Positions 1-33,098 of a stretch of DNA of 33,098 bases are shown here, piece by piece. The first letter of the stretch is position 1. The number at the start of each line of letters is the position of its first letter. The notes below the pieces were generated by a model, which saw nothing but the letters and a program-made list of their open reading frames with translations, had not been told where the DNA came from and did no database searches. The position numbers were made by a program, and so were the translations under genes. Source of the stretch: Lachnospiraceae bacterium (lineage in GTDB: Bacteria; Bacillota; Clostridia; Lachnospirales; Lachnospiraceae); the NCBI GenBank assembly GCA_014239155.1, contig JAAZZQ010000044.1:1-33098 (forward strand), given 5' to 3'.

Positions 1-49
1 CTCTTTCATCATCACTGAGCTTAATAATGTAAGTTTTAGGTCTTGCCAT
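1..49 (-). CDS. 5' end of a transposase-like ORF (cut by window edge)
   Basis: Only the first 16 codons lie in the window, read leftward from an ATG at 49-47: MARPKTYIIKLSDDER. A GGTGGTGG stretch sits just upstream as a possible ribosome binding site. This opening (basic, Pro, then a short strand followed by charged residues) resembles the N-terminus of IS630-family transposases and related helix-turn-helix proteins. With so few residues that is a guess. The rest of the gene and the element ends are outside the window, so intactness cannot be judged. Confidence 0.4.
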   Translation of the reverse strand, partial: MARPKTYIIKLSDDER

Positions 50-195
50 AATCGCCACCACCGTTTCTTTTTAGTATAACATGGGAGGGCAATATATGGA
101 AGAACTATTTTACTAAGTATAAACCGGTCACTACACTAGTATAATCTAACAGAACAAATTGTGCAAGTCTTAGATCGGCTTTTAAGTTCGTTTTT

Positions 196-365
196 GTTAC
201 AGTTCAGCTCAGGACTTTGCACTTGCTGCAAATTATGGCTTTATAAGCCACGTGAAACAGTGTTGCGGTTGAGAAGCATCAAGCCACGGTACGTGGCTTT
301 GACACCACGAAGTGGTTTTGCATGGCTTGATGTTTGTAACAGGAAGCCAAGGGCTGAACTGTTAC
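196..365. repeat. nested inverted repeats upstream of the HD-GYP gene
   Basis: A gene-free stretch is packed with dyads. The outer arms ACAGTTCAGC (199-208) and GCTGAACTGT (353-362) are perfect complements, with two further pairs outside one mismatch. Inside are TTTGCA/TGCAAA (216-221/227-232), TGGCTT/AAGCCA (236-241/245-250), AAGCCACG/CGTGGCTT (281-288/292-299), CCAC/GTGG (305-308/312-315), and the longer alternative CATCAAGCCA/TGGCTTGATG (277-286/323-332). The block ends before the promoter at 395-423, so it is not in that gene's leader. It could be a separate structured RNA or a small palindromic (MITE-like) element. No known riboswitch consensus was recognised. Confidence 0.6.
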
Positions 366-394
366 CCGTAACGCTTTTGAAAATACAATTTCAG

Positions 395-423
395 TTGATT
401 TTATGCCAATTTTGCGCTATACT
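395..423 (+). promoter_or_regulatory. sigma-A promoter for the HD-GYP gene
   Basis: TTGATT (395-400), a 17-nt spacer and TATACT (418-423). Transcription would start near 430, about 25 nt before the ATG at 455. This supports starting the gene at 455 rather than at the much earlier in-frame ATG. Confidence 0.65.
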
Positions 424-454
424 TTTCCTCGAAAATAGAGAGTGGGGAGTTTGT

Positions 455-1903
455 ATGCGCTATATTAAAATGAAAAATGCCAAACCAGGCATGTGTCTTG
501 CATACAATATGTATGATGCTGACGGGCATACGCTAATTTGCAAAGGCAGTGTGCTTTCTGAATTTTATATTGAAAAGTTATATGAATATGGATTTGATGG
601 AGTTTATATTGATGATACGCTCTCGCAGGATATCTGCATAGAACCTGTAATCAGCTCGGAACTTCGGACAGAAGGATTAATTAACGTGCGCAACAGCGAT
701 ATTGATGGCTGTAAAAATGTTGCTAAAAAGATTGTAGATCAGGTGTTAGAGAGTGGTACGCTGTCATTAGATTTGACGGACCTTAGATGTTTTGATGGCT
801 ATACTTATGCGCATTCTGTCAATGTGGCAGTGCTTTCCTGCATTATTGGATTTGGTCAGAAGATGAATGAGGAGGCACTTGAACAGTTAGTGATAGCAGG
901 ACTTTTGCATGATTTAGGCAAGTTGGTGATCCCATTAGAGATTTTAAATAAACCATCAAGATTAACAAATGAAGAGTATGAGATTATGAAGACACATTCC
1001 ACACTTTCCTATGAGATAATCAAGGAGCGTTGGGATATTTCTGCACAGGTAAAGACAGCAGTGTTATATCACCATGAAAATGTTGATGGCAGCGGTTATC
1101 CAGAGGGAATTGACGGTGATAGCATGACGATTTTTACTAAGATATTACATGTGGCAGATGTGTATGATGCACTGGTGTCAAGGCGTCCTTACAAAAACCC
1201 ATATCCCCCTTATGAGGCGTGTGAGTATTTAATGGGGGCGGGAGGAATCTTGTTTGACCCAAAAGTGGTGGAGACATTGCTGCGGTATGTGCCATTGTAT
1301 CCAAAAGGAACACAGGTGGAATTGTCTGATGGAAGACAGGCAATTATTGTAGAGAATGCGGGGAGTAGAAATCTAAGACCTTTGATAAGAGTTCTGGATG
1401 GAACAATGATTGACTTGCTAAATCCTGCATATTATAATTTGACTATTTTGCGGAGTGCAAGTGAGGAGATTGTCGATCCCTATGTGGAGGAAGAGGAACG
1501 CCGCAAAATGCTTACACCGTCAAAGAAATATCGAATTATGCTCATTGATGATGTGCTAGTTAATCTTCAAACAATTCGAGGATTTTTACAAAATGCATAT
1601 GAACTGAGTCTTTTGACCTCTGTCCGGCAGGCACTGTTATATTTAAAGCGGCAGACAGAGCCAGATTTAATTATTTTGGATATGGATATGCCAGAGATGA
1701 GTGGTATTGACGCTGCTGCCAGGATAAGAGCACTTGTAGGAGATGCAATTCCTGTGCTGTTTGTGATAGATAATTATGATAAGGAAGTCGTTGCACAATG
1801 TAGGAAGGCAGGCGCCGCAGGTTATATTGTGCGTCCTTATAAGCCAGCCTATGTAAAAGCAGAAATTAAGCGAATTTTATCCGGGCAAAAAATTATCGAA
1901 TAA
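455..1903 (+). CDS. HD-GYP phosphodiesterase-like protein with C-terminal receiver domain
   Basis: A predicted cytoplasmic 482-residue protein. An N-terminal segment of about 60 residues typical of clostridial HD-GYP proteins is followed by an HD-GYP domain (about 100-300) with HDLGK at H152/D153 and HHENVDGSGYPEG carrying GYP at 214-216. HD-GYP domains usually hydrolyse cyclic di-GMP. Residues from about 362 form a receiver domain with an acidic pair (LIDD) and a candidate phospho-acceptor D409 in LDMDMPEMSG. The order HD-GYP then receiver is the reverse of the common RpfG layout. The usual KP lysine is replaced (YIVRPYKP, R460) and the switch Thr/Ser position reads VLFVID, so phosphorylation signalling may be altered. 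Start 455 was chosen because the promoter lies at 395-423 and GGGGAG precedes this ATG; an in-frame extension back to 161 covers the palindrome block and looks non-coding. Confidence 0.88.
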   Translation: MRYIKMKNAKPGMCLAYNMYDADGHTLICKGSVLSEFYIEKLYEYGFDGVYIDDTLSQDICIEPVISSELRTEGLINVRNSDIDGCKNVAKKIVDQVLESGTLSLDLTDLRCFDGYTYAHSVNVAVLSCIIGFGQKMNEEALEQLVIAGLLHDLGKLVIPLEILNKPSRLTNEEYEIMKTHSTLSYEIIKERWDISAQVKTAVLYHHENVDGSGYPEGIDGDSMTIFTKILHVADVYDALVSRRPYKNPYPPYEACEYLMGAGGILFDPKVVETLLRYVPLYPKGTQVELSDGRQAIIVENAGSRNLRPLIRVLDGTMIDLLNPAYYNLTILRSASEEIVDPYVEEEERRKMLTPSKKYRIMLIDDVLVNLQTIRGFLQNAYELSLLTSVRQALLYLKRQTEPDLIILDMDMPEMSGIDAAARIRALVGDAIPVLFVIDNYDKEVVAQCRKAGAAGYIVRPYKPAYVKAEIKRILSGQKIIE

Positions 1904-1920
1904 ATTTGAGACGAAATCTA

Positions 1921-1949
1921 TTGACTTTGGTATAATTAAAAAATATAAT
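1921..1949 (+). promoter_or_regulatory. sigma-A promoter for the DEAD-box helicase
   Basis: TTGACT (1921-1926), 17-nt spacer and TATAAT (1944-1949). The expected start near 1956 lies downstream of the ATG at 1948, which rules that codon out as the initiator of the helicase. Confidence 0.75.
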
Positions 1950-1963
1950 GAACAAGTTGACTA

Positions 1964-1993
1964 GAAAGCGCATGCTTTTATGCATGCGCTTTC
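1964..1993 (+). promoter_or_regulatory. 12-bp hairpin at the 5' end of the helicase mRNA
   Basis: GAAAGCGCATGC (1964-1975) and GCATGCGCTTTC (1982-1993) are perfect complements around a 6-nt loop. The stem begins within about 10 nt of the predicted transcription start and ends 29 nt before the ATG at 2023. There is no U-tract, so it is not a terminator. A 5'-terminal stem-loop can protect mRNA from 5' decay or control leader unwinding; an autoregulatory role for a helicase target is an inference. Confidence 0.65.
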
Positions 1994-2022
1994 ATTGCGT
2001 ATTGAAAGGAATTTACAAAAAT

Positions 2023-3624
2023 ATGGAAACTTTAAAATTTAATGAACTCAATATAAGTCCTGAAATCGTTCGGGGAGTGAGAGATATGGGTTTTGAGGAG
2101 ACATCACCCATACAGAGCAAAGCGATTCCGATTGCGATGGCAGGTGCAGATATTATTGGTCAGGCACAGACAGGAACTGGAAAGACGGCTGCTTTTGGCA
2201 TTCCAGTGCTTGAGAAGGTAAAAAGAGAATTGAAATATCCGCAGACCTTAATTTTATGCCCGACAAGGGAACTGGCAGTGCAGGCAGCGGAAGAAATTCG
2301 CAAACTTGCCAAGTATATGCATGGTGTGAAAGTTCTTCCTGTTTATGGAGGACAGGATATTACAAAGCAGATTCGCGCGCTCAAGGGAACGCAGATTATT
2401 ATTGGTACACCAGGCCGTGTGATGGATCATCTTCGCCGCAAGACAATTCGATGTGAATATGTGGATACCATTGTGCTAGACGAGGCAGATGAGATGCTCA
2501 ATATGGGATTTCGCGAGGATATTGAAACAGTGCTCACCTATATACCAAACAAAGACCGACAAACGATTTTATTCTCGGCTACCATGCCGCAAGCGATTTT
2601 GGATATTACCAAGAATTATCAAAAATCAGATGCAAAGATCGTTAAGGTTGTGAAAAAAGAGTTAACTGTGCCAATGATTGAACAATACTATATCGATATA
2701 AAACGAAAGGACAAAGTGGAAGTGCTTTGTCGCCTGCTCGATTATTATGAGCCAAAGCTTTCGTTGGTATTTTGCAATACCAAAAAGATGGTGGATGATT
2801 TGACGGAGGTATTAAAAGGCAGAGGATATTTTGCAGAAGGATTACACGGAGATATGAGTCAGGCGCAGCGCGACCGTGTAATGAAAGGTTTTCGAGATGG
2901 CAAGACAGATATTTTGATTGCAACGGATGTGGCAGCCCGCGGAATTGACGTGGATGATGTGGAGGCAGTGTTTAACTATGACATTCCTCAAGAAGATGAA
3001 TACTATGTACATCGAATTGGCAGAACTGGTCGAGCAGGGCGCATGGGGCGTTCTTTTACCTTTGCAAAAGGTAAGGAAGTCTATAAAATAAAAAATATTA
3101 TGCGTTATTGTAAGACGAAAATTTATGCAATGCCAGTGCCATCGCGCAATGATGTCAATCAAATTAGAATAGAAAGGGCAATGAACAAAATTGAAACGAT
3201 AATTGAGGAGGAAGATTTGACTTCCATGACGAATGCAATTGAGAAACAGATAAATACCTCAAAGCACACAGCGATGGACATTGCAGCGGCTTTTCTAAAA
3301 ATGTACATGGGACAGCTAAATGACAACAGCGATTCCAATACAAAATATGCATTGGATAATACTCGCGCGGAGGAAGAAGGAATGACGCGTCTTTTTATCA
3401 ATATTGGAAAGGCGCAGAAGGTGAAGGCGAAAGATATTTTGGGTGCCATTGCAGGCGAAGCGAATATCCCCGGAAAGTTAGTGGGCGCAATTGACTTGTA
3501 CGATAAGTATACATTTGTGGAAGTACCAAAGGAGAATGCGGCAAAGGTGCTTGCGGCGATGAAGAACGTAAAAATTAAAGGAAAAATAATTCATATTGAG
3601 CCGGCAAACGCCAAGTGTGAGTAG
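2023..3624 (+). CDS. DEAD-box ATP-dependent RNA helicase (DeaD/CshA/DbpA-like)
   Basis: A 533-residue cytoplasmic helicase that unwinds RNA duplexes, with family roles in ribosome assembly, RNA decay and cold adaptation. Motifs in order: a Q-motif region ending SPIQSKAIP, motif I AQTGTGKT, PTRELAVQ, motif II DEAD (LDEADEML), motif III SAT, ATDVAARGID and motif VI HRIGRTGRAGR. The last about 75 residues (from TRLFINIGKAQ) look like the RRM-type RNA-binding domain of DbpA/CsdA proteins. The start at 2023 has AAAGGA 12 nt upstream and lies after the promoter. It appears to be a single-gene transcript, with a dyad overlapping the stop codon. Assignment to a particular paralogue is not possible from motifs alone. 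Confidence 0.93.
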   Translation: METLKFNELNISPEIVRGVRDMGFEETSPIQSKAIPIAMAGADIIGQAQTGTGKTAAFGIPVLEKVKRELKYPQTLILCPTRELAVQAAEEIRKLAKYMHGVKVLPVYGGQDITKQIRALKGTQIIIGTPGRVMDHLRRKTIRCEYVDTIVLDEADEMLNMGFREDIETVLTYIPNKDRQTILFSATMPQAILDITKNYQKSDAKIVKVVKKELTVPMIEQYYIDIKRKDKVEVLCRLLDYYEPKLSLVFCNTKKMVDDLTEVLKGRGYFAEGLHGDMSQAQRDRVMKGFRDGKTDILIATDVAARGIDVDDVEAVFNYDIPQEDEYYVHRIGRTGRAGRMGRSFTFAKGKEVYKIKNIMRYCKTKIYAMPVPSRNDVNQIRIERAMNKIETIIEEEDLTSMTNAIEKQINTSKHTAMDIAAAFLKMYMGQLNDNSDSNTKYALDNTRAEEEGMTRLFINIGKAQKVKAKDILGAIAGEANIPGKLVGAIDLYDKYTFVEVPKENAAKVLAAMKNVKIKGKIIHIEPANAKCE

Positions 3625-3644
3625 GGGAAAGTTTTCCCCCTACT
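3620..3644. terminator. dyad between convergent helicase and blaR1-like genes
   Basis: AGTAGGGG (3620-3627) pairs with CCCCTACT (3637-3644), and AAA/TTT can extend the stem inward. The dyad overlaps the helicase stop codon and ends 13 nt before the convergent gene's stop. No clear U-tract follows on either strand, so termination is likely but not certain. A very similar GTAGGGGAAG dyad separates aspS and pdaA. Confidence 0.5.
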
Positions 3645-3657
3645 TGCATAGAAGTGT

Positions 3658-5778
3658 TTAATTTGGGATTTGTGGAATTTGTGGGATTTGTTCAGGTTGT
3701 GGAATCTGTTGGTCAAGCTTTTGCAGTATTTCTTTTTTACTGATATAAGGAGAGAGTTTATCATACATGGAAAACGTCACTACGCCGCCGCTCTCCATAA
3801 ATTTTGACAGACAGTTTTCTATTTGCGTGTCATTTAGATAAGGAAGCACTGCTATAAACACATCACTATATTCTTCTTGGGGCACATATTGCAACAGTTC
3901 TGTGATAGATTCACCTTGCAGATAGGGGCACAACTCTGTAATAGCATCGGCATTCAGCGGCGCAATGTTTCCTTTTTGTAAAGCTTCTATTAGATATTGA
4001 CTTGATAAGGTACTGTCAGAATATAGAAAAAAGTCATAGAGTTCTTCTGTAGTAAAATCAGTTTTTGCATCTAATAAGGAATGAAAAATCTCACTTGCAT
4101 CTTTGGCATCTAAATAATATAGCGCGTCAATAATTTTTGCTTTGTTGTAAGATTCTAAAGGTATCATGCCATCTTTCATCTGTGTGATATATTCTTCTTG
4201 CTCAGAATAAGAAATTTTTTCAAATGAGCTTGCCTTTAAGCTGGAATAGTCGATAATAAGGTCTGTTAGTTTCGCTCCCTGTCCAACCATTTTTAGGACA
4301 TTTCTGCCCTGTTTCATCGAAATGGTCTGTGTGGTATCAGCACCCGTCTCATTGATTGTATAAATACTTTTGTCCGGTGCAATATGGACAATTTTAAATT
4401 TGCCTTTTGACAGTGTAAACGAAGAAGTTATTTTAACATTGACATCTTTGTCAGCGTAGGCGACTAAAAATGTGTCAGAACCATATAGCACAAATCCAGA
4501 TACTGTAATCTTGTTGTCGCCTCCTTTATAATGATAGGCACCCCAATTTTCCAGAATGTCTTTGTCAGCAAGCAAGATGTCATCATCATAGACTTTCCAT
4601 GCATCGCTCGTTTTATCGGGACTCGAAAAATTATCCACAAAACTGGTGGAGGAGGTTAGCGAGCTTAAAGCTCTTGAAAAGAAGTTTTTTTCTTCGGAAG
4701 CAGTGTCTTTTGTGCTGTGAGAAGTTGTGGTATCCGAAGAAATCCATACAGGGCTACAAGCGGTGAACAACAGTGCGATTCCCAAGGTACATGTGGAGAG
4801 TAACAGCCGCAAACGAGGCACTTTTTTGTAGTGTAGAATATGGTTAAGGCGTTTTTTCAAGTCCTTTTTATTTTGCAACAAAGTTGTGGAAAATACATTT
4901 TCCTTCCTATCAATTGTCTGTTCTGCAGTGTCCAAAAGTATATTTCCATAAAGTTGTTTCCCAAATGTAGTAAGTTGCGCCAGAATTTGTTCATCACATG
5001 AGAGCTCGCAATCACTGCTGATAAGTTTGTTGATTCGATACAAAAACGGGTTAAACCAATGAATGCAGAGTAACAGTTGACAGACCCATTTGTAAAGCAA
5101 ATCTTTTCTTGCAATATGAATTAGTTCATGATGAAGGATTAGTTTAAGCGATGTCAAATCTTTTTCCTTAGAAAAGTCTTTTGGAAGAAAAATAACAGGA
5201 TTCCACAGACCAATTGTCACAGGACCAAAAATCGTAGAACTTTCATAGAGCGCAGGCGGCTGGTGTACATTAAGCTTTGCGCAGAGAAAGTTTTCTAGGT
5301 TTATGATAGAATTGTCTGTAATACGAATGCAGTTCTTTTTAACTGTCTTAAGAAAATAAGCATAACGCAAAAGACTGTCAAAAAGAATGATTACGGCAAC
5401 GAAAAACCAGATAGATACAATGGTATTGAATCGATTTTGCAGAACTTTTGTCACTTGATTTGACTTGGGAGCTTGGGGGGATACAGTTGTGCTTATCAAC
5501 TCTTTTTTGGCTGTTGCGTTGACCATCGTATTATGGGAAGTATCTGTATTGACAAAGTTTGCACTGGTGTTTGCAGCGTGTTTTATGGGCATTTCGGCAA
5601 AGAAATTGGTCTCAAAATGAAATGGAATAAGCAGCCGCGCAACAACAAGCAGCCAGATATAATAGTTCCATTTCTTAGAGAAATATTTTTCGGTCAAAGG
5701 ATGCAGGATTGCGATTAGAAGTCCAACCAGTGTTCCGGACAGGGACAAAGATAGAACAATTATAAAAAGTTGTCTCAT
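3658..5778 (-). CDS. BlaR1/MecR1-like M56 membrane metallopeptidase sensor
   Basis: A 706-residue membrane protein encoded 13 nt downstream of a BlaI-type repressor. N-terminal hydrophobic segments surround an M56 zinc-protease region with HELIH at 217-221 and a downstream ELSCDEQIL that would give the third ligand. A further hydrophobic segment, ending in TACSP, leads to a large extracytoplasmic part. In BlaR1 this part is a penicillin-binding sensor. Here no transpeptidase-type SxxK or KTG layout is evident. Instead there is a Ser/Thr-rich linker, a beta-rich segment and an alpha-helical repeat-like stretch, ending in a Pro-Gln-Ile repeat. The protein probably senses something other than a beta-lactam and inactivates the neighbouring repressor by proteolysis; the ligand is unknown. 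The start at 5778 has GGAGG 7 nt upstream. Confidence 0.85.
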   Translation of the reverse strand: MRQLFIIVLSLSLSGTLVGLLIAILHPLTEKYFSKKWNYYIWLLVVARLLIPFHFETNFFAEMPIKHAANTSANFVNTDTSHNTMVNATAKKELISTTVSPQAPKSNQVTKVLQNRFNTIVSIWFFVAVIILFDSLLRYAYFLKTVKKNCIRITDNSIINLENFLCAKLNVHQPPALYESSTIFGPVTIGLWNPVIFLPKDFSKEKDLTSLKLILHHELIHIARKDLLYKWVCQLLLCIHWFNPFLYRINKLISSDCELSCDEQILAQLTTFGKQLYGNILLDTAEQTIDRKENVFSTTLLQNKKDLKKRLNHILHYKKVPRLRLLLSTCTLGIALLFTACSPVWISSDTTTSHSTKDTASEEKNFFSRALSSLTSSTSFVDNFSSPDKTSDAWKVYDDDILLADKDILENWGAYHYKGGDNKITVSGFVLYGSDTFLVAYADKDVNVKITSSFTLSKGKFKIVHIAPDKSIYTINETGADTTQTISMKQGRNVLKMVGQGAKLTDLIIDYSSLKASSFEKISYSEQEEYITQMKDGMIPLESYNKAKIIDALYYLDAKDASEIFHSLLDAKTDFTTEELYDFFLYSDSTLSSQYLIEALQKGNIAPLNADAITELCPYLQGESITELLQYVPQEEYSDVFIAVLPYLNDTQIENCLSKFMESGGVVTFSMYDKLSPYISKKEILQKLDQQIPQPEQIPQIPQIPN

Positions 5779-5791
5779 AAAACGCCTCCAA

Positions 5792-6163
5792 TTATAAATT
5801 TTGATTAAAATAGTCGCGCAGTTCTTCAATCTCTTTTTTGGTCAAGGCATTGCTGTCAACGAGCGCAGCCGCCAGATTTTTTGTGCGCCCCTTAAAAAAC
5901 TTATTGACAAAGCTGTTGGTTTCCGCCAAAACATATTCCTCGCGTTTTATACAGGGAGAATAATAATATACCTCACGCTTTTCCTGCATAAGTGCCCCTT
6001 TTTTTACAAGCCGTTGGATTAGGGTTAGGATGGTTGTGCGCTCCCAAGCTTTATGTTCAGTTAAGATGCTGCGGATTTCTCCGGCGTTTAGGGCTTTGTT
6101 TGCAGTCCACAGAACTTCTAAAATTTCTAGTTCTGCGTCAGATATTGATATTTTCGATTCCAT
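5792..6163 (-). CDS. BlaI/MecI/CopY-family transcriptional repressor
   Basis: A 123-residue winged-helix repressor. The N-terminal part (ISDAELEILEVLWTANKALNAGEI) and WERTTILTLIQRLVKKG match the BlaI DNA-binding fold, and the C-terminal part is the dimerisation helix region. Family members bind TACA/TGTA dyads as dimers and are inactivated by proteolytic cleavage once the partner M56 protein is activated. It is the first gene of a two-gene operon with the blaR1-like gene, and an operator-like dyad covers its own promoter, so autorepression is expected. An AAAGGAG ribosome binding site precedes the ATG. Confidence 0.9.
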   Translation of the reverse strand: MESKISISDAELEILEVLWTANKALNAGEIRSILTEHKAWERTTILTLIQRLVKKGALMQEKREVYYYSPCIKREEYVLAETNSFVNKFFKGRTKNLAAALVDSNALTKKEIEELRDYFNQNL

Positions 6164-6203
6164 AATAAAAGCTCCTTTCTGTAAAAAATAATTATGACTA
6201 CTC

Positions 6204-6246
6204 CTGTAGACAACTATAGTTTACAATTGTAGACAGAAAATGTCAA
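6204..6246 (-). promoter_or_regulatory. blaI promoter overlapped by a BlaI-type operator
   Basis: On the minus strand, TTGACA (6246-6241), a 17-nt spacer and TAAACT (6223-6218). Over the -10 and spacer lies a dyad with outer TGTA and TACA arms around the palindrome AACTATAGTT (6212-6221), followed by a second TGTAGACA copy ending at 6235. TGTA/TACA half-sites are the signature of BlaI/MecI operators. The layout predicts autorepression of blaI-blaR1. Confidence 0.65.
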
Positions 6247-6260
6247 GAAGAAATAAAATA

Positions 6261-6289
6261 TTGACACTATTTTTTAATGATGCTAGTAT
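6261..6289 (+). promoter_or_regulatory. sigma-A promoter for aspS with extended -10
   Basis: TTGACA (6261-6266), 17-nt spacer and TAGTAT (6284-6289) preceded by TG at 6281-6282 (TGN extension). The start would be near 6296. It runs back-to-back with the blaI promoter, the two -35 boxes being only 14 bp apart. Confidence 0.65.
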
Positions 6290-6321
6290 TATACTCACAG
6301 TAACAAGCATGGCGGATAGAT

Positions 6322-8118
6322 ATGACAATATTATTAGGAAAGGACAATGCAAAAATGCAGGGACGTACACATAATTGTAACCAGTTGCGATTGGAAAATG
6401 TAGGAGAGGAAGTAACGCTTGTCGGGTGGTATGACAATCTGCGCAAGGTTAGTAAAAATTTAGGGTTTTTGGTATTGCGGGATTTTTATGGAAAGACGCA
6501 GATTGTGGTTGAGACAGAGGAAATTATGGCTCAGATTGATGCTGTCAACAATGAGTCAACGTTGGAGATTGTTGGAATTGTGCGGGAGCGCAGCGCCAAA
6601 AATCCTAAGATGGAAACGGGAGATATTGAGATTGTGCCATCAAAAGTCACAGTTCTTGGAAAGTGTCAATATAATGAGTTGCCTTTCCAGATTGATCATT
6701 CCAAGGAGGCAGATGAGAACACGCGATTAAAATATCGTTATCTGGATTTGCGCAATCCTGCTGTCAAGGCAAAGATTGTGCTTAGAAGCAAGATTGTTGC
6801 AGACTTGCGCACGGCAATGATTGGGCATGATTTTATGGAGATTACCACGCCAATATTGACTTGTTCTTCGCCGGAGGGGGCACGTGACTATCTTGTGCCG
6901 TCAAGGAATCACCCGGGAAAGTTTTATGCGCTGCCACAAGCACCACAGCAGTTTAAACAATTGTTGATGGCATCTGGATTTGACCGTTATTTCCAAATTG
7001 CGCCATGTTTTCGAGATGAGGATGCGCGCGCAGACCGTTCGCCAGGTGAATTTTATCAGCTCGATATGGAAATGGCATTTGCAAGTCAGGAAGATGTATT
7101 TGCGATTATAGAGGATGTACTGCCACCAATTTTTGCAAAGTATGGTATTTATCATGAAGTTTCCAAAGCGCCTTTTCTGAGAATCCCCTATCTGGAGGCA
7201 ATGGAAAAATACGGTTCGGACAAGCCAGATTTGCGCATTGACCTTGTGGTACAGGATGCAACGGCAGTACTTGCAGATTGTGGTTTTGAACCGTTTGCAG
7301 GAAAGACAGTGAAGGCACTTGTAGCAGAGAATTTTACAGGGACAAGAAAGCAGATTGACAAGATGTGCGCTGAGGTTGAGGTTGTGAGCGCGCAGAAAAC
7401 CTATTGGTTCCGCCTAGACGAGAACGGAGAACTTGTAGGTGGTATCTCAAAATTTGTACAGGAGAAAAAGGATGCTGTGATAGCGGCACTTGGTCTAAAA
7501 AATAATAGTTTTGTTGCACTTGCAGCAGGTGATTTCAAGACAGCGCAGAAGACAGCAGGGGTTATTAGAAAGACACTTGCAAACATGTTTGATGGGTATA
7601 TGAAAAAAGAAGCATATGCATTCTGCTGGATTATTGACTTCCCAATGTATGAGATTGGTGAAGAGTCCGGTGAATTGGAGTTCTGTCATAATCCATTCTC
7701 TATGCCGCAGGGTGGAAAAGAAGCATTAGAGACAAAAGAGCCACTTGATATTTTAGCGTATCAGTATGATTTGGTATGCAATGGCATTGAATTGTCGTCG
7801 GGTGCTGTCCGCAACCATGACCCAGAAATTATGATTAAGGCATTTCAAATTGTGGGACTTGGCGAGGAGGATGTAAAGGCAAAATTTCCAGCAATGTACA
7901 ATGCATTCTGTTATGGGGCACCGCCACACGCAGGCATTGCGCCCGGCGTAGACCGCATGGTGATGCTGATTGCAGGCGAGGAGAGCATTCGCGAGATTAT
8001 TCCATTTCCAATGAATAAGACCGCACAAGATGTGATGATGGGCGCGCCCGCATCTGTGGATGAGCGACAATTAAGAGATGTGCATATTCAGATTGTGGAA
8101 GAAAAGAAAGAATTATAA
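6322..8118 (+). CDS. aspS: aspartyl-tRNA synthetase
   Basis: A class II aminoacyl-tRNA synthetase of 598 residues that charges tRNA-Asp in the cytoplasm. It has the N-terminal OB-fold anticodon-binding domain (RTHNCNQLRLENVGEEVTLVGW), then RYRYLDLRN, motif 2 (FRDEDARADRSPGEFYQLD), a bacterial GAD-type insertion in the middle, FCWIIDFPMYE with CHNPFSMP, and motif 3 (GVDRMVMLIAG). Length fits bacterial AspRS. Two starts are possible: ATG 6322, with GGCGGA upstream, and ATG 6355 (MQGRTHN), with AGGAAAGG 11 nt upstream. The second fits the family N-terminus at least as well. The gene is monocistronic, with a dyad following the stop. Confidence 0.95.
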   Translation: MTILLGKDNAKMQGRTHNCNQLRLENVGEEVTLVGWYDNLRKVSKNLGFLVLRDFYGKTQIVVETEEIMAQIDAVNNESTLEIVGIVRERSAKNPKMETGDIEIVPSKVTVLGKCQYNELPFQIDHSKEADENTRLKYRYLDLRNPAVKAKIVLRSKIVADLRTAMIGHDFMEITTPILTCSSPEGARDYLVPSRNHPGKFYALPQAPQQFKQLLMASGFDRYFQIAPCFRDEDARADRSPGEFYQLDMEMAFASQEDVFAIIEDVLPPIFAKYGIYHEVSKAPFLRIPYLEAMEKYGSDKPDLRIDLVVQDATAVLADCGFEPFAGKTVKALVAENFTGTRKQIDKMCAEVEVVSAQKTYWFRLDENGELVGGISKFVQEKKDAVIAALGLKNNSFVALAAGDFKTAQKTAGVIRKTLANMFDGYMKKEAYAFCWIIDFPMYEIGEESGELEFCHNPFSMPQGGKEALETKEPLDILAYQYDLVCNGIELSSGAVRNHDPEIMIKAFQIVGLGEEDVKAKFPAMYNAFCYGAPPHAGIAPGVDRMVMLIAGEESIREIIPFPMNKTAQDVMMGAPASVDERQLRDVHIQIVEEKKEL

Positions 8119-8127
8119 AGAATCATA

Positions 8128-8163
8128 AATCGAGTAGGGGAAGATTACTTCCCCTATTCGATT
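8128..8163. terminator. 16-bp dyad between convergent aspS and pdaA-like genes
   Basis: Arms 8128-8143 and 8148-8163 pair over 16 bp (one G-T) around loop ATTA, with a GGGGAAG/CTTCCCC core. The dyad fills the 47-nt space between the two converging stop codons, which fits a shared bidirectional terminator. Flanking T-runs are short. Confidence 0.6.
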
Positions 8164-8165
8164 AT

Positions 8166-9005
8166 TTACTTTTCCACAAAATCTTCTAGTGTCCGAAAGG
8201 TATAGCCCAACTCTTCCCATTTGGTTAAAAGTTCATCAAGAATCTCACCGTTTGTTTTGGAGGTGCTGTGCAAAAGGACAATTGCACCTGGGTGAATCCG
8301 ACCAATAAGTTTTTTAAATGCCTCTTCTTTTGTAGGTTGTTTATCCTGATACCAGTCCACATAGGCAAGACTCCAGAAAAAAGTATGATAGCCCAATTCT
8401 TTTGCCATTTTTAGATTGTTGGTGTTGTATTTCCCTTGTGGAGGGCGGTAAAAACGCGTTAATTCTTGCCCTGTAATTTCTTTAAATTTGTTTTCCACAT
8501 CTTGCATTTCTTTCTCAAACGATTCTTTGGATGAGATGGAAGACATATCTAGGTGATGGTAAGTATGATTGCCGACAAAATGTCCATCAGCTACCATTTG
8601 TTTGACCAAATCGGGCGCAGATTCCAGATAATGTCCCACAACAAAAAAAGTTGCTGGCACATGATGTTTTTTGAGTGCGTCGAGAATGGGCTGTGTGTTT
8701 CCATTTTCATATCCGGCGTCAAAAGTCAGATAAATCACTTTTTCTGATGGGTCCCCTACATAGAAAGCATTGTTTTTCTTTAATTCTTCTGCGCTGGCAT
8801 TTCCAGTGGGCTGGCTGCCTTCCTGCCCAAATCCAAGCCCCCAGTTTTCGGCGGAGCCGCTCGCGCTGGCAGGAACAGCCAAGTCGTCTATTTTTTCGTA
8901 TTTGACATATGCAATACCTCTGCCGAAGAAAAATGCTGCGGTCAAGAGAAGGATAAGCAGTGCTGTTTTTACTAGTTTTTTTTCTATTTTCTTTTCTATT
9001 TTCAT
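8166..9005 (-). CDS. PdaA-like polysaccharide deacetylase
   Basis: A 279-residue protein with one N-terminal membrane segment (about 13-33) and an extracytoplasmic NodB-homology domain. It has TFDAGYENGN with catalytic-type D96, HTYHH giving zinc ligands H147 and H151, RPPQGKYN at 187-194, and LLHS with H246. The TFDAG variant and YENG follow the PdaA subgroup, which de-N-acetylates muramic acid in peptidoglycan, for example when muramic delta-lactam is made in spore cortex. Substrate is inferred from family only. An AGGAAG ribosome binding site precedes the ATG. A TTGACA (9053-9048, minus strand) lies upstream but no convincing -10 was found. Confidence 0.88.
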   Translation of the reverse strand: MKIEKKIEKKLVKTALLILLLTAAFFFGRGIAYVKYEKIDDLAVPASASGSAENWGLGFGQEGSQPTGNASAEELKKNNAFYVGDPSEKVIYLTFDAGYENGNTQPILDALKKHHVPATFFVVGHYLESAPDLVKQMVADGHFVGNHTYHHLDMSSISSKESFEKEMQDVENKFKEITGQELTRFYRPPQGKYNTNNLKMAKELGYHTFFWSLAYVDWYQDKQPTKEEAFKKLIGRIHPGAIVLLHSTSKTNGEILDELLTKWEELGYTFRTLEDFVEK

Positions 9006-9162
9006 AGACGCACTTCCTAAAAAGTTCTTCCTTTAATAAATATTTTTTGTCAAGGAAAAAAATGCCTGTCTCTAAAAAATTAAACGGGAAACACACGCCA
9101 TACAGTATTGCGAAAGTATTTTGTGCATGTTATGATAATCTAAAGCGTGCGAATCTGTAGCT

Positions 9163-9179
9163 TGTCAGTAGAGCTGACA
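9163..9179. repeat. short hairpin left of the TnpB remnant
   Basis: TGTCAG (9163-9168) and CTGACA (9174-9179) pair around TAGAG. It lies about 65 nt before the TnpB remnant, where IS200/IS605 elements carry an end hairpin. It could be a surviving left end of the older element. The rest of 9006-9244 shows no gene. Confidence 0.3.
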
Positions 9180-9244
9180 TTGGTAAATTAGAATGATAAA
9201 GGGAGGTATATTAAGTAATTATATTTGTTGATAAAAAGGATTAA

Positions 9245-9574
9245 ATGTGTTTGAATGTACTCAAAGGAGGGGAATATAAACATATCAAATATCACAAATT
9301 AAGCCAAAAGATTTTGCTGAATTATGAGTGTTTCCGTAAGTATTCCAAAGCAGTAAAACAATCACTAGAAGATGCAAATACAGCATTTATGCGATTTTTT
9401 AAGAAACACTCCGCTTTTCCAAGATATAAGAAACGAATCGTAGATGAGCCAAAAATGTATTTTGTTAAAAATAACAAAAAGGACCGTCTTTGTGAACGAC
9501 ACAGGATAAAAGTCCCCTCTTTAGGGTGGGTACAATTTCCCCTAACGAAGAATTTGTTCAGGACATTATATTAA
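9245..9574 (+). pseudogene. truncated TnpB (OrfB) remnant
   Basis: A 109-codon reading frame whose middle and end align with the N-terminal part of the intact TnpB next door: SKAVKQSLEDANTAFMRFFK against SKSVKQSIMNAEKAFKRFFK, then PRYKK, KMYFVK and CERHRIKVPSLGWV against CERHRIKIPTLGWV. It stops shortly after this motif and has no RuvC-like nuclease motifs or zinc ribbon, so it cannot be an active TnpB. The first about 26 residues do not match TnpB. The divergence shows it is a remnant of a related older element rather than a copy of the neighbour. Confidence 0.75.
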
Positions 9575-9600
9575 TCCTACATGTGTTTTCTTGTAGGGTT
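9573..9600. repeat. hairpin at the presumed left end of the TnpB element
   Basis: AATCCTACA (9573-9581) pairs with TGTAGGGTT (9592-9600, one G-T), loop 9582-9591. A single hairpin at this distance upstream of tnpB is what IS200/IS605-family left ends show. The exact element boundary cannot be set from one copy. Confidence 0.45.
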
Positions 9601-9639
9601 TAAGGAAATATCAAAATCAAATCAGGGAGGACAAAGAAA

Positions 9640-10809
9640 TTGCTAAAGAGTTACAAAACGGAAATCAATCCAACTCCTGAACAGAAACAGATGATTAACA
9701 GAACCATTGGTGTATGTAGATATATTTATAATTTTTATCTTGCACATAACAAAGAGATATATGATAGAGAAAAGAAATTTGTATCTGCAATGGATTTTTC
9801 AAAATGGCTTAATAATGAATTTATTCCTAACAATCCAGAATATTGTTGGATAAAAGAAGTTTCTAGTAAGTCCGTTAAACAAAGCATTATGAATGCAGAA
9901 AAAGCATTTAAAAGATTTTTTAAACATCAGTCTAAATTTCCAAGGTTTAAAAAGAAAAATAAATCTGATGTAAAAATGTACTTTATAAAAACAGATTTAA
10001 AATCAATTATCCAATGTGAAAGGCACAGGATAAAGATACCTACTCTTGGCTGGGTAAGAATAAAGGAAAAAGGTTATATTCCAATAACAAAATCAGGAAT
10101 TTTAATCAAAAGTGGTTCTGTTTCCTATAAATCAGGAAGATATTATGTTTCTGTATTGGTAGAAATTCCAGAAGAGGAAAAGCCAAAGTTAAATGATTTT
10201 GGATTGGGAATTGACTTAGGTATTAAAGAATTTGCAGTTTTGAGCAATGAAACAGTTTATAAAAACATTAACAGGACACAAAGACTAAAAAAATTAGAGA
10301 GACAATTAAAAAGAGAACAACGCTGTCTTTCGAGGAAATACGAAGACTTAAAAAAGCGCAGTAAAAAGAAAGGAGAAGCTGCTAGACAGAATATCCAAAA
10401 ACAAGTGCGAAAGGTACAGAAACTTCATCAAAGAATAGATAATATTCGTACAGATTACATTAATAAATGTGTCAGTGAGATAGTGAAAACCAAACCGTCT
10501 TATGTAACCATTGAAGACTTGAATGTATCAGGAATGATGAAGAACAGGCATCTATCCAAAGCAGTTGCTGGGCAAAAGTTTTATGAATTTAGGATAAAAT
10601 TACAATCAAAATGCAATGAATTTGGAATAGAATTAAGAATTGTGGATAGATTTTATCCTTCAAGCAGATTATGTCATAAATGTGGAAGAATTAAAACAGA
10701 TTTGAAATTATCTGATAGAGAATACATTTGTGAATGTGGCTATCATGCAGACAGGGATTACAATGCAAGTCTTAATTTAAGAGATGCAGGAGCTTACAAA
10801 ATAGCATAA
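9640..10809 (+). CDS. tnpB: TnpB, RNA-guided RuvC-like nuclease of IS200/IS605 elements
   Basis: A 389-residue protein. It begins with the N-terminal helix-turn-helix-like OrfB region (KSYKTEINPTPEQKQMINRT), followed by a central Lys-rich region. The RuvC-like residues are D192 in GIDLGIKEF, E292 in VTIEDLNVSGM and D373 in DRDYNAS. A zinc ribbon is formed by C345, C348, C364 and C366 (CHKC and CEC). All three catalytic positions are present, and length fits the family. TnpB proteins use an omega-RNA from the element's right end to cut DNA next to a short motif, which helps retain the element. The start is TTG at 9640, with AGGGAGG ending 9 nt upstream; no in-frame ATG occurs before residue 33. 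Confidence 0.92.
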   Translation: MLKSYKTEINPTPEQKQMINRTIGVCRYIYNFYLAHNKEIYDREKKFVSAMDFSKWLNNEFIPNNPEYCWIKEVSSKSVKQSIMNAEKAFKRFFKHQSKFPRFKKKNKSDVKMYFIKTDLKSIIQCERHRIKIPTLGWVRIKEKGYIPITKSGILIKSGSVSYKSGRYYVSVLVEIPEEEKPKLNDFGLGIDLGIKEFAVLSNETVYKNINRTQRLKKLERQLKREQRCLSRKYEDLKKRSKKKGEAARQNIQKQVRKVQKLHQRIDNIRTDYINKCVSEIVKTKPSYVTIEDLNVSGMMKNRHLSKAVAGQKFYEFRIKLQSKCNEFGIELRIVDRFYPSSRLCHKCGRIKTDLKLSDREYICECGYHADRDYNASLNLRDAGAYKIA

Positions 10810-10970
10810 TGAGACATTTGTAAGTATGTACCGATGGCTAGTCGGGAATTTACGGCTGTGGAGTGTACAATGAGTTTGATAAACACATCGAACTTGTGAG
10901 TAGATTATGTCTAGGCATATCAAAAGCATACACTGTGAAACAGCAAAACGGATTTCGTAAGAGCCGTTAA
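10810..10970 (+). ncRNA. candidate omega-RNA at the right end of the TnpB element
   Basis: The non-coding 3' end folds well: CCGA/TCGG (10831-10834/10842-10845); an outer AGTGTA/TACACT stem (10862-10867/10929-10934) enclosing GTTTGAT/ATCGAAC (10874-10880/10887-10893) and GAT-t-ATG/CATATC (10903-10909/10916-10921); and a last hairpin ACGGATTT/AGAGCCGT (10948-10955/10960-10967, one mismatch). Such a scaffold directly after tnpB is where omega-RNAs lie, and the guide would be read from flanking DNA just beyond the last hairpin. The 5' end may overlap the tnpB coding end. The exact right end is not determined. Confidence 0.6.
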
Positions 10971-11023
10971 TTCTCGGTATGGATTTGAGTATTTTTTGTC
11001 CATATTTTGAGTAGCAGAAAAGA

Positions 11024-11860
11024 ATGTATCAAGTAATAGATGGCAAGAAAATTTCACAGGAAATAAAGGATGAACTAAAAGTAAAAGTAGCAGCACTAAA
11101 AGAAGCGGGTAAGGAAATTTGCCTTGCAGTTATTCAAGTGGGGAGTGATCCAGCGTCTAGCGTGTATGTTGGCAATAAGAAAAAAGCATGTGCTTATATA
11201 GGAATTGAATCGTTGTCCTATGAACTGCCAGAGGAGACGACACAACAAGAACTTTTAGCGTTAATTGAAAAATTGAATGTAGATTCACGGGTAAATGGTA
11301 TTTTGGTACAACTGCCGCTGCCCAAACAGATTGATGAGGAAAAAGTAATCCAAGCGATTGCACCAGAGAAAGATGTGGATGGCTTTCACGAGAAAAATGT
11401 TGGCGCGCTTTGCATTGGAAGCAAAGGGTATGTCTCTTGCACGCCGCTTGGCATTATCCAGTTGTTAAAGCGGTCTGGCGTGGAGATTTCTGGAAAAAAT
11501 TGTGTTGTGATTGGTCGCAGCAATATTGTAGGAAAACCAATGGCGTTGTTGCTATTAAGAGAAAACGGCACTGTTACAATATGTCATTCCCGCACGCAGA
11601 ATATCCGAGAAATTACAAGACAGGCAGATATTTTGGTGGTGGCAGTTGGAAAGCCTAAGATGATTGATGCTTCTTATGTAAAAGAGGGCGCAGTTGTCAT
11701 TGATGTAGGGATTCACAGAGATGAAAACAATAAGCTTTGCGGAGATGTAGATTTTGCAGACGTTGCACCGCACACCAGCGCAATTACACCAGTTCCGGGC
11801 GGTGTGGGACCGATGACAATTGCAATGTTGATGTACAATTGCGTTTCTTATGTAGAGTAA
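11024..11860 (+). CDS. folD: bifunctional methylene-THF dehydrogenase / methenyl-THF cyclohydrolase
   Basis: A 278-residue cytoplasmic enzyme of one-carbon metabolism interconverting 5,10-methylene-, methenyl- and 10-formyl-tetrahydrofolate. Catalytic region: SSVYVGNKKKAC with Y48 and K52, VQLPLP with Q96, and PEKDVDGFH with D119. The Rossmann NADP site is VVIGRSNIVGKP (162-172), and the family signature PVPGGVGPMTIAML closes the protein. Length is typical. The ATG at 11024 has only a weak purine-rich site (AGAAAAG). No clear promoter was found between the TnpB element and the gene, so the insertion may have changed its expression. The next gene starts 39 nt after the stop and may be co-transcribed. 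Confidence 0.96.
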   Translation: MYQVIDGKKISQEIKDELKVKVAALKEAGKEICLAVIQVGSDPASSVYVGNKKKACAYIGIESLSYELPEETTQQELLALIEKLNVDSRVNGILVQLPLPKQIDEEKVIQAIAPEKDVDGFHEKNVGALCIGSKGYVSCTPLGIIQLLKRSGVEISGKNCVVIGRSNIVGKPMALLLLRENGTVTICHSRTQNIREITRQADILVVAVGKPKMIDASYVKEGAVVIDVGIHRDENNKLCGDVDFADVAPHTSAITPVPGGVGPMTIAMLMYNCVSYVE

Positions 11861-11899
11861 TTTTTTACAAATATGGGGTTAGAAAGGCAAACTCATTTT

Positions 11900-13039
11900 A
11901 TGCTAGTATTGGTGAAAAGAGCGTTAAAAAAACTGTTGATAGGAACTTGTATCATTACACTGCTTGTTCCACAATTGCAGATAAATGCCAAGGAACAAAA
12001 TCGTGCACAGTCTGTTCGTGCTGCGTATGAAAAGTATATTGCACGATTGGAATCTGTTGCGTATCGCCAAGAAATTTCTGAGAAAGGTTTTGAGATTGTG
12101 GAAAGTCAGATTTTTCCTTTTGAACCAAAGATGGGATTAGTGACAGAATCTGACGCGGAGCCAGAACAAGAGTATCTTTCAGGAATGTCGCTGATTCCGG
12201 CATTTGACAGGACTTATCACAGGCTTGCACTGTTTCTTGCAGATGTGGATGGCAGAATATTGTATCGAACAGACCAGCTTGAGACCAACAATCAAATTTT
12301 AGGGCAGATGACACAGCCAGAACAGGAGATTGCCTCCATTGCATTTCAGGACCTCAACGGCGATATGCAGACCGATATTATTTTAATTACGTACTGCGAT
12401 AAAAAATATAAAGTGGGGGATGTTCTGTTTCAGAGTGCCGATAAAAACACTTTGAATTTTTACAGGGATTATCGAATTTCGGAAAAGCTTAATCGCTTTG
12501 GCATGAACAAAAATACAAAGGCGATTACTGCATTTGTTCGAGACGGATATTCAACGGAATTTCTCTACACAGCACTCACGTTAAAACAATTGCGTAGTCA
12601 TGGATTTCAAGTGATTACAGAACAGTGTTATACGCGAACGTTTGGCAAGTTAGGAAAGCTGCAAGTGGTGCCAGGTACCTATCAGATTGCAGATTATGAT
12701 GTGTTTTTAATCTATCTTGTCAATGAGCAAGACGATATTTTGTCTGCGTTGCAGCCAATGGGGGATTATGATAGTTTGTATGCGCTAAAAGGAGTGAACT
12801 GTCGGGATATTGACGGGGATGGTTTAAAGGATATTATTGTGCTGGCAAGGTACAGTTATGAGGATGAAGAACACAAGTTTGCTGTTGCGAGTGATTACAG
12901 TATCTATTATCAGCGAACGGGTGGATTTTCTGCGGATACAGAAATTAAAAGCCAATATCAGTGCAGTGATGAGGATACGATGCAAATACTGATAGAGAAA
13001 GCCAGAGCTTACTGGGGGTGGAAAACAGACGATGATTAA
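11900..13039 (+). CDS. secreted FG-GAP/VCBS-repeat-like protein, partner of a two-component system
   Basis: A 379-residue protein with a positively charged N-terminus and hydrophobic core (KRALKKLLIGTCIITLLVPQ), a likely signal peptide. The mature part has calcium-loop-like Asp-rich turns, DLNGDMQTDIILI and DIDGDGLKDIIVLA, as in FG-GAP/VCBS propeller repeats, plus DVDGRILYRTD. It ends with an 8-bp overlap with the response regulator gene, showing translational coupling. It may modulate the histidine kinase from outside the membrane; that is inferred from gene order. The ATG at 11900 is preferred over 11873 because GAAAGG lies 12 nt upstream and the signal peptide then begins normally. Ligand and exact function are unknown. 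Confidence 0.75.
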   Translation: MLVLVKRALKKLLIGTCIITLLVPQLQINAKEQNRAQSVRAAYEKYIARLESVAYRQEISEKGFEIVESQIFPFEPKMGLVTESDAEPEQEYLSGMSLIPAFDRTYHRLALFLADVDGRILYRTDQLETNNQILGQMTQPEQEIASIAFQDLNGDMQTDIILITYCDKKYKVGDVLFQSADKNTLNFYRDYRISEKLNRFGMNKNTKAITAFVRDGYSTEFLYTALTLKQLRSHGFQVITEQCYTRTFGKLGKLQVVPGTYQIADYDVFLIYLVNEQDDILSALQPMGDYDSLYALKGVNCRDIDGDGLKDIIVLARYSYEDEEHKFAVASDYSIYYQRTGGFSADTEIKSQYQCSDEDTMQILIEKARAYWGWKTDDD

Positions 13040-13688
13040 AATATTGATTGTAGATGATGAAAAGCCAATCTGTGATTTGATTGACTTAAACCTATCTTCG
13101 ACAGGGTATCATTGTACTGCGGTGCAAGATGGCCTAAAAGCAATCGATTTGATAGAGAAGGAAGTGTTTGACCTCGTTTTGCTGGACATTATGCTTCCTG
13201 GCGCAGACGGATATGATGTGATGGAGTATATTCGCCCGCTGGGGATTCCTGTGATTTTTATCACAGCAAAATATGAGGTGAAAAATAAAGTAAAGGGATT
13301 GAAACTCGGCGCAGATGATTATATTGTAAAGCCATTTGATGTGGTGGAATTGGTGGCGCGCGTCGAGGCTGTTCTCCGGCGCTACAACAAGACAGAACAG
13401 CGCTTGAGCGCAGGAGATGTCATTGTGGATGTGGAGGCGCATCGAGTGATGAAGGGCACAAAACAAATTGAATTGACCAACAAAGAGTTTGGACTTTTGG
13501 TGCTCTTTATGCGCAATAAAAATGTGGCATTGTTTCGAGAAACACTCTACGAAAAAGTATGGGAAGGCGAATATTTTGCTGACAGCCGTACTTTGGATTT
13601 GCATGTGCAGCGCTTGCGTAAAAAATTGGGGTGGGAGCACAGTTTGGTAGCAGTGTACAAGGTTGGGTATCGGTTGGAGATGCCTTAG
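13032..13688 (+). CDS. OmpR/PhoB-family response regulator
   Basis: A 218-residue DNA-binding regulator. The receiver domain has the acidic pair at D8/D9, phospho-acceptor D52 in LLDIMLPGADGYD, a switch threonine in VIFITAK and the KPF lysine (YIVKPFDVVELVARV). The C-terminal winged helix (from about 125) includes ELTNKEFGLLVLFMRN, the recognition region SRTLDLHVQRLRKKLG and VYKVGYRLE. The gene overlaps the upstream secreted-protein gene by 8 bp and is followed, after a structured 119-nt gap, by its probable cognate kinase. Confidence 0.94.
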   Translation: MIKILIVDDEKPICDLIDLNLSSTGYHCTAVQDGLKAIDLIEKEVFDLVLLDIMLPGADGYDVMEYIRPLGIPVIFITAKYEVKNKVKGLKLGADDYIVKPFDVVELVARVEAVLRRYNKTEQRLSAGDVIVDVEAHRVMKGTKQIELTNKEFGLLVLFMRNKNVALFRETLYEKVWEGEYFADSRTLDLHVQRLRKKLGWEHSLVAVYKVGYRLEMP

Positions 13689-13691
13689 AGG

Positions 13692-13792
13692 AAGGGTGAA
13701 AGAAAAAAGAGAAAGGGATAAAATGCAAACACATATCTTTCACCCTTTGTGTTTGCGCCTCAAATGAAAATGCAAGCATTTTCGCTTGAGGC
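13692..13792 (+). promoter_or_regulatory. structured spacer with competing stems before the kinase gene
   Basis: Three strong stems fill the space between regulator and kinase genes. Stem A is 13692-13703 with 13736-13747 (12 bp, perfect). Stem B is 13725-13733 with 13748-13756 (9 bp, perfect). Stem C is 13757-13763/13786-13792 plus 13766-13773/13776-13783 (15 bp with one internal loop). The 3' arms of A and B and the 5' arm of C are directly adjacent. A and B interleave with no linker between their 3' arms, so they cannot both form fully and are alternative folds. Stem C includes the GAGG at 13788-13791, just before the kinase start, and could limit its translation. Confidence 0.6.
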
Positions 13793-13807
13793 TTGGTGCA
13801 AAACATT

Positions 13808-15208
13808 ATGAAAATATCACTGAAACTGTTGCTGTCTACGATTGTGGTAATGGCGTTGGCGCTTGGGCTAAGCGGTTTCTATTTTGTGAATTATGTGTTT
13901 GAGACGTCATTAAATCGAGAAGTTGGACAGGCTTCTGATGAGAGTAGCATTTTAAGTTTTGCTTTTGAGACAGCAGTTTTAAATGTGCCAGCAAGATATA
14001 AAGTGCTGCCTGACAGCACTGTAGATGAAATTGCATCAAAGCTAGAGCGGGGCGGACGCAGCACAGAACGCCTGATTAGAATTGCTGACGAACAGAAAGA
14101 GATTTTGCATATTAGTGATGGATTTGAAGCGGACAAGCGGCTTTTGCAGCAGATACAGCCAGATACAAAATCCTATCGCATTATTCATACAGCAGATGGC
14201 TATTATGTCCATACTTGTGCGGCGATTAATGCACTGGGAAGGATTTTATATCTCGAGACAATGAAAGATGTCTCAGATGTATTTACAGAGCGCGCAATGG
14301 GTTTTTCTGTCTATCGACAGATGACAATTGCGATGCTGTTGCTTGGCACAGTGATTATGCACTTTATTTCTTCTTTGCTGACAAAGCCAATTCGCCTGTT
14401 GACAAAGGCAACCAAAAGAATGACAGGTGGGGATTATGCCTATCGTGCCAGACAGGTCAGCCATGATGAGTTGGGACAATTGACTTGTGACTTTAACAAG
14501 ATGGCAAATGCGCTTGAGCAAAATATTGAGATGCTTGAGGAGGAGAATGAGGCGAAGGAAGCGTTTATGGGAGCGTTTGCCCATGAACTTAAAACGCCGC
14601 TCACTGCAATTATTGGCTATGCAGATATGTTGCGTTCACACAAACTAGACGAGGAGAAAAGCATTTTGTCCGCCAACTATATTTACACGGAGGGAAAACG
14701 GCTTGAGGCAATGTCCTTTCGGTTGTTAGATATTATTGTGGCAAAAAAAGGAGATGTAGAGCGAAGTGAGGTAGCGACATCAGAAATTTTTGATTATCTG
14801 AAAGAAATGTTTACAGATGAAAATCGCGGGATGCATTTTGTGTATCAGCCTGATAATGATATAATATATGTGGAAGTCAATCTAATCAAAACTGTGTTGG
14901 TCAATTTGATTGACAATGCCTGCAAAGCGTCGGAGCCAGGAAGTCAGATTATCGTGCGTGGAATCTCATTTGCAGAAGGGTATCGGTTTGAAGTGCAAGA
15001 TGAGGGGATTGGCATACCGCAAAAAGAACAACGCAAGATTACAAAAGCATTTTATATGGTGGATAAATCCCGCTCTAGGAGCAGAAATGGCGCCGGACTT
15101 GGACTGGCATTGTGCGCGGAAATTTTGCGGATTCATCACAGTGAACTAATGATTGAGAGTGAGCTAGGAAAAGGTTCTTGCATTGGTTTTGTGTTGGAAC
15201 GGATTTGA
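13808..15208 (+). CDS. HAMP-domain sensor histidine kinase
   Basis: A 466-residue membrane kinase. TM1 is at about 2-25 (KISLKLLLSTIVVMALALGL), followed by an extracytoplasmic sensor segment of about 150 residues and TM2 near 175-195 (MTIAMLLLGTVIMHFISSLL). Then come HAMP (LTKPIRLLTKATKRMTGGDY), a HisKA domain with phospho-accepting H259 in FAHELKTPLTAIIGY, and a HATPase with N-box VLVNLIDNACKAS, DEGIGIP and GAGLGLALC. It should phosphorylate the OmpR-type regulator encoded upstream. ATG 13808 is taken as the start; TTG 13793 is in frame but lies only just after the hairpin and has no spaced ribosome binding site. Confidence 0.92.
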   Translation: MKISLKLLLSTIVVMALALGLSGFYFVNYVFETSLNREVGQASDESSILSFAFETAVLNVPARYKVLPDSTVDEIASKLERGGRSTERLIRIADEQKEILHISDGFEADKRLLQQIQPDTKSYRIIHTADGYYVHTCAAINALGRILYLETMKDVSDVFTERAMGFSVYRQMTIAMLLLGTVIMHFISSLLTKPIRLLTKATKRMTGGDYAYRARQVSHDELGQLTCDFNKMANALEQNIEMLEEENEAKEAFMGAFAHELKTPLTAIIGYADMLRSHKLDEEKSILSANYIYTEGKRLEAMSFRLLDIIVAKKGDVERSEVATSEIFDYLKEMFTDENRGMHFVYQPDNDIIYVEVNLIKTVLVNLIDNACKASEPGSQIIVRGISFAEGYRFEVQDEGIGIPQKEQRKITKAFYMVDKSRSRSRNGAGLGLALCAEILRIHHSELMIESELGKGSCIGFVLERI

Positions 15209-15236
15209 GACAGTGCACTGGAGGAGGTGGCGGGGA

Positions 15237-16049
15237 ATGAAAAGAACAGCGCGGTATTTGATGGTTTTTGTGACAGTGGCGCTTGTGATTGCTGTGTCTA
15301 TATGGGGACCAGAAGCAATGGCGCGCTACAAGGACAAAGGGATTCTTGACAAACCACATATTGAGCAAATTGGAGAGGCAGGAGAGGGCTATCGCTATCG
15401 CATGAATGCAAATGAAAAGTTATACATTCTTTCGCAAAGTCTTGGAAGTCAAGTCCTTCCTGGGAGTGAACAGAATGCGTTGCCTTACGATTCTGGAAGC
15501 ACAGAACTTGGATCCTATGCATTTGTACAGAATTATAAAGAACCATCTGGAGATGAGATAACAGATGAACAGATTTATGCGACTTGTAATGACGGGCTAA
15601 CTACATTAAAGGAATTGAATATTCTGCCAAAGGAAGTGCGGGAAGTCAATGCAATCTCCTATGATGCAACGCTGTGTTCTGCGATTGATGTGTTGGAACC
15701 GCGCAACAATGTGGCAGTTTGGAAGCTTGAACTGTCCAACAGCCAGAAAAATGCGGACAAGGAAAATAGACTGATAGATGCCTATATTGATGCAGATGAC
15801 GGTAAAATTTATGAATTTTATGCGAGAACGTCTCTTTTGTGGGAGGAGATTGATACAGATGCTATTATCAAAGCGTGGGCAAACTATATAGGATTGGGTG
15901 CACCTGCAGTTTATGAATCGGACAACCCACTGCTAGAGACAACGCCTTTTTTTTTTTTTTTTTTTTTCTCTGGAATGGGGGAGGGAAAGACGGTTGTCAC
16001 CGTTGGCTATTATGAGGGGATTCAGGAATTGTTCTTAAAAATCTCGTGA
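15237..16049 (+). CDS. secreted/membrane-anchored protein with internal poly-T tract
   Basis: A 270-residue protein. The N-terminus KRTARYLMVFVTVALVIAVS is a signal or anchor segment. The rest is hydrophilic, alpha/beta, and was not matched to a named family; a segment LIDAYIDADDGKIYEFYAR resembles PepSY-like strands, but weakly. It has a strong GGAGGAGG site and starts 28 nt after the kinase stop, so it is the last gene of the two-component operon and may act on the kinase. A run of 21 T (15947-15967) encodes seven Phe-type codons near the end. The frame present continues into TVVTVGYYEGIQELFLKIS, which reads like a genuine C-terminus. Gain or loss of one T gives other endings of about 16-28 residues after the tract. 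Confidence 0.7.
   Translation: MKRTARYLMVFVTVALVIAVSIWGPEAMARYKDKGILDKPHIEQIGEAGEGYRYRMNANEKLYILSQSLGSQVLPGSEQNALPYDSGSTELGSYAFVQNYKEPSGDEITDEQIYATCNDGLTTLKELNILPKEVREVNAISYDATLCSAIDVLEPRNNVAVWKLELSNSQKNADKENRLIDAYIDADDGKIYEFYARTSLLWEEIDTDAIIKAWANYIGLGAPAVYESDNPLLETTPFFFFFFFSGMGEGKTVVTVGYYEGIQELFLKIS
15947..15967 (+). repeat. 21-T homopolymer inside a coding region
   Basis: Twenty-one consecutive T on the coding strand. No hairpin precedes it, so it is not a terminator. Tracts of this length are prone to slipped-strand replication errors, transcriptional slippage and sequencing error. Confidence 0.9.
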
Positions 16050-16076
16050 GAAAGAGGGTTTTTACGATTTGTTCCC

Positions 16077-16105
16077 TTGCAAAAAGAATAAAAAACTGCT
16101 ATACC
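16077..16105 (+). promoter_or_regulatory. sigma-A promoter for the ROK kinase gene
   Basis: TTGCAA (16077-16082), 17-nt spacer and TATACC (16100-16105) preceded by TGC, an extended -10. It separates the kinase/tetR pair from the two-component operon. Confidence 0.55.
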
Positions 16106-16155
16106 TAACTTATAGAGACTATTATCTCGGTGGAGTACCAGGAAGGAACAAGAAA

Positions 16156-17130
16156 ATGTACAGAGCAGGGATTGATCTAGGTGGAACAACGATTAAGGCG
16201 GGAATCATTGATGAAAATCAGAAAATTCTTGCGCAGATGTCCGCGCCCACAAAAGCAGAGTGTCCGGCAGAGGAAGTGATAGCGGATATTGCGGCGCTGG
16301 TGAGACAGCTTATGGATACGCTTGATATGGATGAGCGTATGCTTGCAGGGGTTGGTGTTGGTTGCCCAGGGCTGGTGGATGCAGATGCGGGTATTGTCCG
16401 TTACTCCAACAATATCAGTTGGGAGAATGTAGCGCTGGCAAAGGAACTTGGAACGTATTTTTCCTGTGAAATACGCATTTCAAACGATGCGAATTGTGCG
16501 GCGTTGGGGGAAGTGAAAGCAGGGGCTGCAAAGAATGTGGCGAATGCAATATTGCTCACACTCGGAACCGGAGTTGGCGGTGGCATTATCCTAAATGGAA
16601 AAGTTTTTGAAGGCAGCAATGCAGGAGGCGCAGAACTTGGCCATACCAGTATGATATTGGGAGGCGAGCCATGCACTTGTGGCAGGCGTGGCTGTGTGGA
16701 GGCATATGTGTCTGCGACAGCGTTGATTCGAGATGCGAAGCGAGCCGCGGCAGCGGACAAGAAATCTCTGCTCAATCAGATGTGCGGCGGTGTGCTAGAG
16801 CATATGAATGGCAGGATACCGTTTGATGCAGCGCTTGCAGGCGATAAGGCGGCGAGGGAGGTTGTGGAGAATTATTACACCTATCTTGCGGAGGCAGTCG
16901 CAAATTATGTCAATATTTTTCGGCCAGACGTCGTGCTTCTCTCCGGTGGAATCTGCAATCAGGGAAGCCGCTTGACAACATCAGTGGAAGAGCATTTAAG
17001 TTTCTTGTGTTTTGGCGGTGACAGGGCATTTGTTCCGCCAGTGCGATGTGCGATACTCGGCAATCATGCTGGCATGATTGGCGCAGCGAATCTTATAGCG
17101 GTGCGCGAAAGTAGGGAGCAGAATGAATAA
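16156..17130 (+). CDS. ROK-family sugar kinase, probable glucokinase
   Basis: A 324-residue cytoplasmic kinase. It has an N-terminal phosphate-binding motif (GIDLGGTTIKAGI), a sugar-contact region around GVGCPGLVD and NDANCAALGE with the catalytic Asp, LTLGTGVGGGII, and the ROK zinc site GHTSMILGGEPCTCGRRGCVE. Length and motifs fit Gram-positive ROK glucokinases, which make glucose 6-phosphate with ATP; other hexoses are possible. The start at 16156 has GGAAGGA 8 nt upstream. An in-frame extension back to 16069 overlaps the promoter and is rejected. The stop overlaps the start of the tetR-type gene by 8 bp, so the two are translationally coupled. Confidence 0.9.
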   Translation: MYRAGIDLGGTTIKAGIIDENQKILAQMSAPTKAECPAEEVIADIAALVRQLMDTLDMDERMLAGVGVGCPGLVDADAGIVRYSNNISWENVALAKELGTYFSCEIRISNDANCAALGEVKAGAAKNVANAILLTLGTGVGGGIILNGKVFEGSNAGGAELGHTSMILGGEPCTCGRRGCVEAYVSATALIRDAKRAAAADKKSLLNQMCGGVLEHMNGRIPFDAALAGDKAAREVVENYYTYLAEAVANYVNIFRPDVVLLSGGICNQGSRLTTSVEEHLSFLCFGGDRAFVPPVRCAILGNHAGMIGAANLIAVRESREQNE

Positions 17131-17764
17131 AATTGACAAAAATAAACAGAAAAAAAGAGAAGCTCTTTTTGACGCTGCATTTCATCTCTTTACGAGCAAA
17201 GGTACGCATAAGACTTCTATATCAGATATTGTGGATAATGCAGGCGTGGCAAAGGGAACTTTTTATCTGTATTTTAAAGATAAATATGATATTAGAAACA
17301 AACTGATCGCGCATAAGTCGAGCGAGATTTTCCGAAAGGCAGATTTTGCGCTGAGACAGACAAATATCTGCTTGCTTGAGGAGAAAGTAATTTTTATAAT
17401 TGACAATATTATCAATCAGTTTGTTACAGATAAGACACTCTTGGAGTTTATCTCAAAGAATTTAAGTTGGGGAGTATTTAAAAATATTTTGTTAGAAGCG
17501 GGAGGAGATGACGAAGTTGACTTTTACGACATCTATCATTCCGTGTTTGAAGGAGCAGGAAAATTTAGGAATCCTGAAGTGATGGTCTTTATGATGATTG
17601 AGCTTGTTGGCGCCGTATGTTACAGTGCGATACTATATAGTGAGCCAGTCGGAATAGAGGAACTTAAACCATATCTTTTTCGTGCTGTGCAGGATATTAT
17701 GACAGCACACAGAACAGTGGAACCAACTGTTTCTGACAGCGCACAGATAGGGGATTGCCTGTGA
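17123..17764 (+). CDS. TetR/AcrR-family transcriptional regulator
   Basis: A 213-residue regulator. The N-terminal helix-turn-helix reads ALFDAAFHLFTSKGTHKTSI, SDIVDNAGVAKGTFYLYFKD and KYDI (about residues 13-55), a classic TetR domain. The C-terminal ligand-binding half is helical and unassigned. It overlaps the ROK kinase gene by 8 bp, and its stop lies only 17 nt before the sigma-28 -35 element of the flgM operon. The target is unknown; kinase, itself or nearby motility genes are possible. Confidence 0.88.
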   Translation: MNKIDKNKQKKREALFDAAFHLFTSKGTHKTSISDIVDNAGVAKGTFYLYFKDKYDIRNKLIAHKSSEIFRKADFALRQTNICLLEEKVIFIIDNIINQFVTDKTLLEFISKNLSWGVFKNILLEAGGDDEVDFYDIYHSVFEGAGKFRNPEVMVFMMIELVGAVCYSAILYSEPVGIEELKPYLFRAVQDIMTAHRTVEPTVSDSAQIGDCL

Positions 17765-17780
17765 AATTTGCAAAATAGTA

Positions 17781-17807
17781 TAAAGTAAATGAAAAATCTT
17801 CCGATAA
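17781..17807 (+). promoter_or_regulatory. sigma-28 (FliA/SigD) promoter of the flgM operon
   Basis: TAAA (17781-17784), N15, then tCCGATAA (CCGATAA at 17801-17807), one base off the TAAA-N15-GCCGATAA consensus. It lies 61 nt before flgM, which encodes the anti-sigma factor of the same sigma, implying feedback. Confidence 0.8.
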
Positions 17808-17867
17808 AATAAATATAAAACCAATGATAACATAACTATTTGACTAGTTGGGAAGGAGGAGTCCGGT

Positions 17868-18149
17868 ATGCGTATAGATGCTTATAATCAGATTCAGCAG
17901 ATTTACGGAACCAAAAAGTTATCAAAGGCTGAGGAGAAGAGAACAACAGGAACAAGCTTCCAGGATCAACTTCAACTCTCAGCGACAGCTCAGGATGCTT
18001 CCACAGTAAAAAAAGCCATTACGGCTGCACCTGATGTGCGCCAGAACCTTGTAAATTCCTTGAAGGAACGCATCGACAATGGTACCTATGAGGTGGATGT
18101 GGAGGATTTTGCAGGAAAGCTTTTAGAGAAGTATAATGGCCTGTTCTAA
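17868..18149 (+). CDS. flgM: FlgM, anti-sigma-28 factor
   Basis: A 93-residue protein. The N-terminus MRIDAYNQIQQIYG and the C-terminal helices (VRQNLVNSLKERIDNGTYEVDVEDFAGKLLEKY, given here as one family region at about 58-90) follow FlgM. It binds sigma-28 in the cytoplasm and is exported through the finished hook-basal body, releasing the sigma for late genes. A strong AAGGAGG site precedes the ATG. It is the first gene of the late flagellar operon and lies directly behind a sigma-28 promoter. Confidence 0.92.
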   Translation: MRIDAYNQIQQIYGTKKLSKAEEKRTTGTSFQDQLQLSATAQDASTVKKAITAAPDVRQNLVNSLKERIDNGTYEVDVEDFAGKLLEKYNGLF

Positions 18150-18179
18150 GATGCCATAAAATGACAGTGAGGTGAACAG

Positions 18180-18698
18180 GTGGCAAGCTTATTAGAAAAT
18201 TTGATTGATGTGCTCGACCGGGAGAATGTGCAGTATGAGAAACTGATCGTTCTCGCCGAGAGCAAGACTCCTGTCATTGTAGCGGGGGATATTGAAAACC
18301 TGGGAAAGATCACGGAGGATGAACAGGAGATCGTAGGCATAATTCAGGGAATGGAAAAGCAAAGAGATAAATTTCTGGCTGACATTGCCAACGTAGTTAA
18401 CAGGGAAGTTGAAACATTGAAACTCATAGACCTGATTCAGATGCTCGACAAAATGCCTGATCAGCAGCAAAAGCTGGAGGGGATACAGAAACGTTTGAGG
18501 GCGACCATAGACAAACTGAGAGAAGTAAATGACAAGAATCAGATGCTTCTTGCAGAGAGATTGGATATGGTGGATTTTAACCTCAATATGATTCGAGCAA
18601 TGAAGTCTGCGCCGCAAACAGCCAATTATAGCAGAGATGCATATACAAACGGACAATCGCTTGGTATCTTTCATGGTGGTTTCGACGCGAAACAATAA
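18180..18698 (+). CDS. flgN: FlgN-family flagellar export chaperone
   Basis: A 172-residue, strongly helical protein of FlgN type (LLENLIDVLDREN..YEKLIVLAESKTPVIV pattern near the N-terminus, then long amphipathic helices). FlgN holds FlgK and FlgL in the cytoplasm before export. Its place between flgM and flgK is the usual one. The start is GTG at 18180 with GAGGTGA upstream; no ATG in frame is available before it. Sequence conservation is low in this family, so position carries part of the weight. Confidence 0.85.
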   Translation: MASLLENLIDVLDRENVQYEKLIVLAESKTPVIVAGDIENLGKITEDEQEIVGIIQGMEKQRDKFLADIANVVNREVETLKLIDLIQMLDKMPDQQQKLEGIQKRLRATIDKLREVNDKNQMLLAERLDMVDFNLNMIRAMKSAPQTANYSRDAYTNGQSLGIFHGGFDAKQ

Positions 18699-18722
18699 CG
18701 ACGAAACACAAGGGGAGATACC

Positions 18723-20525
18723 ATGTCTTTGTTTGGATCATTATATTTAGGCGACAGTGGCATACGCACATCGCAGAGCGCGCTCAATACTGTAGCGCAC
18801 AACTTATCAAATCTGAATACACCCGGCTATGTCCGCCAGCAAGTGGCAAATTCTGATACGACCTACATTAACGGAGGGCGTTCAGTAAGAGGGAGACAGT
18901 TCCAAGTAGGAACTGGTGCCAAATATGCGGAATGCAGACATGTCAGGGATACCTTTCTGGATGCAGCCTACCGCGAGGAGAGCGGCAGGATGTCATATTA
19001 TGAAACTTCATATTCTGCTATTCTTGAAATCGAGGATATTTTGGGCGAGCTCGACGGCGCGGCGTTTAAAAATTCTGTGTCTGCGCTGTGGACATCAATG
19101 CAAGAGTTGGCAAAGTATCCAAATGATACAGTCAACATGTCCATGCTGGTGTCAAAGGCGGCCAGCTTTATGGAGAACGCGACAGCCGTGTATGAATCCT
19201 TTCAAGAGTATCAGAATAATCTGAATAATCAGGTGAAGGATTCCGTCAAACAGATTAATTCCATTGCACATAGAATCGATGAATTAAATCAAGAGATTAT
19301 GAAAATAGAATCTGCCGGAGTAGAACATGCCAATGATCTGCGCGACGAGCGGGACCAATTGCTCGATATGCTTGCAGGCTATGGCAATATCACCTACACG
19401 GAGGAGCCAAATACTGCGGTGACAGTGCGTTTTAACGGAGCAGATCTTGTCACAGAGGCAAATGTGTATGAGATGGAACTTCTCACCGACAAAGATACTG
19501 GATTTGTAACTCCCTATTGGAAACAGAATATTCTTTACACACAGGATGCAAATGGAAATAAAGTGAAAGATTACTCTTGTGCATATGTGTTTAACATGAA
19601 AGATGAAATATCAACCGCGGCAAAAACAGATGTCGGTTCACTCCGCGCACTGCTTCTTGCCAGAGGCGACCATGTGGCAAATTACACAGATTTGACAGTG
19701 GGCATGTGCACAGAGGAGAAACTGTCTAAGCTTGATATGAATGCAGATTCCTATTCTGATCAGGCAGGACTAAAATATTACAATGATTATATTTCTAAGT
19801 CTGTTGTTATGAATGTGCAGGCGGAGTTTGATAACATTGTCCATGCAATTATTACCAAGGTCAATGAGGTGCTTGCGGAGAATTCAGACCCTAAGAGCGG
19901 ATATTTGTGTAATGAGGATGGCTCCCCGCTGCAAATGTTCCAGAAGACCAACTCACAGCCGTATGAGCGAGTTGTATTAAATAGTACAGAGGCAGCAGTT
20001 TTGAAGGGGCAAGGCGTAAAGCTCTATCAGATTTATGATGAGGATGGAGAGCCAGTTCCAAACAGTTATTGGAAGTATACAGAGGAGGATTCTTTTGCGC
20101 CGAACTCTCTGTACAATTGTGCGAATACAAAGATTAACCAGAAGTTGGTACAGGTTCCTGCACTGCTTGGCTTTACGAAGGAAGAGAGCTCAGCAGATTT
20201 CAACATTGGTAAGAAACTTGTGGAATCGTTCCAGAATGACGGTATCTATCTAAACCCTAACGCGACAGATATGAGCAGTTTTGAGAATTGCTACATTGAT
20301 TTGATTAATCAGGCGGCGACATCAGGCTATGTATTTTCGGAGCTGTATGAGTTTGAACAGCTTGCGATGGAACAGGCGGACAATGAGCGCCAAACGGTAA
20401 TCGGTGTGTCCTCTGACGAGGAATTGGAACATATGATTATGTATCAGAATGCATACAATGCAGCTAGCCGGTACATTAATGTTATCAATTCTATGTTGGA
20501 TACACTGTTAAGTTTAGGAGCATAA
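18723..20525 (+). CDS. flgK: FlgK, flagellar hook-filament junction protein 1
   Basis: A 600-residue exported structural protein forming the first junction zone between hook and filament. The N-terminus (SGIRTSQSALNTVAHNLSN, then LNTPGYVRQ) is the classic rod/hook/HAP motif. The C-terminus (DEELEHMIMYQNAYNAASRY, then INVINSMLDTLLSLG) is the partner helix of the D0 domain. A heptad-rich segment near 160-215 ends in NDLRDERDQLLD, typical of FlgK. An AGGGGAG site lies just upstream. A second FlgK-like gene follows after 31 nt. Confidence 0.93.
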   Translation: MSLFGSLYLGDSGIRTSQSALNTVAHNLSNLNTPGYVRQQVANSDTTYINGGRSVRGRQFQVGTGAKYAECRHVRDTFLDAAYREESGRMSYYETSYSAILEIEDILGELDGAAFKNSVSALWTSMQELAKYPNDTVNMSMLVSKAASFMENATAVYESFQEYQNNLNNQVKDSVKQINSIAHRIDELNQEIMKIESAGVEHANDLRDERDQLLDMLAGYGNITYTEEPNTAVTVRFNGADLVTEANVYEMELLTDKDTGFVTPYWKQNILYTQDANGNKVKDYSCAYVFNMKDEISTAAKTDVGSLRALLLARGDHVANYTDLTVGMCTEEKLSKLDMNADSYSDQAGLKYYNDYISKSVVMNVQAEFDNIVHAIITKVNEVLAENSDPKSGYLCNEDGSPLQMFQKTNSQPYERVVLNSTEAAVLKGQGVKLYQIYDEDGEPVPNSYWKYTEEDSFAPNSLYNCANTKINQKLVQVPALLGFTKEESSADFNIGKKLVESFQNDGIYLNPNATDMSSFENCYIDLINQAATSGYVFSELYEFEQLAMEQADNERQTVIGVSSDEELEHMIMYQNAYNAASRYINVINSMLDTLLSLGA

Positions 20526-20556
20526 ACCTATAGAGAACAGATATGGAGGAGTATAA

Positions 20557-22440
20557 ATGGCATCAACATTTATGGGGTTAAATATATCGTATTCTGGTTT
20601 GGTGGCATCGAATGCCGCGCTGAATACGACAGCGAACAATATTGCAAATGTCGAGACAGTAGGGTATTCCAGACAGATTGTCAATCAGTCTGCATCGGCA
20701 GCGATGCGTGCTTTTGCAAGCCACGGCTGTATTGGAGCTGGTGTAGATACACTTGGTGCAGAGCGCGTCAGAGACATTTATTATGACGAGAAATATTGGA
20801 ATAATAATTCCAAACTTGGCGAGTTTGACAAAAAACAGTATTACTGTGCAATTATTGAAAATTACCTTAGAGACGATAGGGGAACCAATGAGGTAAAGGG
20901 GTTTACAACCATTTTTAATGAGTATCACTCTGCGATGGATTCGCTGTCGAACCATACAGGTGAGACCAATTATGCACTTGAATTTATTGGGAAAGCAGGA
21001 AATCTCTGCGAGTACTTTAATATATTATACAACAATTTTCAGAAAATGCAGACCGACGTCAACGACGAGATTAAGATTAAAACAGATGAAATTAATGGTG
21101 TCGCACAACAGATTGCACTTTTAAACAAACAGATTAACATGGTGGAAGCAAATGGAAATACCGTGGCAAATGATCTGCGTGACAAGAGAGACTTGTTGAT
21201 CGATCAGCTCTCAGCAGTTGTGGATGTAAAGTGCGAGGAGCGGCCAATCAAGGATCTGGGCGGCGATGACACTAATATTAATCAATATATTGTGTCAATA
21301 GCAGGAGGCCAGACACTTGTCGATGGCTATGAGTACCGACAGCTTGAATGTGTGCCGCGGGAGACATGGCAGAAGACAAATCAGAATGATGTGGATGGAC
21401 TTTATGATGTGAGATGGACCGATACAGAGGAAGATGTTGGACTGAGCGCAAACAATGTGCGCGGAGAACTAAAAGGTCTGTATGAGATGCGTGATGGCAA
21501 CAATGCAGAGGCATTTCACGGAAAAGTGTCGAACGTTGACAAACAGAACAAAACAGTGACCGTTGCCACAACAGATAGTTATTTAAAGGATATTTCTAAG
21601 AGTACTTTGCCATTGACAAATGGTCAGATTACATTGAGCGGAGATATATATTATTATGACAGCTTTACGTTTGAGACAGATGAACTTGGCAACACTTACT
21701 ATACATTTCAATTATCGGAGGATAAATCCAAAAATCCAGTAATGCCCTCGGGTGATATTACAGGCAAGACTGCAAAAATTGGGGAGCAGGTTGCTTATCA
21801 GGGTATCCCCTATTATTTGGAACAGATGAATGAATGGGTGCGGGATTACGCATATCACTTCAATGAAATTTACGGTGTGGAGAATGCGACTGACTTTAAT
21901 GGTGACAACCATGAAGGCGATATTTTCTTTACAGGTAATAATGATGTGGCAGGTGGGCAGTATAACCTGAAAGGTGCATCGCTCTATGCAACTAGTTATG
22001 ACAGCTCTCAGAATAATGGTTACTATATGCTGACCGCAGGGAATTTCAATGTGGAGAAATCCATTCAGAATGATGCGAGTACACTTGCGACACACACAGG
22101 TGAGGCGGAAGGTGTCTCCAAATATGATATTATTGATAATCTCAAGGATTTGTCCACCAATAAGGACAAGATGGTATTCCGCGGCTGCGATGCACAAAGC
22201 TTTTTAATTTGCCTGATGGGTGACTCAGGTTTAAACGCACAGAGTGCAAATAGCTTTCAGGAAATTTACTCTAGTATTGAGGAGTCCATAGCAAACAGCC
22301 GCTTTTCTGTCAGCGGTGTGGATTCTGACGAGGAAGCGGCAAACATGATTAAATTCCAGAATGCTTACAATTTGGCAAGCAAGATGATATCTACTTTAAA
22401 TGAATGCTATGACAGGCTGATTACACAGACGGGAGTATAA
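20557..22440 (+). CDS. second FlgK-like hook-associated protein
   Basis: A 627-residue paralogue of the preceding gene. The N-terminal D0 motif is LVASNAALNTTANNIANVET followed by VGYSRQIV; NDLRDKRDLLIDQLSAVVDV marks the FlgK coiled-coil segment; and DEEAANMIKFQNAYNLASKM and ISTLNECYDRLITQTG close it. Conserved ends with a divergent middle point to a surface-exposed domain that differs from the first copy. It may form a second junction ring or replace FlgK under some conditions; which, the sequence cannot tell. GGAGG precedes the ATG. The unit continues into flgL after 15 nt. Confidence 0.9.
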   Translation: MASTFMGLNISYSGLVASNAALNTTANNIANVETVGYSRQIVNQSASAAMRAFASHGCIGAGVDTLGAERVRDIYYDEKYWNNNSKLGEFDKKQYYCAIIENYLRDDRGTNEVKGFTTIFNEYHSAMDSLSNHTGETNYALEFIGKAGNLCEYFNILYNNFQKMQTDVNDEIKIKTDEINGVAQQIALLNKQINMVEANGNTVANDLRDKRDLLIDQLSAVVDVKCEERPIKDLGGDDTNINQYIVSIAGGQTLVDGYEYRQLECVPRETWQKTNQNDVDGLYDVRWTDTEEDVGLSANNVRGELKGLYEMRDGNNAEAFHGKVSNVDKQNKTVTVATTDSYLKDISKSTLPLTNGQITLSGDIYYYDSFTFETDELGNTYYTFQLSEDKSKNPVMPSGDITGKTAKIGEQVAYQGIPYYLEQMNEWVRDYAYHFNEIYGVENATDFNGDNHEGDIFFTGNNDVAGGQYNLKGASLYATSYDSSQNNGYYMLTAGNFNVEKSIQNDASTLATHTGEAEGVSKYDIIDNLKDLSTNKDKMVFRGCDAQSFLICLMGDSGLNAQSANSFQEIYSSIEESIANSRFSVSGVDSDEEAANMIKFQNAYNLASKMISTLNECYDRLITQTGV

Positions 22441-22455
22441 AGGGAGGATAAATGT

Positions 22456-24378
22456 ATGGCAATGAGAATCACAACTAAGATGATGCAGAACACATCACTT
22501 AGAAATCTGAATATCAACAAAGCGCGTCAGGAAAAACTGACCAATCAGATGTCAACCGGAAAAAATATCACAAGACCCTCAGATGATCCAGTCATTGCAA
22601 TTCGCGCATTGAAACTTAATTCGTCGCTGGATAAGATTGACCAATATTATGAGAAAAATGCAGCGGATGCCGAGAGTTGGTTAAAGTTGACTGATGCGGC
22701 GATTGCTACTGTAAATACAATTTTGTCGAATGATATTAGAACAAATATCAATCAGGCTTGCAACAGCTATATGAAGGTTGAAGACCGGAAAGCGATTATC
22801 ACAAATTTGAACAATGCCATCAAGGAAATCTATTCTACAGGAAATGCAGACAGTGCAGGTAGAAGTATTTTTACAGGTTATCGGACAGATATGCCGCTGA
22901 CTATGAAGTCAGATAAATTTGAGAAAAATGTAATAACAGAACAACTTACAAATGCGGCAATCGATAAAAAGATATTTGTCAAGACAGGTGATTTAAAGTC
23001 CATCAATGAAGGAAACTTCAAAGATAAGAATACCACAGAGTATGATGTAGGAACAGAGGATATCTATAGAATTAGACTTGCATACGGTGATGTAGACATC
23101 AATCCCAAGTTGGATGCGAACGGTAATGTTGTCAAGGATGCAAATGGAAATACTGTGTATGAGTCAAACATTGATATTGGCTATATGTCAGATGCAAAGG
23201 TGCAAGGAAATAGTGCACAAATTAGTACTGGTTCAGTTTCTGCTTATGTATCTGTCGATGTGAACAAAGTACCTGCAGAAGCAGTATTCCAAATAAATGG
23301 TACAGAATATAGGTTATTGAAAGGGGAAAGCATTGATAATACATCAGCGTCAGGAGCCGGATTACCTAATAATGTGACTATTTCATATGAGGAGGATGGC
23401 ACATTCAAGATTATTGATGAAAATACAGTACCGCACGAAACAGCATCTATTGGCAGTGAGATCACAAAGGATGCCAAGGGTATTAGTGTTGTTACTTTTG
23501 ATAAGAAATTTAAAACATCATTGGAAATCAGTGGCTATTATCCGTCGGGGTCAGACGATGCAGCATATCTTTCTGTTGTGGGAAAAGATAATGCAAATGC
23601 GATTACCTATATTGCGGATACGGGAGAACTTCTTATAGGAGAAAATATCAAAGAGCGTCTCTCAAGACTTTCTTCAGATACAGAGTTGCGCGTAACTTAC
23701 CAGAAGTCTAACTGGAAAGAAAATGATTTGGACCCAGTACATTATTTTTATACAGAGCGTACTACAAAATCTGCTTCCGGCAAGGATAAAACAATTAACT
23801 ATAATGAGAATTTTCTAGAAGATCCTTCTGCAAATGGAAAGCAAATTATTGAATATGATGTAGGAAATAATCAGACCCTGCGTGTGAACACTACAGCGGA
23901 TGAAGTGTTTACTCATGATATGGGCAGAGATGTTCAGGAAGTAATTGATATGCTAAATGAATATGCGAGTCTTGAAGACAGCTATAATGCGGTTGAGGAG
24001 ATGATTAATTCAGAGAAATATTCTGGTGCTGATCTCAAAAAACTTGAGGAGCAAAAAGCAGCGTTGAATGAGGCAAAGACTAGGGTAGGAGATAAAATTA
24101 ATAAGCGTTGCCAGTCATTTTTGAAGGACTGTGACGAATATTTTAAGCGTGGGCAGCTTGCAGAGACGGATTGCGGTGCTAGAGAAGCTAGACTAGGGCT
24201 TATACAGAATCGTTTGAGTATGCAGCAGACGAATTTTGGAGAATTAGTGAGTGAGAACGAAGATGCAGACTATTCTGATTTAGTTATTCAGTTAAAGAGT
24301 ATACAGATGACTTATGATGCGGCGTTGTCTTCTATCAGTTATGTCATGCAGACATCACTGCTGGATTTTATCCGGTAA
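22456..24378 (+). CDS. flgL: FlgL, hook-filament junction protein 2 (enlarged)
   Basis: A 640-residue exported protein, about twice the usual FlgL length (around 300). The N-terminus (MRITTKMMQNTSLRNLNINK, then QMSTGKNITRPSDDP) and the C-terminus (LVIQLKSIQMTYDAALSSIS, then YVMQTSLLDFI) are clear FlgL/flagellin-type D0-D1 segments. The extra length is a central domain (about 170-480) with DANGNVVKDANGNTVYESN and beta-rich stretches, likely exposed at the junction surface. GGAGG lies 8 nt before the ATG. Confidence 0.9.
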   Translation: MAMRITTKMMQNTSLRNLNINKARQEKLTNQMSTGKNITRPSDDPVIAIRALKLNSSLDKIDQYYEKNAADAESWLKLTDAAIATVNTILSNDIRTNINQACNSYMKVEDRKAIITNLNNAIKEIYSTGNADSAGRSIFTGYRTDMPLTMKSDKFEKNVITEQLTNAAIDKKIFVKTGDLKSINEGNFKDKNTTEYDVGTEDIYRIRLAYGDVDINPKLDANGNVVKDANGNTVYESNIDIGYMSDAKVQGNSAQISTGSVSAYVSVDVNKVPAEAVFQINGTEYRLLKGESIDNTSASGAGLPNNVTISYEEDGTFKIIDENTVPHETASIGSEITKDAKGISVVTFDKKFKTSLEISGYYPSGSDDAAYLSVVGKDNANAITYIADTGELLIGENIKERLSRLSSDTELRVTYQKSNWKENDLDPVHYFYTERTTKSASGKDKTINYNENFLEDPSANGKQIIEYDVGNNQTLRVNTTADEVFTHDMGRDVQEVIDMLNEYASLEDSYNAVEEMINSEKYSGADLKKLEEQKAALNEAKTRVGDKINKRCQSFLKDCDEYFKRGQLAETDCGAREARLGLIQNRLSMQQTNFGELVSENEDADYSDLVIQLKSIQMTYDAALSSISYVMQTSLLDFIR

Positions 24379-24423
24379 TTGGAATACGGCAAGAATTATA
24401 AGACTGAAATGGAGTGAATGAGT

Positions 24424-24891
24424 ATGGTAGAAGTAAATACTAGAATATTTGGTAGAATTGCGATTGAGGAGGAGAAGGTTATCCGCTTTGATCATGGTAT
24501 ATTGGGATTTCCAGAATTGAAAGACTTTACCCTGATATATAATGAGGATAAAGGTTCAGAGTCAAGCATCAAATGGCTTCAGTCTCTTCAGGAACCGGGA
24601 TTCGCAATGCCGGTTATGAATCCGGAACTGGTGGTTCAAGGATATAGTCCTAAATTTAATGGGGACTTATTGAAGCCGCTAGGAGACAATCTTGACGGTG
24701 AGAATATCCTTTTGTTTATCACTGTCACTGTGCCAAAAGACATCACAAAGACGACTGTGAATCTAAGAGCGCCGATTATTGTGAGTGTGGAGAATCGCAA
24801 GGCAGTGCAGTTAATCAGTGAAGATGAGACTTATAGCGTGAAGTATGCGATTTATGATAAGCTGATGGCGACAAAAGAGGTACAGGCATAA
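24424..24891 (+). CDS. fliW: FliW, flagellar assembly factor and CsrA antagonist
   Basis: A 155-residue cytoplasmic protein. Family signatures include TRIFGRIAIEEEKVIRF, GILGFPELKDF, FAMPVMNPELVVQGY and VTVPKDITKTTVNLRAPI. In Firmicutes FliW binds either flagellin or CsrA: when flagellin is exported, FliW is freed, binds CsrA and relieves repression of flagellin translation. The start is set at ATG 24424 (MVEVNTRIF), 9 nt after GGAG; the in-frame ATG at 24418 is only 3 nt from that site. csrA follows 28 nt after the stop, the usual partner arrangement. Confidence 0.95.
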   Translation: MVEVNTRIFGRIAIEEEKVIRFDHGILGFPELKDFTLIYNEDKGSESSIKWLQSLQEPGFAMPVMNPELVVQGYSPKFNGDLLKPLGDNLDGENILLFITVTVPKDITKTTVNLRAPIIVSVENRKAVQLISEDETYSVKYAIYDKLMATKEVQA

Positions 24892-24919
24892 AGGCGACAA
24901 AGGAAGGCAGGTGAATGAT

Positions 24920-25144
24920 ATGCTGGCGCTATCAAGGAAAAAAGGCGAGGCTTTGATGATCAATAATGATATCGAGATCACGGTGCTTGACATTAAGGGT
25001 GAGCAAGTAAAAATAGGGATCAGTGCACCAAAGGAGGTTCCTGTATATCGCAAGGAAGTATATATTCAGATACAAGAGGCAAATAAAGAGGCTTCTGCAA
25101 ATATGGCAGCAATGGAGCAGTTGTCTAATCTCTTAAAAAAATAA
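24920..25144 (+). CDS. csrA: CsrA, RNA-binding translational regulator
   Basis: A 74-residue protein with MLALSRKKGEALMINNDIEI and VKIGISAPKEVPVYRKEVY. The RNA-contact residues of CsrA, L4 and R44, are present. CsrA dimers bind GGA in hairpin loops of mRNA leaders and block ribosome access; in the FliW type of system the main target is flagellin mRNA. GGA-loop hairpins in both flagellin leaders here fit this. ATG 24920 is used because CsrA proteins begin at MLALSRK; an in-frame GTG at 24911 would add three residues that the family does not have. Confidence 0.95.
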   Translation: MLALSRKKGEALMINNDIEITVLDIKGEQVKIGISAPKEVPVYRKEVYIQIQEANKEASANMAAMEQLSNLLKK

Positions 25145-25168
25145 TTAGAAAAAATATCAGACAGTCTA

Positions 25169-25196
25169 TAAACATTTTAAGGATACATTCCGATAT
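25169..25196 (+). promoter_or_regulatory. possible internal sigma-28 promoter before flaG
   Basis: TAAA (25169-25172) and CCGATAT (25190-25196), with a spacer one base longer than in the other two sigma-28 promoters of the window. It lies in the 107-nt gap between csrA and flaG and could give extra flaG-fliD-fliS transcription. Confidence 0.45.
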
Positions 25197-25251
25197 ATAA
25201 CACAACAAGATGATAAAGCGAATGCATGTATAGAACATGGAGGTGAGTGTC

Positions 25252-25680
25252 ATGTATGTAGAAAGCGTAGGCGTTCCTAATGCGGGGATACCAGCAACAG
25301 GAACCAAGATGGTGAGTGCTACTTCATCTAATACCAAAATAGTAGAAAATGCAGATGGAGAATCACAGAATAGTAAGATTAACAGTGAACCAGCGAAGCC
25401 TGCAGCAGTTGTCTTTGACACAAACAACGATAAACGTGTATCAGAGGAAAAAAAATTACCTGATAGTGAGAAGATTAGGAAGACAATAGAAAGTTTCAGT
25501 GCGCAGCTGACTAATTCTGAAATAAAGTTTGGCATTCACGACCGTACAAATCGGGTGACGATTAAGATTGTGGATAAAGGAACAGACAAAGTGATCAAGG
25601 AGATTCCGCCGGAGAAGACACTCGATATGATAGCGAAATGCATGGAGATTGCAGGGGTATTGGTAGATGAAAGGCTTTGA
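25252..25680 (+). CDS. flaG: FlaG-family protein
   Basis: A 142-residue protein. The C-terminal half (IKFGIHDRTNRVTIKIVDKG followed by IKEIPPEKTLDMIAKCMEIAGVLVDERL, about 85-142) is the FlaG domain, and the N-terminal half is a low-complexity, Ser/Lys/Glu-rich tail. FlaG is commonly encoded beside fliD and influences filament length; its mechanism is poorly defined. ATG 25252 is preferred to the upstream ATG 25237 because GGAGGTGA lies 5 nt before it. Confidence 0.9.
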   Translation: MYVESVGVPNAGIPATGTKMVSATSSNTKIVENADGESQNSKINSEPAKPAAVVFDTNNDKRVSEEKKLPDSEKIRKTIESFSAQLTNSEIKFGIHDRTNRVTIKIVDKGTDKVIKEIPPEKTLDMIAKCMEIAGVLVDERL

Positions 25681-25745
25681 TTTTTTCAATGCAATTTCGA
25701 GAGTAAAGAAACGAAATATCATATAGAAAGGTATAGGTGTCGATT

Positions 25746-27347
25746 ATGTCAGATTTAATGAGAATGACAGGCATGTATTCCGGTATGGATACAGAGAGTA
25801 TTATTGCGCAGCTTGTGAGCGTAAAACAAAAAAAGGTTACAGACCTGAAGAATGATCAGAAAAAATTAGAGTGGAAACAGACTGCATGGCAGGATTTGAA
25901 TTCAAAAATTTATAATTTGTACAGCAAGACGCTCTCTAATATGCGTTTGGCAAGTTCTTATAAGAAAAAGACAACTACGTGCTCTGACGCGACAAAAGCA
26001 ACAGTGGTTGCCGGCGATAGTGCAGTGAATGGAACACAGAGCCTTCAAGTAAATAAAATTGCGAAAGCAGGATATTTGACAGGCGCCGAGCTTGATCCAG
26101 TTAAGACTGAGTATGTCAGAGACGAAAATGGAAAAGTAGTCTATGATGATAATGGAAAGCCAAAAACTAAAAAAGTTGATTGGAAGGTAACAGATAAAAT
26201 ATCGGAGATTGATAAGAGCTTGATCGGACAAAAAATTTCTGTTACTGTAGGGACGGGTGATAAAGCCAAGACAACAGAAGTTGAGATTACAGATGATATG
26301 TCTATTTCAACCCTTACGAGAAAGTTGTCGGAGGCTGGTGTAAATGCTTCTTTTGATGAGAACAATCAAAGATTTTTTATCACTTCTGCGTCGACGGGAG
26401 TAGAAAACGATTTCACAATCAAAGGTTCTGGAAGTAAAACGTTGGAGAAACTTGGTCTGGATGTGAATGCAACCTATTCAAATGGTTCTCAAGCTACTAA
26501 GACAGCGGCTGAGGACTCTGAAATTATATTAAATGGGGCTAAATTTACATCAAGTTCTAATGCATATAGTATTAACGGATTGACAATTAACGCTACAGGG
26601 ACAACAGATGGTGAGATTACAATTGTTACTTCGACAGATTACAACGGTGTCTATGATACCATTAAGGATTTCATATCAGAATATAATGAACTGATTAATG
26701 AAATGGATAAATTATACAATGCAGATTCGGCAAGAAAATATGGTATGCTCTCCGATGAGGAGAAGGATGCAATGTCCGATGAAGAAGTTGAGAAGTGGGA
26801 AGGCACAATTAAAGGGGCTCTGCTTCGCAAAGATAGTACGCTCTCATCTATCATGAATTCTATGGTCAATACAATGATGAAAGGCTATGAGATTGAAGTT
26901 AATGGTGAGAAAAAGACAAAGTATCTGTTTGATTATGGCATTAAGACTTTGAGTTATTTTGACGCAAAGGATAATGAGCATCACGCATATCATATTGATG
27001 GTGATACAGATGATGAGGCAACAGGAACGAAGGAGGATAAGCTAAAGGCGGCACTCGCGAGCAATCCTGAAGAAACAGCAGAATTTTTTGCGGCGTTATG
27101 CAAAGGTTTGTACACTACTATTAATGATGCCATGAATACTGACAAACGATACAGTAGTGTCTACAAAGTATATAATGACAAGCAGATGAAGACAGAGTAT
27201 GAGAGCTACACCAAGAAAATTAAGCAAGCCGAGAAAGCTCTTAGTGAGTATGAAGATAAGTGGTATAAAAAGTTTTCTGCAATGGAAGTAGCACTGTCGA
27301 AGCTTCAATCTAATACAAATGCAGTTACAAGCATGTTGGGCATGTGA
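25746..27347 (+). CDS. fliD: FliD, flagellar filament cap protein
   Basis: A 533-residue exported protein that caps the filament and folds incoming flagellin. The N-terminus reads MTGMYSGMDTESIIAQLVSV, with KQKKVTDLKNDQKKLEWKQ next. The middle contains ISTLTRKLSEAGVNASFDEN and a repeat-like beta region. The C-terminal helices (from YESYTKKIKQAEKALSEYED, then MEVALSKLQSNTNAVTSMLGM) match FliD. The start at ATG 25746 has AGGTG 6 nt upstream; GTG 25737 lies inside that site. fliS follows 45 nt downstream. Confidence 0.93.
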   Translation: MSDLMRMTGMYSGMDTESIIAQLVSVKQKKVTDLKNDQKKLEWKQTAWQDLNSKIYNLYSKTLSNMRLASSYKKKTTTCSDATKATVVAGDSAVNGTQSLQVNKIAKAGYLTGAELDPVKTEYVRDENGKVVYDDNGKPKTKKVDWKVTDKISEIDKSLIGQKISVTVGTGDKAKTTEVEITDDMSISTLTRKLSEAGVNASFDENNQRFFITSASTGVENDFTIKGSGSKTLEKLGLDVNATYSNGSQATKTAAEDSEIILNGAKFTSSSNAYSINGLTINATGTTDGEITIVTSTDYNGVYDTIKDFISEYNELINEMDKLYNADSARKYGMLSDEEKDAMSDEEVEKWEGTIKGALLRKDSTLSSIMNSMVNTMMKGYEIEVNGEKKTKYLFDYGIKTLSYFDAKDNEHHAYHIDGDTDDEATGTKEDKLKAALASNPEETAEFFAALCKGLYTTINDAMNTDKRYSSVYKVYNDKQMKTEYESYTKKIKQAEKALSEYEDKWYKKFSAMEVALSKLQSNTNAVTSMLGM

Positions 27348-27392
27348 TCGTAACAAAATGGCTTTGCAGAAAGTGAAAGAAGGAGTTAGCGG

Positions 27393-27857
27393 ATGCTCAA
27401 ACAGAATGGATATGCACAGTATCAAAATGCAAAAATTATGACAGCATCTCCGGCAGAGTTGACCCTGATGCTTTACGAAGGGGCAATTAAGTTCGGAAAT
27501 ATAGCCATCGTGGCAATGGAAAATAATGATCCAGCCAAAGCACATGAAAATATTGTCAAAGTAGAGCAAATTATACAGAATTTTCGAGAGACATTGGATA
27601 GGAAATACCCAGTGTGGCAAGAGTTTGAGAATGTATATGTTTACTTGCTCCGCAGATGCCATGAGGCAAATATAGCCAAGGACAAAGCGATTATGGAGGA
27701 GGTGCTAAAGCATCTACGTTCCATGAGAGATAACTGGAAAGAAGTTATGAAGAAAGTATCCGGTGATAGATCGAATCCACAAGCGCAGGCAAGAATCGCG
27801 GGTGGTCAGCGCAATACAGGGGGATATACAGTGTCAAATATGGCAGCAATGCGCTAG
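27393..27857 (+). CDS. fliS: FliS, flagellin export chaperone
   Basis: A 154-residue helical protein with YAQYQNAKIMTASPAELTLM, LYEGAIKFGNIA and ENIVKVEQIIQNFRETLD, the FliS core that wraps the flagellin C-terminus and prevents premature polymerisation in the cytoplasm. It is a little longer than usual FliS (about 130) because of a Gly/Arg-rich tail. AAGGAG lies 9 nt before the ATG. The next small gene begins 38 nt after the stop. Confidence 0.93.
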   Translation: MLKQNGYAQYQNAKIMTASPAELTLMLYEGAIKFGNIAIVAMENNDPAKAHENIVKVEQIIQNFRETLDRKYPVWQEFENVYVYLLRRCHEANIAKDKAIMEEVLKHLRSMRDNWKEVMKKVSGDRSNPQAQARIAGGQRNTGGYTVSNMAAMR

Positions 27858-27895
27858 ACAAAACCCCAACGGAGCGCTAATTATGAGGAAAAGGT

Positions 27896-28372
27896 ATGAC
27901 AGAAGATTATTTGCAGATTATGATAGAAAGCCTTGAAAAGAAAAATGACGTGTTAGACAGGGTGATTGTGCTTGAAAAGCGGCAGTTAGCCTTAGCGATG
28001 GAAGAGCCCGCAGACCTAAAAAAATATGATGCATCAATGGATGAAAAGGGCAGATTGATAGATGAGCTTGGCAGGCTCGATGATGGATTTACAACGACCT
28101 ACGAAAGAGTAAAAGATGAGGTACAGGCAAATCCAGAGCAATATAAAGAGCAGGTACATGTCATGCAGGAGCTGATTCGTGCAGCGGTGGAGAAAAGTGT
28201 AACCATTGAGGCACAAGAGCAGCGAAACAAGCAGGCAATGCAGAGTATGCTGAGTACCAAACGCAGGGAAATCAGACAGGTTCAGGTTTCAAGCAGCGCT
28301 GCCAGTAAATATTATAAGGCGATGAGCCAAATAAATGATATCGATCCACAGTTGATGGATCGCAAGAAATAG
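27896..28372 (+). CDS. FliT/FlgN-like small helical flagellar protein
   Basis: A 158-residue, highly charged, all-helical protein (YLQIMIESLEKKNDVLDRVI, a central DEKGRLIDELGRLDDGF, and a final KYYKAMSQINDIDPQLMD). Sequence identity to a named family is not obvious, but size, helix pattern and the position directly after fliS match the FliT slot, where a FliD export chaperone is normally encoded. The resemblance to FlgN-type chaperones is also good. A GAGGAAAAGG stretch precedes the ATG. It is the last gene of the operon before a terminator. Confidence 0.65.
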   Translation: MTEDYLQIMIESLEKKNDVLDRVIVLEKRQLALAMEEPADLKKYDASMDEKGRLIDELGRLDDGFTTTYERVKDEVQANPEQYKEQVHVMQELIRAAVEKSVTIEAQEQRNKQAMQSMLSTKRREIRQVQVSSSAASKYYKAMSQINDIDPQLMDRKK

Positions 28373-28495
28373 CTTGAGCAAGGATCGCTCGGCTACAGTA
28401 AACATGGATGGGTATATAGAATAATACCAAGGGGTTATTCTAATACTTATAACAGTCAATATCGTTTTAATTGCGATATATAGCGGGAAAAGATT
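28373..28495 (+). other. structured 3' region after the fliT-like gene
   Basis: Non-coding. It contains GAGC/GCTC (28376-28379/28387-28390) with loop AAGGATC, an unpaired ACATGGATGG close to the CsrA recognition core, AGAATAA/TTATTCT (28418-28424/28435-28441), and ATATCG/CGATAT. It lies between the stop codon and the terminator, so it belongs to the operon's 3' end. GGA motifs here could bind CsrA. Confidence 0.4.
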
Positions 28496-28530
28496 AGAGG
28501 AAGTGCGCCCCAGGCGAGCTTCCTCTTTTA
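28496..28530 (+). terminator. intrinsic terminator of the late flagellar operon
   Basis: AGAGGAAG (28496-28503) pairs with CTTCCTCT (28519-28526). An inner CGCC/GGCG stem (28506-28509/28513-28516) completes the hairpin, and a short T-run follows. It separates the operon from the first flagellin gene. Confidence 0.75.
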
Positions 28531-28553
28531 TGCCCTAATGGGTAATCTAAGTA

Positions 28554-28561
28554 CCGATTAT
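28554..28561 (+). promoter_or_regulatory. possible sigma-28 -10 element for flagellin 1
   Basis: CCGATTAT, near the sigma-28 -10 consensus, placed just after the operon terminator. No TAAA stands at the proper distance (a TAAT is about two bases too close), so the assignment is tentative. It would give a leader of about 190 nt. Confidence 0.4.
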
Positions 28562-28594
28562 ATATAAATTACAATTTCATAATGCTTACCAAGA

Positions 28595-28757
28595 TGTAAA
28601 GCGTAAGACTGGGTGGCCAACTGGTCGAGCTTTACAATTCCCAAGGGGTGTGCGGAAAAGGAGGAAAAGCAATAGGTTTTTCGCACAGAGGGGAGAAACT
28701 ACTTTAATAACGTGGCAAGGATAGCCGCAGAAGTTTAATTTCAAGGAGGAAATAATT
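28595..28757 (+). promoter_or_regulatory. flagellin 1 leader with GGA-loop hairpins (CsrA targets)
   Basis: A stem TGTAAAGC/GCTTTACA (28595-28602/28629-28636) is followed by an 11-bp hairpin (28649-28659/28677-28687, one G-T) whose loop opens with GGAGGA. Next comes a 5-bp hairpin (28712-28716/28724-28728) with loop AAGGATA, and finally the Shine-Dalgarno AAGGAGGA (28743-28750). GGA displayed in loops plus a GGA in the ribosome site is the layout CsrA uses to repress translation. csrA and fliW lie in the adjacent operon. Confidence 0.65.
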
Positions 28758-30461
28758 ATGGTAGTACAGCACAATTTACAGGCAATGAATTCAAACAGAA
28801 TGTTAGGTATCACAACAAAGACGGTAGCAGGCTCTACAGAGAAGTTATCTTCAGGTTATAAAATTAATCGTGCAGCAGACAATGCGGCAGGTCTCTCTAT
28901 CTCAGAAAAGATGAGAAAGCAGATTCGCGGGCTGACTCAAGCTTCCTTAAACGCTGAGGATGGTATTTCATCAGTACAGACAGCAGAGGGAGCACTTGCA
29001 GAAGTGACAGATATGCTTCAGAGAATGAATGAGTTGGCAGTACAGGCAGCAAATGGTACAAATTCTGTAACAGATCGTGGATATATCCAGGATGAGATTG
29101 ATCAGCTAGTGACAGAGATTGATCGTGTAGCAGAGACAACCAAGTTTAATGAGACTTATCTCTTAAAGGGTGATGAGACAAAGGAGACAACGAAGACTTA
29201 CATCACAAATTATGCAGTGACGTATACAGTAAATACAGGAACCAATGGTTCTTCTGGCACAAAGAAAGTGGATCACAAAGTGAATTATACAGGTGAGGCG
29301 AATGTTTATTTTGTAAATACATCATCTGTTACATCTTCAAATCCAAGTATGCCAATAACAGCAGATATTATTCAGAAGGGCGATGACGTAACAAAATACT
29401 TATCTGAGACAAATGAAGTTCAGAATGGAAGAATGGATACAGTAAACATTAATACAGCATCCTATACAGCATTTAAGAATGTTGATGTAACACAACTTTC
29501 TCTGCAGACAACTGCAGCTAGTGGTAAGTCATTAAATTATAAGGATGGTGTGATAACAGCAGAGCATGATGCATACATTCTGGATACAGAAACCAATACA
29601 GTATTCCGTGTTGCAACAGGACAGGATCTGTCAGATTATTTGAAGGCTTCTGATGATAAGAAGTCCGTTATAATGGATGAGCGTTACAGACTGTTGGACG
29701 AAGTGGTGACAAATGCAGCCGCAAATAGTAATGCTATAACAGGTAAGATTGGTACGAATTCACTCGGTCATGATATCGAAACAACTTATGACTTGATTAT
29801 TGGAGAGGATTTCAAACTGGATGAGTCTGCAAAGAAACTCTATGATGCTGATGGCAAGGAAGTATCTGGCATGGCACTCGGAAAGTTCTTCGATGAGAAA
29901 GGCGAGTATATTGGTGGTCTTTACGCAGACAGCCAAGCAACAAAAGCTGTTTACAGTACTGCGAAAGCACCTGCAGGCACAACAGATGAGCAGTTGATCA
30001 AATCATACATTACCAAAAACTATGCAGAAGCAGCAGCAGACTTGAGCTTTACGCTTCATGTAGGTGCAGATTCTGCAAGAACCAATAAGATTACAGCAAA
30101 CATTCAGTCTATGTCTGCAGCGGCACTTGGCATCAATAAGCTTAAGAGTACAGCAGTCGGTATAGTAGATGAGAGTGGCGACAATGCTACAGATGCAATT
30201 GATGTTATCGCAGCAGCATTGCAGAGAGTATCTACACAGAGATCAGCGCTCGGTGCAGTTCAGAATCGTTTGGAGCATACAATCAAGAATTTGGATAATG
30301 TAGTAGAGAATACAACAAGTGCAGAGTCCTCAATCCGTGATACAGACATGGCAACAGAGATGGTAAAATACTCTAACGCCAATATTCTTTCACAGGCAGG
30401 ACAGTCAATGCTTGCACAGGCAAATCAGTCTAACCAGGGTGTGTTATCATTGTTGGGTTAA
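28758..30461 (+). CDS. flagellin (filament subunit), copy 1
   Basis: A 567-residue filament protein. The conserved D0-D1 N-terminus includes [39 protein letters not shown] and [20 protein letters not shown]; the C-terminus includes [40 protein letters not shown] and [18 protein letters not shown]. The middle (about 140-450) is the surface-exposed variable domain, Ser/Thr-rich and therefore open to glycosylation, which the sequence does not prove. AAGGAGG lies 8 nt before the ATG. Export is expected to need FliS, and translation to be governed by CsrA/FliW. A strong terminator follows. This is the intact flagellin of the window; copy 2 is interrupted. Confidence 0.96.
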
Positions 30462-30512
30462 TCAGATATTTTGGAAATATATTCATAAGCCAAATTGTAA
30501 ATATGGTAAGAG

Positions 30513-30542
30513 AAAAAGAGCTGGGAAATTCCAGCTCTTTTT
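30513..30542 (+). terminator. intrinsic terminator of flagellin 1
   Basis: AAAAAGAGCTGG (30513-30524) and CCAGCTCTTTTT (30531-30542) form a perfect 12-bp stem around GAAATT, with the T-run in the 3' arm. Confidence 0.9.
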
Positions 30543-30766
30543 ATGCGCATAGGAACCCAAAGGAATATTGTTAGCAAGCTGACGCTGACGGGTGCCTAGC
30601 GCGAATAGGGGGGATTTTTTCCTGCTTGATTGTGCAGGTCCGTTTAGAGAGAATAAGCTGTTATGTCAGTGCACATCTTGATGTGATAAGGACTACATCT
30701 AACAAATATACGATCGCATTTGAAATGAATTAAAATAAATTAAAGTTAAATAACACAATTTAGCAG
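30543..30766. other. intergenic stretch without a recognisable gene
   Basis: No credible reading frame. Small hairpins are visible (for example CCTGC/GCAGG around 30634-30651 and CACAT/ATGTG near 30672-30685), and the last part becomes AT-rich. Nothing matching a known RNA family was recognised. Confidence 0.4.
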
Positions 30767-30795
30767 TTGAAAAAAAACTGTTCTTAGGGTATAAT
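30767..30795 (+). promoter_or_regulatory. sigma-A promoter upstream of flagellin 2
   Basis: TTGAAA (30767-30772), 17-nt spacer and TATAAT (30790-30795). It would start a transcript near 30802 that reads into the sigma-28 promoter region and the terminator at 31060-31114. Confidence 0.6.
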
Positions 30796-30860
30796 ACAAT
30801 TTAGGCGGCATTAAAAAGTATTCAACCAATAGATAATTTTCAGAAAAACAGAAAAAAAGC

Positions 30861-30887
30861 TAAAGGTATAGAACAATACGCCGATAT
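30861..30887 (+). promoter_or_regulatory. consensus sigma-28 promoter upstream of flagellin 2
   Basis: TAAA (30861-30864), exactly 15 nt, then GCCGATAT (30880-30887). This is the best sigma-28 match in the window. The start would be near 30894, about 350 nt before the flagellin 2 start codon. Confidence 0.85.
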
Positions 30888-30893
30888 ATACTA

Positions 30894-31114
30894 TGAAAGC
30901 AATCAAGAAGGATTGAACAGAGAGAATATCTACATATAACGCAAGGAAGCTGTTTATGGTATACAAGGAAGTATAGAGATATTTGCTGTTTTTTGTGAAG
31001 ACAGTTTGGGGAAAATTCTATTTTAGAATTTTCTATATCGATATAGAATCTTTGATAGTAAGACAACTTATAAAAGCGTTAAATGTAAACTCTTTTATAA
31101 GTTGTCTTTTTCTT
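30894..31114 (+). ncRNA. candidate sigma-28-dependent GGA-rich small RNA or attenuated leader
   Basis: This segment lies between the sigma-28 promoter and a strong terminator and has no credible reading frame. It carries at least four GGA. Two are shown in hairpin loops AAGGAA: stem TATAC/GTATA (30960-30964/30971-30975), and stem AACGC/GC-t-GTT (30938-30942/30949-30954, one bulge). A third is at the edge of CAATC/GATTG (30900-30904/30911-30915). A 10-bp hairpin GAAAATTCTA/TAGAATTTTC (31011-31020/31024-31033) and the palindrome CTATATCGATATAG follow. The features resemble a CsrA-binding decoy RNA; a regulated leader of flagellin 2 is the alternative. Confidence 0.45.
31060..31114 (+). terminator. 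17-bp terminator in front of flagellin 2
   Basis: Arms 31060-31076 and 31092-31108 pair perfectly over 17 bp around a 15-nt loop. The following run TTTTTCTT includes the end of the stem. It stands between the sigma-28 promoter and the flagellin 2 gene, so it either ends a separate RNA or acts as an attenuator. Confidence 0.8.
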
Positions 31115-31172
31115 GTATTCAGCTTCTCAATCATGACTTCCTATTTGATGTGTCATAGGGAGTATGGAAGTA

Positions 31173-31245
31173 GTTATGGCAAGGATGCTATAATGGGCAC
31201 ATTATGTGGAAGGAAACATAATTAGATTTCAAGGAGGAAATATTT
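31173..31245 (+). promoter_or_regulatory. flagellin 2 proximal leader with two GGA-loop hairpins
   Basis: Hairpin 1 is TTATGGC/GCTATAA (31174-31180/31187-31193, one G-T) with loop AAGGAT. Hairpin 2 is ATTATGT/ACATAAT (31201-31207/31216-31222) with loop GGAAGGAA. The Shine-Dalgarno AAGGAGGA follows (31231-31238). This matches flagellin 1's arrangement of two GGA loops plus a GGA ribosome site and suggests CsrA control. TGCTATAAT (31186-31194) inside hairpin 1 could alternatively be an extended -10 promoter starting near 31201. Confidence 0.65.
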
Positions 31246-33031
31246 ATGGTAGTACAGCATAATTTAAAGGCAATGAATTCCAACAGAATGTTGGGCGTAA
31301 CACAGAAAACAGTAGCGGGTTCTACAGAGAAATTATCTTCTGGTTATAAGATTAACCGCGCAGCAGACAATGCGGCAGGACTTTCTATTTCTGAAAAAAT
31401 GAGAAAGCAGATTAGAGGCTTGACACAGGCATCTGCAAACGCAGAAGATGGTATCTCCTCTGTACAGACAGCAGAAGGCGCTTTGCAGGAAGTTACAGAT
31501 ATGCTTCAGAGAATGAACGAGCTGGCAGTACAGGCAGCAAACGGCACAAACTCTGTGACAGACCGTCAGTATATTCAGGATGAAGTAGACCAACTTGTAA
31601 CAGAAATTGACCGTGTTGCAGAGACAACCAAGTTCAATGAGACTTATCTGTTAAAGGGCGATGGAACAAAGGCAACTACAAAGTCTTTAATGGAATTGCA
31701 GTAAACCCACTGTCTGCGAGGGCGATGGAACAAAGGCAACTACAAAGGCGTTTACTTCCAACTATGCTGTGACATACGCTTCAAATTTAGGTACAAACAA
31801 AGCGAATGTTGAGAAAAAGGTAAATTATACTGGAGAGTCTAATGTATACTTTGTCAATACTTCATCTGTAAAGGTAGCTAATCCGAGCATGCCAATTACA
31901 GCAGATGTAGTTAGCAAGGGTGATGATGTAACAAAGTATCTGCAAAGCACAAAGGCTGGACAGAATGGAAAATTAGACAGTGCAGCAATTAATTCTACAG
32001 CATATACAGCATTTAAGAATGTTGATATTTCAGAGGTGGAAATCGTATCTGCAACGTCTGCAACAAATGATAGCAAGCTGCTTTATATGGATGGTGTTAT
32101 TTCTGCGACAAATGACGCATATATTCTCGACACAGAGACAAATTCTGTAATCCGTGTTCAAAAAGGTCAGGATTTATCAGAGTATATGAGCATATCAGAT
32201 GATAAGTCGTCTGCATCTATGAAAGAGCAGTATAGAATGTTGGATGAGGTAGTAACTGATGACGCTTCAACCACTGCATTAAATGGAACAAGCGGTAACC
32301 TAGGGCAAACTACTTTTGGTCATAAGCTTCAAGGTACTGCTGTAAAGACAGCAGATATTCAGACAAAGAATGAATTTAAGCTTGCAGAGGAAGCAAAGAA
32401 GCTTTATGATGCGGACGGTAAGGAAGTATCTGGTGTCGCACTCAATAAGTATTTTGATGAGAATGGACAGTATACAGGTGGACTTTACTCTGATTCACAG
32501 GCAACAAAGGCTGTGTTGAGTGATAATGATCCCAATGTAGATGCAACAAAGAAGGGCGAGGATAAGATTGGCTCTTACATTACCAAGAACTATGCGGATG
32601 TAACAGCAGACTTAAGCTTTAGTCTTCATGTAGGTGCAGACTCTGACAGAACAAACAAGATTCAAACCAACATCCAGTCAATGTCTTCCGCAGCACTTGG
32701 CGTTAATAAGCTTTCCAGCAAATTGGTAGGTATTGTTGATGAGTCTGGTGACAATGCGACAGACGCAATTGATGTAATTGCAGAGGCACTTCAGAAAGTA
32801 TCCACACAGAGATCTGCTCTCGGTGCAGTTCAGAACCGTTTGGAGCACACAATTAAGAACTTGGATAACGTTGTAGAGAATACAACAAGTGCAGAGTCTG
32901 CTATTCGTGATACAGATATGGCGACAGAAATGGTAAAATATTCTAACGCAAATATCCTTTCACAGGCAGGACAGTCCATGTTAGCGCAGGCAAATCAGTC
33001 TAATCAAGGCGTACTTTCTATCTTAGGATAA
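31246..33031 (+). pseudogene. flagellin copy 2, interrupted by a 64-bp insertion
   Basis: The first frame (31246-31704) gives a flagellin N-terminal D0-D1 segment of 146 residues, then SLMELQ and a stop. The flagellin reading resumes downstream in another frame and runs to 33031, ending with the normal C-terminal domain ([20 protein letters not shown]). Between them a 29-bp sequence is repeated with a 64-bp period. Removing one 64-bp unit leaves 1722 nt, an uninterrupted 573-codon gene reading GTKATTKAFTSNYAVTYASN across the joint, just as copy 1 reads [20 protein letters not shown]. The downstream part has no start codon with a ribosome binding site, so as written only a short N-terminal fragment would be made. 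Promoter and leader remain intact. Confidence 0.9.
31655..31747. repeat. 29-bp direct repeats with 64-bp period inside flagellin 2
   Basis: Copies at 31655-31683 and 31719-31747 are identical and begin AGGGCGATGG. They flank a unique 35-nt stretch (31684-31718) that contains an in-frame TAA at 31702-31704. Both copies have the same codon phase relative to the flagellin frame on their own side, so exchange between them restores the gene. Confidence 0.95.
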
Positions 33032-33080
33032 ATAAGATTTTCTTAGGATAAGATTCTTTGACAATAAACTTTTAGGATAA
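33022..33080 (+). repeat. triple TTAGGATAA direct repeat after flagellin 2
   Basis: TTAGGATAA occurs at about 33022, 33042 and 33072. The first copy encodes the last residues and stop of flagellin 2, and the third forms an arm of the terminal hairpin. The reason for the repetition is unknown. Confidence 0.6.
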
Positions 33081-33098
33081 GGTTATCTTATCCTAAAA
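33070..33098 (+). terminator. hairpin at the window end, probable flagellin 2 terminator
   Basis: TTTTAGGATAAG (33070-33081) pairs perfectly with CTTATCCTAAAA (33087-33098) around GTTAT. The window ends with the stem, so a following T-run cannot be seen. Confidence 0.6.

Follow-up and report, generated by a model that had tools for sequence, protein, structure and literature searches.

The split flagellin 2 gene and its counterpart in a sister genome

The window analysed here is a stretch of 33,098 nucleotides, the entire contig C34 of the draft genome G000 (4.57 Mb in 89 contigs, 98.4% complete, 4.0% contamination). On its forward strand, the flagellin 2 gene is split by a perfect 29-bp direct repeat, whose left copy (31655-31683) and right copy (31719-31747) enclose 35 nucleotides (31684-31718). 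The distance from the insertion site to the contig end is 1.4 kb. The two copies are identical over 29 bp and are separated by 64 bp from start to start, as a first-pass annotation made from the sequence alone had stated. A 29-bp repeat pair arose in 0 of 100 shuffles. The 5′ piece of the gene (31246-31704) is an ORF of 152 amino acids with a Flagellin_N match (E 8.7e-44), and the 3′ piece (31769-33031) is an open frame of 420 amino acids starting from a GTG at 31769, with a Flagellin_C match (E 2.2e-25). The annotation had divided the gene into pieces of 146 and 420 residues; the 420-residue end holds, while the first ORF is composed of 146 flagellin codons and six insert codons followed by TAA. 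Because the 64-bp unit shifts the reading frame and brings a stop codon six codons into the insert, flagellin 2 would be inactivated and its full-length product no longer made. The genome has 11 matches to the Flagellin_N family, one of which is far weaker (61 bits, at position 22468 of the window). Thus, the loss of one flagellin is probably tolerable to the host.

Two other places in the window are worth recording. An IS605 OrfB/TnpB-like gene of 389 amino acids lies at 9640-10809 and is immediately preceded by a shorter ORF of similar appearance (9245-9574). An ORF at 15183-16049, which has no Pfam match, carries eight consecutive Phe codons near its end and may reflect a homopolymer frameshift or an assembly slip.

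The counterpart of flagellin 2 in the sister genome G016 was found on contig C51 (CASJPF010000051.1). The two genomes are 99.6% identical over 3322 aligned bases to the left of the site and 100% identical over 1380 bases to the right. At the site, G016 has a single 29-bp copy and no 35-nt insert, and its gene is open over 573 amino acids, the length that the annotation predicts for flagellin 2 after deletion of one 64-bp period. The lesion had been described as a single and apparently recent one in an otherwise undamaged gene, which agrees with these identities. The annotation had also proposed a comparison with sister strains; the G016 gene is indeed intact with undamaged flanks, but the 64-bp unit is absent there. 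By parsimony, and with one close relative compared, the insertion appears to be recent and to have occurred on the G000 side. In the same G016 contig (C51:18675-24124), two more flagellin genes share 98% identity with flagellin 2 across the first 431-438 bases and only 77-79% over the remainder. This difference suggests gene conversion at the 5′ ends of the flagellin genes.

Source of the 35 nucleotides and the host CRISPR-Cas system

When up to three mismatches were allowed, the 35-nt sequence was found in two places of its own genome, and both are exact: the window and positions 316-350 of contig C86. The donor copy on C86 is directly preceded by TCA, and in the window the end corresponding to the TCA side faces the left 29-bp copy. 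The donor lies inside a toxN-like gene on the opposite strand, which encodes a ToxN homologue of 172 amino acids (PF13958, E 9.3e-33). It was revealed that neither junction of the insert has microhomology, as read from the window and the donor sequence. The term duplication-type insertion, given in the annotation, is therefore half right, since the 29 bp duplicate flagellin sequence but the 35 nt have an outside source.

C86 is 8083 bp in length, and its GC content is low (0.333 versus 0.403 in the window). The ToxN homologue adjoins a GTPase-centred conflict system; its neighbours are DO-GTPase1, DO-GTPase2, GASH and GAP1-N1 proteins and a calcineurin-like phosphoesterase. Since C86 shares its final 116-141 bp, without a mismatch, with ends of contigs C64, C79 and C89 of the same assembly, C86 probably belongs to the G000 bin. 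With the donor in the same bin, the inserted fragment would be self or resident DNA. The 35-nt core is absent from the other 37 of the 38 genus genomes searched. By DNA comparison, a good relative of the toxN region was found in one genome of the genus (G010, 78% identical) and a short weak one in G004; by protein comparison, some relative occurs in 15 of the 38 genomes, G000 included. One phage record encodes a ToxN that is 41% identical to the C86 protein. No plasmid match was found at an E-value of 1e-5 with the first 8000 of the 8083 bases, the donor 35-mer does not occur in IMG/VR, and C86 has no match, at up to eight mismatches, to any of the 137 spacers of the two arrays (G000 and G016). 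I read C86 as an accessory region.

The first-pass annotation had also raised translational bypass of the T4 gene 60 type, in which ribosomes would hop from a take-off site to an identical landing site and full flagellin would still be made. Identical sequences do flank a stop codon here. However, the intact sister gene needs no bypass, the 35-nt core is not conserved, and the exact outside donor explains the origin of the insert more simply. Bypass is thus left with almost no probability.

Is there a machinery in this host that inserts such fragments? A type I-B locus was found in G000 with PADLOC models, encoding Cas6b, Cas8b, Cas7b, Cas5b, Cas3b, Cas4b, Cas1b and Cas2b. Only one cas1 gene was found in the genome, and it lies inside this CRISPR locus. 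The array begins on contig C25, and the same repeat continues on contig C55, giving 50 repeats of 30 bp (with up to four mismatches). The 48 full spacers are 34 nt (5 spacers), 35 nt (7), 36 nt (23), 37 nt (12) or 38 nt (1) in length. The flagellin unit (29 + 35 = 64) has the shortest period of the native array. The G016 array has 89 spacers; 22 of them, at the leader-distal end, are identical to G000 spacers, while the leader-proximal spacers of the two genomes differ. Thus, spacer uptake continued after the split of G000 and G016.

The annotation favoured phase variation, in which the 64-bp unit would serve specifically to turn the gene off and on, its loss and return depending on slippage or recombination at the 29-bp copies. 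Such a switch is compatible with the perfect direct repeats and the undamaged flanks, and the switching of one gene could be tolerated given the 11 Flagellin_N matches, the far weaker one included. However, the core does not derive from flagellin and can be traced to an exact donor behind TCA, whereas a slippage unit requires no donor, and in its dimensions the insertion matches a single repeat-spacer unit. No conserved switch device was seen either, since the unit is not in G016 and the core is not in the other 37 of the 38 genus genomes. I regard phase variation as highly improbable.

A few further observations were made on the host CRISPR repeat. The G000 array is broken at a repeat (C25:34979-34992), where C25 terminates in GATTAATAGAAACA. 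The start of C55 (positions 1-165) has about 138 bp with identical copies in C32, C33, C40 and C48, followed by TAGAAACATGAG. From these ends, the array seems to have been interrupted by an insertion sequence that duplicated 8 bp of its target. Outside any array of G016, two copies of the host CRISPR repeat lie 12 nt apart (C18:46527-46598; L135 2528-2599). They are flanked by genes for an HTH repressor and a T5orf172 protein, and an AntA-type antirepressor is encoded close by. I take a prophage-borne RNA anti-CRISPR to be one possible reading of this pair. Another off-array pair in G016, in which one of the copies is degenerate, lies 23 nt apart behind an HTH gene (C49:11900-11982; L136 2401-2483). 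A solitary repeat copy with three mismatches has the same surroundings in both genomes (G000:C41:111375-111404 and G016:C5:23790-23819).

The triplet before the donor was compared with those before the protospacers of the arrays. The IMG/VR scan of seven spacer cores gave no match for five and matches for two; these two G000 spacers match IMG/VR contigs exactly, and both protospacers are preceded by TCA. Nine distinct protospacers with up to seven mismatches were obtained from the sequences examined, after copies with a repeat at the 5′ side had been filtered by a script and one row (the array of another genome, L141) had been removed by hand. Their flanks are TCA (4), TCT (1), TCG (1), TAA (2) and TGA (1), so that TCN is found in six of the nine and TAA or TGA in three. 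When both arrays were used to search phage records, a single weak match was obtained (E 0.3 and 0.5). The donor TCA is the same triplet that flanks the newest matched array spacers of the host. The PAM alone is weak evidence, since a given triplet is expected by chance at a frequency of 1/64 at one end and of 1/32 when both ends are considered. The type I-B PAM lists in the available part of PMC8482600 include TCA and TCN. For type I-B interference in C. difficile, TCN PAMs are less effective than CCN according to the available part of PMC8406132.

Probable spacer integration in the flagellin gene and other candidate origins of the unit

Several properties of the unit agree with CRISPR adaptation. 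The insert has a length found in 7 of the 48 native spacers (range, 34-38 nt). The target duplication is 29 bp and exact, and the native repeat is one base longer (30 bp). The target is a flagellin gene outside the array, and its empty site is seen in G016. An exact donor lies behind TCA, the triplet of four of the nine protospacers, six of which have TCN. Cas4b, Cas1b and Cas2b are all present, with a single cas1. On the other hand, the insertion site does not resemble the leader-repeat junction: its score of 9 is reached by 45.6% of 4243 positions. Such likeness is a tendency of off-target integration rather than its defining criterion. The unit does not look like a functional array either, since the flanking copies are flagellin sequence and the repeat search with up to three mismatches omits the site.

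How common are such repeats? The control was performed on 167 records (1,117,940 bases, overlaps included) that had been fetched for flagellins and arrays, and therefore its count is not a genome-wide rate: 108 distinct exact direct repeats, 22 bp or longer and with periods in the range 56-77, were found. Among them, 12 contain the host repeat core and 92 share an 11-mer with the CRISPR repeats of G000 or its relatives, so that 104 of the 108 are CRISPR-like. The rest are three tandem repeats (two in L061 and one in L072) and the flagellin unit.

Other mobile elements were considered as the origin of the unit. An IS or transposon was rejected because 35 nt cannot accommodate both element ends and a transposase gene; moreover, a target duplication of 29 bp is not known for any such element. 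A casposon-like origin was set aside, since the sole cas1 found lies in the CRISPR locus.

A templated insert and a duplication would also be expected if replication or repair had switched to the toxN-like gene as template for 35 nt and then resumed on flagellin 2, 29 bp upstream of the point of departure. However, neither junction has the microhomology expected of such template switching, and it predicts neither the spacer length nor the near-repeat-length duplication nor the TCA. Template switching is extremely unlikely. Could the 64 bp be present in no cell at all? An assembly or binning artefact, which the first-pass annotation had listed as a third option, might be suspected from a draft of 89 contigs with 4% contamination, a site 1.4 kb from a contig end, and a sole close relative that lacks the unit. 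However, a random misjoin would need to pick a spacer-length piece of another contig exactly behind TCA and to produce a target duplication of near-repeat length. An artefact is thus very unlikely and is not the best account. Taken together, the interpretation in that annotation is partly supported.

The points against integration are the 29 bp instead of 30 bp, the lack of leader-repeat likeness, the three of nine protospacers without TCN, the weakness of the PAM when taken alone, the place of the donor in the same bin (self or resident DNA), the 4% bin contamination, and the single close relative. Nevertheless, the pattern seen, a PAM-flanked insert of spacer length within a target duplication of repeat length, is the one that Cas1-Cas2 integration produces. 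Thus, I conclude that a natural off-target integration of a CRISPR spacer very probably inactivated this flagellin gene.

The integration may have proceeded as follows. The Cas4-Cas1-Cas2 proteins of the type I-B system would have captured a 35-nt fragment, trimmed at TCA, from the toxN-like gene of the low-GC accessory region. The prespacer ends would have been joined to opposite strands of flagellin 2 at 31655 and 31683, 29 bp apart, instead of to the array. Repair would have filled the 29-nt gaps to give the 29-bp duplication. I infer both this enzymology and this order of events. Since the PAM-side end is at the left copy, the left side would take the role of the leader if the native orientation holds. 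Molecular rulers place the second cut in types I-B and I-E, according to the available part of PMC6895254; thus, a duplication one base short at a foreign site is plausible.

Since the 29-bp copies are not CRISPR repeats, Cas6 should yield no crRNA from the unit, and no working crRNA would be expected from it. C86 persists with the protospacer and TCA intact, which fits the absence of a crRNA. Self-targeting spacers are expected to be toxic, as stated in the available part of a review (PMC6990116). The event may have been an unsuccessful attempt at immunity to an incoming element; alternatively, self DNA may have been captured, with survival possible because the array was missed. As a consequence of the insertion, recombination between the 29-bp copies could possibly delete the unit.

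Known precedents and the meaning of the finding

Off-array spacer integration has been reported under Cas1-Cas2 overexpression (Nivala, Shipman and Church 2018, Nat. Microbiol. 3:310-318, as cited in the available parts of PMC11788318 and PMC9456107). The likeness is that adaptation proteins integrate a spacer at a genomic place outside the arrays. In contrast to those events, which were found under overexpression at sites near IHF motifs, the flagellin case was found in an unmanipulated genome with a type I-B system, and a protein gene is broken. Integration at non-CRISPR DNA is also described for the type II-A Cas1-Cas2 of Streptococcus thermophilus in vitro (available part of PMC6895254) and for a minimal type V-C Cas1 (cited in the available part of PMC13034035). 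The type II-A off-target sites are probably half-site and leader-repeat-like, whereas the flagellin unit is a full-site product without such likeness. Ectopic acquisition in Streptococcus likewise places a new spacer away from the leader end, but, in the available part of PMC7999890, inside the CRISPR array and not in a protein gene. Self-targeting spacers, as covered in the available part of PMC6990116, also match the genome of their own host; unlike them, the flagellin unit is off-array and is bordered by sequences other than CRISPR repeats.

Among the titles and abstract beginnings of the literature searched, no flagellin case and no natural type I-B case of off-target integration was recognised. 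The available part of PMC8616872 has nothing on off-target integration under the terms searched, and flagellin is mentioned in the available part of PMC13034035 only for a fliC expression plasmid and in a reference. The term neo-CRISPR does not occur in the literature searched. The overexpression study reportedly also lists natural candidates. Thus, the phenomenon is of a kind already known from experiments, and the flagellin case is a new and unusually complete natural example in type I-B. It is unusual that the donor, the TCA, the duplication, the empty site and the damaged gene are all available in an unmanipulated genome.

Going further, off-array integration might be a recurrent natural mutagen and at the same time a safe sink for self-matching spacers, revertible via the direct repeats and feeding variation of the surface flagellin; I consider this rather unlikely. 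If the sink reading is true, a piece of a resident island does no harm within a flagellin gene, whereas the same piece stored in the array would kill the cell or eliminate the island. The island is still present with the protospacer and TCA intact, as this reading predicts.

The case bears on how frequently CRISPR adaptation damages its own host in nature and on whether misplaced spacers can give rise to new arrays. The donor, the PAM-like flank, the duplication of near-repeat length, the empty sister site and the adaptation genes together allow such an event to be recognised. Since a structural gene was broken, the very probable integration described here would represent a real cost of off-target activity to the bacterium. 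It would also leave a signature that can be counted in genomes: exact direct repeats, each about 30 bp long, that enclose a core of spacer length which recurs elsewhere behind the PAM of the host.
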